This document shows positions 1 to 64,000 of a DNA stretch of 64,000 nucleotides, piece after piece. The notes under the pieces were generated by a model. It had not been told where the DNA came from, searched no databases, and was given only the letters and a program-made list of their open reading frames with translations. The stretch is from Kordia algicida OT-1 (GTDB lineage Bacteria; Bacteroidota; Bacteroidia; Flavobacteriales; Flavobacteriaceae), in NCBI RefSeq assembly GCF_000154725.1, contig NZ_DS544873.1, forward strand, positions 3,447,339-3,511,338, given 5' to 3'. The position numbers and the translations under genes are program-made. The first letter of the stretch is position 1; each line of letters begins with the position of its first letter.

Positions 1-1
1 T

Positions 2-2086
2 CATATTCAAAAATCACCATTTCAAATCTCATATAAATACAAAGGGAAACCGATTATTTCTGAGAAAAACGGTTATCAAAAAATAGCAGAAGGCGAAGCA
101 ATTGACTTTAATATTACAAATGATGAAATTCTTATGGGCGGCGGTGCGCGTGCCTTGGGAATGAATCGTCGTGGAAATCGTCTAAAACTTTACAATCGTG
201 CGCATTACGGGTATGAAACACATTCGGAATTGATGAATTTTACGTTGCCAATCGTAATTTCATCCAACAAATACATGCTACATTTTGACAACGCACCGAT
301 TGGATATTTGGATTTAGACAGTAAAAAAGACAATACACTTGCCTACGAAACCATTTCAGGTCGCAAAACCTATCAAGTAATTGCGGGTGATTCTTGGGAA
401 AATATCGTAGAGAATTATACCAACTTGACAGGAAAACAACCGTTGCCACCACGTTGGGCATTTGGAAACTTTTCAAGCCGATTTGGCTATCATTCGCAAG
501 CAGAAACCGAAGCAACAATTAAAGCCTTTAAAGATGAAAAAATTCCTGTAGATGCGGTAATTTTAGACTTGTATTGGTTTGGGAAAGACATCAAAGGTAC
601 GATGGGAAATCTACAAGTGTATAAAGATTCGTTTCCCAACGCGAAGCAAATGATTCAAAATTTGAACGACAAAGGTGTCAAAACAGTTTTCATTACCGAA
701 CCGTTTATTTTAACGACTTCCAAACGTTGGTATGAAGCGTCAAATTTGGGAATTTTAGCAAAAGATTCAGTGGGAAATCCATTCAAATTCGATTTCTATT
801 TTGGAAATACAGGTTTGATTGATATTTACAATCCGAAAGGAGAAGCGTGGTTTTGGAATATTTACAAAGAATTAGCAGAACTAGGCGTTGCAGGCGTTTG
901 GGGCGATTTGGGAGAACCAGAAGTGCATCCTGAAAAACTTCTACATCACACAGGAACAGCAAACGAAGTGCACAACATTTACGGACACGATTGGGCACGA
1001 TTGATCTATGAAGGATATGCAAAAGATTTTCCAAGCGTGCGACCATTTATTTTGATGCGCGCTGGCTATTCAGGTTCGCAACGTTACGGACTCATTCCGT
1101 GGTCGGGCGATGTAAATAGAACTTGGGGCGGATTGCAATCGCAACCTGAAATTGCGCTACAAATGGGCTTGCAAGGATTGAGTTATATGCATTCGGATTT
1201 AGGCGGTTTTGCTGGTGCGAATTTAGATGATAATTTATACATCCGATGGTTGCAATACGGAATTTTTCAGCCAATTTACCGACCGCATGCGCAGGAAGAA
1301 GTAGCTAGCGAACCTGTGTTTCGTTCCGCAAGAGCGAAAAAATTAGCAAAAGAAGCTATTGAGTTGCGTTATCAATTATTGCCATATAATTATTCGATTG
1401 CTTTTGAAAACAACCAAAAAGGAACACCATTAATGCGTCCGCTATTTTTTGAAGAAAGTGACAACAAAGCTTTATACACAAACGCTGCTACGTATTTGTG
1501 GGGAAATGATTTTTTGGTAACTCCAATTCTAAAAGATAGTGTAACAACGAAAGAAGTATATTTCCCAAAAGGTTCGGTTTGGTTTGACTTTGAAACTGAT
1601 GAAAAAGTTGTTGGCGGACAAACAAAAATGGTGAAAACGAAAGAACGTTCTATTCCTGTATATGTGCGTGGTGGTGCGTTTATTCCAATAGCCAATCAGA
1701 TGCAAACGACTGCAATGTACAATCCGAATAAGCTGCAACTGCATTATTACCATGATGAAAGTATTACCGAAAGTGAACGCGAAATGTATATAGATGATGG
1801 AGAAACTAAGAATGCTTTTGAAAAAGGCATGTATGAATTGTTGGGGTTTGAAAGTAAATTAAAAAAGAACCGTTTAGAAATTGAGCTAGAAGCAGAAACT
1901 GGTAAAAACTACGCAACAAGTACAAAGAATATTGAAGTCGTTGTTCACAACATTCACAAAAAACCTAATAAAGTAAAATTCCGCGGAAAGCGTGTTGATT
2001 TTAAGTGGAATAAAACATATAACACCATTAGATTTACAATTGCTTGGAACACAAAAAAAGAACGTAAAATTACGATCAAATTATAG
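2..2086 (+). CDS. GH31 alpha-glucosidase-type glycoside hydrolase (5' end outside window)
   Basis: The frame is open from base 2 without a stop, so this is the last 694 residues of a longer protein and the true start lies upstream of the window. GH31 enzymes remove glucose (or xylose) from non-reducing ends by a retaining mechanism. The family marks are visible. An N-terminal beta domain carries GGGARALGMNRRG. The catalytic barrel has the nucleophile Asp in WGDLGEPE (about residue 302 of the fragment) and the acid/base Asp in WSGDVNRTW (about residue 370), then HSDLGGF. C-terminal beta domains follow, with YVRGGAFIP. The next gene, 18 bp downstream, is a GH13 lipoprotein, so the pair probably serves malto-oligosaccharide or starch breakdown. 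Alpha-glucosidase is the likeliest activity; other GH31 specificities cannot be excluded. Confidence 0.93.
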   Translation, partial: HIQKSPFQISYKYKGKPIISEKNGYQKIAEGEAIDFNITNDEILMGGGARALGMNRRGNRLKLYNRAHYGYETHSELMNFTLPIVISSNKYMLHFDNAPIGYLDLDSKKDNTLAYETISGRKTYQVIAGDSWENIVENYTNLTGKQPLPPRWAFGNFSSRFGYHSQAETEATIKAFKDEKIPVDAVILDLYWFGKDIKGTMGNLQVYKDSFPNAKQMIQNLNDKGVKTVFITEPFILTTSKRWYEASNLGILAKDSVGNPFKFDFYFGNTGLIDIYNPKGEAWFWNIYKELAELGVAGVWGDLGEPEVHPEKLLHHTGTANEVHNIYGHDWARLIYEGYAKDFPSVRPFILMRAGYSGSQRYGLIPWSGDVNRTWGGLQSQPEIALQMGLQGLSYMHSDLGGFAGANLDDNLYIRWLQYGIFQPIYRPHAQEEVASEPVFRSARAKKLAKEAIELRYQLLPYNYSIAFENNQKGTPLMRPLFFEESDNKALYTNAATYLWGNDFLVTPILKDSVTTKEVYFPKGSVWFDFETDEKVVGGQTKMVKTKERSIPVYVRGGAFIPIANQMQTTAMYNPNKLQLHYYHDESITESEREMYIDDGETKNAFEKGMYELLGFESKLKKNRLEIELEAETGKNYATSTKNIEVVVHNIHKKPNKVKFRGKRVDFKWNKTYNTIRFTIAWNTKKERKITIKL

Positions 2087-2104
2087 AAATAAATATCTCA
2101 ACTA

Positions 2105-3544
2105 ATGAAAAAACTAAGTTTATTATTATGTATAACACTCCTTTTTATGTCGTGCAAAACGGAAAAAAAGGAAGCTGAAAAAAAAGAAGAAAAGAAAGAG
2201 GTCAAAATTGCAGCTGTTTCTGACGAAATGATGGAAAACGCGGTAATTTATGAAGCAAACATTCGTCAATATTCGAAAGAAGGTTCTTTTGATGCCTTCA
2301 CGAAAGATATTCCACAGTTAAAAGAATTGGGCGTAAAAGTGATTTGGCTAATGCCGATTTTTCCAATTTCGGAAACCAAACGCAAAGCAACAGGTGGTGA
2401 TTTTGCTAGTAAAATTGAAGATCCTGAAGAACGCAAAAAGTATTTAGGAAGCTATTATGCCGTTTCAGATTTTACAAAAATTAATCCTGAATTTGGAACC
2501 ATTGAAGATTTTAGAGAATTGGTCAAAACGGCACATGAAAATGATATTTATGTGATTTTGGATTGGGTTCCAAATCATACAGGTTGGGATCATACGTGGT
2601 TAAAAACAAATCCTGAGTTTTATACTAAAAATGACAAAGGTGAAATTACTGATCCACTGAATGAAGACGGAATTCCTGTAGGCTGGGCAGATGTTGCCGA
2701 TTTAAATTACGACAATAAAGAATTGCGTAAAGAAATGGTAAAAGACATGAAGTATTGGTTGACAGAAGAAAATGTAGATGGTTTTCGTTGCGATGTGGCA
2801 GGCTCAGTTCCTACTGATTTTTGGAAAGAAGCCATTCCGCAATTGCGTGCCACCAAAGACATTTTTATGTTAGCTGAAGCTTGGGAACCTGAATTATTGA
2901 AAGGTAAATTGTTTGATATGGCGTACGGTTGGGATACACATCATCGTATGAATCATATTGCGAAAGGAGAAGAAACCGTTGCTGATTGGGACAAACGCAT
3001 GCAACAAATCGATTCTTTATACGAAGATGATGATATTTTAATGAATTTTGTGACCAATCATGATGAAAATTCATGGAATGGAACCATTGAAGAACGCATG
3101 GGCGAAGGCGCAGCAGCCTTTACAGCCTTAAGTTATACAGCGCCTGGAATGCCATTGATTTATTCTGGACAAGAATATGATATGAAACACCGATTGAAAT
3201 TCTTCGAAAAAGATGAAATTCCGAAAGAAAAAGGTAATATGTGGCCTTTATTAGCCAAATTAGGAAGTTTGAAAAATACAAATGTTGCGTTGCACGGTGG
3301 AAAAAATGCAGCTTCATATAGCAAATTAAAAACGAGTAAAGGCGATCAAGTATTGGCATTTAAGCGTGAAAAAGATGGTAAACAAGTATATTATATTGGG
3401 AATTTATCTAAGGAAGCTGTCATTACCAAAATCGATCTTGCGGGAAGTTTTACCAATTATATGAATGGTGATGCAATTATGTTTCGAGAAGGACAAGATG
3501 TTGCGTTACAACCTTGGCAATATATGGTGTTGGTGGCTGAGTAA
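2105..3544 (+). CDS. GH13 alpha-amylase-family lipoprotein
   Basis: This is a 479-aa alpha-glucan-acting hydrolase, probably anchored by lipid to a cell-envelope membrane. The N-terminus is a lipoprotein signal ending in LLFMSC, followed by a Lys/Glu-rich linker (residues about 20-36). The GH13 barrel motifs are all present: DWVPNHTG (region I), GFRCDVAG with the nucleophile Asp near residue 230, LAEAWEPE with the acid/base Glu near 258, and FVTNHDENSW with the transition-state Asp near 320. A short C-terminal beta domain follows. It begins 18 bp after the GH31 gene on the same strand, so the two are probably co-transcribed: this enzyme would release oligosaccharides at the surface and the GH31 enzyme would finish them. 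The exact bond specificity is not readable from the sequence. Confidence 0.93.
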   Translation: MKKLSLLLCITLLFMSCKTEKKEAEKKEEKKEVKIAAVSDEMMENAVIYEANIRQYSKEGSFDAFTKDIPQLKELGVKVIWLMPIFPISETKRKATGGDFASKIEDPEERKKYLGSYYAVSDFTKINPEFGTIEDFRELVKTAHENDIYVILDWVPNHTGWDHTWLKTNPEFYTKNDKGEITDPLNEDGIPVGWADVADLNYDNKELRKEMVKDMKYWLTEENVDGFRCDVAGSVPTDFWKEAIPQLRATKDIFMLAEAWEPELLKGKLFDMAYGWDTHHRMNHIAKGEETVADWDKRMQQIDSLYEDDDILMNFVTNHDENSWNGTIEERMGEGAAAFTALSYTAPGMPLIYSGQEYDMKHRLKFFEKDEIPKEKGNMWPLLAKLGSLKNTNVALHGGKNAASYSKLKTSKGDQVLAFKREKDGKQVYYIGNLSKEAVITKIDLAGSFTNYMNGDAIMFREGQDVALQPWQYMVLVAE

Positions 3545-3696
3545 AATCTGACAACACACTAAGAAACGCTCCGATGGCTGTTTAAAAAGTTATAAAATCG
3601 TCATACTGAATTTGATTCGGTTTGATGAAAACGCTACTTTTTAGGCAGCTTTTTTGTTGGATAGTTATTAATTCCAAAAAACATAGTGGAAAATTC

Positions 3697-4001
3697 TTTG
3701 AGATTCTTTCCTGCGAAGGAATCAACTCAACTAGCGATTTTGTGTGCGTCTTCGAATTCACAAGATATTGTTTCATAGAAAAAGTTGTAACACTTTAAAA
3801 TGTGGAGAATTGACTTTGAGATTCCCCTCTACAGGGGAATCAACTCAACTAGCGATTTTGTGTGCGTCTTCGACTTCACAAAATATTGTTTCACAGAAAA
3901 AGTTGTAACACTTTAAAATGTGGAGAATTGACTTTGAGATTCCCCTCTACAGGGGAATCAACTCAACTAGCGATTTTGTGTGCGTCTTCGACTTCACAAA
4001 A
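3697..4001. repeat. Three tandem copies of a 118-bp extragenic repeat
   Basis: The unit starts TTTGAGATTC and recurs at 3697, 3815 and 3933, exactly 118 bp apart; the third copy is cut at about 4001. Copies 2 and 3 are almost identical, including an inverted repeat ATTCCCC-TCTACA-GGGGAAT. Copy 1 differs in that stem (ATTCTTTC versus GAAGGAAT) but is otherwise close. Each unit also holds a shared segment with CAACTCAACTAGCG and TGTGTGCGTCTTCG. An open frame across the repeats (3862-4086) is not credible as a gene. This looks like a repetitive extragenic element of the flavobacterial type that has expanded locally. Confidence 0.85.
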
Positions 4002-4019
4002 CCGAGTTTCGTTGAATCA

Positions 4020-4047
4020 AAAAGAGCCTTCTTGCGAAGGCTCTTTT
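4020..4047. terminator. Bidirectional Rho-independent terminator
   Basis: A perfect 11-bp stem, AAAAGAGCCTT pairing with AAGGCTCTTTT around the loop CTTGCG, is flanked by A and T runs on the two sides. It closes the tandem-repeat region. It can end transcription coming from the GH31-GH13 genes, although it lies about 480 bp after the GH13 stop. Confidence 0.75.
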
Positions 4048-4415
4048 CTCTTACCAAAAATTGGTTATTCTTATTTGGGGTCTTAGGGTAATAAGGGAAA
4101 TAATTTATAACCAATAAATTACTTTAACCATGAAAAAAAGTTAAGTCCAAATATACTATTCTCTGACGTATAAAACCCTATAAATTAGACAACAACTACC
4201 AAACCTTCGACGAATGAATCCTTTTTATAGATAAATGAATATACTTGTGTCAAATTACTGTTAAATATTCTTACTTTATGTGTCTTAAAAGTTAAAAATC
4301 GTCTGTATATCGTGATAATTATGACATCAGCAAACTTTTCTGTTTTATTACGACCAACCTAAAAAACGAAAGCGTTTTATAGGTATCTTTAAAGCGTTGT
4401 TAGAAGCAATATATT
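4048..4415. other. Intergenic stretch upstream of msrA, no gene seen
   Basis: This is 368 bp of AT-rich sequence with stops in all frames. I see no convincing promoter with TTG-N19-TAnnTTTG spacing, no tRNA and no hairpin of note. The msrA promoter is presumably in the last 100 bp. Confidence 0.5.
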
Positions 4416-4955
4416 ATGGAAAATAAAAATATACAAACTGCCACAATTGGCGGCGGTTGTTTTTGGTGTACAGAAGCCGTTTTTCAAGAAGTAAAAGGTA
4501 TTGAAACTGTCGTTTCTGGATATACTGGAGGAACCGTTCCTGGGAAACCTACCTACAGAGAGATTTGTTCTGGACTCACAGGACATGCAGAAGTGATTCA
4601 GTTGACATTTGATGCCAATATTATTTCTTATGAGGAAATTTTAGTGATTTTTATGGCAACACACGATCCTACTACTTTAAACAGACAAGGTGCCGATGTA
4701 GGAACACAATATCGTTCTGTGATTTTTTATCATGATGAAACGCAACAAAAGATTGCCGAAGCTGTAAAGGAACAACTTTCGGAATATTACGATGCGCCTA
4801 TTGTAACAGAAATTACTGCTGCCGAAACTTTTTATGAAGCCGAAGCTGAACATCAAGATTATTACAGAAGGAACACAGAACAAGGATATTGCAGCTTTGT
4901 GATTACGCCAAAGTTGACAAAGCTTCGCAAATTGTTTGCCGATAAGCTGAAATAA
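4416..4955 (+). CDS. msrA: Peptide-methionine (S)-S-oxide reductase MsrA
   Basis: This 179-aa enzyme reduces the S-epimer of methionine sulfoxide, free or in proteins, back to methionine using thioredoxin-type electrons. The GGGCFWCTEAVF motif at residues 12-23 gives the catalytic Cys15. GYTGG, GLTGHAEVIQ and the ATHDPTT region of the family follow, and a C-terminal Cys (about 159, in GYCSF) can serve as resolving cysteine. Length matches stand-alone cytosolic MsrA, with no signal peptide and no fused MsrB domain. It is a single-gene unit, with a repeat region upstream and a terminator hairpin just after the stop. The call is firm. Confidence 0.97.
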   Translation: MENKNIQTATIGGGCFWCTEAVFQEVKGIETVVSGYTGGTVPGKPTYREICSGLTGHAEVIQLTFDANIISYEEILVIFMATHDPTTLNRQGADVGTQYRSVIFYHDETQQKIAEAVKEQLSEYYDAPIVTEITAAETFYEAEAEHQDYYRRNTEQGYCSFVITPKLTKLRKLFADKLK

Positions 4956-4971
4956 GTTTAATTACACCGTA

Positions 4972-5037
4972 AAAAGAGACTGTCTAAAAAGCTTTTGGGA
5001 ACGTTGTTATAAACGCATACTTTTCAGACAGTCTTTT
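4972..5037 (+). terminator. Terminator after msrA
   Basis: The arm GACTGTCT (4978-4985), extended by an A-rich flank, pairs with AGACAGTC and TTTT at 5026-5037 across an internal A/T-rich loop of about 40 nt that can itself pair in part. It starts 16 bp after the msrA stop codon. Confidence 0.65.
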
Positions 5038-5082
5038 CAAAACATAGGTTAAGTTCAATAAGTGTTCAACTAACTAATTGAG

Positions 5083-5694
5083 CTATCGTATTACATAGTT
5101 ATTGTTTTTTGCATATTCTTCAATGGTATTGAGTCCTATGGATTTCCGTCTTTGATTTACGGTTTCTTTATTTTCTATCGGATAAATGTATGTGATTCCT
5201 GATAATTTGTCTTTTTTTGCCTGTGTTCCGTAGCGTTGTTTTTTTCCTTTTCGCATGCGTATTCGGTCTTCTAAGAATGCTAAATGCCAACCTTCAGATG
5301 CTCCTTTTTTGACAGAAGCTTCCAATTGTGGAAGGTATTTTTCTTGTACATCAATTGCTGCATGCTGAATGACCAACCACAAAGTTTGATTTGCCATTTC
5401 GCCAATATCGCTTTTTCCAAGCCAACCGTAAGTATCTATGATGTGAAGCACTTTTTCTTCATTGATACGATCTTGCTTGTGAATGAGCTTCCATATATGT
5501 TTGAGTTCGTCACTGTCTGCGCCAAATTTTGCAGTTGCTTCCGGAAGTAATTGTCGCAAGGTTTGATCTTCAATGCGAATTGCTTCCAATTGTGTTTGAA
5601 GTTCTTTATAATCTAGCTGTGTAATCTTGATTTTGTTTTGACTTTCCATATTCATAGAAATGGTAATGATTGTTATAAAAAGTAGCATTTTCAT
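5083..5694 (-). CDS. DUF6624-family secreted protein, last gene of the graspetide operon
   Basis: This is a 203-aa protein with a short hydrophobic N-terminal signal (MKMLLFITIITISMNMESQ), so it is likely exported. The body resembles the DUF6624 family: a helical region followed by the sequence around LVIQHAAIDVQEKYLPQL, then LAFLEDRIRMRKGKKQRYGTQ and a C-terminal RRKSIGLNTIEEYA. The family has no function known to me. The conserved His, Asp/Arg and GTQ residues are compatible with an enzyme or binding fold, but that is speculation. It starts 18 bp after the SPASM gene on the same strand, so it is in the operon. Whether it takes part in peptide export, cleavage or self-protection, or is only a neighbour, cannot be told. 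Confidence 0.8.
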   Translation of the reverse strand: MKMLLFITIITISMNMESQNKIKITQLDYKELQTQLEAIRIEDQTLRQLLPEATAKFGADSDELKHIWKLIHKQDRINEEKVLHIIDTYGWLGKSDIGEMANQTLWLVIQHAAIDVQEKYLPQLEASVKKGASEGWHLAFLEDRIRMRKGKKQRYGTQAKKDKLSGITYIYPIENKETVNQRRKSIGLNTIEEYAKNNNYVIR

Positions 5695-5712
5695 GATATT
5701 TTATATTTCAAG

Positions 5713-6786
5713 TTATGCAAAAACGGTATTGACATTTTTTACTTTATTTGCCCATGTTCCTGTGTACGGATCGTATTGACATTTTGCAGGTTTTGAGTAC
5801 AATCCGCCATCTGTTGTATAAGCTCTACAATCGGTACAGATATATCGGTATTCACAATCTTTACAAGTGTCTATTGAGTCTTTGTTGATGTTCCAAGGTT
5901 TTTGGAAATCTTTATCGTGTGCAATTGTTGTTAGCGATGTTTCGTTGATGTGTCCGTAATCTTTTGTCATGGATGGACAGTTTTTTACTTTTCCTGTTTC
6001 GTCAATAGAAATTTTACGGTTTAGGCAACCATTAAACATTCTGTTTTCCGTAAATCCTTTGATATCTCTTATTCCTAACGAATGCATATTGATGAGTCCG
6101 CAAGAATCGCAACCACTCACTTTTTCTTTTGTGTAGGCTAAACTTCCGTGATATACTCTTGATCTGTTTTTTGCTTCTGCTTCTTCCTCAAGTAATTCCA
6201 TTTTGTAGGTATGATAGGTTACTGAAGCAATTTCGTATTTGGTAAGCAAAGCGGCAATTTCTGCTTCTTTTTCGTCATATTCTAATAAGAAATCAACAGA
6301 TCTGAAGTTTTTACCAACAGTTAAAGCTAGTATTTCTTCTAGTTTTTCTACAGACATTGTACAATAAGCTCTGATTTGAATATGGTAGCAGGCAAGAATT
6401 TCCAATTCGTTAAAAATCTTTTCAAAGTCGTGCATTTCGTCTCGTACATCAATGATAGAATTCATAATATCTGATGGATGATCCCATTCTAATGCGATAT
6501 CGGGAAATAACGAAAGATCGTCTACCACAAGTGCCAATTCAATTTCGACTAAATAGTTAATAAATTCTTTAAAGTTCATGATATCTTCGTCATCTTCAAG
6601 CATGCTAGCAACAGTGCCAATGGTATTGTCTTTTAGCACAGTGAGTAATTCGTGATAGGTATTATCTACAAAATATACTTTTTGTCGTGAAACATCGCAC
6701 AGCATCGTTCTCGTATAACCTTTCACAGGAAAACAGTCTGCAAATAGGTAGAGATATTTATCTTTTATAGCTTCTAGTTCTTTCAT
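5713..6786 (-). CDS. SPASM-domain peptide maturase partner (grasp-with-spasm type)
   Basis: This 357-aa protein has a C-terminal cysteine cluster typical of SPASM domains, which bind auxiliary iron-sulfur clusters in peptide-modifying enzymes. The cysteines are CDSC, NGC, NCPSM, CKDC (308/311), CTDC (317/320) and Cys336. The N-terminal half has only isolated cysteines (such as FADC and TMLC). It does not show the CxxxCxxC that holds the radical SAM cluster, so I do not call it a radical SAM enzyme. It matches the pattern of the SPASM partner in the NCBIfam grasp-with-spasm system. It lies 4 bp after a 68-aa gene that follows the ATP-grasp ligase. The role is likely in recognising or modifying the operon's precursor peptide; the reaction is unknown. 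Confidence 0.85.
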   Translation of the reverse strand: MKELEAIKDKYLYLFADCFPVKGYTRTMLCDVSRQKVYFVDNTYHELLTVLKDNTIGTVASMLEDDEDIMNFKEFINYLVEIELALVVDDLSLFPDIALEWDHPSDIMNSIIDVRDEMHDFEKIFNELEILACYHIQIRAYCTMSVEKLEEILALTVGKNFRSVDFLLEYDEKEAEIAALLTKYEIASVTYHTYKMELLEEEAEAKNRSRVYHGSLAYTKEKVSGCDSCGLINMHSLGIRDIKGFTENRMFNGCLNRKISIDETGKVKNCPSMTKDYGHINETSLTTIAHDKDFQKPWNINKDSIDTCKDCEYRYICTDCRAYTTDGGLYSKPAKCQYDPYTGTWANKVKNVNTVFA

Positions 6787-6790
6787 GTGA

Positions 6791-6997
6791 TTATTTTTTA
6801 AGTTGGGTTGTATCTAAAATTTTAGAAATGGGCTTGTCTCCACTTGAATAGAAAATGATACTGCTGTATTTTTCGCTGTAGTTTGTTCTAAAAAAAGGAT
6901 CTGACGGCAATAATTCATTATATATAAGATAGTTATAGAATAATGGTAAGTTTTCTAATTGCGGTTCACTGATGGAAAGTTTCTTTAGTTTTATCAT
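6791..6997 (-). CDS. Small unknown protein between ATP-grasp and SPASM genes
   Basis: A 68-aa protein is fitted tightly between two maturase genes: 2 bp after the ATP-grasp stop codon and 4 bp before the SPASM start. That packing argues it is translated. No family is recognised. It has no Cys, no double-Gly motif and no signal peptide. The start reads MIKLKKLSISEPQLENLP, which recalls the LKKxSIS part of GG-type RiPP leaders (for example the peptide encoded at 32310-32519), followed by an aromatic-rich segment (LFYNYLIYNELL). It could be a leader-binding or scaffold subunit, or a diverged precursor. No function is assigned. Confidence 0.65.
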   Translation of the reverse strand: MIKLKKLSISEPQLENLPLFYNYLIYNELLPSDPFFRTNYSEKYSSIIFYSSGDKPISKILDTTQLKK

Positions 6998-6999
6998 GA

Positions 7000-8010
7000 T
7001 TACAGGATGTTTGCGATTTTACGTTCTAAGTAGTAGTTGCATGGAGCAGATGTCATTCCAAATTGTCCAACAGGATTTACTTCTAGGAAGATGTAGTTGT
7101 TGTCTTCATCTACCAAAATATCAATAGAACCTGTATTGAGTTCGAGTTCATTCATAATTTTAATAAGTCCCGTTTTTACGTGTTCTGGTAAATTGTATGG
7201 TACTTTTCGCTGTGGCGAATCTTGGTCGGTGTGTTTTCTAAAATCGACAACAGTATCTTTACACTTTTGTGAAAATATTGCCATTGCGTAAAATTCTTCG
7301 TTGAGATAGAAAACTCTGAGTTCGTATTTTTTCTTTATTTCTTCTTGAATTAAGGATGGGAAAAACCGATCTGGCAAAGCTGCCAAACTTTCTTCCGTAA
7401 TACGTTCGGTATACGTATAATAACCATATTCTTTGGTAAAGTGATAAACGCCCTGACTTATTGCTTTTGTAATCACGAAGCTAGCGTCAGTAGCGTCTAA
7501 CACTTTTTTTAATGCTTTTTTGGTGCTTACTACATAGCCTCGCGGAATAGGAACACCGTATTTTTTTGCGATTTCTAAAACAATCAGTTTATTTACATCA
7601 GTACTTTTATAGTTTCCAATAGTTGGAACGTCTCTTTCTAAGATGTAATGAAAGTATTCTGTGAGTACTTTATATTCTGAGTTAACGTGCTTTTTGTGAT
7701 AGTTTGGCGTGTCGAATAAAATTCCTTTGTTGAGTTCTTCCTCGTTTATCGACACATTTTTTAGAGAGAAACCTCTCCTTCTGTGCCATACTGAGGCAAT
7801 ATCAAATAAGTTCGTTTCTTCTCCGTGTTTGCTTACGGTAAGTTCTCGCGCATCAATGTCCACGAAATCTAGCTTTGTTTTATCGTCATCAGTGTTGATA
7901 CGAATGTATGGTTTTCCATATTTTACAATCCATTCGATAACATTGCTGGTACTTCCGTCGTCTTGACGACTTAGAATGAGTGTTTTTTTAGCTGTGTTCA
8001 TGCTTGACAT
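7000..8010 (-). CDS. ATP-grasp graspetide ligase (grasp-with-spasm ATP-grasp maturase)
   Basis: This is a 336-aa ATP-grasp enzyme of the graspetide (omega-ester/amide peptide, microviridin-like) class. Such ligases activate Glu/Asp side chains with ATP and join them to Thr/Ser or Lys side chains of a precursor. Visible signs are an N-terminal pre-ATP-grasp domain, VWHRRRG, the IQEEIKKKYELRVFYLNEEF strand pair typical of MdnC-like ligases, and the metal/ATP site DILVDEDN..FLEVNPVGQF near the C-terminus. The start may be Met1 or Met4 (MNTAKK). It is the first enzyme gene after the precursor at 8214-8372, separated by a leader with a hairpin. The partner SPASM gene downstream fits the grasp-with-spasm arrangement. 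Family confidence is high; the number and pattern of bonds are not known. Confidence 0.9.
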   Translation of the reverse strand: MSSMNTAKKTLILSRQDDGSTSNVIEWIVKYGKPYIRINTDDDKTKLDFVDIDARELTVSKHGEETNLFDIASVWHRRRGFSLKNVSINEEELNKGILFDTPNYHKKHVNSEYKVLTEYFHYILERDVPTIGNYKSTDVNKLIVLEIAKKYGVPIPRGYVVSTKKALKKVLDATDASFVITKAISQGVYHFTKEYGYYTYTERITEESLAALPDRFFPSLIQEEIKKKYELRVFYLNEEFYAMAIFSQKCKDTVVDFRKHTDQDSPQRKVPYNLPEHVKTGLIKIMNELELNTGSIDILVDEDNNYIFLEVNPVGQFGMTSAPCNYYLERKIANIL

Positions 8011-8142
8011 TTCCTGTGTGATTTTGATTATTGATTACATTTTCGGGCTTCTAAGTGTTTTGAGGTTTGTTTTTATGAATGGTCCGTATGAGATTGATGA
8101 TGAAATACGTTGGTACACTTTGAGAAGTAAAGAAGATATATA

Positions 8143-8174
8143 CTAATGGCTGTTTTTGTGTGTACAGCCATTAG
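8143..8174 (-). promoter_or_regulatory. Perfect hairpin between precursor and ligase genes
   Basis: CTAATGGCTGT and ACAGCCATTAG form an 11-bp perfect stem around a 10-nt loop. It lies 40 bp after the precursor stop and 130 bp before the ligase start. It has no strong T run on the transcribed side, so it is more likely a partial terminator, or a processing or stability element that keeps precursor mRNA in excess, than a full stop. Confidence 0.6.
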
Positions 8175-8213
8175 TTATATGCTTGATAAGCTGTGTGCTA
8201 ATTGCTGGTTTGA

Positions 8214-8372
8214 TTACTCAGCAGATTCAGCTTCAGCTTCAGCTTCTGCAGACGAGTTAAAACTTGCTGTTGCAGTTGCAGTTGCAGTATCTCCTTCAGA
8301 TCTTAATCCACCTGAGATTGCTTCTAATTCTGTTGTTGACATTGCTTTGATGTTCTTGTTACTTAATTTCAT
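8214..8372 (-). CDS. Graspetide precursor peptide, 52 aa, alternating Thr-Ala / Ala-Glu core
   Basis: I read this gene directly on the minus strand. The leader runs MKLSNKNIKAMSTTELEAIS and then Gly21-Gly22, a double-Gly processing site. The core starts LRSEGD and continues with TATATATAS (residues 29-37), a short FNSS turn, then AEAEAEAESAE to the end. Thr/Ser donors thus sit at 29, 31, 33, 35, 37 and Glu acceptors at 43, 45, 47, 49, 52. Graspetide ligases join exactly these side-chain types, and the ligase gene is next downstream. Codons within the repeats are mixed (ACT/ACA, GAA/GAG, GCA/GCT), so the pattern is not a simple DNA slippage product. The start codon follows an A/T-rich region with no clear Shine-Dalgarno sequence, as is usual in this phylum. 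Confidence 0.88.
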   Translation of the reverse strand: MKLSNKNIKAMSTTELEAISGGLRSEGDTATATATASFNSSAEAEAEAESAE

Positions 8373-8749
8373 AATATTAAAGTTTAAATGATTGTATTTC
8401 CTACTCTGTTAAAGGTTTTTCGGATTACACCTTTGTGCTTGTTGCAACAAATTCACAATGCTAAATAACAACCTTAATAACTAATTATCAAACAGTTAAT
8501 CTTTGGCTTTATAAATCTCACGCAACGTATTTATAAATTTCAAGTGTATCATTTGACCGATAGCTCTTATAAACACTTGCTTCTGAAGTAAGTATTATTA
8601 TTCTTGCAAAAAATGCTATATTTATGGGCGTTTGTAACCATTTTATAGGAATATTTTGATAATTTCAATTTAAATGTATTATTTATCTTACATTTCGGGA
8701 TTACTTTTCAAGTGTCGCAACTATATTTCGAAGCTATTTTTACATCCGA
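8373..8749. other. Divergent intergenic region between graspetide operon and regulator
   Basis: This 377-bp region must hold the promoters of the minus-strand graspetide operon and the plus-strand regulator. Neither shows an exact TTG-N19-TAnnTTTG match. A one-mismatch element TATATTTC lies near 8722 on the plus strand. GTTGCAACAA near 8441 is a small inverted repeat. No other gene was found. Confidence 0.45.
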
Positions 8750-10582
8750 TTGAAAAAATTTAGAAAAAAAGTGAAAAAATATATCCAACATTTGTCTTCT
8801 TTTTTGACTTTACCTACAACTTTTCTTAGCAGAAAAGCACCTATTTCTTTGGTGGTAAGTATTGTTTTAATTGTTTTTAGTTCAAATTTGATGTTTTCGC
8901 AACTCAATTCTGGCACATTTGAAGACATGAAACAAGATTTTTATGCTGCTTCAGGAAATTCTGAGAAAGAATTTGAGATTGCTACTTCCTATTTAGCGAA
9001 AGCAAAAAAAGAAAATGATGCTGCACAAATTGTTGCGGGTTACGAATTGTTTGTTTCGCACTACAGTCATACCAAAAAGGCAATTTCGTATACTGATAGT
9101 ATTATATTATTGACCAAAAACACCAAGCTGGAACATTATCCTGCAGAAGGTTATTTGTTGAAAGGAATACAATTATATTACAACTCTACTTACAACGATG
9201 CACTGACAAATTTTGCAACTGCTAATGACCTTGCACTGGCGAATAAGAACTTAAGACAACAAATTTCTATAAAACATTATATTGGTTTGTTGAAGAATGT
9301 AAGTGAAGAACGCGAGGAAGCCTTGAAGATTTTTCAGGATAATATCAATTTTATTCATGAGAACGATTTTCAAGAAAAAGATTCGGAACAATATTTAAAA
9401 TCGTTGTTCGCTTTGGCAGATTCTTACAATAAAAATCGCGTGTTAGATTCTGCCGAAGTTGTACACCAACGCGGAATTAAAGCAAGCTTGCAACATCCTA
9501 ATAAGTATTTGTATCCTTGGTTTTTAACTTCTTATGGAATTACGTCTTATTATAAAGGAAATTATACCAAAGGAATTGATAGTTTACTAAAAGCTACCAA
9601 ATTGCTTAAAAACAACGAAAAATCATTGTGCTCCAATTATCTGTACATTTATAAATGTTTGGAAAAACAAGATAAGACTGAGGAAGCTATTGATTATTTG
9701 TATAAGGTAGATTCTATTTACCAGAAAAAACCAAAAGTCATTTTTCAAGCTAGAGAAGCGTATGAACTTTTGAATAAAGAGTTGAAGGCTGCCAAAAAGC
9801 ATCAGAAACAACTAGAAATTATTGAAAAGTTGTTGGTTGTTGATGAAATTATCACGGAAGAATACCAAAATTTAGGAAAGAAAATCGTTCAGAAATACGA
9901 AACACCTTTAATAATTTCTGAAAAGGAAACTTTATTAAACGAAAAAGAAGCATTAATCAATCAGTTGCAAGATGAAAACTTTTTATCTGAAAAGAAAGTA
10001 ATTGCACTTGTTATTGTTTCAGCAATATTATTGGTGCTTATTTTCTATTTCTTCCGAAGAAATGTGGTTCAGAAGAAACGCTTTAATGCATTGATGGAAA
10101 ACTACGAACAGAAGAAGGTTCAAAAAGAAAAAGAGAAAGCCGAAAAGAAGCAAATTCCTTCATCAGAAAAAGTATCAGTTACCACACAAAAAGAAGACAT
10201 CGGGTTGCCACAAGAAATCGTTGATGCTATTTTGATAAAGCTCGAAAAGTTTGAAGATACACACCAATTTACTAAGAAAAATTATACCCTTACCAAACTT
10301 GCGAAGGAGTTGGATACCAACAGTACTTATTTGTCAAAAATCATTAATATGACAAAAGGTATGAACTTTGCTAAATATATGAATGAGATACGAATTGATT
10401 ATGCAATTGAACAACTGAAAGAAAATAAAGTGTTCAGATCTTACACAATTAAGGCCATTGCTATTGAAGTTGGCTTTAATAATGCACAGTCATTTTCGAC
10501 CGCTTTTCACAAAAAAACGGGAATCAATCCTTCATACTTCCTGAAACAACTTGAAAATCAGAAATCAGAATCAAATATCTGA
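8750..10582 (+). CDS. Membrane TPR protein with C-terminal AraC-type DNA-binding domain
   Basis: The protein is about 610 aa. The order is a basic N-terminus and hydrophobic signal/anchor (LVVSIVLIVFSSNLMF, about 33-50), a periplasmic helical repeat region with TPR-like units (about 60-370), a coiled coil, a transmembrane helix (about 418-440, VIALVIVSAILLVLIFYFF), a basic stretch, and an AraC/HTH_18 domain at about 490-600 (YTLTKLAKELDTNSTYLSKIIN, then IKAIAIEVGFNNAQSFSTAFHKKTG). Such one-component membrane regulators are common in Bacteroidota. The only plausible start is TTG at 8750 (or GTG at 8768); the next in-frame ATG would remove the anchor. It lies between two peptide precursor genes and probably controls one or both, which is inference from position. 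Confidence 0.88.
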   Translation: MKKFRKKVKKYIQHLSSFLTLPTTFLSRKAPISLVVSIVLIVFSSNLMFSQLNSGTFEDMKQDFYAASGNSEKEFEIATSYLAKAKKENDAAQIVAGYELFVSHYSHTKKAISYTDSIILLTKNTKLEHYPAEGYLLKGIQLYYNSTYNDALTNFATANDLALANKNLRQQISIKHYIGLLKNVSEEREEALKIFQDNINFIHENDFQEKDSEQYLKSLFALADSYNKNRVLDSAEVVHQRGIKASLQHPNKYLYPWFLTSYGITSYYKGNYTKGIDSLLKATKLLKNNEKSLCSNYLYIYKCLEKQDKTEEAIDYLYKVDSIYQKKPKVIFQAREAYELLNKELKAAKKHQKQLEIIEKLLVVDEIITEEYQNLGKKIVQKYETPLIISEKETLLNEKEALINQLQDENFLSEKKVIALVIVSAILLVLIFYFFRRNVVQKKRFNALMENYEQKKVQKEKEKAEKKQIPSSEKVSVTTQKEDIGLPQEIVDAILIKLEKFEDTHQFTKKNYTLTKLAKELDTNSTYLSKIINMTKGMNFAKYMNEIRIDYAIEQLKENKVFRSYTIKAIAIEVGFNNAQSFSTAFHKKTGINPSYFLKQLENQKSESNI

Positions 10583-10610
10583 TTTTCAATTAATTAAAAT
10601 TCATGTTTTG

Positions 10611-10634
10611 TCGTGATATTTATAAATATCACGA
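10611..10634. promoter_or_regulatory. 24-bp perfect palindrome, candidate operator
   Basis: TCGTGATATTTA is followed directly by its exact reverse complement. It lies 29 bp after the regulator gene and 66 bp before the peptide gene at 10701. There is no T run after it, so it is a poor terminator. It ends 20 bp before a TAnnTTTG element, where a -33 box would be expected but no TTG is found. This placement suggests a protein site that activates a promoter lacking its own -33 box. Confidence 0.6.
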
Positions 10635-10654
10635 TACTTCATTATTATAGTATG

Positions 10655-10662
10655 TAGTTTTG
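10655..10662 (+). promoter_or_regulatory. -7 promoter element (TAGTTTTG) for the peptide gene
   Basis: An exact match to the Bacteroidota -7 consensus TAnnTTTG, 38 bp before the start codon at 10701. A TTG at the usual spacing is missing; the palindrome at 10611-10634 occupies that place. Confidence 0.55.
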
Positions 10663-10700
10663 ACATACTTTTACATCGTAATCAACAATAACTTATATCA

Positions 10701-10874
10701 ATGAAAAACTCGAAAAGAAACTTAGGAACATTAAGCTTATCAAAATTGAAAATAGCTAAAGTAGGAGACATTAATAGTTTGTACGGAGGTTCTATCCCAA
10801 AAGAATCTGACAATTGTGCCACGACCGATACATGTACATACAATTGTAATGGTGATACCATTGATACACAATAA
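10701..10874 (+). CDS. GG-leader RiPP precursor-like peptide, 57 aa
   Basis: This short gene has a leader of the Bacteroidota class I lanthipeptide-like type: LGTLSLSKLKIAKV, then SLYGG with Gly29-Gly30. The 27-residue core is rich in Thr, Ser and Cys: SIPKESDNCATTDTC followed by TYNCNGDTIDTQ, with Cys at about 39, 45 and 50. The pattern LxLxKxxIAK plus GG is shared with the peptide at 32310-32519. No dehydratase or cyclase is adjacent. The neighbours are a membrane AraC-type regulator upstream and a serine peptidase downstream. It is either modified by enzymes elsewhere in the genome or exported as a disulfide or linear peptide. Its start is the first ATG and follows a good -7 element at 10655-10662. 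Confidence 0.8.
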   Translation: MKNSKRNLGTLSLSKLKIAKVGDINSLYGGSIPKESDNCATTDTCTYNCNGDTIDTQ

Positions 10875-10906
10875 AAACAAACTTTTATATTCCTCTATTT
10901 AGTAAG

Positions 10907-10953
10907 ATGCTATTTCAGATATTATTATATAAAAATATCTTGTTTTAGCATTT
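10907..10953 (+). terminator. Two-tier hairpin after the peptide gene
   Basis: The outer arms ATGCTA and TTAGCAT, and the inner arms AGATATT and AATATCT, nest around an A/T loop. TTTT follows on the 3' side. It lies 32 bp after the peptide stop and before the peptidase gene. It may be a partial terminator that lowers peptidase expression relative to the peptide. Confidence 0.5.
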
Positions 10954-10992
10954 TACCCTTTTATAAACAACATTAAATCAGCAACACAAAGA

Positions 10993-13167
10993 ATGAAGTA
11001 TTCGTTTGTTTTATATTTTTTATGCTTAGGATTATTTGAACAATGTGTCACAAATGAAGATCATTCAAATGCCATACTTCACCATACAACCACCAATACT
11101 TATTTTTCAAAAACGATAGAAGATCCGTATCAACATTTAGAAAATTTAAAAGATACTACAGTGCTTTCTTGGCTAAATTATCAAAATGATTATACAAGAA
11201 ATATACTTCAAAACATTTCTGGGCGACAAAAACTGCTAGAAAGGATTAAAGAGAATGATGAAATGCGCTCAGAAGCAGTTTTTAATCTAAAAGTACTTTC
11301 GCTCAATGCGTATTATTATTTAAAGTATTCAGATAATCACGAAGCCAATATTTTATATTTTCAAGCTGGAATTGATGGAGCAGAAACAGAGCTTTTTAAT
11401 TCAGAGAACTATAAAAAAACTTCAAAACACAAGTATATTATTAATTATTTTCAGCCAAGCTGGAACGGTAAAAAAATAGCCATTGGTTTTACAAAAAACG
11501 ACGAAGAATTCTCGGAAGTTGTCATTTATGATGTGGCTACAAAAACGTTTCACGATGAAATTATAGATCATTGTTGGCCTTCTGAATTGGGCGGAATTAA
11601 TTGGTTGGATGATAACTCCGGATTTACCTATTTGCATATTCCTGATATTGATACAACCTCTCCAAACTATATTTTGGACGCTGCAACGGTTGTGTACCGT
11701 TTGGGAGATAATCCGAAAGATTTACACATTATTTTTTCAAGAAAAACACATCCGCAACTCAATTTGAAACCTGCGGATTTTCCTATTGTGAATATTTTTG
11801 GAAAAAATCAAAAATACATGTTTGGCAGAGTTGGTGGTATTGGTTTTAAAGACTATTATTATGCGCCGACAAGCGAACTAGAGAACGAAACGGTTTCTTG
11901 GAAACCACTTTTTAAGAAGAAACATAAGATTGAAAAGTTTTTACCTTATCAAGATGAAATTTACTTTTTAAGCGCGCAAAAAGCTTCTAATTTTAGTTTG
12001 TTTAAAACTTCTTTTGACCAATTGAATTTTGATACACCAACCGAAGTTGTACCTGCTTTAGCAAACGAAATTTTAAAAGATTTTGTAATTACTTCTGAAG
12101 GCTTATTTTATACAACTACCAAAAATGGTGTGTCTGCAAGTTTATTTCGTTTGGAAGATGCCACTGTTGAAAAAATCACCTTACCAGCGGCTACAGGAAG
12201 TATCAGTTTATCATCAATTGCTACGACATCACCTGCATTGTGGATTGAAACTGAAAGTTGGATTAGTCACAGAAATAGATATCGCTACAACGTTGAAAAG
12301 AAGACATTTGTTAAGGAAAATGTAACACCTGTTGTCAAATATCCTGAATTGGAAGATATTGTCGTAAAAGAGATCGAAATCGCTTCTCATGATGGTGTAA
12401 AGGTTCCTTTGTCGATCATTTACCGAAAAGGAATGCTTAAAAACGGTAAAAACCGCATGCTTTTAAATGGTTATGGAAGTTACAATTGGATAAATGCGCC
12501 CATGCTGTATCCGTATTTGTTGTATTGGATTGCTGAAGGTGGCGTTTATGCTGTTGCACATGTGCGCGGTGGTGGAGAAAAAGGAGAACAATGGCACAAA
12601 GCAGGTTACAAAACGACAAAACCAAATACTTGGAAAGATTTTATTGCTTGTACGGAATATTTGATTGATAAAGGATATACTTCGCCTGAAAAATTTGCTG
12701 TCTGGGGCGGAAGTGCTGGAGGTATTAATATTGGTCGCGCCGTTACAGAACGTCCCGATTTGTATGCCGTAGCGATTATTCGTGTGGGTTTACTAAATAC
12801 GTTACGTTCTGAAATTGCACCTAACGGACAGAATAATATTAAAGAGTTTGGAACAATTAAAGATTCGATAGAGTTTGAAGCTTTATTAGAAATGGACGCC
12901 TATCATCATGTAGAAGAAGATACTCATTATCCTGCGATGTTATTAACTGCGGGTATTAACGATTCGAGAGTTGCTGCATGGCAACCTGCAAAGTTTGCGG
13001 CGCGCGTTCAAGTTGCGACAAGTTCTGGAAGTCCTGTGTTGTTATCTATTAATTTTGATGAAGGTCACGGTTTTGATCGTACACAAAAAAGCAAGCGTGA
13101 AGAATTGGCTGATATTATTTCGTTCGCGTTGTGGCAAACGGGAAGTGAGAAGTATCGGGTGAATTAG
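10993..13167 (+). CDS. Prolyl-oligopeptidase family (S9) serine peptidase, exported
   Basis: This 724-aa peptidase cuts peptides after proline or similar residues in the general S9A mode. It has an N-terminal hydrophobic signal (MKYSFVLYFLCLGLFEQC); Cys may or may not be lipidated because the lipobox is poor. The beta-propeller region spans about 70-420. The alpha/beta-hydrolase domain follows, with oxyanion region HVRGGGEKGEQWH, nucleophile Ser574 in GGSAGG, Asp657 in NDSRV and His692 in EGHGFD, so the triad is complete. The S9A propeller admits only short peptides, and the gene lies 118 bp after a GG-leader peptide gene. A role in trimming or destroying that peptide outside the cytoplasm is attractive but is inference from position. 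A general nutritional peptidase is the alternative. Confidence 0.92.
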   Translation: MKYSFVLYFLCLGLFEQCVTNEDHSNAILHHTTTNTYFSKTIEDPYQHLENLKDTTVLSWLNYQNDYTRNILQNISGRQKLLERIKENDEMRSEAVFNLKVLSLNAYYYLKYSDNHEANILYFQAGIDGAETELFNSENYKKTSKHKYIINYFQPSWNGKKIAIGFTKNDEEFSEVVIYDVATKTFHDEIIDHCWPSELGGINWLDDNSGFTYLHIPDIDTTSPNYILDAATVVYRLGDNPKDLHIIFSRKTHPQLNLKPADFPIVNIFGKNQKYMFGRVGGIGFKDYYYAPTSELENETVSWKPLFKKKHKIEKFLPYQDEIYFLSAQKASNFSLFKTSFDQLNFDTPTEVVPALANEILKDFVITSEGLFYTTTKNGVSASLFRLEDATVEKITLPAATGSISLSSIATTSPALWIETESWISHRNRYRYNVEKKTFVKENVTPVVKYPELEDIVVKEIEIASHDGVKVPLSIIYRKGMLKNGKNRMLLNGYGSYNWINAPMLYPYLLYWIAEGGVYAVAHVRGGGEKGEQWHKAGYKTTKPNTWKDFIACTEYLIDKGYTSPEKFAVWGGSAGGINIGRAVTERPDLYAVAIIRVGLLNTLRSEIAPNGQNNIKEFGTIKDSIEFEALLEMDAYHHVEEDTHYPAMLLTAGINDSRVAAWQPAKFAARVQVATSSGSPVLLSINFDEGHGFDRTQKSKREELADIISFALWQTGSEKYRVN

Positions 13168-13603
13168 GTTTTTGCATCTCGACTCCGCTCGATATGATAG
13201 GTTTTGGGTATTGGGTGTTTGGTATCGGGTGTTTGGTTGGAGCCTTTTGCTCCTTTTTTGTGGATTTGTTTTAATATTAATACTACATCAAATAAAAAAA
13301 CAAAATAGAAATCATTAAGATAATTATACTTAATGAGCTTAGCAACCGAAACAACCATTATCGTCAGATGATATATCTATTTGATAATTCATACATAAAT
13401 AGGATAATGAACAAAATAGTTGTAAAAACATAAAACCAATCGAATATTTCTGAGAAATTCATTATAAATAAAAAAATTGACACTATCCATTTTTTTGTTT
13501 TGGAAACATTTAGTATTTATACAAGATTTACTTTATGGTAAGTAAACCATTATAATATTTGGATATAGAACAGAAATGTATAATGTATTCATTGATTAAA
13601 ATA
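13168..13603. other. Intergenic stretch with an extragenic repeat
   Basis: This AT-rich region separates the peptidase from the toxin locus. Near 13177-13196 is an imperfect hairpin around TCGACTCCGCTC, the same 12-mer that forms the loop of the terminator at 42174-42211. It is followed by a low-complexity GGTATTGGGTGTTTGG-like direct repeat (13201-13235). The rest shows no gene. Confidence 0.55.
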
Positions 13604-13638
13604 AAAAGACTCAGGACTGGATTCAATCCTAAGTCTTT
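13604..13638 (-). terminator. Terminator of the RHS toxin/immunity operon
   Basis: AAAAGACTCAGGA pairs with TCCTAAGTCTTT (one C/A mismatch) around a 10-nt loop, flanked by A and T runs. It lies 37 bp after the stop of the putative immunity gene. Confidence 0.75.
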
Positions 13639-13674
13639 AAATCTTGCGCAATTTGTATAATACCTTTTTAAATT

Positions 13675-13911
13675 TTATTCATTGGGCAACTCATAGAGAA
13701 TACTATTATCGTTCTTTTCCTCGTCCGTGTATGCACGAAAACCACCTCCTACCAAACAATCATGCTCTTCTGCCCATGAAATTATCATTTTTAGTAGTTC
13801 TGATGGAACGTTTATGTTAAGCATTCTATCATCAGAATCATGATACAAAGCAAATTCGAATCTCCATGCTTCTTGTATTTTTTTAGTTTCTTTTACCACT
13901 TTTTCACTCAT
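13675..13911 (-). CDS. Putative immunity protein for the RHS C-terminal toxin
   Basis: A 78-aa acidic protein starts 12 bp after the stop of the RHS toxin gene on the same strand. This is the standard place for the antidote in polymorphic-toxin loci. There is no signal peptide, as expected for a cytosolic antidote. The sequence has a short helical start, then a beta-rich part (WRFEFALYHDSDDRMLNIN), a helix (VPSELLKMIISWAEEHDC) and LVGGGFRAYTDEE. The layout with a GGG turn recalls YggL/DUF469-type small proteins, but the similarity is weak and I do not claim homology. It does not resemble HicB, although the cognate toxin domain looks HicA-like. Function is inferred from position. Confidence 0.65.
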   Translation of the reverse strand: MSEKVVKETKKIQEAWRFEFALYHDSDDRMLNINVPSELLKMIISWAEEHDCLVGGGFRAYTDEEKNDNSILYELPNE

Positions 13912-13923
13912 TTTCTTTTATTT

Positions 13924-16900
13924 TTAAAAACCTGCTCGATCCATAATGGCTTTAATTATTGCTCTATTTGTATTATTACCTTTTGCACTATAAGGTATTG
14001 TAGTAAACAATTGTCCTTCATCGAATACTTTGATATGTTTTGCTCCATTCTCAAGTTCAAAACCAGCTTTTTTAGCTAATTTCTGAAGCAATTCCGAGCC
14101 TTGCTTGCCTTTAGCATAGCGTGCATTATTAGCAATCTTTGCTAATTTAGCAAATAATTTATTTGTATCTGCCCCTATACTTTTTTTTATGATAGGGTAC
14201 ATAACCTTTTTATTTAATCCAGTTTTAACTGCAACTTTAGTCGCAAGCGTTTTTCCCCCTTGATAAGCTACACTTCTGCCTCTTATGAAAACCTTAGCTC
14301 CTTGATATACCCATTTACCTCCTTTAAAAACCCATCCCATTGGAATGAAATTAGTACCTACTTCAAAAATAATTTTTGCAACAAAACCAGTACCATCGTG
14401 CATGTGTTTAATTATAGAATTCAATTGAGGTTTATAATAGTTATCATAATACCATTGTGACCAAGCGCTGCCATATTTACTATCGTAACGATAATCAGTT
14501 CCGTATCTTTCATTGTACTCTTCTAAAGTTAAATCACCATATATATCTGAAGAATCCGTCCAGTCTTCAAAGCCATATCTTATATATGCAGGCATTTTAT
14601 TTCGATTAGTACCTATAACAGTAACTGCATCTAATTCTTCAGGGTTAATTAAATTTGCCCAAGCAAAATCATCATCACCATCACCTTCACTATCTGCCCC
14701 TGAAGGATCAGCAAAATATATAGGATTATTATCAAATGCTTGGTATGGAGAATAGTTGTAGTGTATTACTGGATCTAAAACCATCCAACGTCCTAGAGCA
14801 TAATCATACTGACGGAAATCCATTTCTAACATATCTAATCCTAATCCGTCATTTGACTCTTCTATTCCATTAAACCCATAATTGTGGTCTCTACCAACTA
14901 TACTTCCGTTATAGCCTTTATGTTTTAATCCAAAAGGGTAATAGTGATTTTCTTCTTTAATTTCAGTAGAAAAATCTATACTTCCATCTAAATTCATATC
15001 TTCATAAGACAAACGGATATTTCCTAAGTGATCTTTATATTGAAATGTGTAATGAAATGATTCTAGTAGTGTTGGATCAGTAGTGTTAAATTTAGGCTCA
15101 ACATAACCTTCTTCTGTATTAAAAAAGATTAAACTTTCTGGAGTCGTATCTTTATAAATATAATTTCCTGCATAAAAAGTTTGTTGTGATGTTGAAGAAG
15201 TATTGTTTCTTATTTCTTTCTCTAGCTTTTCTCCTAATGCGTCATATACGTAAGATATTTCACTTCCGTCTTGAAATAATATTTGTTTTGGAAGATTAAG
15301 ATGGTTATAGCTGATTGATTCAATTTTTTTGTTTTTGTCAACTATTAGGTTTCCGTTTGCATCATATTCAAAATCATTTCCTACAGTATTTCCATCGTTA
15401 AAACCATATTGGCTAGCACTTGTATCATCAACAAACGATAGCTGATTACCATCATATTTATAATCAAGAGCATCCATTGTTCCAAAAGACGAAGCCTCTT
15501 CATCTAGATGTCCTTTTCTTTCTAGTTTTATAATATTTCCATTTAGATCATAATTAACGTACTCTAAATTATATCTTCCCGTATTGTCAGTTGCTTTTAC
15601 AATTCTGTTAAGAGCATCATAGTCATATACATAACTTTTTATTGTAGTATTTTGACCTCTTGTTCGCCATGAAGTACTACTTATATTTCCATCAAATAGC
15701 GCTTTATTTGGATCATAGATATTATTATACGTAAGTAAAAAACTGAATAAATCATTACTTTGATAGTTTTGATTAATCCCTTTTAACCAACCCCTAATGT
15801 TGTATGTATAATCAACTTCTTGGAGTTCTTTTTCTAAATCAACTAAAACTAAATCTTTTATTTTTCCTTCGGATGTGTATATTGAAATATCTCCTAATAA
15901 TGTATTACCTATATCATTAATTTCAGAAACATAAAACACTTCTCCATTTTTAGCATAGTATATTTTTGCATCCCTTCTTTCAATAGTAAATTCATCTCCT
16001 GCAACATAAGTAGTTTTATCTCCTCTGTTACTTCCATTTTCGTAAACTCTGACTATTCCATGAGCTGTTGTATTTATAGCATAATCTATACTAGAATAAC
16101 TGCTATTTCCAACAGTATCTGCCAAGCCAACCATAGCATAACTATTTCTGAAAGGGACATTATAGCTTAAATAACCATCGCCAGTAATAGAATTACTAGT
16201 TGTCAATGCTCCATCCCATCCATTAGAGCCATTTTTGGTAATTAAATTATCTGTTACAGTTACATTATTTTCATTAGTATATGTGCTAATTTTAGGAATT
16301 ACACCTCCGACTTGTTTTTTTATAAGTTGTCCAAGATCGTTAAAATTATTTCTGGTTATCAGTTGTTTATTTTCATTATTTATTTGTTTTGTTTGATATA
16401 GTAGTCTTAAATTTTTATCAAATACAAACTCATCATTTGTTATAATTAGACTTCCATTAGACTTTTTGTGCGTTGTTTTAGCTTCCAAAATCGTTCCTAC
16501 AAAGTCTAGTCTATTACTAAGAGTTTCGTGAGTATCCAAATATTCATTAAAAGATGTTACATGAACTATTCTTCTTTCCTCATCGTAATAAGATGTTAAT
16601 GTTTCCCATTTATTAGTATCAAGCGTTCTTATCTTACTTCCTGTTAATAAACCTTTGGTATTATTAGAATATTCGTTACCATAAGTGGAATATCCAATAT
16701 GTAGATTTTCTATTTTTGTTCCATTCTCACAAAAAGAAGCACTACCTATGAGTTCTCCAGAATAATCTGTAGTTACCGCATGAAAAACTTCTTCATTTTT
16801 TTTGAATAATACTTGGTTCTCAAAACGTTCAATTTTAAAAGTATCTCCTATTTCAAAGTAAGTAGCTGGAAAAGATTCAATAACACTACCATTGTATACA

Positions 16901-19446
16901 TACACTCGATTGAGACCTCCATAACCAGTATAGATTCTATAATCTATACTACTATAATTAGTCGCAGAAGCAGTAGCTATATGAGATAGACCAACCATTA
17001 CTCGTTTATCAGCTTGAGTAACTGTGTATTCTACATATCCATCTCCTTCAATGGTAGCATCTGTTAACAATCCTGCATTTGTCCATGAAGTACTGCTAGT
17101 TTTTTCTAAAATATTACCATTTTGTGTTATTCCAACTTTAGTTGTATCACTATTTTCTTGAAGTGAACCACTACTATCCCAAGAATAATCATCAAAATAG
17201 TTTATGGTTAAAATATCTATAATCTCATCTCCTTGCGGATATACATTTGCGGTGTAGTATATATTTGTCCCATTATAAGTATTGACTGTAGTAGTTTTTG
17301 ATTCAAAAACATTTTCTTCTGCTGCTGCATTAAGCCTAACATCACTTATATGGTCGTCATTTATATAAATCCCAGTGTAAACAACTCTGTCATATCTGTC
17401 ATATTTAGTAAATAACCATTTATTTTCTGCTCTAAGGTTTGCATCTTGTGTTAATACCGGTCGATCTAATCTGTCATAAACAATATACTCTATTCCTTTT
17501 GCAGGAATCCTTCTTTCAATTACTCTATTTCTGTAATCATATTTGTATTGATAACATAATTTATTTAAATCATTAGTATTAATACTAGTGTTAGAAGCAA
17601 CTAATGGTGGCAATACATATGTTAAATTTCCAAAATCGTCATAAACATAATATGTATCATGCTTATCCTCGCCATTATAAGCACGTTCTAAAACAGTTCG
17701 CCCTTGTTTGTCTTGAAATATTTCTTTGGTATGATCTTTAATGTTTATAAGGTTAGGATTCCAGTTTTCATCTTTAGTTATTGTCTTTCTTAGAGAAGAA
17801 CTTGGATACAATCCATTATATATTAATTGAGGGTTTTCTATATTATCACCTATATGATTTACCTTATACATTTTAACATTATCTGTCACATCAGTGGTTG
17901 AAGATGTATTAAGTTCATATTGTCTTTTATTTGTATGATCATTATCACTACTAGTATCGACTTTCCAAGGATCTCCAGGAGCTCCTGCTTCTAAAATCAA
18001 ATTTAAAGGAGAGTCGTCTCGTATTACTTGTGTATAAGGATTGGTTGTATTTTCATACTCAGCAGTATCGTAATAATTATTAGTATTAGCCAAGCTATTT
18101 ACATCAAACAAACCTGAACCTGTTGTACTAACATATGGTAAATACTCTTTCTCCACTTCTCCATTTCCATTGTATTCTTGATGTGTAATAATATCTTTTC
18201 CTAATGGAGAACTCTTAATGAAGTTTTGTTGTTGAGATCTATTTAAACCATCAAAATATGTTATTTTTTCCAACAGATCATTATCAATGACATTTTCTAA
18301 CTCATCTTTTTGTACTTCCGATTTATAAACTCTCTCATAGATATAGTTTTGAGAATCATTATCAAAATCATAGGTTATTTGAGTACAACCATTATTTCTA
18401 GTTCCTGTTTCCGTTGGACACTCATCAAAGTAACAGTTAGTTATATAGCCTTCAGGCTTATAACAAGATTGAATAGTGTCATTTAAATCTCCAAAACCAT
18501 CATCATCACCATCTGCATACCAAGTAATTGGCGTTATATTAACCATAGCGTTTGTATCATTACAATCATCAGAATTTATAACATATTGTGATGGCTGAGT
18601 ACATGAATTTATAAAAATATTTACATCGCCATAACCATCGTTATCTCCATCATAATACCAGTTTATGGGAGCTGTAGTTACATTTACATCATAGCTGTTA
18701 CAATCTTCATTATTAGGAGAAGTTGCTGAGTATGGTTCTGTTGTATCAGGGCAACCAATTAGTCTAATTCTTTTATCAGAAACTGCAGAACCGCCATAAC
18801 CATCATTGTCAAAATCAAGATAGTATATTTCAACGTTTGTAGGTAAATTAGCATTAGTATCGTTACAATCAAAACCGAAATTATTATTTACCCATTTAAC
18901 ATTATTAACATCTGTATAAGAAGTTATAATTTTAGTTTCGTTAAATGAATTACCATACATATCATACAGAACTAGATCGTCAAAAGTTCTGGAAATACCT
19001 GGTTCATATCCTCCATGTGAATAACCTGCCGCATGAACTTTAAAGAAATATGAATATTCATTTTTATTTCCATAACCATCTAAATCGGCGTCTTTGTAAT
19101 ATTTTTCAAACTCAATATACTTATAGCCTGTATATGTATTAGTACTTATGTAAACTCGTTTTGATAAGCGATATCCCCAATCTCCCCACCCAAGGTAGTC
19201 GTATGGATTACTTACATCTCCAGAAGCAATCCAAGCAGCCCTCTCATCAGCTGTCATTGTATTTACCTGTAATACAAGGTCAAAGAAATTTTTTCTTTGA
19301 CTTGTATTCATATAAAAGTAAGACTCTAAGCCTGTGTTAGGCTGGTCCTGAATATGATATATCGGTAATAGATATGGATTATCAAATTGTGCAAATACAT
19401 TCCCACCAAAAGTAAGAAGTACAATTAAAAAAAATAGTTTTTTCAT
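13924..19446 (-). CDS. Secreted RHS/YD-repeat protein with C-terminal HicA-like toxin domain
   Basis: This is an 1840-aa polymorphic toxin candidate. It opens with a signal peptide (MKKLFFLIVLLTFGGNVFAQ). Residues about 115-340 hold repeated acidic DxDxDGYGD-type calcium-binding motifs. A long YD-repeat shell follows (YDYRNRVIERR, YDALNRIVKAT, YDANGNLIVD), interrupted by two related beta-rich domains at about 780-922 and 1065-1203. The RHS core ends near 1600-1660 (DHLGNIRLSYED, YPFGLKHKGYNG, DFRQYDYALGRWMVLDP, NPIYFADPSG). After the core comes a variable tail with a hydrophobic/Gly-rich stretch. The last 58 residues (LLQKLAKKAGFELENGAKHI through IIKAIMDRAGF) fit the HicA mRNA-interferase pattern, with the catalytic-type His in GAKHI. 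A small gene follows at once and is a likely antidote. It is probably exported and used against neighbours. Confidence 0.88.
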   Translation of the reverse strand: MKKLFFLIVLLTFGGNVFAQFDNPYLLPIYHIQDQPNTGLESYFYMNTSQRKNFFDLVLQVNTMTADERAAWIASGDVSNPYDYLGWGDWGYRLSKRVYISTNTYTGYKYIEFEKYYKDADLDGYGNKNEYSYFFKVHAAGYSHGGYEPGISRTFDDLVLYDMYGNSFNETKIITSYTDVNNVKWVNNNFGFDCNDTNANLPTNVEIYYLDFDNDGYGGSAVSDKRIRLIGCPDTTEPYSATSPNNEDCNSYDVNVTTAPINWYYDGDNDGYGDVNIFINSCTQPSQYVINSDDCNDTNAMVNITPITWYADGDDDGFGDLNDTIQSCYKPEGYITNCYFDECPTETGTRNNGCTQITYDFDNDSQNYIYERVYKSEVQKDELENVIDNDLLEKITYFDGLNRSQQQNFIKSSPLGKDIITHQEYNGNGEVEKEYLPYVSTTGSGLFDVNSLANTNNYYDTAEYENTTNPYTQVIRDDSPLNLILEAGAPGDPWKVDTSSDNDHTNKRQYELNTSSTTDVTDNVKMYKVNHIGDNIENPQLIYNGLYPSSSLRKTITKDENWNPNLINIKDHTKEIFQDKQGRTVLERAYNGEDKHDTYYVYDDFGNLTYVLPPLVASNTSINTNDLNKLCYQYKYDYRNRVIERRIPAKGIEYIVYDRLDRPVLTQDANLRAENKWLFTKYDRYDRVVYTGIYINDDHISDVRLNAAAEENVFESKTTTVNTYNGTNIYYTANVYPQGDEIIDILTINYFDDYSWDSSGSLQENSDTTKVGITQNGNILEKTSSTSWTNAGLLTDATIEGDGYVEYTVTQADKRVMVGLSHIATASATNYSSIDYRIYTGYGGLNRVYVYNGSVIESFPATYFEIGDTFKIERFENQVLFKKNEEVFHAVTTDYSGELIGSASFCENGTKIENLHIGYSTYGNEYSNNTKGLLTGSKIRTLDTNKWETLTSYYDEERRIVHVTSFNEYLDTHETLSNRLDFVGTILEAKTTHKKSNGSLIITNDEFVFDKNLRLLYQTKQINNENKQLITRNNFNDLGQLIKKQVGGVIPKISTYTNENNVTVTDNLITKNGSNGWDGALTTSNSITGDGYLSYNVPFRNSYAMVGLADTVGNSSYSSIDYAINTTAHGIVRVYENGSNRGDKTTYVAGDEFTIERRDAKIYYAKNGEVFYVSEINDIGNTLLGDISIYTSEGKIKDLVLVDLEKELQEVDYTYNIRGWLKGINQNYQSNDLFSFLLTYNNIYDPNKALFDGNISSTSWRTRGQNTTIKSYVYDYDALNRIVKATDNTGRYNLEYVNYDLNGNIIKLERKGHLDEEASSFGTMDALDYKYDGNQLSFVDDTSASQYGFNDGNTVGNDFEYDANGNLIVDKNKKIESISYNHLNLPKQILFQDGSEISYVYDALGEKLEKEIRNNTSSTSQQTFYAGNYIYKDTTPESLIFFNTEEGYVEPKFNTTDPTLLESFHYTFQYKDHLGNIRLSYEDMNLDGSIDFSTEIKEENHYYPFGLKHKGYNGSIVGRDHNYGFNGIEESNDGLGLDMLEMDFRQYDYALGRWMVLDPVIHYNYSPYQAFDNNPIYFADPSGADSEGDGDDDFAWANLINPEELDAVTVIGTNRNKMPAYIRYGFEDWTDSSDIYGDLTLEEYNERYGTDYRYDSKYGSAWSQWYYDNYYKPQLNSIIKHMHDGTGFVAKIIFEVGTNFIPMGWVFKGGKWVYQGAKVFIRGRSVAYQGGKTLATKVAVKTGLNKKVMYPIIKKSIGADTNKLFAKLAKIANNARYAKGKQGSELLQKLAKKAGFELENGAKHIKVFDEGQLFTTIPYSAKGNNTNRAIIKAIMDRAGF

Positions 19447-19459
19447 AATAGTATATATC

Positions 19460-22400
19460 TTAATTAGTAGTGTTTAGATTTTTAGTATTGTACCTGTACT
19501 CTTTGAGAATATTATGTTGTTTATCTAAATCATATAATTTCCGTGCAAATAGATCAAATTCTACTCTGGTTCCATTTCCTGTTTCATCCAAAGAACTTGT
19601 TATTCCTTGATTACTATAAGTACGTGTAGCTACAGTTGAGTTTTTAGGCTTTACAATTACTTCATCTATGCATAAGACTCCTATTGGCTTTTCTATGGTA
19701 AGCATACCTCCAGTATGCAGATAAGAATTAAAAGACCAATGATTTCCTTTATATGTCCAAAAAGAAACTTCATATCCTGCAGGAAAATTTCCAAGTAAAA
19801 GAGTATTTCCATTATATACATATTTACCTGAAAAGGCTTTATTAAATTTTACTACACCAGTCTCTGATAGGTTTTCAAAACTCTTTTTTAGAAAAGTATT
19901 TGAAAGGGAACGCGTCTCTAAAATAGCATCTACCCTTAATCCGCCATACTCATTGCTTCTTTGGTAAAGTGTATGTGTTTGAGATTTTAAGTCTTTCTCA
20001 ATCATGAGTTTTCCTTCAGTACTATACTCGTACTCTGTAATATACTCTGCAAGTGAAATAAAGTTACTGGATGCATCAAAAGAAGAAGAAATAAAAGTTG
20101 CCTCAGTATAATAGGTACCAGTATTTTGATTTCCTAAAACCTCCCCTATTTTTTTAACTTTTCCATCTAATAAATAATTAAATACCTGAGATTTTTCTAG
20201 TTTCCATACAGTTCCAGATTTCACCCATTTATTCTGTTCTACTTGAGGATTTTTTAAGTGTAAGCCTTGAAAATCATCTGGTAAATTATCATACTCTGAA
20301 AGATATTTAAAATTAGTTTTTTCAAACTCATCTCCGTTAGCAGAAGTAATCATTTCCTTTACTCTTGTATAATCGGTAGTATTTAATGAACCATCTAATT
20401 CATTAAGATATATGAACGTAGTTTCATAACTCAACTCATTTCCATCTTCAACGTAATCTTTTTTTACAACACTCTTTAGTACATCCAAAGTTTTGTATAT
20501 AGGATAGCTTTTAACTACATACCTATATAATGATGGATTAATATGATTTGCTTGTAAATGGACATTGTCAAATTCAAAGGCATCAATTATCCCAAAATTA
20601 ACTGTATCGTAGTTATAGAGTACTTCTTTTACTTTCTTACCTTGACTATCATATTGAGTAGTTTTACTCATTTTTTTTGATAGGTTAAACCCACTTATAG
20701 ACGGTATAAAGTTGTGTACAGTAGAACCTTTTTCTGCTAATCCATTTGTAACATTATGATTAGTTTGCGTTACTTTTGAGTAAAAAGAACCTGAATCAAT
20801 TTGAGTAAATGTTTGAAAGCCTAAATTCAATATTAATTGATCTAGTAAAGGAGTTTCCTTTAAAAGGTCATAAGGCATACTACTTACATTGTAAGATGTA
20901 AGATATGGATACTGATAGTGATCTATAATTGGATCCTGCTTTGTGAAATATGTTTGCCAAGCTTGTTGATAGCCTTCATAATATCCTTGTGAGTATCCAT
21001 TTGGTGGGGTTACTCCTTGATTATATTGTGAAGTATCATATACAGGTAAGCCAAAACCTTCAGGGTTATCATACTCATACTTAACATGTTTAGCCAAGGA
21101 ATTTACATTGTCATACGTCAATATTTCTTTAATTAATAAACCTCCATAGTAGATATTATTATAAGTGTTTTCTTTGTATTTGTATTCTGTTTTTCCACCT
21201 GTAATATTGGTAATAGTCTTTAACATTCCTCTAGTCAGTGCAGCTTCGTCTGGCATTCTATCCGCTATACCCTGAAAAATATAAATAGGGGTAAAATTTG
21301 ATTCATTATTTGAGAAAGCAGAATTAGGATATCCAAAAACATCTTGAGCATTACTTATAGGTGAACTTGTAGATCCATCAGAATAGTAATCAAACTTTCT
21401 ATATACTATATAATCTTTATGATTTCTTCCATACTTTAAAATTTTCTTTAACTTGAATATTCCTTCAAATGTATTTTGATTTCCTGTTTGTTCAGTATAC
21501 TCAAATTTGTAACCAAAAACATAGTTCCCTTGGTAATCGTATATCTTAATTTCATCTAATAACTGGACTATTTGTTGTTGAAGCTTATTATAAATTGGTG
21601 TACTTGGTCTTTCATTTATAGGAACTTGTAAATTTGTAACATAATCATGGTCCTTATAGGTAAATTCTACTATTTCATTTTGTGTTATAATTCTTCGTAT
21701 GTCTTTTCTTGAAACATCTTCTACAGAAACATCATAATAATACCCTTCAGTTACTATTGGATCACTTGAAGAAGGGACTGTTTGCGGATTGCTATTGGTT
21801 TGTCTTCTAGTAGCTTTTGCATGGGGCATAAACTTGTATAACTTAGTTTCATCATACTCAAAATCTATTTCTTCATTATTTATATCTGTCACTATTTTAT
21901 GCAAATAGTAATTTTTGTAATCTGCAGAATCTATATATGAGTCAGTTCGCCTTCTTAAATCCCAAGCTCGCTCTCTTTTAATACCTTTTCTAAATTTATA
22001 ATTAACACCATTTCTTCCTGTAAAAGTAATATCAGCTTCTAGATCATTAGCATATTCAAAATCACTATTAACTGGATATCTATATTGACTTAATAGTTCT
22101 AAGTTTGTATAAATTTTATTGATATTTTTACTCTGATTAATTAGTACAGGCTCTAAAAAAGTTCCTATTGTAGTTTCTTTATGCTCATAGATAAAGTTTG
22201 TATAATCACCATTACTCAAACTCATCATAAATATATCAGGAGCAGCATCAATCTTTTTTAATAAATCCTTCATAGTTGACGATTGCCCTACAACTATATT
22301 TTCCTGATAATCGCTCAAATTTGAATTATGAAGCCACCCATTCTCTGATTCATCGACTAAATGATTTATTTTTTTACGAATTTCTCCTCCAGCGTTTAAT

Positions 22401-22648
22401 CGCCAATTAAATCCTACACTAGTAGGCATTTCCGAGACTTTCTTTCCTTTACTATTGTAAGATAAGTATATAGGAATTTTAGTTCCATCTATACGAACAG
22501 TATGAAGAGGGATTCTTATATTTTTCCCACCAGAACTATCATCATCATAAGATGTCCCTCTATCTGTATTAACATAGTCATAATTTTGAGAATGCACAAC
22601 AAGGATAGCACTCAAAAACATAAGACTGAACAAATAACTTTTTTTCAT
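19460..22648 (-). CDS. Large secreted companion of the RHS protein (YD-repeat-like)
   Basis: The gene encodes 1062 aa from the Met that begins the signal peptide MKKSYLFSLMFLSAILVVHSQ; an upstream in-frame ATG at 22666 would add six residues before it. The stop is 13 bp before the RHS gene, so the two form an operon. The sequence is beta-rich and Tyr/Asn/Asp-rich, with degenerate YD-like units such as YDSQGKKVKEVLYNYD and EYSTEGKLMIEKDLKSQTH, and an N-terminal part resembling shells of RHS/SpvB-like proteins (LHTVRIDGTKIPIYLSYNSKG, GFNWRLNAGGEIRK). It ends near YDLDKQHNILKEYRYNT without a toxin-like tail or sorting domain. It may be a structural partner that helps assemble or hold the RHS shell; that role is inference. 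Confidence 0.8.
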   Translation of the reverse strand: MKKSYLFSLMFLSAILVVHSQNYDYVNTDRGTSYDDDSSGGKNIRIPLHTVRIDGTKIPIYLSYNSKGKKVSEMPTSVGFNWRLNAGGEIRKKINHLVDESENGWLHNSNLSDYQENIVVGQSSTMKDLLKKIDAAPDIFMMSLSNGDYTNFIYEHKETTIGTFLEPVLINQSKNINKIYTNLELLSQYRYPVNSDFEYANDLEADITFTGRNGVNYKFRKGIKRERAWDLRRRTDSYIDSADYKNYYLHKIVTDINNEEIDFEYDETKLYKFMPHAKATRRQTNSNPQTVPSSSDPIVTEGYYYDVSVEDVSRKDIRRIITQNEIVEFTYKDHDYVTNLQVPINERPSTPIYNKLQQQIVQLLDEIKIYDYQGNYVFGYKFEYTEQTGNQNTFEGIFKLKKILKYGRNHKDYIVYRKFDYYSDGSTSSPISNAQDVFGYPNSAFSNNESNFTPIYIFQGIADRMPDEAALTRGMLKTITNITGGKTEYKYKENTYNNIYYGGLLIKEILTYDNVNSLAKHVKYEYDNPEGFGLPVYDTSQYNQGVTPPNGYSQGYYEGYQQAWQTYFTKQDPIIDHYQYPYLTSYNVSSMPYDLLKETPLLDQLILNLGFQTFTQIDSGSFYSKVTQTNHNVTNGLAEKGSTVHNFIPSISGFNLSKKMSKTTQYDSQGKKVKEVLYNYDTVNFGIIDAFEFDNVHLQANHINPSLYRYVVKSYPIYKTLDVLKSVVKKDYVEDGNELSYETTFIYLNELDGSLNTTDYTRVKEMITSANGDEFEKTNFKYLSEYDNLPDDFQGLHLKNPQVEQNKWVKSGTVWKLEKSQVFNYLLDGKVKKIGEVLGNQNTGTYYTEATFISSSFDASSNFISLAEYITEYEYSTEGKLMIEKDLKSQTHTLYQRSNEYGGLRVDAILETRSLSNTFLKKSFENLSETGVVKFNKAFSGKYVYNGNTLLLGNFPAGYEVSFWTYKGNHWSFNSYLHTGGMLTIEKPIGVLCIDEVIVKPKNSTVATRTYSNQGITSSLDETGNGTRVEFDLFARKLYDLDKQHNILKEYRYNTKNLNTTN

Positions 22649-22682
22649 TGGTTTGTAATTATGCATTAATTATATTTCAAAC

Positions 22683-22690
22683 CAAAACTA
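22683..22690 (-). promoter_or_regulatory. Candidate -7 element (TAGTTTTG) of the RHS operon
   Basis: An exact TAnnTTTG match on the minus strand, 35 bp upstream of the start at 22648. No TTG at the expected distance; the upstream sequence is a run of A/T. Confidence 0.4.
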
Positions 22691-22887
22691 TATAATTTAT
22701 AATCTTAATTTAATTTAAATATATAGCGTAATTTTTAAAGCGTTAAACCTACTTTTTTAAAAGAAAATTCTTTCTTTTAAAATCAATAAGCACTTGTATA
22801 ACTGAGTAGCCTTAAAATAGATTCAAACAAAAACCAAGCTTCTTTGCAATAAGGAGGTAAGAAATTAACTTGAAAAAAAACTTTTTT

Positions 22888-22941
22888 AATTTTATACAAA
22901 AAAAGAGCGCTATTCCTAGCGCTCTTTTTTTGTATAAAATT
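22888..22941. terminator. 25-bp perfect terminator hairpin next to the IS
   Basis: The stem contains AAAAAAAGAGCGCTA, loop TTCC, then TAGCGCTCTTTTTTT. Pairing continues outward through TTTTATAC and GTATAAAA to 25 bp per arm. It ends exactly at the left boundary of the IS. Before that insertion it would have been the terminator of the minus-strand TonB receptor-DUF5689 genes, whose last stop is at 24339. Confidence 0.85.
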
Positions 22942-22982
22942 TGTCTCGTCCTGAAATAGCGTTACACTAAATTTTAAGCGTA

Positions 22983-23369
22983 ATGAAAACAAATTATGTA
23001 AAACGTACTCAAAAAGATTATTCATTATCTTTTAAACTCCAAGTAGTTCAAGAGATTGAACAGGGCAAACTGACACGCTCACAAGTCTTATCAAAGTATG
23101 GTATACAATCTGGATCTACCATCAGAACTTGGTTAAAAAAATATGGTAACTTTGATTGGCATAATCAAACTCCACTTTCTATGACAAAGACTCCAGAACA
23201 AAAGATTTTAGAATTAGAAGAAAAAATCAAACTGTTAGAAAAGCAGAAGGCTCGTGCAGAACATCTGGCGGAGCGTGCTGACAAGAAAGCTATTTTGTTT
23301 GATATGATGATTGATTTAGCAGAAAAAGAGTTTAATATTCCTATCAGAAAAAACTCCAAACCCAAGTAA
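22983..23369 (+). CDS. IS3-family transposase OrfA (HTH, leucine-zipper)
   Basis: A 128-aa DNA-binding subunit. The N-terminal helix-turn-helix is of the HTH_38/IS3 type (YSLSFKLQVVQEIEQGKLTR, then SQVLSKYGIQSGSTIRTWLKKYG). A coiled coil follows (ILELEEKIKLLEKQKARAEH, up to about residue 100) and serves for oligomerisation. It ends SKPK at a TAA that overlaps the frame used by orfB. The A AAA AAC heptamer six codons before the end lets some ribosomes move to the -1 frame and make the OrfAB fusion. OrfA alone usually acts as a regulator of transposition in this family. Confidence 0.94.
   Translation: MKTNYVKRTQKDYSLSFKLQVVQEIEQGKLTRSQVLSKYGIQSGSTIRTWLKKYGNFDWHNQTPLSMTKTPEQKILELEEKIKLLEKQKARAEHLAERADKKAILFDMMIDLAEKEFNIPIRKNSKPK
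23348..23354 (+). promoter_or_regulatory. Programmed -1 frameshift site A AAA AAC
   Basis: The heptamer is in the right phase of orfA (codons AGA AAA AAC). The -1 frame is open from 23336 and leads straight into orfB without a stop, giving the OrfAB transposase. Confidence 0.85.
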
Positions 23370-23374
23370 TCGAT

Positions 23375-24274
23375 ATGTTTAGAATACATTACAGAGAAAG
23401 TATCTCATCTACTTGTGAGTTACTTGGGGTAAGCAGGCAAGTATATTACCGAGCGATACGTTCAAAAGAGAAACGACAGTGTATTGCTAGTGATGTGATA
23501 GAGCTGGTTCAATCTGTTAGAATAGAGCAACCACGCATTGGCACAAGGAAGTTATATCATATTCTACAAGAGTCTTTACGTAGTTTAGGTGTCGGCAGAG
23601 ATCGTTTATTTGCTATTTTAAAGGCAAATCATATGTTGATTAAACCCAAGCGGAGCTATCATATCACTACTAACTCTCATCATCGGTTTAGAAAACATAA
23701 CAATGTAATAGAGAATTTAGATGTAAACAGACCAGAACAAGTTTGGGTAGCAGATATTACCTATGTAGGTAATCGAGCTAATCCCATGTATTTATCGCTT
23801 ATTACAGATGCATATTCTAAGATGATCGTTGGGTATTATCTATCCAATACCTTAGCAGTAGATAGTTCTATAAAAGCATTAAAGCAAGCTGTTAAAAACA
23901 GAAAATATCCCAAGGAAAGGCTAATACATCATTCTGATAGAGGTTTACAATATTGTAGTAATCAATATCAAAGAATATTAACTAAGAGTCATATTAAATG
24001 TAGTATGACAGAATCCTATGATCCATATCAAAATGCAGTAGCAGAGCGAATCAACGGAATCTTGAAACAAGAGTTTTTAATGGGCACCTCTAAAATAGAC
24101 ATCAAACTAATGAAGAAAATAGTACAACAGAGTATTAAAGTTTATAATACCAAAAGACCGCATTTATCATGTCAAATGCTAACTCCAGAACAGATGCACA
24201 AACAAAATAAAGTCAACATAAAAACCTATAAAAGAAAAAACACAGATAAGACAGCTGTCTTATCTGTGTTTTAA
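23375..24274 (+). CDS. IS3-family transposase OrfB, DDE catalytic subunit
   Basis: This is a 299-aa catalytic part with an N-terminal HTH_21-type region (SSTCELLGVSRQVYYRAIRS) and an rve integrase core. The triad is Asp127 in VADITYV, Asp188 in HHSDRGLQY and Glu224 in AVAERINGILKQEF; the last two are 35 residues apart, as in DD(35)E enzymes. The ATG at 23375 may be used alone, but the active form is most likely the OrfAB fusion made by frameshifting at 23348-23354. The final codons lie inside an 18-bp-per-arm perfect palindrome. Confidence 0.95.
   Translation: MFRIHYRESISSTCELLGVSRQVYYRAIRSKEKRQCIASDVIELVQSVRIEQPRIGTRKLYHILQESLRSLGVGRDRLFAILKANHMLIKPKRSYHITTNSHHRFRKHNNVIENLDVNRPEQVWVADITYVGNRANPMYLSLITDAYSKMIVGYYLSNTLAVDSSIKALKQAVKNRKYPKERLIHHSDRGLQYCSNQYQRILTKSHIKCSMTESYDPYQNAVAERINGILKQEFLMGTSKIDIKLMKKIVQQSIKVYNTKRPHLSCQMLTPEQMHKQNKVNIKTYKRKNTDKTAVLSVF
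24237..24272. terminator. Perfect 18-bp-arm palindrome at the end of orfB
   Basis: AAAACACAGATAAGACAG is followed directly by its exact complement, ending TTTT at the orfB stop. It encodes the last residues (TDKTAVLSVF) and has U runs on both strands. It can therefore stop both IS transcription and transcripts entering from the DUF5689 side. Confidence 0.75.
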
Positions 24275-24338
24275 CTATTTTTAATCCTAAATAACTGTAA
24301 CGGTTTTTTAGGACGGGTCAATTATGTTTTCAAGAATT

Positions 24339-25748
24339 TTACATTCCTGTTACTTTGATGTCATCAATGTGATATCTTGTTTCAGCTCCACCATCAGCTC
24401 CTAAATATTTGAAAGCAACGTGTACGTCTCCGTTTAAACAAGAGATATTTAATTCAGAAGATACAAAGCTACCAAATCCGCTTCCTCCTACTGGAATGTT
24501 AGCGTCAAGTAATGTCCATTCTGTTGTTGTTGGATCACCTGTGTAGTTTTCTGTAATGAATGCTTCTAGAATTGTTCCTGTTTCAAAGTTTGCAGAGATT
24601 TCAAAAGATAATTCTTCTTGCGTAGTTCCGTCTAAGTTGATTGCTGGCGTAACTAACCAAGCTTCTAATGGGCTTTCTCCTGTTCCGAAAGCAGAAATTT
24701 TCATGTATCTGTCTCCACTAAATGAACTGTCTTCATAACGCTCAGAACCTCCTGAAACGTTTACGTTTGTCCATCCTAAAGCGTCTAATTGTGCTTCATT
24801 TGTAATTGCTTGGAAATCTTCTTCAAATATTGTTGTTGCTGTAGAAACTGGTCCTGTACAGTCTAATACATCTGGATCACAACGAACTGTTTCTGTAAAG
24901 TTTACATCCGCTAAGGTATTTATTACTAAAACATTGGCATCATCACCAAAATCTCTTGTAAAAATTCCTTGAATCGTTCCTTTTCTATCGTCTATTGTTA
25001 ATGACTTGAAATCTGCAAACGTACTTGTTTGTAATGCAATAATTCCTCCGTCAACACATTCTTCAAGATTTCTGAATCCGTCAAAACTATCAGATGCTTC
25101 ACCAGCGTATGTTGATCCAAGAACGTTTAAGCTAAATTGTACATCATTTAATTGAATTAATGTGTTTTCATCAGCTTCTGTCAATTCACCAACTGTTGTT
25201 GATTTTGGTGTGATTTCTGCTACTTCTGTACTACGCACTACGAAACTGTCTAATTCAAATGGTTGAATTTGATCGATGTCGTTTCCATTTGGTTTTCCAA
25301 TAGCGTATACTCCGTTTTCAACTCCAATAGCCAAACCATTCATTTTGATGTATACTTTTCTACCAAACTCGTATCTTTGGAATAATCCAGACTGGTTGAT
25401 ATCTACGCGGAATCCTAATCTTGGATCAGCTGCATCATCAGACGCGTCTTTTTTGTTTTGAATTACTATTTCTTCGAAGAAGTTTCCAGCTTGGTCGCTA
25501 GATACTACATATCCTTCAATAATAATTTCTGCTTCATCAAGTGCAATTTCTGCGATATCGTCTCCGCTTGCTACAGCTTGTTGGTATCGTGCTACCATAT
25601 TCTGGAAAGTAGCGTTTGCTGTTAATCCTGGATCAACAGTTGTTGTTCCTGTAGGAATTGCAAATTCATCGTCTTGAACACAAGAAGTAATAACTAATCC
25701 CATAGTTCCTAAGACAGCTATTAAACTAAAAATTTTATTTGCTTTCAT
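24339..25748 (-). CDS. DUF5689 lipoprotein with C-terminal choice-of-anchor (jelly-roll) domain
   Basis: A 469-aa surface or periplasmic lipoprotein. The signal ends LGTMGLVITSC, a usable lipobox. Residues about 40-290 correspond to DUF5689 (AEIIIEGYVVSSDQAGNFFEEIVIQN and the following beta-barrel-like OB region). The C-terminal part (about 305-469) resembles a choice-of-anchor J / MAM-like beta sandwich (EEDFQAITNEAQLDALGWTNVNVSGG..., then VAFKYLGADGGAETRYHIDDIKV). The gene lies 64 bp after the TonB receptor stop on the same strand, so the pair form a surface uptake unit. Such trios with an endonuclease/phosphatase-type enzyme recur in Flavobacteriia and are plausibly for nucleic acid or phosphate scavenging. 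The stop is 18 bp from the IS edge; the reading frame itself is intact. Confidence 0.88.
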   Translation of the reverse strand: MKANKIFSLIAVLGTMGLVITSCVQDDEFAIPTGTTTVDPGLTANATFQNMVARYQQAVASGDDIAEIALDEAEIIIEGYVVSSDQAGNFFEEIVIQNKKDASDDAADPRLGFRVDINQSGLFQRYEFGRKVYIKMNGLAIGVENGVYAIGKPNGNDIDQIQPFELDSFVVRSTEVAEITPKSTTVGELTEADENTLIQLNDVQFSLNVLGSTYAGEASDSFDGFRNLEECVDGGIIALQTSTFADFKSLTIDDRKGTIQGIFTRDFGDDANVLVINTLADVNFTETVRCDPDVLDCTGPVSTATTIFEEDFQAITNEAQLDALGWTNVNVSGGSERYEDSSFSGDRYMKISAFGTGESPLEAWLVTPAINLDGTTQEELSFEISANFETGTILEAFITENYTGDPTTTEWTLLDANIPVGGSGFGSFVSSELNISCLNGDVHVAFKYLGADGGAETRYHIDDIKVTGM

Positions 25749-25812
25749 TTGTTCGATTTTATTTTTTTCTGCGTTATCTAAAGATACGCAATCTTTAATT
25801 TTTTTGTTTTGT

Positions 25813-28590
25813 TTAGAATCTAAAATATAAATTTAAGAAATATGTTCTTCCTCTACCATACCAATATCTGTTACCAAATACTCTTGTTTCTAGTGCAGAG
25901 TCGTCTCTTAATTCTCTGAAGTTAGCATTTCTTCCTTGCTCAAAACCTCCAGTTTTGTATTCTTTGTCGAAAACGTTGCTAATACTTGCAAAGAACCCAA
26001 CGTAGTAATCTCCTAATTTCCATGATTTTCCACCAATAAGGTTTACTAACATGTAATCGTCAAATTGTTCTTGTCTTAATAATTCACGTGCCAATTCTGG
26101 ATTGTAATCATTAAATGGTTGTCCGTCAAAATCTGTGTAAAAATTACTACTTCTTTGTAATGGACTCACATCAATATATGCGTTAGAGAAAAAGTTGGTT
26201 GTCGCTCCAAACCACCAGTAATCTGGATCTCTATATTCAAATCCTAAAGAGAATGCTCTTTGTGGTCCACCGGCAATTTTATAATCTTTTAATGAAGATT
26301 TTCCTAAGTACAGTGTTTCTTCAAAATCTTCTGAAGATAAGTATAGGTCAGGATTGTTGTCATACGTAAACTGACCAACAGAAGCAACACCTTTTAATTT
26401 GATGGTTGATGTTACTTGTGCTTCCAATCCAAGTTCTCCTCCAAAATGTCTTTTGTCAACTCCTTGTAAGATTTCTTGAACAAACGCTTGATTGTCTCCT
26501 CCAATACCATCTGCGAAGAAGAACGAAATTTCGTTTGCATCTTCCATTTTTGTGTAATATCCAGTTAATCTTGCTTTGATTATTGGCGAACGGTAGATGT
26601 AACTTGCATCAAAAGAAGTAATTTTTTCTTCAGTGATGTTTGGTACGATATCGTGATTTTCTCTTGAGTTGGAATAAGTGTTACGAATTGAAGGTGCTTT
26701 TGTGATGTATCCACCGTTGAAATCAAATAAGTGACGTCCCGTTAATTTATACGTCAATCCCGCTTTTGCTCCAATTCCTGTGAAAGATAATTTTTCACCT
26801 TCACCAAATGATTTATTTGGGAAACCACCGTTTCTGTATAATCCGATACGTTGGTATGTTGTATTTTTTACACTACCAGCTACGAAGAAATCAACTTTTT
26901 TGTATTTGAATTGTGCTTGTGCAAAACCTCCAATAGTATTTGATTCGATATCAAACGCATAGCGGAAACGATCTCCTTCTCCTACCAATCTGTTAGGATT
27001 GTTTAAGTCGTTTTGAACACTTCCAGGATCGTTTGCTAAATCATCTGCAAAGTTATCAACATCCAAATAACCACGCGCTCCTAATAAATCTGTTACTTCT
27101 GCGAAGTTTTCAGATGTTAGTGAAGTGAATGTAGCACCTGCATTTAATGTAATGTTATCATTAATTGCCGTATTTAATATAGTGTTTGCTGTAAATTGTC
27201 TGTCGTCAGTTCTATCTTCATATACTATATTGATGGCATTTCCTCCAGCAACTAAGTTACTTTGGTTTGCTGCATATAATCCAGCCCAATCAATTTGTCC
27301 TCCATTTACGAAAGCTTCTCTTGCTCCAAACTCTAACGCTGGATTTTCAGGATTGTTTCTCGCGAAGAAACTTGGTAATTTTTGGTAATATGTTGGACTC
27401 ACATTTACACCGCTTCCAATTGGAAAACCGCTTGCATCAAGGTCCGTACCTCCAAAGTCAATACGACTTCTTCCTTGCTCACCAAATTGATACGCTACGT
27501 TTGTGTTTAATGTAGTGCTTTCACCAATATTCCAATAATGATTTAACATTAAAATAGGCTCTACAACTCTACGAACTCTTGAGTTACGCTTTTCACCATC
27601 TTGATATCCCCAAAAGTCGTTATATCTAATTCCTTTTAAGTCAAAAACTTCTTGTGTGTTTGCAGAAGATTGACCTCTCCTGTTTGGTGCGTAGATTCCT
27701 GTGAAATTTAAGCTGTGCTTGTCGTTTAATTTCTTTTCAACTGAAACGAATAAAGAATTTGCGTCATAGAAAGTACCGTCGTTAAAACCTTCATCTCCCC
27801 ATCTTCTTCCTGCTGAAACTGTATACGCCCATCCACTTTCTAGTAAACCAGAAGAATATGTTGCCATAACTCTGCTCGTGTAACTTCTATCAGATGAAGA
27901 TATGGTAACTCTACCACCTTTTCTGTACTGTGAAGCTCTAGTGTTAATGTTTGTTGTTCCTAAAATACCACCAAAAGTATAATCTGAAGCACTTAAACCA
28001 TTTGTAAGTTCTTGATTTCTTACAACATCATTTAATCCTCCCCAATTACTCCATTGTGGTCTTCCGTTGAACTGTTTGTTCATTTCAATACCGTTAATCA
28101 GTACTGTTCCATTTTCGGAATCTAAACCTCTTACTCTAAAGAAGGTAGATCCAAATTCAAAAGCGGCAGTTCTTAAGAATATATCTCTTGAAGATTGTAA
28201 TAATCCAGAGATATTGTCTGCTGCTGTTGAGTCATCATTCAATTCATCGTCAGTCAATGAGATCAGTGTCACATCTTCCTGAACGAATCTTTTTAACAAA
28301 ATTGTCCCTAGATCAATTGCTTGACCATCTGTAACTGTTACTGGCATTCTTAGAATTGCATATCCGTCTTTTTTGAAAACGACATCCACTTCGCCTGCAA
28401 CCACATTTGTTAATTTGAAGACTCCAGATGCGTCTGTAACAACTTCTTTATTATTGTTACCTGCAACTGAAACCAAAACATTTTGAATTGGGTCATCTGT
28501 ATTGGCATCAATTACCATACCTGTAATTGAATTTTGTCCGCTGACGAACCAAACTGATAGCAATCCAAATAAAAAAATAAATTTTTTCAT
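25813..28590 (-). CDS. TonB-dependent outer membrane receptor (nuclease-associated)
   Basis: This is a 925-aa outer-membrane transporter driven by TonB. It has a signal peptide (MKKFIFLFGLLSVWFVSGQ), a carboxypeptidase regulatory-like domain at about 20-100 (ITGMVIDANTDDPIQNVLVSV), a plug at about 110-225 (ISGLLQSSRDIFLR..FRVRGLDSENGTVLINGIEMN) and a 22-strand type barrel to a C-terminal aromatic (YFLNLYFRF). It is followed by the DUF5689 lipoprotein gene and is divergent from a secreted endonuclease/exonuclease/phosphatase gene. The three probably work together: enzyme outside, lipoprotein for binding, receptor for import. The substrate is not proven. Confidence 0.93.
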   Translation of the reverse strand: MKKFIFLFGLLSVWFVSGQNSITGMVIDANTDDPIQNVLVSVAGNNNKEVVTDASGVFKLTNVVAGEVDVVFKKDGYAILRMPVTVTDGQAIDLGTILLKRFVQEDVTLISLTDDELNDDSTAADNISGLLQSSRDIFLRTAAFEFGSTFFRVRGLDSENGTVLINGIEMNKQFNGRPQWSNWGGLNDVVRNQELTNGLSASDYTFGGILGTTNINTRASQYRKGGRVTISSSDRSYTSRVMATYSSGLLESGWAYTVSAGRRWGDEGFNDGTFYDANSLFVSVEKKLNDKHSLNFTGIYAPNRRGQSSANTQEVFDLKGIRYNDFWGYQDGEKRNSRVRRVVEPILMLNHYWNIGESTTLNTNVAYQFGEQGRSRIDFGGTDLDASGFPIGSGVNVSPTYYQKLPSFFARNNPENPALEFGAREAFVNGGQIDWAGLYAANQSNLVAGGNAINIVYEDRTDDRQFTANTILNTAINDNITLNAGATFTSLTSENFAEVTDLLGARGYLDVDNFADDLANDPGSVQNDLNNPNRLVGEGDRFRYAFDIESNTIGGFAQAQFKYKKVDFFVAGSVKNTTYQRIGLYRNGGFPNKSFGEGEKLSFTGIGAKAGLTYKLTGRHLFDFNGGYITKAPSIRNTYSNSRENHDIVPNITEEKITSFDASYIYRSPIIKARLTGYYTKMEDANEISFFFADGIGGDNQAFVQEILQGVDKRHFGGELGLEAQVTSTIKLKGVASVGQFTYDNNPDLYLSSEDFEETLYLGKSSLKDYKIAGGPQRAFSLGFEYRDPDYWWFGATTNFFSNAYIDVSPLQRSSNFYTDFDGQPFNDYNPELARELLRQEQFDDYMLVNLIGGKSWKLGDYYVGFFASISNVFDKEYKTGGFEQGRNANFRELRDDSALETRVFGNRYWYGRGRTYFLNLYFRF

Positions 28591-28646
28591 ACTGTAATTT
28601 GCAATTAATTATTATTTAAGTTTAAAAAATCTTTAATAACGACGCG

Positions 28647-28654
28647 CAAATGTA
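28647..28654 (-). promoter_or_regulatory. Candidate -7 element (TACATTTG) of the TonB receptor gene
   Basis: An exact TAnnTTTG match on the minus strand, 57 bp upstream of the receptor start. No exact TTG at 19-21 bp was seen. The promoter of the divergent endonuclease gene must lie in the same 138-bp gap. Confidence 0.45.
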
Positions 28655-28728
28655 CATTATTTATAATTAATAACTACTTTTGGTCTATCTTTTGCATAGA
28701 TTATTTAAGATAACATAACATTCAATAA

Positions 28729-29775
28729 ATGAAAAACCTTAAATCCCTAGTATTCTTAGCTTTTTTAGTAGTTTCTGTACAGGCATGGGCACAGAAAAAA
28801 AAGCAGTATAAGGTACAAACGATTGCATTTTATAATGTAGAAAACTTGTTTGATACTATTAATGACCCACTGAAAGATGACGAGAAGAGTCCAATTATGG
28901 AAATTCAAGGTGATCGATCAAAGATTTATAAAGATAAAATTTCAAAACTTGCGCGTGTAATATCTGACATTGGCTACGATATTGCGAAGACTTCTCCTGC
29001 TATTTTGGGAGTTGCCGAAATTGAGAATAGACAGGTTTTAGAAGATTTAGTTAATGATCCGAAGTTAAAAGATGCTGATTATGGTATTATTCACTTTGAT
29101 TCTCCTGATAAGCGTGGAATTGATGTTGGTTTGCTTTATAAACAAGGAGTTTTTCAACCTCATAGCTTTTCTAAGCATCCATTATATATTTATGATGGAG
29201 ATAAACGTATTTACACAAGAGATCAATTATTAGTTTCTGGTGTTTTAGATGATGAAGAAGTACATATTATTGTAAATCACTGGCCATCGCGTAGAGGTGG
29301 AGAAGCTCGAAGTAGACCAAAACGTGTGAAAGCTGCCGAGTTGAATAAGCATATTATTGATTCGCTACAAGATATTGATAAGAAAGCGAAGATTTTTACC
29401 ATGGGCGATATGAATGACGATCCTTTTAATGTAAGTATGAAAGAAGTACTGAAAACTAAGGAAGATCGCGATGAGGCTAATGGTAAAGATTTGTTTAATC
29501 CAATGGAAGGAATGGCAAGAAACGGAAATGGAACATTGGCATATAGAGACGGCTGGAACTTGTTTGACCAAATTATTTTTACAGCGCCTTTGTTGAAGAA
29601 AGATTTTACGGAATACCGTTATTATAAAGCAGGAATTTACAATAAGGTTTATTTGTCTAATAAACGTGGACGTTATAAAGGATATCCTTTTAGAAGTTTT
29701 GCTGGCGGAAGTTATACAGGTGGTTATAGTGACCATTTCCCTGTGTATGTACATTTAATTAAGGAAGTGAAGTAA
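28729..29775 (+). CDS. Secreted endonuclease/exonuclease/phosphatase family enzyme
   Basis: A 348-aa metal-dependent phosphodiesterase/nuclease fold of the DNase I-like superfamily. The signal peptide is MKNLKSLVFLAFLVVSVQAWAQ. Superfamily motifs appear in order: YNVENLFD (Asn, metal side), GVAEIENRQVLEDL (catalytic Glu), YKQGVF, VNHWPSRRGG (catalytic His region), MGDMNDDPFN (Asp and Asn) and the C-terminal YSDHFPVYVHL (Asp-His). All the key residues are visible, so it should be active. It is divergent from a TonB receptor and DUF5689 lipoprotein that likely import its products. It may degrade extracellular DNA/RNA or remove phosphate groups. Confidence 0.93.
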   Translation: MKNLKSLVFLAFLVVSVQAWAQKKKQYKVQTIAFYNVENLFDTINDPLKDDEKSPIMEIQGDRSKIYKDKISKLARVISDIGYDIAKTSPAILGVAEIENRQVLEDLVNDPKLKDADYGIIHFDSPDKRGIDVGLLYKQGVFQPHSFSKHPLYIYDGDKRIYTRDQLLVSGVLDDEEVHIIVNHWPSRRGGEARSRPKRVKAAELNKHIIDSLQDIDKKAKIFTMGDMNDDPFNVSMKEVLKTKEDRDEANGKDLFNPMEGMARNGNGTLAYRDGWNLFDQIIFTAPLLKKDFTEYRYYKAGIYNKVYLSNKRGRYKGYPFRSFAGGSYTGGYSDHFPVYVHLIKEVK

Positions 29776-29843
29776 CTTTTAATGTATCAATTTGACAATG
29801 TAGTAATTTGAAAATTAGCTTCATTGCGCAGAAATGAAAATAC

Positions 29844-29877
29844 AAAAAATCCTTATCGTACTTGATAAGGATTTTTT
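29844..29877. terminator. Bidirectional terminator between convergent genes
   Basis: AAAAAATCCTTATC, loop GTACTT, GATAAGGATTTTTT: a 14-bp perfect stem with A and T tails. It serves the endonuclease gene on plus and the membrane protein gene on minus. Confidence 0.88.
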
Positions 29878-29891
29878 TGTGTTTGTTTTGC

Positions 29892-30332
29892 TTAGTATAA
29901 ATTCCACCAATCTTTCCAAGGCAATCTTGATAGTATTAGTAGTAAACCTAAGCCATAGAATAACGCTATTTTACCAAAAGCTCTTTTGTCTGTTTGCGCT
30001 TTTTTGTGTTTAGACCAACCAATAGTGATTAAAACAATTGCTAAGATTCCAACTACAGGATGTTCTAAGGCTTGTAAACGGTCCGCACTTTCTAATTTCA
30101 TTCCGTTTTGCTGAATCATTTGAAAACCTTTTACAGAAATGAAATATAGAATAATTCCAATGACCAATTGCAAGTGTGTGAAGATGAGTGCAAATAATGA
30201 CACCCGTAAGTCTTTAACCGCAAACTTTCTATTGGTTGCATATCCAATTATTGCATTTCCTACAGCTGCAATTAACATGATTAACACAAAGTATGCCCAA
30301 TAGGAATGGAGCATTTGTATAGTTTCGTACAT
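29892..30332 (-). CDS. Small membrane protein with four predicted helices
   Basis: A 146-aa protein with hydrophobic helices at about 12-32, 45-65, 90-110 and 120-136 (YFVLIMLIAAVGNAIIGYA, LFALIFTHLQLVIGIILYFI, VVGILAIVLITIGWSK, IALFYGLGLLLILS). Histidines fall within or beside helices (LHSYW, FTHLQL, LEHPVVG), which has led similar Bacteroidota proteins to be named cytochrome-b-like. Heme binding is not shown. No partner genes of a redox chain are nearby. It is a single gene, convergent with the endonuclease and divergent from the LanC-like gene. It has no known function. Confidence 0.78.
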   Translation of the reverse strand: MYETIQMLHSYWAYFVLIMLIAAVGNAIIGYATNRKFAVKDLRVSLFALIFTHLQLVIGIILYFISVKGFQMIQQNGMKLESADRLQALEHPVVGILAIVLITIGWSKHKKAQTDKRAFGKIALFYGLGLLLILSRLPWKDWWNLY

Positions 30333-30458
30333 AGTTTTGTTTTTAGTTGATGTGCAAAGGTACTTAATTTTTTGATTGTGTTATTGTTTTGCTAAAGTTT
30401 AAAAAAGTAAGAAATTTTCTAGAACTTTATCCTAATTTTATACTTCAAGTAGTATATT

Positions 30459-31523
30459 ATGTGTTTAGATAATTTTTTGTCAGATTCTATCTTTAAAGCA
30501 ATCGAAAAGCAACCAACCACAACAAAAGCAGGTCTTCTCGATGGGCTTGCAGGTGAGAGTTTGTATTATTTTTATAGAAGCGCATTGTTGAATGACGATG
30601 AAGTACTCTATGAAAAAGGAATTGAAAAACTTCAAACTGCTATTGAAATCGGTAGTAAAAACTCAGCAGATACAAGTTTTTACAGTGGTGTAGCTGGTAT
30701 TGGTTGGTTGGTGTTACATTTGAAAGAGCAAGAATTTGTTGATATAGACATTGACGATTTTTTAGATACTTCCGTAGATACCTATTTATATGAGACAATG
30801 CTCGATTTTTTAAATAGAAGTATCTATGATTTTTTTTATGGCGCTGCAGGCATTTGCTATTACTTCTTAAAAAGGTATCAATGTGTGCGTGATAACAGTC
30901 AGAAAGAACTGTATAGAACTTATATTATGCATTTTCTTTTTTATTTAGAATTCATTAAGAATAAAGACGAGAAAGGTATCTTCTGGAAACATCCTGAATA
31001 TCCTTTTGAAGAAGACTCTATGTGTTTTCAATTGAGTTCACTTTCTAATATTTCCTCAATAATATTACTTTTGACAGATATTTCTTATAATAAAGAATTT
31101 ACGTCATTTTGTACAATTTTAATAAAAAAGTCAAGCGATTGGTTGATATATAAATTGGAAACTTATAAAAAAATTCGACTAGATCAAGCGTTTTGTTTAT
31201 GGAAGGCGTCAATTGTATTAAATGATAATGAACTACAGAAAAAAGCACTTCAATTGCTGAATACCGCTAAGAAAAGTATTTTAAACGAAGATGTAATATC
31301 ATTAGCTAAGTGTGCTTTGATCTATCAAAAAATAACAAAAGAAACTGATAACAATTCCTTAAAAGAAGAAGCTTTTAAGTGTTTTACAAAGGTAACTGAT
31401 AACTTGTTAGAACATACCATAAATGACAATAGTATTTGGAAAGGATATTCAGGAATCGGTTTGATTGACTTTTCTTTGAATGATAGTGTAAGCCCAGAAT
31501 GGTCAAAATGTATATTGATATAG
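30459..31523 (+). CDS. Degenerate LanC-like protein
   Basis: A 354-aa protein with the repeated Gly-rich helical hairpins of the LanC alpha/alpha barrel: GLLDGLAGESLYYFY, SFYSGVAGIGWLVLHL, DFFYGAAGICYYFL and, at the end, IWKGYSGIGLIDFSLN. True LanC cyclases hold zinc with two Cys and one His in WCYG and CHG motifs and add Cys thiols to dehydrated Ser/Thr. Here the matching places read QAFCLWKAS (Cys246) and LAKCALIY (Cys285): the Cys remain but the His of CHG is Ala and surrounding residues are changed. A classical cyclase reaction is therefore unlikely. It starts a tight plus-strand unit with a nucleotidyltransferase 6 bp downstream and a precursor-like peptide after that. A substrate-holding role is possible. 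Confidence 0.78.
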   Translation: MCLDNFLSDSIFKAIEKQPTTTKAGLLDGLAGESLYYFYRSALLNDDEVLYEKGIEKLQTAIEIGSKNSADTSFYSGVAGIGWLVLHLKEQEFVDIDIDDFLDTSVDTYLYETMLDFLNRSIYDFFYGAAGICYYFLKRYQCVRDNSQKELYRTYIMHFLFYLEFIKNKDEKGIFWKHPEYPFEEDSMCFQLSSLSNISSIILLLTDISYNKEFTSFCTILIKKSSDWLIYKLETYKKIRLDQAFCLWKASIVLNDNELQKKALQLLNTAKKSILNEDVISLAKCALIYQKITKETDNNSLKEEAFKCFTKVTDNLLEHTINDNSIWKGYSGIGLIDFSLNDSVSPEWSKCILI

Positions 31524-31529
31524 TTAAGT

Positions 31530-32279
31530 ATGGAAAAAGCTCTCGAAAAATTTATAGCTCGTTGGAAACAGAAAGGTATTGTAAGAGGAATTCTTCTCAC
31601 AGGAAGCTACGCCGTTGGAATACAGAATGAAAACTCAGATATTGATATTCGTCTGGTTTTGGATAATACTACGACAACTTCTTTTAAAGGCCTAGAAACG
31701 ATTGATGGCTTTAGCTTTTCATATATTGGTAGAAGCAAAGCTGTAACGTTAGAAAAGTTCAACAAACAGTTTTTTTCACATGTAAAAATGGAGGCTCGTA
31801 TCTACAATGTTGGTAAAATTTTATTTGATCCATATCGAGATATTGCTACACTGCAACAAATTGCCAAAAACTATGTAGAAACAGGACTGATTCCCAGAAA
31901 AACTTCTGAAACTGATCGACAGCTTCATATGTATTCCCTTCATAAAAAATATGAATATATTCTTAATACTACTCCCGATGATCCTTTTTATACCTATAAC
32001 TATATATTGTATTTAAAGAATGCATTAAATTTTTATGCGAGTGTTTTAAATACCGAAATTATATTTGAAAACGACAGTAAATTACATCGATTTTTGACTG
32101 ATAAACATTATTTAGAAATGTACGGTTATACCAGTTTTCCTGATCAAGAATTCATTAAGTTATGGTTATTGGCATTAGAAAAAAGAGAAATCAAAGAGAT
32201 CAGGGAAATTTATACTTATTTAAGAAAAAATTTATATAAGTTTAACGAATCTTCAACACTTATTGAGTGGAGTAATTAA
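31530..32279 (+). CDS. MNT-type nucleotidyltransferase next to RiPP precursor
   Basis: This 249-aa protein has the nucleotidyltransferase superfamily core LLTGSYAVG (Gly25-Ser26) followed by NSDIDIRL, giving metal-binding Asp37 and Asp39. A third acidic residue is likely in KMEARIYNVGK. The C-terminal half is helical (about 130-245), like small-molecule or protein NMP-transferases. All active-site residues seem present, so it should transfer a nucleotide, or phosphate in the manner of some relatives, to a target. Its place is unusual: it is packed between a degenerate LanC-like gene and a Cys-rich GG-leader peptide gene, 6 and 30 bp away. The peptide or the LanC-like protein could be its substrate. 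An antibiotic-resistance adenylyltransferase or a toxin-antitoxin MNT protein is the alternative. Confidence 0.82.
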   Translation: MEKALEKFIARWKQKGIVRGILLTGSYAVGIQNENSDIDIRLVLDNTTTTSFKGLETIDGFSFSYIGRSKAVTLEKFNKQFFSHVKMEARIYNVGKILFDPYRDIATLQQIAKNYVETGLIPRKTSETDRQLHMYSLHKKYEYILNTTPDDPFYTYNYILYLKNALNFYASVLNTEIIFENDSKLHRFLTDKHYLEMYGYTSFPDQEFIKLWLLALEKREIKEIREIYTYLRKNLYKFNESSTLIEWSN

Positions 32280-32309
32280 GATATTTATGGTTCATTTAAA
32301 ATTTTAATC

Positions 32310-32519
32310 ATGAAAAAAAATCAAAGAAAGTTAAGTTTAAAAAAAATGTCAATTTCTAACTTGGCAGTTGTAAAAGGAGGAGCTGGAACTGTTTGGTGCA
32401 CTATTACTGTTGGTACTAGTGGAGCAAGCACTTGTAATTATACGCCTGGCTGCCCTCCAACAGCGGAAAGCGCATGTTGTGATACTATAGGGGATTCTCA
32501 CTGTGATAGAGAATCTTAA
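32310..32519 (+). CDS. GG-leader RiPP precursor-like peptide with six Cys, 69 aa
   Basis: The leader KLSLKKMSISNLAVVKGG (Gly23-Gly24) matches the Bacteroidota class I lanthipeptide-like leader and resembles that of the peptide at 10701-10874. The 45-residue core is rich in Cys, Thr and Ser: AGTVWCTITVGTSGASTC, NYTPGCPPTAESACC, DTIGDSHCDRES. The six Cys include one CC pair. It is the third gene of the LanC-like/nucleotidyltransferase unit and is followed by a strong terminator. No LanB dehydratase lies in the window, so lanthionine formation would need enzymes in trans. Disulfides or another modification are possible. Confidence 0.82.
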   Translation: MKKNQRKLSLKKMSISNLAVVKGGAGTVWCTITVGTSGASTCNYTPGCPPTAESACCDTIGDSHCDRES

Positions 32520-32544
32520 TCTTAGACTAAAAAAAATACTAAAA

Positions 32545-32571
32545 TAAAAGCCTCGCATTGCGAGGCTTTTA
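32545..32571. terminator. Terminator after the six-Cys peptide
   Basis: AAAAGCCTCGC, loop ATT, GCGAGGCTTTT: an 11-bp stem with A and T tails between the convergent peptide gene and TonB receptor gene. Confidence 0.88.
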
Positions 32572-32594
32572 TAATTATATATTGAGATTTCTTC

Positions 32595-35336
32595 TTAGAA
32601 GTTGTAACGAACGCTAAAGTTCCAAGTTCTTCCAAATCCGAAGAATGCTTTGTTTGCCGTGTTGATTCCGTCATACGTATCGTCTCCTGGATCAGCAAAA
32701 ATGTTTGTTTGCGATTCAGCTAAGTATGTTGTGTTGAATAAGTTGTTAACGTTCAATCTGAAGTTGATTGTTTTGTCTTTTTCTTCTCCAACAAACCATT
32801 TGTAAGATACACCACCATCAAATAAGTTGTATGCTGGTAATTGTAAAGAACCTCTGTTGTCTTCTTCGTCAAAGTCTTCTGCTCTAATATCAGCGTATAA
32901 ATTATCAGCTCTAAATCCAGCAATGTCAAACTTTAAGTTTTCAACTGGCTCAACAATCATTGCTAAACGCATTGTTGTTTGTGCAGCATTTCCAACTTTT
33001 ACATCATCTAAGTACAATGTGTTTTCACCAACTTGCTGGTTTTGATCGTTCACGTTGAATGCAGGTCCAGAAAGTGTTCCTCCGTATTCCCAATTACCAA
33101 CTGACGCCATACCATTGAAAGTTAAGAAGTCTAATGGACGGTATGTGAACTCTAATTCAACTCCTGAGTGAATTTGCTCTAATCCTACAAGGTTTGTACG
33201 TCCTTGAACTGTTGCGTTTGGATCTGTTGGCATAGAAGGGTCTTGGAATGTTCCGAAGATACTAATGTATCTATCTTTCCAAGAAGTTCTGTATAAGTTC
33301 AAGCTCACGTTTAACTTTTCAGACTTATATCCATATCCTAATTCAGCCCCAAATACTTTTTCGTTTCTGTAATCCTCGTTGACATCGTTAGTGTTATCTA
33401 GATAAACAGCATCAAATAAAGGTTGCTTTGAGTAATAACCAACATTACCAAATACATTGTGATTCTCGTCAATGTTGTAGTTCAATCCACCTTTGATGGT
33501 TCCTCCTAAGATGTTTTCCCAGTCTGTACGTTGTCCTTCAGCAGGTGTTACTAAGAAGAAATCTTCTCTACTAAATCCTTGGTTAGAACCAGAGAACTGT
33601 ACGAATGCAGAAACAGCATCTTTCTTATATTCTAACTGACCGAATAGACCTAACCAACGAACATATCCAATGTTGTAGTAGTCAATTTTATCTTCATCGT
33701 CGATATCTTTAAATACGTTTACGATTGATCCGAAATCAGAAGAATATGTGTTTGTTAATACTCTGTTTGGACTGTTTACGTTATCGTTATCTCTATATGC
33801 ATCCGCTCCTAATAGGTTATCTAATCTTCTGTAGTGGAAACCTTTGTATGTTCTAGCATCGATACCAACATCTAACGTTAAGTTTTCGTTTAGTTGTGTA
33901 TTTAAGTTTGCTAATAAACCAAACCAGTTGTGAGAGTTGATAGAAGCTCTTCTTGATAAACCGTTATCTCTACTGTCGTTAATGAATAAACCGTTTTCTT
34001 GATCAGTTCTTTGATATACGTTTCCATCAGAGAAAGTAACTGCCTGTCCACTGTTGTACTGTACGATTCTATCCCATAATACTTCACCATTTTGTTGGTT
34101 TCTGAAGATTGAACTAGAAGCAAAGTTAAATCCTGGTAAACGTCCGATGTCTCCAGTTCCTCCACCACGACCAAATGATGCATATCCAACAGTAGATAAT
34201 TTCATGTTGTCATTGATGTTCCAATCCCAGTTTAAAGATAATACTGGCTTGTGGTAGAAGTTTCTTCTCCAATTGAACTCTTCTCCATTTAATGTACCAT
34301 GGTTGAAGTTGTACTTATCACCAAATTGTAAATATTGTGCAATTGTTGCTGCGTTAAAGAAACTTGTTGTTCTTTGGTTGTGAACCTGTGGCGCACCAGT
34401 AACAGTAAATTGAACGTCGTGTGTTCTGTCTTCGTCAGTCCATCCAAATCCTAAGAAATAGTTGTATCCTTCAAAAGCAGTTCCGTTTATGTATCCATCT
34501 CCAGCAGTTCTACTGAATAATCCAGTGAATGCAAATCCGTTGTCCATTCTTCCTGTAGAGTACGAAGCAATAGTTTTTAAGTAGTTGTCGTTACCTAATG
34601 TCGTACCAACAAATCCACCTTCGTTTCTTTCTGTAGTTTTTGTTACAATGTTTAATGTACCACCAACAGATGAGATCGCCAATTTAGAAGATCCTAAACC
34701 TCTTTGTACTTGAATCGCAGAAGCTACGTCTGCTAAACCAGTCCAGTTACTCCAGTAAACAGCTCCGTTTTCCATGTCGTTTACTGGCACACCATTTACT
34801 AATACAGCAGTGTTTACCTGATCGAATCCACGAATGTTGATTCTTGAATCTCCAAATCCACCACCAGATTTTGTAGCATACACAGAAGGTGTAGCGTTTA
34901 ATAATTCTGGAAGTTCTTGGTTACCTAATCTTTCAACAATTTCTTCAGCTTTAATAGTAGATACTGCTACAGGAGTTTCACGCTCTTTTGCGATATCAAC
35001 TACACCAACAATTACTACTTCATCAAGAGAATTGTCAGATACTAAAGTGATAGTTCCTAAATCCTGCGTTCCACCAGTTACGTTGAATGGAATAGATTTC
35101 GTTCCAAATCCTACAAATGATACTTCAATAGTACCTGTAGCACTTTTTACATTTAATTTAAATTTCCCATCAAAGTCGGTTGATGTTCCATTAGACGTTC
35201 CCTTAACAACTACACTAGCTCCTGGTAATGGACCATCAGCCTCTACTACCTTACCTGTAATTGTTCCCTGAGAAAAAGCAACTGATGTTACTAAGAACAT
35301 CGCTACTACAAAAAACAAATTGTTAATCGTTTTCAT
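32595..35336 (-). CDS. TonB-dependent receptor with carboxypeptidase-like N-terminal domain
   Basis: A 913-aa outer-membrane receptor with signal peptide MKTINNLFFVVAMFLVTSVAFSQ, a carboxypeptidase regulatory-like domain at about 23-110 (GTITGKVVEADGPLPGASVVV), a plug with DEVVIVGVVDIAKERETPVAVS at the TonB box region, INIRGFDQVNTAVLVNGVPVND, and a barrel ending FSVRYNF. It is transcribed alone on the minus strand; the next gene on that strand upstream (pgi) ends 156 bp away. It lacks an adjacent SusD, so it is not a classical glycan-uptake pair. The substrate cannot be read from the sequence; siderophore, cobalamin or small-molecule import are all possible. An A/T-rich stretch with GCATGCAT occurs in its promoter region near 35385. 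Confidence 0.93.
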   Translation of the reverse strand: MKTINNLFFVVAMFLVTSVAFSQGTITGKVVEADGPLPGASVVVKGTSNGTSTDFDGKFKLNVKSATGTIEVSFVGFGTKSIPFNVTGGTQDLGTITLVSDNSLDEVVIVGVVDIAKERETPVAVSTIKAEEIVERLGNQELPELLNATPSVYATKSGGGFGDSRINIRGFDQVNTAVLVNGVPVNDMENGAVYWSNWTGLADVASAIQVQRGLGSSKLAISSVGGTLNIVTKTTERNEGGFVGTTLGNDNYLKTIASYSTGRMDNGFAFTGLFSRTAGDGYINGTAFEGYNYFLGFGWTDEDRTHDVQFTVTGAPQVHNQRTTSFFNAATIAQYLQFGDKYNFNHGTLNGEEFNWRRNFYHKPVLSLNWDWNINDNMKLSTVGYASFGRGGGTGDIGRLPGFNFASSSIFRNQQNGEVLWDRIVQYNSGQAVTFSDGNVYQRTDQENGLFINDSRDNGLSRRASINSHNWFGLLANLNTQLNENLTLDVGIDARTYKGFHYRRLDNLLGADAYRDNDNVNSPNRVLTNTYSSDFGSIVNVFKDIDDEDKIDYYNIGYVRWLGLFGQLEYKKDAVSAFVQFSGSNQGFSREDFFLVTPAEGQRTDWENILGGTIKGGLNYNIDENHNVFGNVGYYSKQPLFDAVYLDNTNDVNEDYRNEKVFGAELGYGYKSEKLNVSLNLYRTSWKDRYISIFGTFQDPSMPTDPNATVQGRTNLVGLEQIHSGVELEFTYRPLDFLTFNGMASVGNWEYGGTLSGPAFNVNDQNQQVGENTLYLDDVKVGNAAQTTMRLAMIVEPVENLKFDIAGFRADNLYADIRAEDFDEEDNRGSLQLPAYNLFDGGVSYKWFVGEEKDKTINFRLNVNNLFNTTYLAESQTNIFADPGDDTYDGINTANKAFFGFGRTWNFSVRYNF

Positions 35337-35492
35337 AAGTTTTATTAGTTTATTTAATGCCGCAAAAATCGTATTTATTGTGCATGCATATATTAAGCGA
35401 ATGTTAAATGTTTTAACATTTGTTCAAAAATACATTTTTAACTTATTTGATTGTTTTGCAGTTAATTAAGATATAAACCAAATTATCAACAC

Positions 35493-37136
35493 TTATTTTC
35501 TGTTTTCTTTGAAGAATCTTAAAAGATTCGTTGTAGAACTGTCATGTTCAGCAATTTCAGAGCTCTTAATGTCTGTTAAAATTTTAGTTGCGAGTTGTTT
35601 TCCTAGTTCAACTCCCCATTGATCGTAACTAAAAATATTCCAAATAACACCTTGTACAAATATTTTATGTTCGTATAAAGCAATGAGTGCTCCCAAACTT
35701 TTTGGAGTGAGTTTGTCTATTAAGATGGTATTCGTCGGTTTATTGCCTTGAAATATTTTATATGGAAGTAATTTTTCTATTTCAGAAGCACTCATTCCTT
35801 TCGCTGTTAACTCAGCAACAACTTCTTCTTTAGTTTTTCCGTTGAGTAATGCTTCCGTTTGTGCGAAGAAATTTGCCATGAGTTTTTCATGATGATCTTC
35901 TTTATGATGTAATGAATGAATATATCCAATAAAATCCGCAGGAATTAGTTTAGTTCCTTGGTGTATGAGTTGAAAAAACGCGTGTTGTGAGTTGGTTCCT
36001 GGTTCACCCCAAATTAAAGTTCCCGTTTGGTAGTTGACACGATTTCCATTTCGGTCTACACTTTTACCATTACTTTCCATGATACCTTGTTGTAGATAGG
36101 CTGAAAAACGCTGTAAATATTGTGTGTACGGAATGATGGCTTCACTTTCTGCTCCATAAAAATTATTGTACCATACACTTAATAGCGCCAATACAACTGG
36201 AATGTTTTGATCGAAAGAAGCCGTTTTGAAATGGTTGTCCATATTATGTGCTCCAGCCAATAGTTTATCGAAATTGTCGTATCCTGTTGCCAAACTGATA
36301 GATAAACCGACCGCACTCCAAAGCGAGAAACGTCCGCCAACCCAATTCCACATAGGAAATACATTTTCCGACGCAATTCCGAATTCGCTTATTTTTTCCA
36401 AATTCGTAGATACTGCTACAAAGTGTTTTGCTACTGCTTCCTCAGATGCGTGTGACATAAACCATTTGCGGATAGTCATGGCATTACTTAACGTTTCTTG
36501 TGTAGTGAAGGTTTTAGAAACAATGACAAATAAAGTAGTTTCGGGATTTAGGTTTTTAATTACTTCTTGCACATGATCGCCATCTACATTAGAGACAAAA
36601 TGTACATTTAAGTGGTTTTTGTAATATTGTAAAGCTTCCGTTACCATGGCTGGACCTAAATCAGAACCACCAATTCCAATGTTTACAACGTCTGTAAAAG
36701 CTTTTTCGGTATGTCCTTTTTTACTTCCTGAAATGATTGCTTCTGAGAAATTTTTTATTTTTTGCTTGACTTCATATATTTCAGGAATGATATTTTTTCC
36801 ATCTACAAAAACTTCAGCATTTTCCTTTTCGCGCAAAGCGGTGTGTAATACAGCTCTATTTTCAGTTTGATTGATACTCTCGCCATCAAAGTATTTTTGA
36901 ATGTTTTCCTTAAGATTGACCTCAGCAGCCAATTCCAACAATAAATCCATCGTTTCTTGCGAAATATTGTTTTTGGAATAGTCTACATAGAAATCTTGCC
37001 ATTGAATGGTAAACCGATCTGCTCTTTCTGCATCTTTTTTAAAATATTCTTTTATCGCAAACGATTTCGTTGCATAGAAATGCTCCTGAAGTTTATTCCA
37101 AACTTCAGTTTCTGTAGGATTTATGTTTGTTAACAT
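35493..37136 (-). CDS. pgi: Glucose-6-phosphate isomerase
   Basis: A 547-aa cytosolic enzyme of glycolysis interconverting glucose 6-phosphate and fructose 6-phosphate. The phosphate-binding and catalytic segments are present: [75 protein letters not shown] (with catalytic Glu and His region) and the C-terminal [13 protein letters not shown] with the catalytic Lys. Length is normal for bacterial Pgi. It lies 5 bp after the M23 lipoprotein gene on the same strand and is the last gene of the run DUF3108-dioxygenase-M23-pgi. Confidence 0.97.
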
Positions 37137-37141
37137 GGTTT

Positions 37142-38437
37142 TTAGTTTATCGCAGTTATTGCTTCTTTTGTAATTTCTTCTTCCACAGGTTCTGGAAGTT
37201 CGACTTCTATTCCGTCAAGTTGAATTTTTAACGGTTTGATGAATTCTAAATAGGCTTCTTTGAGTTTTGCATCTATCGGATCGGCATCTGGTAGTTTTTG
37301 CTTGAATGGATCTACTTGTCTTCCATTTTTCCAGAAACGATAGCATACATGTGGACCTGAGGTGTTTCCTGTCATTCCAACCCAACCAATTATGTCGCCT
37401 TGTTTTACATATTCGCCCACTTTTACTTTGCGCTTTTTCATGTGCAAGTATTGCGTGGTGTATGTACTGTTGTGTTTTACTTTGACATAGTTTCCGTTTC
37501 CACCTCTACGAGCAGATTCAACTACGACTCCATTGGCTGTTGAGATAATTGGCGTTCCGATTGGTGCCGCAAAATCGGTTCCTTTGTGTGGACGAATACG
37601 ATTTCCGTATAGTTTGATGCGTCTTCGCAAGTTGTAACGTGAGGAAATGCGCACATGTTTGTAACGAACTGGCGCTTTTAGAAAAGCACGACGTAAGTTT
37701 TTGGCGTTTTCGTCGTAGTAATCAACGATTTGTTTTATGCTATCGGTTTCAAATTCAAAGGCATAAAACGGTTCTTTGTTGTGTTTGAAGTATGCAGCGT
37801 GAATTTTGTCAATTCCCACGAAAGTGGTATCATTTATGTATTTTTCGGTATAAATTAGCTTAAACTCATCTCCTTTTTGCAGTCGGAAAAAGTCAATTGT
37901 CCATGCGTAAATATCAGACATGTCGTATGCCAATCGCTGACTCAATCCGGCATCATCTAATGCACCCGATAATGAGCTTGTAATGATTCCTGATGCTTCT
38001 TTTTGAACAATTTTTACAGGTTTACTCTCTGTATAAGCATTGATAGAATCTTTGAATTTAATTACCACATAGTCAATACTGTTTGGCTGATAAATGAAAC
38101 ATTCTGGTCGTTGCAACGAGTCGTCTTTGGTACAAAGCAGTGTGTATGGTTTTCCTGCTACCAATTTTCTGATGTCGAAGGTATCTTTTGTTTTTTCGGC
38201 TATTTGAAAGATTTTTGAGTAGCCAATGTTGTTTTTTTGAAGGATTTCGCCAAAGCTATCGCCACTTCTTACCGTATCTTTTACAACGACAAAGTCATTT
38301 AAGTGAAAACCGAATTCCATCGGGTCTGGAGCTGGCGCTTCAATTTCTGCAATTTCTTGCGTTTCTTTTTTGGCTTCTTTGCATGCGTTAAAGCCTAATA
38401 TTACTACTATTAATAATAAAATTTTCCCTATTCTCAT
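37142..38437 (-). CDS. M23-family (LytM-type) peptidase lipoprotein
   Basis: A 431-aa envelope protein with lipoprotein signal ending VVILGFNAC. An N-terminal region with a LysM/OapA-like part ([17 protein letters not shown]) precedes the M23 domain at about 270-400. Zinc ligands are visible in [11 protein letters not shown] (His, Asp), and the catalytic His is in QYLHMKKR. The usual GPHLHY motif reads GPHVCYRFW, so the last zinc-binding His is replaced by Cys. Cys can bind zinc, so activity may persist. Such proteins cut or regulate peptidoglycan cross-links. Its ATG overlaps the stop of the dioxygenase gene by 4 bp (ATGA), showing translational coupling. Confidence 0.9.
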
Positions 38438-39399
38438 TGTTTCCTTTCTGTGTTAAAGACATGGTCTACCCATTCTTTTCCCCATTCGCTTTTTTCATTT
38501 TCGCTCCAAATTTCGGGAAAAAAGATCACTTTTTGAAAACTTGGAGGCAAGTATTCTCTCCAATTTGTGCCACCAGTGGCTTCAATAGTCTTTTTTTCAC
38601 GTCGTAAATAGCGATATGCCGAACCCATATGCATGAGTGGCCAATTGACATTTGCATTGAGATCAAGCTGTTTAAGCGCCGCAATTACGTTTTTATTTTG
38701 CTTTACTTTGGAAGGCAACGCTAAATAACGGTGATATATTGTGCTGGTTTCTACTTCTTTTGCAATTCGCATGAAGCGCGGCGTATATCGATATTCAAAT
38801 TGTTTGAGCGTGAGTGTTTTTTCACCTGTTTTACTATCAGTAGCTCCTTTTTTCCAGTAGATGTTTTCGTAAAGATCGTCTAAGGTATTTTTTGATGAGA
38901 ATTGGTCGCGAACTGTATGATGTACCAAGTTTTCCATTGGCGTTGAATAGAGTTCAATCATTCTGTATTGTGCCGATTGAAATCCGCTTGCAGGCAATAA
39001 CGACATTCTATAGTTTAAGAATTGCTCTCTTTCCATACCATTTATCATGATTTCGAAAGAAGACGTTAATGCCTTAAAGTAGTTGTTGATGCGATGAATG
39101 CGTTGGGTAAAAAATTCTGCTGTTTGGTCTTTATCATCAATGATTTGCTTTTGCTCATGAATGATGAGTTTAAAGTACAATTCCGTAATTTGATGGTACA
39201 TGATAAAGATTTCTTCATCAGGAAAAAATGTACGTGGTATTTGTAAACTTAGTAGTGTATCTAAGTGAATATAATCCCAATAGGTAAGATATCTTTGGTG
39301 CAATAAGCCGTCAAGATACGAGCCTAAGTCTTGCCCAGAATTTGTGTATTTCTTGTCTAATTTTTCAATTCGTTCCGCAATTTCTGGTGGAATTTCCAT
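38434..39399 (-). CDS. Tryptophan 2,3-dioxygenase family protein (copy 1)
   Basis: This 321-aa heme dioxygenase of the TDO superfamily opens the indole ring of tryptophan to N-formylkynurenine in characterised members. The conserved distal His lies in IMYHQITELYFKLIIHE, the substrate Arg region in ASGFQSAQYRMIELYS, the heme-ligand His probably in WPLMHMGSAYRYL, and the loop IEATGGTNWREYLPP matches the GTGGSSG-type loop. A paralogue is encoded at 41201-42145. It lies 6 bp after the DUF3108 gene and overlaps the M23 gene by 4 bp, so it is embedded in an envelope/metabolism operon rather than with kynureninase genes. Specific substrate (Trp or another indole) is not certain because two divergent copies exist. 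Confidence 0.88.
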   Translation of the reverse strand: MEIPPEIAERIEKLDKKYTNSGQDLGSYLDGLLHQRYLTYWDYIHLDTLLSLQIPRTFFPDEEIFIMYHQITELYFKLIIHEQKQIIDDKDQTAEFFTQRIHRINNYFKALTSSFEIMINGMEREQFLNYRMSLLPASGFQSAQYRMIELYSTPMENLVHHTVRDQFSSKNTLDDLYENIYWKKGATDSKTGEKTLTLKQFEYRYTPRFMRIAKEVETSTIYHRYLALPSKVKQNKNVIAALKQLDLNANVNWPLMHMGSAYRYLRREKKTIEATGGTNWREYLPPSFQKVIFFPEIWSENEKSEWGKEWVDHVFNTERKQ

Positions 39400-39405
39400 A
39401 CGTAT

Positions 39406-40182
39406 TTAGTCTACAATTATTTTAAAAGGATGTTTGAGTCCTTTGAAAGCGTCTAAGTCTGCTTTTAACGAACCTACCATGAGTTTTGCTTTGATAGAGA
39501 TCGGAATTTTGTTTTCATCATCAGAAACCCAAAGTGTTAAACTTTCATTTTCTTTAAAAACACGTCCTGCTTGTACATAAGGCCTAAAGATTAAACAAGG
39601 TACTTTTCCAAATTTTGTACGCTTGTTTTCTCGTCCTAAGAATTTGAGCTTGAATTTGAAGTTTTCTTTATCAAAAAACATGTTTAACACAATTTCTTCT
39701 CCTTCTTTGATGTCAGAAACATCATAGTTGTTTCGCAAATAGTAAAATGCAGAAACCATGTCTTGTACATCTTTTTCGATGTTGTATTCTTTTTTTGTAT
39801 TGTGCTTTTTATTGTTGACTAATGCTTTTTGTTTTTTGTAGTTAAAGTCAATTTCAATGTCTTTTGTATGTCCGCCTTCATCAATTTTACGAATAAATTT
39901 GTATGGCTGTCCTGTTTCTTTGTCAAAATAGCTTTCGTAATTGTCATCTACTTTAAAAAACCAACTTGCGAAACCAGTCGTTTTTCCTTTTCCAACTACA
40001 TGATATACACTTTTTCCATTCAAGTATTCATCCTTGACCTCAAGCGTGGCATAACTCGCGTTGATAAATCCGTAGTGAATTCTAAATTTAAACCATTCTC
40101 CTGAGGTGAATGCTGTTTCTTTTTGTTGTGCTTGTAAAGCGAAGCCTATAAGCAGGCAAAGTATTGTAAGTGTACGTTTCAT
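39406..40182 (-). CDS. DUF3108 domain secreted protein
   Basis: A 258-aa protein. I place the start at the Met beginning the signal peptide MKRTLTILCLLIGFALQAQ rather than at the in-frame ATG 39 bp upstream (40221). The body matches DUF3108: GEWFKFRIHYGFINASYATLEV, FFKVDDNYESYFDKETGQPY, IEIDFNYKKQKA, DMVSAFYYLRNNYD, then CLIFRPYVQAGRVF and SLTLWVSDDENKIPISIKA. The family is periplasmic/outer membrane-associated with a lipocalin-like beta fold and has no firmly known role. It is the first gene of the operon that continues with dioxygenase, M23 peptidase and pgi. Confidence 0.87.
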   Translation of the reverse strand: MKRTLTILCLLIGFALQAQQKETAFTSGEWFKFRIHYGFINASYATLEVKDEYLNGKSVYHVVGKGKTTGFASWFFKVDDNYESYFDKETGQPYKFIRKIDEGGHTKDIEIDFNYKKQKALVNNKKHNTKKEYNIEKDVQDMVSAFYYLRNNYDVSDIKEGEEIVLNMFFDKENFKFKLKFLGRENKRTKFGKVPCLIFRPYVQAGRVFKENESLTLWVSDDENKIPISIKAKLMVGSLKADLDAFKGLKHPFKIIVD

Positions 40183-40633
40183 GTTTGATGTAAAGGTTTG
40201 TAAAAATAATAAAATTCGCATTACTTTTTGTTAATTTATTGTTGTAACGCAATTACTATTCCAAAAAAAAGTGTAGAAATTTGTCTTTCCAAGAATGTAA
40301 CGTTGTTTTTAAGCTTATATTTTTGTGTTTTTGCTTTTTGCGATTCTTTTTATCTTCTAGGTCTACATCGATTAAAAACGCATGTATAACAAATAGTTGC
40401 ATTGAATGTTACATTGCGTATTTCTGAATACTTTTGAGCTAACTTATTAACAGATTTTTTTCAGAAGGAAACTATACTACAAACAATCGTCAGTTAAAAA
40501 ATATTATAAAAATTTTTACGTATTACAGCTGAATCTTAAAAGCCAATTGTATAGAAGAATCTTAAAACTAATTAGTGACAAGTAGTTAAGATTGAAAGTC
40601 CTTTTTTGACTGAATTATACAGAAAAATTTAGA
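40183..40633. other. Intergenic region downstream of the small RNA pair
   Basis: 451 bp of AT-rich sequence without credible frames. It must hold the promoter of the DUF3108-pgi operon, but I see no full TTG-N19-TAnnTTTG match. No hairpin of note occurs before the terminator of small RNA copy A at 40644. Confidence 0.45.
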
Positions 40634-40750
40634 CAAAAAAAAGAAGCTCAATCTTACGACTGAGCTTTCTTTTTTTATTAACCAACCAAAACTTTAAATT
40701 ATGAAAATCTAGTTTTCTTAAAGTCGCAAAAGGAAACCACTCGCTTTTGC
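40634..40750 (-). ncRNA. Candidate small RNA, copy A (about 115 nt)
   Basis: The predicted transcript runs from about 40750 to 40634 on the minus strand. It has three stems: GCAAAAG with CTTTTGC, ACTTTAA with TTAAAGT, and the terminator AAGCTCAGTC-GTAA-GATTGAGCTT followed by a T run. A promoter with exact spacing lies just upstream (40755-40785). A second copy, 279 bp upstream on that strand, keeps all three stems and the loops. The terminator differs by one compensatory pair change and two wobble changes, so the structure is under selection or duplicated with its structure kept. No open frame longer than a few codons is shared. Confidence 0.75.
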
Positions 40751-40754
40751 ACTG

Positions 40755-40785
40755 CAAATATATAACGGAACATTTATTATGCAAG
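40755..40785 (-). promoter_or_regulatory. Promoter of small RNA copy A
   Basis: On the minus strand CTTG, 19 bp, then TATATTTG: a full match to the Bacteroidota form. The -33 region overlaps ATGC-TT-GCAT, an inverted repeat. About 75 bp further upstream are also conserved with copy B. Confidence 0.8.
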
Positions 40786-40916
40786 CATAGTATTTGACTT
40801 TAACACAATTTTTGCATTCAGAATCGTATTTCGTCGATGTTTATTATTGAATATTCAGTTAAATTTAAATTTTATTATGAATTTGTTAACAATTTTTATT
40901 TCTGAAAAAAAGCCCA

Positions 40917-41029
40917 CAAAAAAAGCCCGATCTTACGATCGAGCTTTTTTTTATTTATTAACCAACCAAAACTTTAAATTATGAAAATCTCTCATCTTAA
41001 AGTTGCAAAAGGAAACCACTCGCTTTTGC
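40917..41029 (-). ncRNA. Candidate small RNA, copy B (about 113 nt)
   Basis: The layout is the same as copy A: stems GCAAAAG/CTTTTGC and ACTTTAA/TTAAAGT, then terminator AAGCTCGATC-GTAA-GATCGGGCTT and a T run at about 40917. Against copy A the terminator pair A-U has become G-C, with G-U to A-U and U-A to U-G beside it, while the GUAA tetraloop is unchanged. The segment GGTTGGTTAATAA before the terminator is identical in both and unpaired, a possible target-binding stretch. It lies between the two tryptophan dioxygenase-type genes, on the same strand as both. Confidence 0.75.
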
Positions 41030-41033
41030 ACTG

Positions 41034-41064
41034 CAAATATAAAACGAGAATTATACTATGCAAG
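41034..41064 (-). promoter_or_regulatory. Promoter of small RNA copy B
   Basis: On the minus strand CTTG, 19 bp, TATATTTG, with the same spacing as copy A. The half-site around -33 is GTGC-TT-GCAT, one change from copy A. Confidence 0.8.
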
Positions 41065-41200
41065 CACAGTATTTGACTTTAACACAATTATTATATTCAG
41101 AATGGTATTTTGTCGATGTTTATTATTGAATATTTAATAGTTTTTTAGATTATTTGAAAATTATTCAACATTTTGACAGTTTTTACTTCTGTAAATTTGG

Positions 41201-42145
41201 CTATTTTATTGTTTTATAGCCTTCTAAATTGGTAATTCCCCAATTTTTTAGTTCATCTTCACTCCAAAGTTGCGGAAAAAAGATCCTTTTTTGATATTTT
41301 GGATGCATGTATTTTTGCCAATCGCTTCCGCCAGTTGCTTCAGGATTTCCTTCATTGGAATTGATATATTTTGCCGCTGTGTTGTAATGATGCATTACCC
41401 AACTAATATTTACCGTATGATCGTAATGACGCATCGCGTTTATCAAAGCAGTATCATTTTGATATTCTCTTGGTAATTGCTTAAACTTTGTCCATAGATT
41501 GATGGTATTGTATTCTTTCATCCATTCAATGAGTTCTTTTTTGTATTTCTCATCAAAATTAATCATCAATTTACTGCGTTTTCCCGTTTTATGATCGTGT
41601 CCTGCCACTTGCCAATACATATTGTTGTACGCATGTAAGTATGGCGTCTCACGATCAATTGTTGCTCTAAATCTGTAATCAATTAGATTGATAAGTTCTG
41701 TAGAAGCAATTTCAATTTTACGGTATTGTGCCGATTGAAATCCGCTGGCTGGCGTTAAGGTATCGCGAAATTTCATGTATTGTGACACTTCCATTCCTTC
41801 GCCCATAATGTCAAACGAATTGGAAAGTAAGTCAAAATAACGACTGATTCGCATGAGATGCATGATAAATTTTTCTGGTACAATGTTTTCCGTATGTGCA
41901 ATTTGTTGCATTTCCCACAGAATCATTTTAAAAATCAATTCGTTTATCTGATGGTAGATTAAAAACACCATTTCATCAGGTAATTGTGTGCGTTGTGTTT
42001 GCAATCCTAAAAGTGCATCTACCTGAATGAAATCCCAATATTTCATAGGTTCAGCATGCAATAGTCCTGAAAGGTGTACATCAGGATCTTGTCCCATATC
42101 CAAATATTTTTTGTCTATGGCAGCGAGTAATTCTTCTCTGGTCAT
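41201..42145 (-). CDS. Tryptophan 2,3-dioxygenase family protein (copy 2)
   Basis: A 314-aa TDO-superfamily heme enzyme clearly related to the protein encoded at 38434-39399 but well diverged. It shows MGQDPDVHLSGLLHAEPMKYWDFIQVDALLGLQ, the distal His in FLIYHQINELIFKMILWE, ASGFQSAQYRKIEIAS, a His pair in WVMHHYNTAAKYI and the loop EATGGSDWQKYMHP. It lies near hppD and hmgA on the same strand, separated from hppD by a terminator hairpin, so it is probably expressed independently. Together with those genes it suggests degradation of aromatic amino acids. Which copy uses tryptophan is not clear. Confidence 0.88.
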   Translation of the reverse strand: MTREELLAAIDKKYLDMGQDPDVHLSGLLHAEPMKYWDFIQVDALLGLQTQRTQLPDEMVFLIYHQINELIFKMILWEMQQIAHTENIVPEKFIMHLMRISRYFDLLSNSFDIMGEGMEVSQYMKFRDTLTPASGFQSAQYRKIEIASTELINLIDYRFRATIDRETPYLHAYNNMYWQVAGHDHKTGKRSKLMINFDEKYKKELIEWMKEYNTINLWTKFKQLPREYQNDTALINAMRHYDHTVNISWVMHHYNTAAKYINSNEGNPEATGGSDWQKYMHPKYQKRIFFPQLWSEDELKNWGITNLEGYKTIK

Positions 42146-42173
42146 GTTGTTGTTTTTAGGGAGAGAAAATCAA

Positions 42174-42211
42174 AAAAACGTACACTTCGACTCCGCTCAG
42201 TGTACGTTTTT
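42174..42211. terminator. Terminator after hppD, with repeated loop element
   Basis: AAAAACGTACACT, loop TCGACTCCGCTC, AGTGTACGTTTTT: a 13-bp perfect stem with A/T tails. The loop equals the 12-mer found near 13180. It separates hppD from the dioxygenase gene. Confidence 0.85.
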
Positions 42212-42222
42212 AATTAGTTATA

Positions 42223-43386
42223 TTACAATGTTCCGCGAGCAGCTTGTTCTCTTTCTATCGCTTCAAATAAAGCTTTAAAGTTTCCTACTCCAAATGATTG
42301 TGCGCCTTTACGCTGAATGACTTCAAAGAACATTGTTGGTCTGTCTACAATGGTTTTGGTAAATAACTGCAATAAGTATCCTTCTTCATCACGATCAATT
42401 AAGATTCCGTGTTTTTTGAGTTCTTCTACATCTTCATCGATGTCGCCAACACGTTCTAACAAGTCATCATAATATGTATCTGGAACGTATAAGAATTCTA
42501 CTCCACGTTCGCGCATTTGCGAAACCGTATCAATAATATTGTCTGTAGCAACCGCAATATGTTGTACTCCTGAACCATTGTAAAAGTCTAGATATTCTTC
42601 AATTTGCGATTTCTTTTTTCCTTCTGCGGGTTCATTGATTGGAAATTTGATTCTACCATTTCCATTACTCATTACTTTACTCATCAACGCAGTAAAATCG
42701 GTAGAAATATCATCATCTGTAAAGGAGATAATTTGCGCAAATCCCATTACTTTCGCGTAGAATTCACACCATTCTTTCATTTCTCCCCAACCTACATTTC
42801 CTACCATGTGATCGATGAATTTTAAGCCAACTGGCTCCGGATTGTAGTGAGATTCCCATCTTTGATATCCTGGTAAAAAGACTCCGTTATAGTTTTTACG
42901 TTCTACAAAAACATGAACCGTTTCTCCGTACGTATAGATTCCTGAGCGAATTACATATCCGTTTTCATCTTCTTCTTTTGTTGGTTCCATGTACGGTTTT
43001 GCGCCTCTTTTGGTCGTTTCTTCAAAGGCTTTTGTAGCATCTTCTACCCAAAGTGCTACTACTTTTACGCCATCGCCGTGTAAATCGATATGCTCATTGA
43101 TTTCGCCACCTTTTCCTAATGGTGTTGTTAAGACCAAGCGAATTTTATCTTGTTTTAATACGTATGAAACTCTGTCGGTTAATCCTGTTTCCAATCCTGC
43201 GTAAGCTTCTGATTGAAAACCAAAAGCCGTTTTGTAGAAATGTGCCGATTGTTTGGCGTTCCCGACGTATAATTCTACGTAGTCTGTTCCTAAAAGTGGA
43301 AGAAAGTCTTCTGCTTCGTCAAATAATTTTTTGAGTCCGTATTCTGTATTTTGTAAATCTTTTAAGTTTTTTATTTCTGCTGCCAT
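42223..43386 (-). CDS. hppD: 4-hydroxyphenylpyruvate dioxygenase
   Basis: A 387-aa non-heme iron enzyme that converts 4-hydroxyphenylpyruvate to homogentisate in tyrosine breakdown. The two VOC-type domains are visible. The iron ligands lie in KFIDHMVGNVG (His), GVQHIAVATDN (His) and PTMFFEVIQRKG (Glu), and the C-terminus FGVGNFKALFEAIEREQ is typical. I choose the start MAAEIKNLKDLQN; the in-frame ATG at 43464 would add 26 residues (MVSKQTYLQDLSH...) not typical of the family. The upstream 133-bp gap to hmgA holds a small hairpin GTAAGTAA/TTACTTAC (43441-43462). The product feeds directly into the hmgA enzyme encoded upstream on the same strand. Confidence 0.96.
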   Translation of the reverse strand: MAAEIKNLKDLQNTEYGLKKLFDEAEDFLPLLGTDYVELYVGNAKQSAHFYKTAFGFQSEAYAGLETGLTDRVSYVLKQDKIRLVLTTPLGKGGEINEHIDLHGDGVKVVALWVEDATKAFEETTKRGAKPYMEPTKEEDENGYVIRSGIYTYGETVHVFVERKNYNGVFLPGYQRWESHYNPEPVGLKFIDHMVGNVGWGEMKEWCEFYAKVMGFAQIISFTDDDISTDFTALMSKVMSNGNGRIKFPINEPAEGKKKSQIEEYLDFYNGSGVQHIAVATDNIIDTVSQMRERGVEFLYVPDTYYDDLLERVGDIDEDVEELKKHGILIDRDEEGYLLQLFTKTIVDRPTMFFEVIQRKGAQSFGVGNFKALFEAIEREQAARGTL

Positions 43387-43519
43387 CTTTTTATAATTTT
43401 TTATGCGTTTGCAATTCGTTTTTGTGTGTGATAAATCCTGTAAGTAAGTTTGTTTACTTACCACATGGCACGAATTTGCGTTGCAATGTTGGTTGTGTGT
43501 TGTGTCATCAGTCTTGTAT

Positions 43520-44677
43520 TTATTCTAACCAAGATTTGAAATAGTCTTCATCAGCAATTTTCATGGCTTCTTCGGTTACTTGTAAAGGTTTGAAGGTATC
43601 GACCATGACTGCCAATTCTTCTGTTTCTGTTTGTCCGATGCTTCGTTCTACAGCACCAGGATGTGGTCCGTGAGGAATTCCTGCTGGATGTAGTGAAATG
43701 TGTCCTGCGTCAATATCGTTTCTACTCATAAAGTCTCCATCTACATAGTATAAAACTTCGTCGCTATCAATATTGCTGTGATTGTAAGGTGCTGGAATGC
43801 TTTCAGGATGATAGTCGTATAATCTTGGCACAAATGAGCAGACTACAAATGCGTCTGTTTCAAAAGTTTGATGTACTGGTGGCGGTTGATGAATGCGACC
43901 TGTGATTGGCTCAAAATCGTGAATGGAAAACGCATACGGATAGTTGTAACCATCATAACCAATAACATCAAATGGATGTGTGGCGTAGATCATTTCAAAA
44001 ATGTCACCTTGCTTTTTAACTTTGATGAGGAATTCTCCTTTTTCATCGTTGGTTTCTAGTTCGTATGGTCTGCGAATGTCACGTTCACAGAAAGGCGAAT
44101 GTTCTAAGAGTTGCCCAAACCAGTTTCTGTAACGTTTTGGTGTATAAATTGGTCGATACGATTCTACGATGAACAAACGATTGTCGTCTGTATCAAAATC
44201 TAGTTTGTAAATGATTCCGCGTGGAACTAATAGATAATCTCCATATTTGAAATCAAGATTTCCGAGCATTGTGCGGAGTTTCCCTGTTCCTTTGTGAATG
44301 AAGATGAGTTCGTCTGCGTCTGTATTTTTATAGAAATAATCACGCGTAGATTCTTGTGGAGCCGCCAAAATGATGTTGCAATCACTGTTGGTCAACACTA
44401 CTTTTCTACTTTCTAAATAGTCTGCTTCTGGTGGCACTTGAAATCCGCGGAAGCGATAAGATTGCATATTATTCGCTTTGGCAATTTTGGGTTGTACGCT
44501 GTATTGCTTGCGAATTTCTTTGACTTGTGTCGGTCTGTGTTCGTGGTAACTGTTGGTGGACATTCCATCAAAGCCAATTGTTCCAAAAAGTTGTTCGTAG
44601 TATAAATCGCCGTTTGGCTTTCTGAATATCGTGTGTCGTTTTGGTGGAATATTTCCTAATTTATGATAAAAAGGCAT
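43520..44677 (-). CDS. hmgA: Homogentisate 1,2-dioxygenase
   Basis: A 385-aa cupin-type iron dioxygenase that opens homogentisate to maleylacetoacetate. Motifs include FGTIGFDGMSTNSYHEHRPT, ELIFIHKGTGKL, YGDYLLVPRGIIYKLDFD, and the iron-site region ISLHPAGIPHGPHPGAVE. I start at MPFYHKLGNIPPKRH; the in-frame ATG at 44755 would add a hydrophobic 26-residue stretch that is foreign to this cytosolic family. It is followed by hppD on the same strand, so the two consecutive steps of tyrosine catabolism are together. The next enzymes (maleylacetoacetate isomerase, fumarylacetoacetase) are not in the window. Confidence 0.96.
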   Translation of the reverse strand: MPFYHKLGNIPPKRHTIFRKPNGDLYYEQLFGTIGFDGMSTNSYHEHRPTQVKEIRKQYSVQPKIAKANNMQSYRFRGFQVPPEADYLESRKVVLTNSDCNIILAAPQESTRDYFYKNTDADELIFIHKGTGKLRTMLGNLDFKYGDYLLVPRGIIYKLDFDTDDNRLFIVESYRPIYTPKRYRNWFGQLLEHSPFCERDIRRPYELETNDEKGEFLIKVKKQGDIFEMIYATHPFDVIGYDGYNYPYAFSIHDFEPITGRIHQPPPVHQTFETDAFVVCSFVPRLYDYHPESIPAPYNHSNIDSDEVLYYVDGDFMSRNDIDAGHISLHPAGIPHGPHPGAVERSIGQTETEELAVMVDTFKPLQVTEEAMKIADEDYFKSWLE

Positions 44678-44996
44678 ATTGTTATTTTTTTGTAATCGTA
44701 AAATATAGTGTAATAATATATAGAAAAATGTGAGAAAAGAGGTCACATTTAGCAAAAAAACAACGCTTTCTTATTCAGGATTTCGCTTGATAAGATAGTG
44801 TAAATGCGCTAGTAAGTCGTTCCAAAAAGGTTTCACTTGTTTAAATTTTCCAGGTATTTTTTATTCACCTGTTTACAAATATCGTAATTATTTATAGATT
44901 TTTTATGATTGAAGTCATGTTTGGGATTTATTATGGAGATTTAATCATGTATTTTACAAGCTGTTATTGATTTAAAACGCACTTTTTTGTGAGCGT
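44678..44996. other. Intergenic region upstream of hmgA, no gene seen
   Basis: 319 bp holding the hmgA promoter region. On the minus strand TATATTTT lies about 25 bp before the start codon, one base off the TAnnTTTG form, without a clear TTG. Nothing else is evident. Confidence 0.4.
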
Positions 44997-47222
44997 CTAA
45001 AACCAAAATCCAATACTAAAATATAGCTGATCGTCATCAATTTCGGGAGTCCAAGCATATTTGACTTGTAAAGGTCCAAAAAAGGTTTCTAAACCATAAC
45101 CAACGGCATAACCGTTAAAGTCTGGTTTTGTAAACCATTCACCGCTTCTAAAAATATCGTTTCCAGCATTTGCATAGTTTGCCGTTAGATTTACGTGATG
45201 CTTCGTTAAGAAATTATAATCAAATGAAATACTTCCTTTTACAAAACTATTTCCTGTAAAGCTTAAAAAGTCGTAACCAAGAAAAGACGTGTAGTTATTG
45301 ATGAAGTTGTTTCCAAATCCTCCCAAAACAAAATCTAAGGAATTGGTAGAATTATCTCCAATTTTAAATCCGCCTTCGGAAGTAATGTTTAGCGAAACAT
45401 TGTCAATAATTGTGGTTGCATATCCCATTTTCGCTTTTGCGATAGAGAATGGATTGAAGTTTTTGTTGAAGTCAGATGAATAGAGATACCAATTAAAGTC
45501 ACCTTCAAAGAACAATCCGCTTGACGGAAAATATTTATTGTTGTAGGTATCTAATTTTAAGAATCCGAATGTGCTGATAAAATCACTTTTTTCAAAAGTA
45601 GTTTCTTCTTCATTGCCTTCCACAATGGTTTCTGAGGTGAGTTTTAGTCGTTTGTGTTCTGCTCCGACGCCAAATACAAATTCTTCTCGAACGACAGTTT
45701 GAATGTACAATTGGTTGGTTAAATCGGCAACATCAAGATCAATTCTGTTTAGGTTTGGATTTTCATTGCCTTCACGAATTAAATCAAAATTTATTCCGCG
45801 CTCAAAGGTGTTAAAACGCGATTTGAGTCCGACACTCCAATAATATCCTTTGTCAATATAATACTCAAAGTTGTAGCGAATGTTGTCGCCAATAATAAAG
45901 TCGAACGAAGCCACATCATTGTTAAAGAGTACTTTTTTTGCCGTAACATTTATCAATCCTGCCGTTTTGTATACATCGTCATAGTGTGCTCCCAAACGTA
46001 AAAATGTTTTGTTTGGACGCTCTCTCAGGTTTAAGATTACGTCTTTTGTGCCATCGTCATTTTTTACAGTTTTATAACGAATTCCTGTAAAGTTTCCTGT
46101 TGCGGCAAGGTTACTAATTCCTTCTTGAAATTTTTTGAACGATACTTTTTTGGGCGTTTTGAAGCGAAGTTTACCACGTACGTAGGAACGTGTGTATTTT
46201 TTATTTCCACGTAAGTGAATGTAATTTACATTGATAGAATCTTTTATTTTTACAGGTGGTAATTGTCGTTTTTGTTTTTGCTGTGCCGCAACTTTTTGTA
46301 ATGCTTCAATTTGTTTCTTGCCCGCTTCATGACCTCTTGCTATTAATTCGCGACCTCTGTCAAACGACATCACAGAGAAACCAACAATATCTGGACGAAT
46401 GTAAATGTCTGTTTTTTTACTTTTTTCCCGCATTGCTTTTATGGTACGGAAGTTATTGATTTGGTTGAGGATTGATACTGCAGATTTCAATTTGTCTCTG
46501 CTTGCCAAATCGTCTTGCACATCTACACCAATGATGACATCAACACCTTTTGCTCTGATTTCATCAACAGGATAGTTGTTGGTAACACCACCGTCAATGA
46601 GTAGTCTACCCGACATAGGAATAGGTTCAAATAGAGACGGAAACGCACCACTTGCCGTTATTGCTTCCGCCAAAAATCCTTTTTCAAGAATGACAGATTC
46701 TGCTTTTTCAATATCTGAAGCAATACATAAAAACGGAATGGGAAGTTTACTAAAATCATTTACATGATCTACGTGCAATAGTAAGCTTGCAAGTTTGTTG
46801 TATACGTTTTGTCCTCTAGAAATTGACGAAGGAAAGCTTACTTTGAAGTTTTCAAACGGCAACGTGATTGCATAACGTTCTGCATCTTCTTTTTCGTAAA
46901 ATGTTTTGGCAGATCGTGGTAAATCATCCTGAATTAGTTTGTTGAAATCTGTAATTTTAAAGATGGAATCGATTTGTTTTCCGGTATAACCTGAGGCATA
47001 TAATGATCCGATGATGGCGCCCATACTTGTGCCTCCAATATAATCTACCCGAATTCCCAAACTGTCAATTATTTTGAGTGTTCCAATATGCGCCAACCCT
47101 TTTGCTCCGCCACCACTGAGTACCAAACCTACTTTAAGGTCTTGCTTTTGTGGTGTTTTTTCTTGTGCCGAGACAATAAAGAAACTAAAGATTGCTATGT
47201 AAATACAGATCCACTTTTTCAT
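44997..47222 (-). CDS. Patatin-like phospholipase fused to POTRA and Omp85-type barrel
   Basis: A 741-aa outer-membrane protein of the PlpD/type Vd layout. Signal peptide at 1-19 (ending SAQ). Patatin domain at about 30-320: oxyanion loop SGGGAKGLAH, nucleophile Ser66 in GGTSMGA, catalytic Asp210 in IDGGVTNNYP. A POTRA-like domain at about 325-395 (INVNYIHLRGNKKYTRSYVRG) leads into a C-terminal beta barrel (about 400-741) ending YFSIGFWF. In P. aeruginosa PlpD the lipase is carried to the surface by its own barrel. The catalytic dyad is intact. It lies 11 bp after uvrC on the same strand, a common neighbourhood in Flavobacteriia. Confidence 0.93.
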   Translation of the reverse strand: MKKWICIYIAIFSFFIVSAQEKTPQKQDLKVGLVLSGGGAKGLAHIGTLKIIDSLGIRVDYIGGTSMGAIIGSLYASGYTGKQIDSIFKITDFNKLIQDDLPRSAKTFYEKEDAERYAITLPFENFKVSFPSSISRGQNVYNKLASLLLHVDHVNDFSKLPIPFLCIASDIEKAESVILEKGFLAEAITASGAFPSLFEPIPMSGRLLIDGGVTNNYPVDEIRAKGVDVIIGVDVQDDLASRDKLKSAVSILNQINNFRTIKAMREKSKKTDIYIRPDIVGFSVMSFDRGRELIARGHEAGKKQIEALQKVAAQQKQKRQLPPVKIKDSINVNYIHLRGNKKYTRSYVRGKLRFKTPKKVSFKKFQEGISNLAATGNFTGIRYKTVKNDDGTKDVILNLRERPNKTFLRLGAHYDDVYKTAGLINVTAKKVLFNNDVASFDFIIGDNIRYNFEYYIDKGYYWSVGLKSRFNTFERGINFDLIREGNENPNLNRIDLDVADLTNQLYIQTVVREEFVFGVGAEHKRLKLTSETIVEGNEEETTFEKSDFISTFGFLKLDTYNNKYFPSSGLFFEGDFNWYLYSSDFNKNFNPFSIAKAKMGYATTIIDNVSLNITSEGGFKIGDNSTNSLDFVLGGFGNNFINNYTSFLGYDFLSFTGNSFVKGSISFDYNFLTKHHVNLTANYANAGNDIFRSGEWFTKPDFNGYAVGYGLETFFGPLQVKYAWTPEIDDDQLYFSIGFWF

Positions 47223-47233
47223 GGTGTGAACGC

Positions 47234-49024
47234 TTATTTTTTATGAAAGTTATTGTATATTTTTTTTGCTCTGCTATTTCCAACTACTGCCGAAATGTCT
47301 TCGAGAGAAGCTTCTGAAATTCGTTTGACCGATTTGAATTTTTTCAACAGTTCTACGATGGTTTTTTCGCCAATTCCTGCAATGGTTTCCAATTCTGAGT
47401 TTAACGCACTATTGCTTCGTTTGTTTCGGTGGAACGTAATTCCGAATCGGTGTGCTTCATTTCGTAAATGTTGTATAATTTTTAGCGTTTCGCTTTTTTT
47501 ATCTAAATATAGTGGAATTGAATCACCTGGATAGTATATTTCTTCCAAACGTTTTGCAATTCCGATGATTGCTATTTTTCCTCGTAAATTTAGTGCATCT
47601 AAACTTTTTAATGCCGAAGATAGTTGTCCTTTTCCTCCATCAATGACAATTAATTGTGGTAAAGGTTGCTTTTCTTCTACCAAACGTTTGTATCGGCGAT
47701 ACACGACTTCTTCCATAGAAGCAAAATCGTCGGGACCAACTACGGTTTTAATGTTGAAATGTCGGTATTCTTTTTTGCTTGGTTTTCCATTTTTGAATAC
47801 TACACAAGCCGCCACAGGATTGCTTCCTTGAATGTTGGAGTTGTCAAAACACTCAATGTGTCGCGGTTCTTCTGAGAGACGTAAATCCTTTTTCATTTGC
47901 GCCATAATACGATTGACGTGCTTGTCTGGATCTGTCAGTTTTATTTGCTTGAAACGTTCCATACGATGGTATTTCGCATTTCGTAATGACAGTTCTAAGA
48001 TTCGTTTTTTGTCACCTAATTTTGGAATTGTGATTTTGAATTTTTCGCCAACCTCAACTTCAAAAGGTACATATAGTTCTTTGGAGTTTGTTTTGAAACG
48101 TTGGTGAATTTCTGTGATAGCGAGTTCGAGTAATTCTTTGTCGGTTTCGTCCAATTTCTTTTTGATTTCCATCGTGTGCGATCGGATAATAGAACCTAAC
48201 GAGAGTTGCAAGAAGTTAATGTACCCAAAACTTTCGTCGGATACGATTGTAAAAACATCGACATTGCTAATTTTTGGATTGACAACTGTTGATTTTGCTT
48301 GATAGTTTTCTAGAATGTCTATTTTTTCCTTGACTTTTTGCGCTTGTTCAAACTCCATTGCTTCCGCATAGGTTTTCATTTGCGCTTTAAATTGATTGAG
48401 TGAATCTTTGAAATTTCCCTTGATAATTTCTCTAATTGCTACAATTTGCTCGTCGTAACTTTGTATGGTTTGATAACCTTCACACGGACCCAAACAATTG
48501 CCCAAATGATATTCGAGACACACTTTGTATTTGCCTGCGTTAATTTTTTCTTGTGATAAATCGTAATTGCAGGTTCGCAACGGATAGAGACCTTTGATTA
48601 AGTCTAGTAGCGTTCGAACCGTTTTCATACTCGTATACGGACCAAAGTATTCTGAGCCATCTTTGATAACTCTACGTGTGGGAAATACACGTGGAAAACG
48701 TTCATTTTTGATACAAATCCATGGATACGATTTGTCATCTTTTAGCATGACATTGTAACGCGGTTGGTATTTTTTGATGAGATTGTTTTCCAACAGCAAC
48801 GCATCTGTTTCTGTAGCTACTACAATGTGTTTTATGGAAACGATTTTTTTGACCAAAACCCTCGTTTTTCCATATTCATGATTTTTGGTAAAGTAAGATG
48901 CGACTCGTTTTTTTAAGTTTTTCGCTTTTCCTACATACAACAACTTTCCGTCTTTATCATAGTATTGATAGACACCAGGATTGGTTGGTAAGGTTTTGAG
49001 TTGTAGTTGTAGTGCTTCGGTCAT
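47234..49024 (-). CDS. uvrC: Excinuclease ABC subunit C
   Basis: A 596-aa nuclease of nucleotide excision repair that makes both cuts beside a UvrB-bound lesion. The GIY-YIG domain is at about 12-95 (NPGVYQYYDKDGKLLYVGKAKNLKKRV), followed by a Cys-containing region (LRTCNYDL, GKYKVCLEYHLGNCLGPCEG), the UvrBC-binding motif near 200-235 (AMEFEQAQKVKEKIDIL), the RNase H-like endonuclease domain (IECFDNSNIQGSNPVAACVVF, IVIDGGKGQLSSA) and a C-terminal helix-hairpin-helix (LETIAGIGEKTIVELLKKFKS). All parts of the family are present. Confidence 0.97.
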   Translation of the reverse strand: MTEALQLQLKTLPTNPGVYQYYDKDGKLLYVGKAKNLKKRVASYFTKNHEYGKTRVLVKKIVSIKHIVVATETDALLLENNLIKKYQPRYNVMLKDDKSYPWICIKNERFPRVFPTRRVIKDGSEYFGPYTSMKTVRTLLDLIKGLYPLRTCNYDLSQEKINAGKYKVCLEYHLGNCLGPCEGYQTIQSYDEQIVAIREIIKGNFKDSLNQFKAQMKTYAEAMEFEQAQKVKEKIDILENYQAKSTVVNPKISNVDVFTIVSDESFGYINFLQLSLGSIIRSHTMEIKKKLDETDKELLELAITEIHQRFKTNSKELYVPFEVEVGEKFKITIPKLGDKKRILELSLRNAKYHRMERFKQIKLTDPDKHVNRIMAQMKKDLRLSEEPRHIECFDNSNIQGSNPVAACVVFKNGKPSKKEYRHFNIKTVVGPDDFASMEEVVYRRYKRLVEEKQPLPQLIVIDGGKGQLSSALKSLDALNLRGKIAIIGIAKRLEEIYYPGDSIPLYLDKKSETLKIIQHLRNEAHRFGITFHRNKRSNSALNSELETIAGIGEKTIVELLKKFKSVKRISEASLEDISAVVGNSRAKKIYNNFHKK

Positions 49025-49136
49025 TTGGTAGTATTGAGTACTGAGATATTAGTATTGAGATTGGTTCTAAGATTAAAAATATTTTTACATTTTACGTTTT
49101 CAAAGTGTTCTTGACTGTGCTCGAACTAACATATTG

Positions 49137-50456
49137 TTATTTTTTGGAGTTTTCTTTTTGCTTTATAAGTTCTTCGAATGATTCTTTATGTCTCTTAAGA
49201 CTTAATTCTATTATTTCATCAATTTCATCAATTGTTAATTGTACTCCATACTGTTTCGTCACGAAAGTAACTTCATCAAACATTTCTTCTTCATTCCCTT
49301 GCTCATAGGAAACGTTATACTTCTCCTCATAAAATTCAAAATATATTACAAAATAAAAATCTCCCTTTAAAATTCCAGATTTTAATGTTTCAAATTCGAA
49401 AGAAATTTCAAAAAGATCATATTTCTCTCCAAATGCATTTTCAATTCTTTCAAAATCAGTTTCAAAATTTGATTTTTCATAAAATCGATTAAATAATTCT
49501 TTTTGTTTTATTTCAATTTTTTCAAATAGTTTTGCTCCAGAGTAATTTATTATCTTTTCAACTTGCTCCTTATTTCTAACTATAATCGTATCATTCAAAT
49601 GCTTAAAGCGTTGTTCCAACAAAGCAACTTCTTTCTCCACATCATCATCTTCCTCAATATTCTCTCCTTTTGCGCCAGCAATCATAAGTTGTAAAGAATA
49701 TACTAAGTTTTGTGCAATGTAATTGATAAAAGCTTCTATGTTTCCTGCGTCTGCCAATCGTAAGGCTGCGAAGTAATTTTCTTTGTCTTCTGTTTTAATG
49801 ATCGTTGGTGGAAAACCATATTTCATCAAGATAAAATTCATGAGGATTCTTGCAGTTCGCCCGTTTCCATCATCAAATGGATGAATTCGTATAAATTTAT
49901 AATGAAATTCTGCCGCTAATAATATAGGATTTACAGTTTCTTCTGTTATTTTTTCGTTATACCAATTGAGTAAATCGGTCATTTTTGCTGGCGTTTCTTC
50001 TGGTGTAGCAAATCGGAATATTTCTCCCGTAACCGTTTTTACATGATTTGGTGTTTTTTTGTATTTACCAACATGTACTTTCTTTTTCGTTGGTTTTCCA
50101 TCTAGCGTAATCGCATCAACTTCGTATGGTTCTTTGAGTAATAACTCGTGAATTTGTCGGATAAAACTTTCTGTCAGTGGATAATCTCCTTTTACCACAT
50201 CAATTACCCAATTAATCGCTTGATTGTGTCCTGTAACTTCAATATGATCTTTGAGTGGTTTTCCTTGTGCTGTAATATTGAAAAGAAGTAATGCTTTTGT
50301 TTCTCCATATGTCAACGTGTTTCCTTCTAAATGATTTGAATGGTAGTTCCAATCTAACCGAAATTTTTGCATGATAATAGCTTCTGTTTCAGCATCAATT
50401 GGTCGTAGAGTATCTAATTCTTTTTTAAGGTCTAACGCTTTTTTTAATTCTTCCAT
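49137..50456 (-). CDS. Fic-family protein (probable AMP-transferase) with N-terminal inhibitory motif
   Basis: A 439-aa protein with the Fic signature HPFDDGNGRTARILMN at the centre, which in active members moves AMP from ATP to a target hydroxyl. SNHLEGN near the N-terminus fits the (S/T)xxxE(G/N) inhibitory helix of class II Fic proteins, so it is probably self-inhibited. The C-terminal 180 residues are charged, helical and unrecognised. I start at MEELKKALDL: a full promoter (50474-50504) sits inside the longer frame, so the upstream ATG at 50522 would lie before the transcription start. Target is unknown. It is a single gene, divergent from the 5-formyl-THF cyclo-ligase gene. Confidence 0.9.
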   Translation of the reverse strand: MEELKKALDLKKELDTLRPIDAETEAIIMQKFRLDWNYHSNHLEGNTLTYGETKALLLFNITAQGKPLKDHIEVTGHNQAINWVIDVVKGDYPLTESFIRQIHELLLKEPYEVDAITLDGKPTKKKVHVGKYKKTPNHVKTVTGEIFRFATPEETPAKMTDLLNWYNEKITEETVNPILLAAEFHYKFIRIHPFDDGNGRTARILMNFILMKYGFPPTIIKTEDKENYFAALRLADAGNIEAFINYIAQNLVYSLQLMIAGAKGENIEEDDDVEKEVALLEQRFKHLNDTIIVRNKEQVEKIINYSGAKLFEKIEIKQKELFNRFYEKSNFETDFERIENAFGEKYDLFEISFEFETLKSGILKGDFYFVIYFEFYEEKYNVSYEQGNEEEMFDEVTFVTKQYGVQLTIDEIDEIIELSLKRHKESFEELIKQKENSKK

Positions 50457-50473
50457 AGTACATTTCGTGCAAA

Positions 50474-50504
50474 CAAAGTTACTCGCAATTCTTCCAAAAA
50501 CAAA
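50474..50504 (-). promoter_or_regulatory. Promoter of the Fic gene
   Basis: On the minus strand TTTG, 19 bp, TAACTTTG: an exact Bacteroidota promoter. Its start point falls about 10 bp before the ATG at 50456, which decides the start of the gene. Confidence 0.75.
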
Positions 50505-50562
50505 GGATTCGTATTGCTTCATCTAAGTTACAATTTTTTATTTTTGTGATAAATCTTTTAGA

Positions 50563-51126
50563 ATGTCAAAAACTACCTTACGGAAGAAATATAAAGCATT
50601 ACGAAATGAGCTGACACCTCAGCAGTTAGATGATTTTAGCATTGCCATCGCCAATAATTTGTTGAAACTTCCCGTTTGGGAAAAACGCTATTATCATTTG
50701 TTTTTGACAATTACCGAACAAAAAGAGATTGATACCGAATTTGTGTTGAATATTCTTTTGGGAAAAGATAAAGATGTTGTTTTGTCTAAGAGTGATTTTA
50801 AAAATCATTCGTTGACACATTTTCTACTAACAGATAATACCATCATTAAAAAGAATGCCTATAATATTCCTGAACCTGTAGATGGCATCGAAGTTCCTTC
50901 AACAAAAATTGATGTGGTTTTTATACCATTGTTAGCGTATGATACGAACGGAAATAGAGTTGGTTACGGAAAAGGTTTTTACGATCGCTTTTTGGCAGAA
51001 TGCAAACCCGAAACGATTAAGATTGGTTTGTCCTTTTTTCCACCAGAAACAACTTTGTTTACAGTAGATGCAACTGATATTGGTTTGGATTTTTGTGTAA
51101 CGCCTGAAAAAGTTTTTGAGTTTTAA
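50563..51126 (+). CDS. 5-formyltetrahydrofolate cyclo-ligase
   Basis: A 187-aa enzyme (MTHFS/YgfA family) that uses ATP to turn 5-formyl-THF into 5,10-methenyl-THF, recycling folate. N-terminal SKTTLRKKYKALRNEL is the usual basic start. The substrate and ATP sites show as VDVVFIPLLAYDTNGNRVGYGKGFYDRFL, the family hallmark, followed by IGLSFFP. Length is standard. It is convergent with lspA, with stops only 2 bp apart, and divergent from the Fic gene. Confidence 0.95.
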   Translation: MSKTTLRKKYKALRNELTPQQLDDFSIAIANNLLKLPVWEKRYYHLFLTITEQKEIDTEFVLNILLGKDKDVVLSKSDFKNHSLTHFLLTDNTIIKKNAYNIPEPVDGIEVPSTKIDVVFIPLLAYDTNGNRVGYGKGFYDRFLAECKPETIKIGLSFFPPETTLFTVDATDIGLDFCVTPEKVFEF

Positions 51127-51128
51127 AT

Positions 51129-51782
51129 TTACTCTGTCGCAATTTCTTCTTCTACGGCAATTTCTTTTACGTTTTTTGGCTTCTTCGGAAACGCTCTTTT
51201 GTTAAAAATAATTAACAACAAAACTCCAATAGTAATTGCAGAGTCAGCAATGTTAAACACAGGATCGAAGAACGTAAAACGATCGCCACCAATCCATGGC
51301 ATCCATGCTGGCCATGTAGTATCAATCATCGGAAAATGAAGCATATCAACCACACGTCCGTAGAATACAGGAGCATATCCACCGCCTTCAGGCATAAATG
51401 TAGCTACTTCTCCTTGATATACACTTTCATTGAAAATAAGTCCGTAAAATACAGAGTCAATGATGTTTCCAAAAGCACCTGCAAAGATGAGCGCAATAGC
51501 TACAATGAGAATTCGAGAGCCTTTTTTCTTTACCGAATCATACAACCAATATCCAATGGCAGTGATGGCAAATAATCGAAATAAGGTGAGAAATAATTTT
51601 CCATAGCTTCCAGGCAATTCAACGCCCCAAGCCATTCCTTTGTTTTCTACAAAGAGAATTTTAAACCAACTAAATACTTCTACGGATTCTCCGAGCGCAA
51701 AGTTCGTTTTGATATATATTTTACTGATTTGATCTATGAGTAAGACCAAAACAATGATTCCAATAGCTTTTTTTAATGACAT
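51129..51782 (-). CDS. lspA: Lipoprotein signal peptidase II
   Basis: A 217-aa inner-membrane aspartyl protease that removes signal peptides from diacylglyceryl-modified prolipoproteins. It has four transmembrane helices, the motif LIDQISKIYIKTNF in helix 1, VENKGMAWGVELPGS (the NxGxAF-like region), GAFGNIIDSVFYG with the first catalytic Asp and VFNIADSAITIGV with the second. The loop before the last helix is longer than in E. coli, as usual in Bacteroidota, and the tail (KKPKNVKEIAVEEEIATE) is acidic. It is needed for the several lipoproteins in this window. Confidence 0.96.
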   Translation of the reverse strand: MSLKKAIGIIVLVLLIDQISKIYIKTNFALGESVEVFSWFKILFVENKGMAWGVELPGSYGKLFLTLFRLFAITAIGYWLYDSVKKKGSRILIVAIALIFAGAFGNIIDSVFYGLIFNESVYQGEVATFMPEGGGYAPVFYGRVVDMLHFPMIDTTWPAWMPWIGGDRFTFFDPVFNIADSAITIGVLLLIIFNKRAFPKKPKNVKEIAVEEEIATE

Positions 51783-51835
51783 GTGTCGTACAATTTTCGA
51801 TTGAAAATTTAATTGCCCGCTAAAATAAGAATATT

Positions 51836-52456
51836 TTAGGCTTTATCAGAAGAATATGTAATCTTTCCATTGTTGGCTTTTAATTCTATTCTTTTCCCAT
51901 TTTTGTAGAAGATGATTTCCTGAGGTTTTTTCGTCTCAAAATCAAGTTGCTTTTTGTTTGTAAGGTGAATGTTCCCTTTTTTGGATTGAATTTTTGCTTC
52001 CGCAGAAAAATCTTCTAAAGTAACGTTTCCTGAGAGTAAGACCGCCAAAAATTTTTGATAGTTTCCTTTGATGTATACTTGCGTTTCGTAGCCTTCTAGC
52101 TGAACTTTGAGCTTTTTAGGTAGATAGAGATTCATTTTGATTGAAAATACCTTGTGCGCGCTTAGTTTGTCGTTTGGCATTTGAAAACCTTCTGCGAGTT
52201 CACATGAAAGTTGTAGTTGCTTGTTTTTGGTTGCTGTAATGACATTGACATCTTGGTAATATTCGCCTTCCATACTGGTTTCAATTTTAATGAAAGGATC
52301 GTTTGTGCTGAAGATGTTGAGCTGAAATATTTTTTCCGTATTGATTCGGATTTCTTCTATTCCATCAATTGTAATGGTTTGTTGCGTTATTTTTTGGGCA
52401 AAGCATGCAGTTGTGAATAGCATAAAAAAATAGGTTATGTAAGTCACTTTTTGCAT
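51836..52456 (-). CDS. Small secreted beta-rich protein (DUF4097-like)
   Basis: A 206-aa protein with signal peptide MQKVTYITYFFMLFTTACFAQ. The mature part has the repeating short beta-strand pattern of DUF4097/GIN-type beta-helix domains: IDGIEEIRINTEKIFQLNI, DVNVITATKNKQLQLSCEL, PKKLKVQLEGYETQVYIKG, LLSGNVTLEDFSAEAKIQSK, KGNIHLTNKK. No catalytic motif. It sits between lspA (53 bp) and a DksA-like gene. Likely periplasmic or surface; a role is not known. Confidence 0.75.
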   Translation of the reverse strand: MQKVTYITYFFMLFTTACFAQKITQQTITIDGIEEIRINTEKIFQLNIFSTNDPFIKIETSMEGEYYQDVNVITATKNKQLQLSCELAEGFQMPNDKLSAHKVFSIKMNLYLPKKLKVQLEGYETQVYIKGNYQKFLAVLLSGNVTLEDFSAEAKIQSKKGNIHLTNKKQLDFETKKPQEIIFYKNGKRIELKANNGKITYSSDKA

Positions 52457-52665
52457 TGTTTTGGGTTTTGGGTTAAGTTGTTATTTCTATATTTTAAATC
52501 ATAGTGTAAACTGCTAAACTTATAAACGCTTAAACTTCAACTTTGTTTTTAGCCTGCACTGAGTTTGCCAAAGTATGGACTCGTTCTTTGAAACTTCAAA
52601 TACACTTAGAAACTTCCTAATACCTAATTCCCAAAATCTAATACCTAAATTTTCAACTGTAAACT

Positions 52666-52691
52666 AAAAAAGCGCTCATTGAGCGCTTTTT
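52666..52691. terminator. Terminator after the DksA/TraR-like gene
   Basis: AAAAAGCGCTC, loop ATTG (or ATT), GAGCGCTTTTT: an 11-bp stem, 18 bp after the stop of the minus-strand gene. A/T tails on both sides. Confidence 0.85.
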
Positions 52692-52708
52692 GTATGATAT
52701 ATAGATTT

Positions 52709-53089
52709 TTATTTCTGCATATTTTTTGCTTCAATACTTAAAGTTGCATGTGGCACTAATTTTAAGCGTTCAGGATTGATTAGTTTTCCTGTTACTCTAC
52801 AGATTCCGTATGTTTTGTTTTCAATACGAATTAAAGCATTTTTTAGATCACGAATAAATTTCTCTTGACGAATAGCCAATTGCATATTTTTTTCTTTCGA
52901 CATGGTTGTTGATCCTTCTTCAAAAGCTTTGAATGTTGGTGAAGTATCATCAGTTCCATTGTTATGATCGTTCATATAAGCACTTTTTAATAGTGCTAAA
53001 TCTTTTTGCGCTTGATCTATTTTGTCTTGAATGATTGTTCTGAATTCTCCAAGCTGCTTGTCTGAGTATCTTATTTTAGTGTCTTCCAT
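52709..53089 (-). CDS. TraR/DksA-family protein lacking the zinc-finger cysteines
   Basis: A 126-aa protein with the long N-terminal coiled coil of DksA-like factors (LGEFRTIIQDKIDQAQKDLA, ..., IRDLKNALIRIENKTYGIC) and the C-terminal finger region YGICRVTGKLINPERLKLVPHATLSIE. Canonical DksA has four Cys; here only the first is kept, so zinc is probably not bound and the fold is held without it, as in some zinc-independent DksA relatives. The coiled-coil tip carries NDHNNGTDDTSP, with acidic residues as needed to reach the RNA polymerase active site. It starts 5 bp after ileS on the same strand. Likely a transcription factor acting through the polymerase secondary channel. Confidence 0.87.
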   Translation of the reverse strand: MEDTKIRYSDKQLGEFRTIIQDKIDQAQKDLALLKSAYMNDHNNGTDDTSPTFKAFEEGSTTMSKEKNMQLAIRQEKFIRDLKNALIRIENKTYGICRVTGKLINPERLKLVPHATLSIEAKNMQK

Positions 53090-53094
53090 GATCT

Positions 53095-56000
53095 CTATAT
53101 TTTTTTAATAAACAATACGGTGTTTACTTCATCGAAAGCAATTTCTGTTCCATTTTCTAGTTGATCCACAAATATAAGTTCTGCTGTCAACGTTTCCGTT
53201 TTCAGATAGTCTATATTTGCATTGATAGCATCGACTAAATGTTCATCTTTTTGTAGTGTTACTTGGATTTTATCCGTGACTTCAAACCCTGAATCTTTAC
53301 GTAAGTTTTGAATTCTGTTTACAAGTTCTCTTGCAATTCCTTCTTTACGGAGCTCTTGAGTTATGGTAACGTCTAACGCTACGGTAATTCCTCCCGAATT
53401 GGCTACTAACCAACCTTCTATGTCTTGAGAAGTGATTTCTACTTCTGTTATGTCTAATGTACTATTTTTTCCGTTAATTTCTACGGGTATTTTTCCTGTT
53501 TTTTCAATTTCGGCAATTTCTTCTTGTCCAAATTGCATGATTACTGCTGCAGCTGCCTTCATGTCTTTTCCAAATTTTGGTCCTAAAACTTTGAAATTTG
53601 GCTTTATTTGCTTGACTAATATTCCAGAAGCATCATCTAAGAGTTCTACTTCTTTTACGTTTACTTCCGATTTGATTAATTCGGCAACAGCCAAAATCTC
53701 CGCTTTGTTTTGTTCATCCAACACAGGAATCATGATACGTTGTAATGGCTGACGCACTTTGATCTTTTCTTTAGCTCTTAACGATAATACGAGCGAAGAT
53801 ATTGTTTGTGCGTTTTCCATTTTACGTTCTAACGACTTGTCAATGAACGATTCATCGTATTTTGGAAACGCTGACAAATGTACACTCTCAAAGTTTTCTG
53901 TAGTTGTTGCTAGCGTTAAATCTTTGTAAAGTCTATCCATATAAAAAGGTGCGATTGGCGCGCCTAGTTTGGCAACTGTTAGCATACACGTATATAAGGT
54001 TTGGTATGCTGATATTTTATCATGTCCGTAATCACCTTTCCAGAATCTTCTTCTACTTAAACGCACAAACCAGTTACTTAGATTTTCTTGTACAAATTCT
54101 GAGATGGCTCTTGCAGCTCTTGTAGGTTCGTACTCTGCGTAAAATTGATCTACGTTTTTGATAAGTGTGTGCAATTCAGAAAGTATCCAACGGTCTATTT
54201 CTGGACGTTCTGCCAGTACAATTTCGTCTTCGCTGTAGCTGAAATTGTCAATGTTTGCATATAGACAGAAGAATGAATATGTGTTGTATAACGTTCCGAA
54301 GAATTTACGGCGTACTTCTGCGATTCCTTCTAGATCGAATTTTAAGTTGTCCCACGGATTTGCATTCGAAATCATGTACCAACGCGTCGCATCTGGTCCG
54401 TATTTGTCTAAGGTTGTAAATGGATCAACTGCATTTCCAAGACGTTTAGACATTTTTTGTGCGTGTTTGTCTAGCACTAAACCGTTTGATACCACATTTT
54501 TATACGCAACCGAATCAAAAACCATCGTTCCTATTGCGTGAAGCGTGTAGAACCAACCACGAGTTTGATCGACACCTTCTGCAATAAAGTTTGCCGGATA
54601 GTTTTCGTTGTTGTCTATGAGTTCTTTGTTTTCAAACGGATAATGCCATTGTGCATACGGCATAGAACCTGAGTCAAACCAAACATCAATTAAGTCACTT
54701 TCGCGTTTCATTGGTTTCCCAGAAGGCGAAACTAGCGTTATTTGATCTACAATATGCTTGTGCAAGTCTACGTTGTCGTAGTTTTCATCAGACATGTTTC
54801 CAACTTCAAAAGAAGCGTAAACGTCTTTGGTTTCTACACCAGCGTCGATTGCTTTTTTGATTTCCGCTTTTAATTCTTCTAAAGAACCAATTATCAATTC
54901 TTCTTTTCCATCTTCTGTACGCCAGATTGGTAATGGAATTCCCCAGAAACGTGATCGAGATAAGTTCCAGTCGTTGGCACCTGCAATCCAGTTTCCGAAA
55001 CGTCCTTCTCCTGTCGATTTTGGCTTCCAGTTGATGGTTTGATTGAGTTCATGCATTCTATCTTTTACGTCCGTGATTTTGATAAACCATGAATCTAACG
55101 GATAGTATAATATTGGTTTGTCTGTACGCCAGCAATGTGGATAACTGTGCACATATTTTTCTACTTTAAATGCTTTGTTTTCAGTTTTTAGCTTGATGGC
55201 TAATTCGACATCAATTGATTTTTCTGGAGCTTCACCTTCTGCATAGTATTCATTTTTTACATATTTCCCTCCAAATTCGCCCAATTCTGGTCTGAATCGT
55301 CCTTGCAAGTCTACAAGTGGCGCAGGATTTCCTTCTTCATCTAATACTAATAATGGCGGAACTTCTGGCGTTGCTTCTTTGGCAACTTTAGCATCGTCTG
55401 CTCCAAATGTTGGCGCTGTGTGTACGATTCCTGTTCCATCTTCTGTGGTAACAAAATCACCCGAAATGACTCTAAAAGCATTTTCAGGATTTTGATATGG
55501 CAATGCGTAATCAAGCAATTGCTCGTATTTTATACCAACCAAGTCGCTTCCTTTGTGCTCGCTAGTTACTAAAAATGGTATTTTTTTGTCTCCTTGTTGA
55601 TACGCTTCTAGTTCTTCGAGGGTTTCCACTTTCGTGAATTTACCCGTAAATTGTTTCCCAACTAAGTTTTTTGCCAATACGACATTTATAGGTTCAAATG
55701 TGTACTGATTGTATGATTTTACAACGACATAATCGATTTTTGGTCCAACAGTTAGTGCTGTGTTTGATGGTAATGTCCACGGTGTTGTTGTCCATGCTAA
55801 GAAATGTACATCGCCTATGTTTTGTAAGGCTTCTGGCAAGGTTTCTTTGATGGTTTTAAATTGCGCTACAACAGTTGTATCTGTGACATCTTGATACGCT
55901 CCAGGTTGATTGACTTCGTGCGAACTTAGTCCTGTTCCAGCTTTTGGTGAATATGGCTGAATGGTATAACCTTTATACATTAAGCCTTTGTCGTAGACTT

Positions 56001-56499
56001 GCTTTAACAACCACCAAACGCTTTCCATGTATTTGGGTTTGTACGTGATGTACGGATCGTCCATATTTACCCAATATCCAGCTCTTTTGGTCATATCGTT
56101 CCAAATATCTGTATAACGCATAACTGCTTTTTTACAAGCTTCGTTATATTCATCGATAGATACTTTTTTGCCAATGTCTTCTTTGGTGATATTGAGTTCT
56201 GATTCTACTTTAAGTTCTACAGGAAGTCCGTGTGTATCCCAACCAGCTTTACGTTTTACTTGATATCCTTTTTGGGTTTTGTAGCGACAGAAAATATCTT
56301 TAATAGCTCTAGCCAATACGTGATGAATTCCTGGTAATCCGTTTGCTGAAGGTGGTCCTTCAAAAAACACGAATGATTCAGCTCCTTCACGTGAGGTTAT
56401 ACTTTTTTCAAAGATGTTGTTTTCTTCCCAATAGTTTAGTATTTCTTCTGCTACTACGGGTAAGTTGAGTCCTTTGTATTCTGTAAATTTGTTAGCCAT
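53095..56499 (-). CDS. ileS: Isoleucyl-tRNA synthetase
   Basis: A 1134-aa class I enzyme that charges tRNA-Ile. HIGH-type signature GLPGIHHVLARA near residue 55; the editing domain in the middle (VHFLAWTTTPWTLPSNTALTV; GTGIVHTAPTFGADD); KMSKR loop in DKHAQKMSKRLGNAVDP; a C-terminal anticodon-binding region and a long tail (ITQELRKEGIARELVNRIQNLRKDSGFEVTD). The length and absence of a C-terminal zinc-finger fit the eukaryote-like/IleS2 type common in Bacteroidota. Such enzymes can be less sensitive to mupirocin; that is family knowledge, not tested here. Terminator upstream at 56566-56596 separates it from the surface protein gene. Confidence 0.97.
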   Translation of the reverse strand: MANKFTEYKGLNLPVVAEEILNYWEENNIFEKSITSREGAESFVFFEGPPSANGLPGIHHVLARAIKDIFCRYKTQKGYQVKRKAGWDTHGLPVELKVESELNITKEDIGKKVSIDEYNEACKKAVMRYTDIWNDMTKRAGYWVNMDDPYITYKPKYMESVWWLLKQVYDKGLMYKGYTIQPYSPKAGTGLSSHEVNQPGAYQDVTDTTVVAQFKTIKETLPEALQNIGDVHFLAWTTTPWTLPSNTALTVGPKIDYVVVKSYNQYTFEPINVVLAKNLVGKQFTGKFTKVETLEELEAYQQGDKKIPFLVTSEHKGSDLVGIKYEQLLDYALPYQNPENAFRVISGDFVTTEDGTGIVHTAPTFGADDAKVAKEATPEVPPLLVLDEEGNPAPLVDLQGRFRPELGEFGGKYVKNEYYAEGEAPEKSIDVELAIKLKTENKAFKVEKYVHSYPHCWRTDKPILYYPLDSWFIKITDVKDRMHELNQTINWKPKSTGEGRFGNWIAGANDWNLSRSRFWGIPLPIWRTEDGKEELIIGSLEELKAEIKKAIDAGVETKDVYASFEVGNMSDENYDNVDLHKHIVDQITLVSPSGKPMKRESDLIDVWFDSGSMPYAQWHYPFENKELIDNNENYPANFIAEGVDQTRGWFYTLHAIGTMVFDSVAYKNVVSNGLVLDKHAQKMSKRLGNAVDPFTTLDKYGPDATRWYMISNANPWDNLKFDLEGIAEVRRKFFGTLYNTYSFFCLYANIDNFSYSEDEIVLAERPEIDRWILSELHTLIKNVDQFYAEYEPTRAARAISEFVQENLSNWFVRLSRRRFWKGDYGHDKISAYQTLYTCMLTVAKLGAPIAPFYMDRLYKDLTLATTTENFESVHLSAFPKYDESFIDKSLERKMENAQTISSLVLSLRAKEKIKVRQPLQRIMIPVLDEQNKAEILAVAELIKSEVNVKEVELLDDASGILVKQIKPNFKVLGPKFGKDMKAAAAVIMQFGQEEIAEIEKTGKIPVEINGKNSTLDITEVEITSQDIEGWLVANSGGITVALDVTITQELRKEGIARELVNRIQNLRKDSGFEVTDKIQVTLQKDEHLVDAINANIDYLKTETLTAELIFVDQLENGTEIAFDEVNTVLFIKKI

Positions 56500-56565
56500 T
56501 TTTTCTGCTCTGTATTGAATTTGCGAAATTAATGAATTTCATTGAATTGTAATGTGTTAAATAAA

Positions 56566-56596
56566 AAAAGACCACTTGGTTGTCAAGTGGTCTTTT
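56566..56596. terminator. Terminator of the T9SS surface protein gene
   Basis: AAAAGACCACTTG, loop GTTGT, CAAGTGGTCTTTT: a 13-bp perfect stem with A/T tails, 19 bp after the stop of the minus-strand gene. Confidence 0.88.
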
Positions 56597-56615
56597 GTAT
56601 ATGAGTTATTCTGTG

Positions 56616-59600
56616 TTATTGAATGACTAGCTTTTTACTAATTTTTCCTTTTTCAGAATAGATACTTATTACGTAAATACCACTTGCTTGGTTGTCAATA
56701 GGAATTCGAATAATGTTTTCGTCAATTCCTTCTTTGATAGAAATTATCTTTTGTCCAAGAATGGTGTGTAAATCAATTAGTTCTAGTTTGAAGTTGGTAT
56801 TGTTTGTAATTACCAATTCTTCCGTTTCTGTATCGGTGTACATGGTAATTCCACTTTCTAGAATTTCATTGTTAACACTTAGTGCATTTTCTGGTTTGAA
56901 AACCAACGAATATTTATCATCAGTAGCTCCTACAGGAATTGACACTTGAAAATCGCTTGCACGCAAATCGTGTGTTATGCCAGTGTAGTTATCTTTTATA
57001 TAGATTCCAACAGTGTTGTCTATATTTTCTAATGCATCTAATGTTATTGTTCCGCCACCTACTGTCTCAGTAACTAAACCAATTGCCACTTCTCTATCTA
57101 TATTAAAATCTGGCAATGCCTGAATTACGAATTTTTGATTTTCTAATGACCAATACATGTCATTTGCAGTAACTCCGATAGATTCTCCATCGTAACCTAA
57201 ATCAATTCCGTCAGTAGAATTTTCGTCAAATCCTAATAGTAATTGTCTACGGAAACCTTCTGGATTGATGTAACCTAAGCGAATTTTTTGTCTGGTATCT
57301 ACAGGCACACCATCTTCGTCGTATTCAATATCGTCGTCATCGTCAGAAGAAGTATCATCATCACTTTCGATATTTTCAGCAGCAGTATTTGTTGCATTTT
57401 CTGAGTTTTCAAACATGCCAGGATTTAATGTGTCATCAACACCATCTCTTACAAAAACTGATGTTGGAGACGATCCGTATTCACGAATTAAACCAGCAGA
57501 GTTTCCACGTTGTCCGTTGTTGAACTCAACCGTTGCGGTAAGTCCATTTCCTGCATTGTTATCACCTTGCACAAAGAAACCTTGTCCAACAGGAATGAAT
57601 CGTCCAGGAGTTTTTGTTCCTGAATCTGTTTGATTTACCGTTGGGTGCGACATTGCTGGTGTTCCTCCTAAGGTAGTATATGTAGCATATCCTCCTTGGT
57701 ATGCTAAAAGAACATGCGTTCCTCCGCCCCAATGTTCCCAGAAATATAATGTTCCTGAAGTAGCATCATTAGCCAAGTTATCAGCAATGAATTGATTGGC
57801 ATCTAAGACAGAAGGATATGGATTTCCAACTAAATACAAGTTTGTGTCACCTAAAGGACTTACTGTTATTGTACCATTGTTAGGTTTTCCTCTAAAGACA
57901 TAGTTTTGTTCTTCTAGTTCATCACTTGTATTAGAAACACCTTTCATGGTAAATCCTTCTCCTACAGAAATGCTTCCTGCGTTTCCTGTATATAACCATG
58001 CATCGTAATCTTCATCGCCACCATTGATAAATTTGTATATCCATCGTGAACTGATTGTGAATGGAGATGTTGATCCATCTGCGTTTGCTGGCACTGTCCA
58101 AGCAATAGGTCCTGGTGCACTTACATTAGTACCATCAAGGAAAACATCTTCCAATGCAAAACTTTGATTGTTTGCTGTTGTATTAATAGCTCCTACTGGC
58201 GAAGACCAATAATTGTATGTAAAGTTATTTGCTGTACCTTGTTGATCTTTTTCAATGTAACCAGAACTTGTAGTTGCTAAATCACTTCGTACAGTTTGTC
58301 TAAATTGACTTTCTCCGTTTAAATCAATGATTCCGTTGAGTTCTGTATACCAAGTGTTGATTAATTCAAAACCTGTTCCTCGTGTAGCTGCAAACGGAGA
58401 TGTATTGGTTACTACAGGATTTGTCCCTGTTACTGTAAGTGTTGCTCCGGCATCTACCGTTAATCCTAAGGTAGAGTAATTTGCATTGACCGTTACATCA
58501 TTTTTTATTTGAACTATAGACCAATTGATACTTGCTGCAGAAGGAATATCCCATACATTACCAAATTCCCAAGTAGCATCGTCTCCCCAATTTCCATCAG
58601 CAATACTTGTGTATGGCATTGGAGCAGTTTGAGGTTCTACCGCATTGATGTTTTTCATAAATAACGTATTGTCATTTCCTGTTACATCTTCAATTCGATT
58701 TCCTTTTATGGAAGACATGTCATAATAAGCTACTAATGAAGACCAAGGCACGTTGTTACCAGTAGTAAAGTCTTCTATATCTTTAGGAATTACAGAACCC
58801 ATTACATTAGCGCCGTTTTGTTCAATTTCTTGGTGCACCATTTCACGCAATTGATCTAATGTTAGAGCAACATTAAAAACTCTTACCTCATCAATGGAGC
58901 CTCTAAAGAAGTTCACATTTGACTCTGTTCCCATTCTAAACGGGTTGGTATTTGAGGCTAGCGGATCAATTCCTCCTCCACCTGCGCCACGTCCGTTTAA
59001 GTAGAAGTTGGCCCTACCTGAGGCTGTGTCTACTATGATGGCAAAATGAACCCAATCTCTAATTGTTGAGCTACCTGTTTGCCCTACAGCTCCTGTTTGT
59101 CCTTCTTGAAACCCTAATAATCCTGAATTTAGAAAGAATTTGTATTGTCCCGTAACACCAAGTATTCTACGGTCAGCAATTGTGGAAGACTGTCCCGGAT
59201 TTCTAATCCATCCCATCACGGTATAATCAGTTAACCCTCTGGTTACTGGCGATCTATCTTCTACATAATCGTCTATACCATCAAAAAATAGCGAATTATT
59301 TCCTGTAATAACTTCTGGCTCTGCAAGTGTAAAATATTGTCCGTCACTTAGGTTTACTCCTGTAAAAGTAATTATTCCACCAACGTTTGTTCCTTCATAG
59401 TTTTCATAATCAGAAAAACTATCATTGGTTGCTATGTATAATTCTAAATCGTCTAGGTTTGCGACACCACTACCACTCATGTCAAATCGTAATTCAACAG
59501 TTCCTACTTCAGCTGTCGTTTCATGAGCATGCCAAACTTTGTTTAGTATTCCCATCGTACGAGCAGGCAATGTTGTTGTCTGAATTGTTTCGGCAAGTCC

Positions 59601-61103
59601 GTTGCTTCCAACCATTAGGAAACTTCTATCGGTAGCAATACTTCCGCTTTCAACCTCCATTGTTAATATGTCTATAACATCAACATTAACACTATTTGAT
59701 TGTGTTTGTAATAATCCTGAGTTATCATCTCTACCTACTCCAAATACGTTGAATCCGTATCCTGCATTCGAAGAACCATTCCAAATGATAGTTCCGTTTG
59801 AGTCTAGGTAATTTTTACTTGTACCAGCGTATCCTGTTGGTGATGTTGATACGGTTGCAGTGTCCCAAAAAGCTTCATTAGCTCCGAGTGTTATTCCATA
59901 TTTTATGGCTAGGTATGATTCAACTCTTTCCAATTCGGCAGTTGTTAAATCTCTGTCATAAATGATAACTTCTGCGATATCTCCATTGAACCGAAAGCTT
60001 GAACCTGTGTTTCCACTTGATCGTCTAGCGCCAATAAGTACATCTGCAGCAACAGTTCCGTTAGAAATACCTTCATTGGTCGCGGCAACATCTACTACTC
60101 CGTTCATGTATGGTGTTAGTCTTGTAAAACTATTTCCTGTGTTTGCAACAACTCCACTTGTAATTTTTGGTTCATCACGAATGTGTAGTGTTCCAAAACG
60201 AACTGAGGTTGTAGGGTCACCTGTAGCTCTTCCTAGCGTGTGATGTAATGCTCTGTCGGTAAAGCCAGACCAGACTTGATAGTTTCGGTCAAATTCATCT
60301 GCTTTACTTACAACAGTACCAAAAGACGAGGCGTTTATAACAGTAATGACGGTCATTTCATCCGTAAGCGGTTGTATGTCTAGCTCAGGCTGATTTCCAA
60401 CATTTAAAAATTGTGTCCCCGTAAATCGTAATGTAGGATTAAAGTTGAGTCCGTTTGTAATGAACTGTGCATCGGAAGTTCCTTGTGAAGCGGCACTGAA
60501 TTGATTTGGTGATTGATCTTCCCAAGCATCTACGTCGGTTCCTGTTAGTGTAGTTCCGGCATCTGCCCGCATCCAAAGTTGTAGGTTTGAAATAACGTTT
60601 CCAGGATACGGCAATGCTTCTATTTCTACGGTATAATCTTCAACTTCTCCAAATATAAATTGTCTACAAGCATCTCCAACACCAGGAGAAAACTGGTATT
60701 CAAGCATTACTCTCATTCGTGTGGTTCCTGTAAGTGCCGTTACTGGGACAGTAAACGATCCTGAAAAAGAAGCTACGAAATCTTGTGTAAAGTTTACTAC
60801 AAGTTCTCCGGCATCATCAAAGTCACCATCTTGATTGTAATCAATCCAAACGGCAGCTCCTTGGTCGTCTGTAGAATTTTTTATTATAGTTACAGGGTAG
60901 TTTAATGTTCTTTTGATCGTTGTAAAAGTTGTGGCAGTAAAGTCACTATATCCAAGTGTTGTTGGTGGATTATTGATATCAGTGCCTACTTGAAAGCTAT
61001 CCACAAAGTCCAAGGAAGGGTCATTTCCTGCAGGAATACAATATTGGGCACTAGCAGAAGCAAAGAATAGCAATAAAGCTAAAAGTGAGTAGGTTTTTTT
61101 CAT
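56616..61103 (-). CDS. Large surface protein with GEVED, LamG domains and T9SS sorting domain
   Basis: A 1495-aa secreted protein. Order: signal peptide (MKKTYSLLALLLFFASASAQ); GEVED-type domain (about 20-160, CRQFIFGEVEDYTVEI); LamG/concanavalin-like domain (about 170-400: LQLWMRADAGTTLTGTDVDA..LERVESYLAIKYGITLG); a beta-rich section; a second LamG domain (about 605-760: LFFDGIDDYVEDRSPVTRGL..DEVRVFNVAL); further beta domains to about 1300, with an acidic DDDTSSDDDDDIEYDEDGV stretch; and a C-terminal type IX sorting domain ending GIYVISIYSEKGKISKKLVIQ. The T9SS tail means export across the outer membrane and probable surface anchoring. Role likely adhesion or glycan binding; no enzyme motif is seen. 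Confidence 0.9.
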   Translation of the reverse strand: MKKTYSLLALLLFFASASAQYCIPAGNDPSLDFVDSFQVGTDINNPPTTLGYSDFTATTFTTIKRTLNYPVTIIKNSTDDQGAAVWIDYNQDGDFDDAGELVVNFTQDFVASFSGSFTVPVTALTGTTRMRVMLEYQFSPGVGDACRQFIFGEVEDYTVEIEALPYPGNVISNLQLWMRADAGTTLTGTDVDAWEDQSPNQFSAASQGTSDAQFITNGLNFNPTLRFTGTQFLNVGNQPELDIQPLTDEMTVITVINASSFGTVVSKADEFDRNYQVWSGFTDRALHHTLGRATGDPTTSVRFGTLHIRDEPKITSGVVANTGNSFTRLTPYMNGVVDVAATNEGISNGTVAADVLIGARRSSGNTGSSFRFNGDIAEVIIYDRDLTTAELERVESYLAIKYGITLGANEAFWDTATVSTSPTGYAGTSKNYLDSNGTIIWNGSSNAGYGFNVFGVGRDDNSGLLQTQSNSVNVDVIDILTMEVESGSIATDRSFLMVGSNGLAETIQTTTLPARTMGILNKVWHAHETTAEVGTVELRFDMSGSGVANLDDLELYIATNDSFSDYENYEGTNVGGIITFTGVNLSDGQYFTLAEPEVITGNNSLFFDGIDDYVEDRSPVTRGLTDYTVMGWIRNPGQSSTIADRRILGVTGQYKFFLNSGLLGFQEGQTGAVGQTGSSTIRDWVHFAIIVDTASGRANFYLNGRGAGGGGIDPLASNTNPFRMGTESNVNFFRGSIDEVRVFNVALTLDQLREMVHQEIEQNGANVMGSVIPKDIEDFTTGNNVPWSSLVAYYDMSSIKGNRIEDVTGNDNTLFMKNINAVEPQTAPMPYTSIADGNWGDDATWEFGNVWDIPSAASINWSIVQIKNDVTVNANYSTLGLTVDAGATLTVTGTNPVVTNTSPFAATRGTGFELINTWYTELNGIIDLNGESQFRQTVRSDLATTSSGYIEKDQQGTANNFTYNYWSSPVGAINTTANNQSFALEDVFLDGTNVSAPGPIAWTVPANADGSTSPFTISSRWIYKFINGGDEDYDAWLYTGNAGSISVGEGFTMKGVSNTSDELEEQNYVFRGKPNNGTITVSPLGDTNLYLVGNPYPSVLDANQFIADNLANDATSGTLYFWEHWGGGTHVLLAYQGGYATYTTLGGTPAMSHPTVNQTDSGTKTPGRFIPVGQGFFVQGDNNAGNGLTATVEFNNGQRGNSAGLIREYGSSPTSVFVRDGVDDTLNPGMFENSENATNTAAENIESDDDTSSDDDDDIEYDEDGVPVDTRQKIRLGYINPEGFRRQLLLGFDENSTDGIDLGYDGESIGVTANDMYWSLENQKFVIQALPDFNIDREVAIGLVTETVGGGTITLDALENIDNTVGIYIKDNYTGITHDLRASDFQVSIPVGATDDKYSLVFKPENALSVNNEILESGITMYTDTETEELVITNNTNFKLELIDLHTILGQKIISIKEGIDENIIRIPIDNQASGIYVISIYSEKGKISKKLVIQ

Positions 61104-61259
61104 ATGTTAGGTATTTTAAGGCAAGGTAAATTTACTTCATTTATTATTTTTTTGGTAGTTTTTTATTATTAGAACTATGAATTTAGATGAAAACTATGAA
61201 TTTGTCGTTATAATTATCAATTAATTTCGATGAGTTGCAATTTTAACAATGTTTTTCTG

Positions 61260-63680
61260 CTAAAAATTATAGTTTAATCCTAAAATGAGATTTCTACCAG
61301 GAGCAGTAATTCCAGAAGAATAGACTCTGTATCGCTTATCGGTGATATTTTCAAGTGATGCTGTTAGGTTGATTTTTTCTGTAATTTCAAAGTTTGATTT
61401 TGCACTTACAATGAGCCATGAAGGTGCGTACGGATTTCCATTTTCATCTACCGCATAGAGATATGCTTTGCTTCTTTCTGAAGGTGCCAAATTATTGTAG
61501 CTTATTGAACTATTGAAATTGGTAAAGATGTCAAATTTTAAACGATCATTTTTATAGATAAAGTGTACATTTCCGAAAATAGGCGACACATGTCTCAACG
61601 GAACTTTAGTGCCATCTGCTTGTTCTTCTTCTCCACGAGGAATGGTCAAATCTGCTGTTATTTTTGTTCTTTTGTCAAATTTTGCTGCAAATCCAAATTC
61701 GAAACCATAGGTAAATACTTTTGAAGCATTTTGAATGGCTTGCACATTACTCAATTCGCCATTATAAACTATTTCAGTTTCTCCGTTGAGATTGAAATCT
61801 TTTCGAATGAGCGCATCATCCAACAATGTATAAAAAGCTGTAAAGTTAAGATCAAAGCTACTTCCTATACGTTTTTGCACTCCAAATTCGGCACTGTAAG
61901 CATGCTCAGGAGCTAGGTTTGGATTTGGCACAACTACCGAACCTGGTTCAGAATCAAATACTTTCCCAATGTCGTCTATGTTCGGTGCTCGGAAAGCAGT
62001 TCCGATGTTTGCTGTAATTTGCCATTTATTGGGCAACCAGCTAAATCCGATACTTCCTGTAAAAGCACCTGTGTTTGTAGTTGCTTCTGTGAATGGAAAT
62101 GGAAAGAAAGTAGTGTCAAAGTCTGTATCAATGAGAATGTGATTGTAACGCAATCCTGATTGTAGTGTAAACTTCGGATTCATTTTGTATTCTAAGCTTG
62201 CGTATGCCGCCATAGATTGCCATGTAGCTCCATCTGGATAACGCGAAGGAGCATCTGTAATTTCTTCTGTTTCAATGTTTCTGTCGTAACCGTCTGAGTG
62301 AACTTTGTTGTACACATATTCCAATCCGTAAAAGGTTTTTATTTTTGGATTGAATCTTTTTTCGAAGTCTAAACTTGAGGAAATAGCATCTACTTTTTCT
62401 TCGGTTACATTTAGGATGACATCTTGAAAGTTACGATTGTTTCTACTTTCTTCAAAACGTTGGTATGCATTGGTAAATTTTACGTTATCGTAGTAGGTAT
62501 TGTTTCCTTTTTTCTGCGTTTGAAAGTTCCCCATAAACCATCGTTGCGGTCCATAAAACCAGTCTCCGTAACGTAGTGCGTCATCTCTGTACTGTAATAA
62601 ACGATCGTAACGTGGCACATTGGAAGTGGCAGAGTAATGCAATCCTAAGTCAAATTCCCAAATATCATCTGGCACTAATTTTATACGTTGCGCAAGGTTT
62701 ATTTGACTGTATCCTGTAAATTTTTGTTTGAGTGGATTCCCGTTATTAATTACTGCATCTGTACCATTTATTCTAGCGACAAATTCTGGTCGTAAATAAA
62801 CGTCATCGCCGTGTTTTCCCATGCGTAAATCATCAAAATCACTGTAGGTTACACTAGTTAAAAATCCCCATTTTTTAAGTCCGATGTTAAAATCAACATG
62901 TCCTGTTTTTTCTCGGTTGGCAGATGCGTAACGTGCGCTTGCACTTCCTGAGATTACCGTTTTTTCATTCCACGAAAGTGTTGGTTTTTTTGTATAAAAA
63001 TTCATTACCCCACCAACAGCGTCACTACCATATATGACCGAGCCTGGACCTAAAATCACTTCTGTGTTGTTGATATTGAAAGGATCAATTGAGATTACAT
63101 TTTGAACGTTTCCGCCTCTAAAGATGGCATTATTCATACGGACACCATCAACAGAGATTAAAAGCCTGTTTGTAGAGAATCCTCTAATCATGGGACTTCC
63201 ACCTCCAAGCTGACTTTTCTGAACGAATATTTTACCACTTTTTTCTAGTAAGTCGGCAGCCGTTTGTGGCGAAGAAAATGCAATTTCTTTGCTGTCAATG
63301 CTTACAATTTTTTTGGGAACATCATTTTTATCTTGTTGCCATTTTGATACCGAAATTACGATTTTAGATAGTTCTGCAGAGCTTTTTACGAGATAAACAA
63401 TATTTTTGTCTTGAAGGATTTCAGCTTTTGTAAGCGTTACAGGCAAATAGGAGATATGACGAAATGTTATTTTTTCGTCGTTTGAAAATATGGAGATATC
63501 TATTTTCCCTCTTGCATTGGTAATTCCTCCTTTAGATTGGTCTGCATTGTACACATTAACGTTAGAAATGTTTCTATCATTAACGATATCTTTTACTTGA
63601 ATTTCCTGACCATAAAGAGCTGTAGAAAAAATAAAAGAAATTATCGCGGCAATACCTTTTATTTTATTTGAATACTTCAT
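61260..63680 (-). CDS. TonB-dependent receptor (siderophore/cobalamin-type layout)
   Basis: An 806-aa outer-membrane receptor. I start at MKYSNKIKGIAAIISFIFST, which gives a clean signal peptide; the ATG at 63761 would add 27 residues lying inside recO. After a carboxypeptidase-like beta domain (about 25-105) comes a plug with SSPQTAADLLEKSGKIFVQ, GGSPMIRGFSTNRLLISVDG and GPGSVIYGSDAVGGVMNFYTKKP, classical TonB-receptor plug text, then the barrel ending RNLILGLNYNF. Its start overlaps the 3' end of recO by 17 bp, so translation is probably coupled. The plug resembles hemin/colicin-type receptors, but the ligand is unknown. Confidence 0.93.
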   Translation of the reverse strand: MKYSNKIKGIAAIISFIFSTALYGQEIQVKDIVNDRNISNVNVYNADQSKGGITNARGKIDISIFSNDEKITFRHISYLPVTLTKAEILQDKNIVYLVKSSAELSKIVISVSKWQQDKNDVPKKIVSIDSKEIAFSSPQTAADLLEKSGKIFVQKSQLGGGSPMIRGFSTNRLLISVDGVRMNNAIFRGGNVQNVISIDPFNINNTEVILGPGSVIYGSDAVGGVMNFYTKKPTLSWNEKTVISGSASARYASANREKTGHVDFNIGLKKWGFLTSVTYSDFDDLRMGKHGDDVYLRPEFVARINGTDAVINNGNPLKQKFTGYSQINLAQRIKLVPDDIWEFDLGLHYSATSNVPRYDRLLQYRDDALRYGDWFYGPQRWFMGNFQTQKKGNNTYYDNVKFTNAYQRFEESRNNRNFQDVILNVTEEKVDAISSSLDFEKRFNPKIKTFYGLEYVYNKVHSDGYDRNIETEEITDAPSRYPDGATWQSMAAYASLEYKMNPKFTLQSGLRYNHILIDTDFDTTFFPFPFTEATTNTGAFTGSIGFSWLPNKWQITANIGTAFRAPNIDDIGKVFDSEPGSVVVPNPNLAPEHAYSAEFGVQKRIGSSFDLNFTAFYTLLDDALIRKDFNLNGETEIVYNGELSNVQAIQNASKVFTYGFEFGFAAKFDKRTKITADLTIPRGEEEQADGTKVPLRHVSPIFGNVHFIYKNDRLKFDIFTNFNSSISYNNLAPSERSKAYLYAVDENGNPYAPSWLIVSAKSNFEITEKINLTASLENITDKRYRVYSSGITAPGRNLILGLNYNF

Positions 63681-64000
63681 GTAACACTTCCATTGATTTT
63701 GGTTGCCTAAATCCTTGCAAATGTAATTTAAAATATTGAATGAATATTGCAAGAATCTCATTTCTTCTGTATGAAGACAACATTATGGTATTCTGCTCAT
63801 CAAATTTTATGCCTAATAAGCGTTTAAAGTATGTTAAATTTTCACCCGTGATACATTGATTCATGGTGCTTTGATCGAAAAACTGACCTTCTTGTAAGTC
63901 AAAGTAATCTTTGTGAATGTCTTCCGTTTCTGGATAGAACCCAAAATACTTGGTAAGATTGGTTAAAAATACTAAGTGAAAATTGGCAATTTCATCATGA
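63664..64000 (-). CDS. recO: DNA repair protein RecO, C-terminal part (5' end outside window)
   Basis: The minus-strand frame is open from the window edge to the stop at 63664. The reading includes DEIANFHLVFLTNLTKYFGF, YPETEDIHKDFYDLQEGQFF, and at the end YRRNEILAIFIQYFKLHLQG, FRQPKSMEVLHEVF. This matches the C-terminal half of RecO in Bacteroidota, which helps RecF/RecR load RecA on gapped DNA. Only about 111 residues are visible. The end overlaps the start of the TonB receptor gene by 17 bp. Confidence 0.9.
   Translation of the reverse strand, partial: HDEIANFHLVFLTNLTKYFGFYPETEDIHKDYFDLQEGQFFDQSTMNQCITGENLTYFKRLLGIKFDEQNTIMLSSYRRNEILAIFIQYFKLHLQGFRQPKSMEVLHEVFK

Follow-up and report, generated by a model that had tools for sequence, protein, structure and literature searches.

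The analysed stretch of the Kordia algicida OT-1 genome (5.03 Mb), referred to here as the window, is 64 kb long and holds a trio of genes on its plus strand that encode a LanC-like protein, a nucleotidyltransferase (NT) and a GG-leader peptide with six Cys residues. The first gene (30459..31523) encodes a LanC-like pseudo-cyclase of 354 amino acids, assigned by PF05147 and an AF2 model. The second (31530..32279) encodes a PF01909 nucleotidyltransferase of 249 amino acids, for which the family match and an AF2 model indicate a pol-beta-type N-terminal domain and a helical C-terminal part. The third (32310..32519) encodes a precursor peptide of 69 amino acids, whose leader motif is of the class I lanthipeptide type and is followed by a six-Cys core. 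The gaps between the genes are 6 and 30 bp. A single strong hairpin with a 13-pair stem (32544..32572), resembling a bidirectional intrinsic terminator that would act on both strands, separates the trio from a convergent TonB-receptor-like gene. The open reading frames, the spacing and the hairpin are all as described in the original prediction, which had proposed three tightly spaced plus-strand genes followed by one terminator. Moreover, the order and close spacing of the trio are retained in three further Kordia genomes, so the grouping is not due to chance, and the co-occurrence that the prediction proposed to look for in other genomes is found.

The precursor has the GG leader and Cys-rich core expected of it, with Gly23-Gly24 at the end of the leader (32310..32381, plus strand) and all six Cys residues in the core, which is also rich in Ser and Thr. 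The alignment, together with a C39-ABC transporter gene elsewhere in the genome, points to Gly23-Gly24 as the expected C39 cleavage site. The leader segment LSLKKMSISNL fits the motif LxLxKx5L...GG, and LxLxKx5L is the motif of the class I LanA leaders of Bacteroidetes (PMC7268733). The class I assignment of the leader is by motif and not by model, as NCBIfam NF038153 gives no match to the window peptide at E <=1, and two of eight relatives pass its cut-off of 22 (L013 with 34.7 and L018 with 38.2). The last residue, Ser69 (codon 32514..32516, plus strand), is the proposed modification site because of the terminal Ser/Thr rule described below.

The LanC-like protein scores 51.5 bits against PF05147 (cut-off 23.2), and its AF2 model (pLDDT 87) is a LanC toroid, with the class I cyclase MadC as its nearest PDB structure (TM 0.70). 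An alignment of 15 homologues shows that the window protein has other residues in place of the His-Gly motif and has lost the two segments with the zinc-binding Cys; the columns that hold the C...CH zinc ligands are missing from it and from its three orthologues. The short LanC copies of L018, L040 and L042 likewise lack the Cys pair. Eight homologues keep the zinc ligands, including the LanC at the organism's own LanB locus (L015). A loss of the zinc-site His had been predicted; the His-Gly motif is indeed gone, but the prediction understated the change, since both zinc-Cys segments are deleted too. Between the trio genes and their orthologues, synonymous change far exceeds non-synonymous change. 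The dN/dS of the LanC orthologues (NG86) is 0.17-0.29, a rough ratio because dS is saturated, with values above 1 for every LanC pair and every NT pair and no defined value for three of the six precursor pairs. Such values indicate that the LanC-like gene is not decaying. At L040 and L042, the NT is preceded by two LanC genes in a row, one intact and one degenerate. This arrangement suggests that the gene was duplicated and that the window lineage later lost its intact copy, an order of events that the tree leaves unsupported. The zinc-less protein cannot serve as a normal cyclase and is probably an accessory binder.

The NT matches PF01909 with 28.6 bits (cut-off 21) and carries G25-S26 and D37-I38-D39. 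These residues belong to the motif GSY...SDID (residues 25-39; 31602..31646, plus strand), in which G25, S26, S36, D37 and D39 do not vary, and the pattern GS-x(10)-DxD is found in all 21 members of the NT family. Twelve residues are invariant across the 21 proteins, among them G25, S26, D37, D39 and E176. The invariance of Glu176 (codon 32055..32057, plus strand) makes it a candidate third acidic catalytic residue. At position 88, 16 members have Glu and five have Gln, and we take E88 to be a candidate catalytic Glu by analogy with E87 of AadA. The catalytically complete motif (GSY, DID) of the original prediction is thus present in the window NT, and the family conserves this motif throughout. 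The AF2 model of the NT (pLDDT 90) is nearest in the PDB to ANT(4'')/kanamycin nucleotidyltransferase (KNTase), with TM 0.53-0.59. Further down the list of similar folds are HalB, ANT(4')-IIb, LinB and MNT antitoxins, plus one uncharacterised NT-like protein. The fold is therefore closest to the ANT/KNTase adenylyltransferases, yet the identity to them is only 11-14%. Enzymes of the ANT(4'')/KNTase type move NMP onto hydroxyls (adenylylation), and adenylyltransferases of the ANT/LinB type share the GS...DxD motif.

Matches to the NT family are present in 10 of 11 Kordia genomes, that of K. algicida included, at one to five per genome; in one of these genomes (G402) two of the three matches are interrupted. 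Elsewhere in the Flavobacteriaceae the family is sporadic and rare. It occurs in two of six genomes in the genus of G297, in two of 398 in the genus of G127 and in Flavobacterium sp. ASV13 (L012), while the four positive genomes among 397 sampled Flavobacteriaceae are all among those already counted. A sample of the class gave two profile matches in 395 genomes (G000 and G725), and the plasmids and viral contigs searched gave none. The match in G725 is weak (E 1.4e-16), with no LanB or LanC match and no precursor within 3.5 kb, and is treated as an unrelated NT. The NT tree places the window group together with L040, L042, L012, L129 and L130 in one supported clade.

The gene order of the window trio is kept in L016, L036 (= L011) and L037, as well as in L039, where the LanC gene is broken. 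The K. algicida genome also has a second locus with an NT, a LanC and a precursor (L013), in which the LanC is intact. Among the 21 intact flavobacterial NT loci, 15 have a LanC homologue nearby (one broken, two doubled), and six have none in the stretch examined. Thus, the LanC at an NT locus may be intact, degenerate, doubled or absent, and it is the NT and the precursor that form the constant pair. For the same reason, the "holder" function originally proposed for the LanC-like protein is still probable in the form of an accessory binder but is ruled out as a general requirement. A precursor lies within 700 bp of 19 of the 21 intact NTs. The exceptions are L040, with its precursor 2,950 bp away, and L039, whose precursor was missed by the detection rule. 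The L039 frame lacks an ATG and, by eye, ends in Thr. The K. algicida genome has 122 precursor matches at E <=1 (150 of 166 candidates scored), or about one per 41 kb, so by our own arithmetic an adjacency within 700 bp would arise by chance in roughly 6% of cases.

The precursors that are paired with an NT share their last residue. At 20 of 20 loci with an intact NT, the nearest precursor has Ser or Thr as its last residue, compared with 6 of 91 among the other precursors (Fisher 4e-17); this count leaves out L045 (broken NT), L049 (NT remnant) and L050 (the NT of G725), and L039 yielded no precursor. At positions -2 to -8 there is no Ser/Thr enrichment and no significant difference between linked and other precursors. 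When precursors are grouped into similarity clusters, and a cluster is scored as Ser/Thr if at least half of its members end so, the proportions are 8 of 9 linked clusters and 2 of 40 background clusters (Fisher 9e-7). A census by the 700 bp distance gives a Ser/Thr end for 19 of 21 near precursors vs 4 of 90 others. The background precursors were drawn from 40 places in a similarity-ranked list and from loci already examined, and so represent the closest peptides to the NT-linked ones and not a random sample. Of the six Ser/Thr-ended peptides in this background, three come from the NT loci L018 and L044, where they are the second or third precursor, and the rest are in L072, L113 and L114. 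One exception is the second precursor of L047, which lies 468 bp from the NT and ends in Gln.

Since 17 of the 20 loci are those on which the rule was first noticed by eye, the fresh test consists of three loci, two of them near-identical. All three obey the rule, with L128 ending in ACS and both L129 and L130 in KLS. Beside the broken NT of L045, a neighbouring frame that lacks an ATG ends in Gln, an anecdote in the direction of the rule. The rule holds whether the LanC at the locus is intact, degenerate or not found nearby. Additionally, at the LanB/LanC locus of K. algicida itself, where no NT was detected, the three precursors end in Cys, Cys and Glu. The terminal Ser/Thr therefore follows the NT. 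Because the preference is confined to position -1, its simplest explanation is a reaction at the last residue that requires a beta-hydroxyl. Given an ANT-like enzyme and this hydroxyl rule, the most direct reading would be nucleotidyl transfer to that hydroxyl.

As stated in the original prediction, no LanB is encoded within the 64 kb window. The genome has a single PF04738 match, at C1:3416113, which lies outside the window and about 61 kb upstream of the NT. This locus also encodes an intact LanC, a PF14028 protein, precursors, the C39-ABC transporter and an HlyD-type protein. A complete LanB/LanC system is therefore present near the window; the prediction itself had named such a system as evidence against its proposal in the case that it uses this precursor in the classical way. 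Each of the 11 Kordia genomes has exactly one PF04738 match, and one of them (G398) has LanB but no NT, indicating that LanB is general and the NT an addition. LanB is present in 15 of 15 flavobacterial NT genomes checked (11/11, 3/3 and that of L012). At L012, L129 and L130 the NT locus continues into LanC, LanB and a separate LanB C-terminal protein, where LanB is backed by PF04738 or blastp and the C-terminal protein by Pfam at L012 and by eye at L129 and L130. The other 18 intact NT loci have no LanB homologue. Since LanB accompanies the NT in all 15 genomes, and LanC and LanB stand beside it at three loci, the trio has the appearance of a dispersed unit for class I lanthipeptides and not of a LanB-free pathway.

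The explanation that we favor, with a probability of roughly 55%, is that the trio is a dispersed tailoring unit in which the NT would nucleotidylate the C-terminal Ser/Thr of the precursor and the pseudo-LanC would be an accessory. From the genomic comparison we infer a reaction, a nucleotide, an order of steps and a role for the pseudo-LanC as follows. The precursor would be dehydrated and cyclised by the LanB/LanC set upstream and recognised by the local NT. The NT would modify the side-chain hydroxyl of the C-terminal Ser/Thr with a nucleotidyl group, which is most probably AMP derived from ATP. The zinc-less LanC-like protein would bind the precursor, either for the NT or for the enzymes acting in trans. 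Presumably, the C39-ABC transporter of the LanB locus would cleave the peptide behind GG and export it, and the product would carry a terminal nucleotide in phosphodiester linkage.

One alternative, which is unlikely, is that the NT does target this C-terminal Ser/Thr but attaches another group to it, such as a sugar or phospho-sugar, in the way reported for PsmN. Paeninodin and pseudomycoidin are lasso peptides that are phosphorylated by a kinase at the C-terminal Ser. In pseudomycoidin the annotated nucleotidyltransferase PsmN then acts at this residue, and one or two hexoses are found on the phosphorylated Ser (PMC8498205, PMC9266682). One review leaves open whether nucleotidylation precedes the hexosylation (PMC8498205/PMC9266682). 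Because PsmN is reported to add hexose and not a nucleotide, the label nucleotidyltransferase, which is given by homology, may mislead, and the lasso precedent makes both AMP and a sugar possible on the present precursor. However, PsmN is reported to follow the kinase PsmK, while by eye the NT loci show one P-loop kinase-like neighbor (at L046), and the fold of the NT is nearest to adenylyltransferases.

It is also rather improbable that the NT has no biosynthetic role and instead serves in immunity, as an antitoxin or in defence, by inactivating the mature peptide or some other target. Among 18 NTs, weak matches are found to models of the MntA antitoxin (17), ANT(9) (three) and HalB (one). 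The PADLOC model PDC-S09, a candidate defence family, weakly matches as many as 18 of the 18 (best E 1.4e-8, window NT 1.1e-5), and PADLOC "Cyclase" models match up to seven of 18. The near folds listed above likewise include resistance enzymes, HalB and an MNT antitoxin. The PDC-S09 and "Cyclase" matches are unscaled, as PADLOC gives no cut-offs, and are probably superfamily matches. In contrast, no NCBIfam model beyond PF01909 claims the window NT, which scores far under the curated cut-offs for MntA (19.9 of 60 bits) and HalB (17.3 of 190 bits), and on these scores the toxin-antitoxin or defence reading was set aside. Nor does the NT resemble an MntA/HepT type VII toxin-antitoxin pair, in that it adjoins the LanC-like protein and the precursor and no HEPN toxin. 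Moreover, a self-protective AMP on the terminal Ser would be a C-terminal modification too, so that purpose is the main difference from nucleotidylation as a tailoring step.

The original prediction had allowed for AMP on Ser/Thr as either an activating or a final group. In its first form, the AMP would activate dehydration and provide a LanB-independent route to lanthipeptides. The 18 intact NT loci that have no LanB homologue and the Ser-, Thr- and Cys-rich core of the window precursor fit this form, but it is highly unlikely: none of the three genes encodes an elimination enzyme, and the presence of LanB in all 15 flavobacterial NT genomes checked (at three loci beside the NT), together with a Ser/Thr enrichment limited to the last residue, led to its rejection as the main reading. 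The second form, a final tailoring group at the C-terminus, is the best reading of the proposed transfer. Also very improbable is that the NT acts on RNA, for example the tRNA-Glu used by LanB, and that the gene pairing is merely regulatory; CCA-adding enzymes do appear low in the fold list and some pol-beta-type NTs act at tRNA ends, but this would offer no reason for the terminal Ser/Thr rule of the NT-linked precursors.

Nucleotidylation of the terminal residue, if true, would be a new tailoring reaction for RiPPs and would join those known for lanthipeptides. It would also suggest a role for zinc-less LanC proteins, and thus a new use for a degenerate cyclase, and would provide a signature for genome mining, namely an NT beside an LxLxK-GG peptide with a Ser/Thr end. 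A broader and decidedly tentative proposal is that Flavobacteriaceae make nucleotidylated lanthipeptides, in which the C-terminal Ser/Thr of a class I precursor would receive AMP (or a different NMP) from the ANT-like enzyme, with the pseudo-LanC as an adaptor. The resulting peptide-nucleotide conjugates would recall Trojan horses of the microcin C type.

The co-localisation itself is already known. In the discussion of a 2024 paper in Microbiome, one sentence reports that a LanC cyclase and a nucleotidyltransferase co-localise around precursor peptides in Kordia (PMC11118758), and those loci are very likely of the same kind as the present trio. The terminal Ser/Thr rule, the pseudo-LanC, the NT-only loci, the link to LanB and a mechanism do not appear in the accessible text of that paper. 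New here are the Ser/Thr rule, the NT-precursor core, the NT loci that include LanC and LanB, the dispersed LanB within the genus and the conserved zinc-less LanC. With the rule, a co-localisation that had no explanation leads to a precise and cheap prediction of one enzyme, one residue and one mass shift. Two further articles, in their accessible parts, contain no NT-LanC case (PMC10734526, PMC13289728), and no other NT-LanC-precursor case was found in the literature searched, which included few subscription journals.

In comparison with known systems, the trio resembles the class I systems of Bacteroidota (PMC7268733) in its leader motif, GG site, LanC family and, elsewhere in the genome, LanB with a separate C-terminal protein; those systems also include a C39 transporter. 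It differs from them in the distance of about 61 kb to the dehydratase gene, in its zinc-less local LanC and in the addition of an NT; the term "nucleotidyl" has no occurrence in the accessible main text of that article. LanC proteins without the C-gap-CH signature, and without LanB nearby, are also known from RiPP clusters of Bacteroidales (PMC10352776), for which the accessible text mentions no nucleotidyltransferase ("nucleotidyl", 0 occurrences). With the paeninodin and pseudomycoidin systems, the trio shares an annotated nucleotidyltransferase in a RiPP cluster, which here too would act at the C-terminal residue (PMC8498205, PMC9266682). In the lasso systems the C-terminal Ser is the acceptor, whereas the precursors here, judged by sequence, end in Ser or Thr. 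Furthermore, the RiPP class is different, and in the lasso systems a kinase acts first and the product is hexosylated. Overall, the NT is like the ANT(4''), KNTase and LinB adenylyltransferases in its fold but unlike them in its low identity and in its genomic context beside a RiPP precursor.

The chromosomal site of the trio (window 25813-37136) is conserved, and, with gene names assigned by eye, it is also present in L012 from Flavobacterium sp. ASV13, in L018 from genome G297, and in loci L017 and L129. A glucose-6-phosphate isomerase-like gene recurs in the window, L012, L017 and L018, and both a TonB-receptor-like gene and a gene for a membrane protein of about 140 aa recur in the window, L012, L017 and L129, but not in L018. 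Across these loci, in Kordia as well as in other flavobacteria, the flanking genes return while the RiPP content differs.

The LanC homologue of L018 (7266-8324) is degenerate and has a very long branch, with DHW at the place of CHG in other homologues. Its pattern of degeneration is unlike that of the window LanC-like protein, and its zinc site may have been lost independently. Upstream of the nucleotidyltransferase, L040 (8024-10945) and L042 (7833-10716) each possess one degenerate and one intact LanC gene in tandem. In both, a protein of 186-202 aa neighbours the tandem, and its two copies appear similar by eye.

An interrupted nucleotidyltransferase frame marks L045 (7698-8795, G402:C1) as a decayed locus; the adjoining precursor frame lacks an ATG and ends in Gln rather than Ser/Thr.

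Elsewhere in the own genome, a further LanC homologue (PF05147, 229 bits; L014 2927-9478, about 3079-3085 kb of C1) has two neighbours, one of 329 aa that carries GPTGT-like repeats and one of 510 aa. Together, these genes are perhaps an unrelated RiPP-like cluster.

In this genome and ten genus relatives, a single LanB per genome stands against at least 105-149 leader-like precursor matches (E up to 1), counts that are lower bounds in 10 of the 11 because they derive there from 150 scored candidates per genome.
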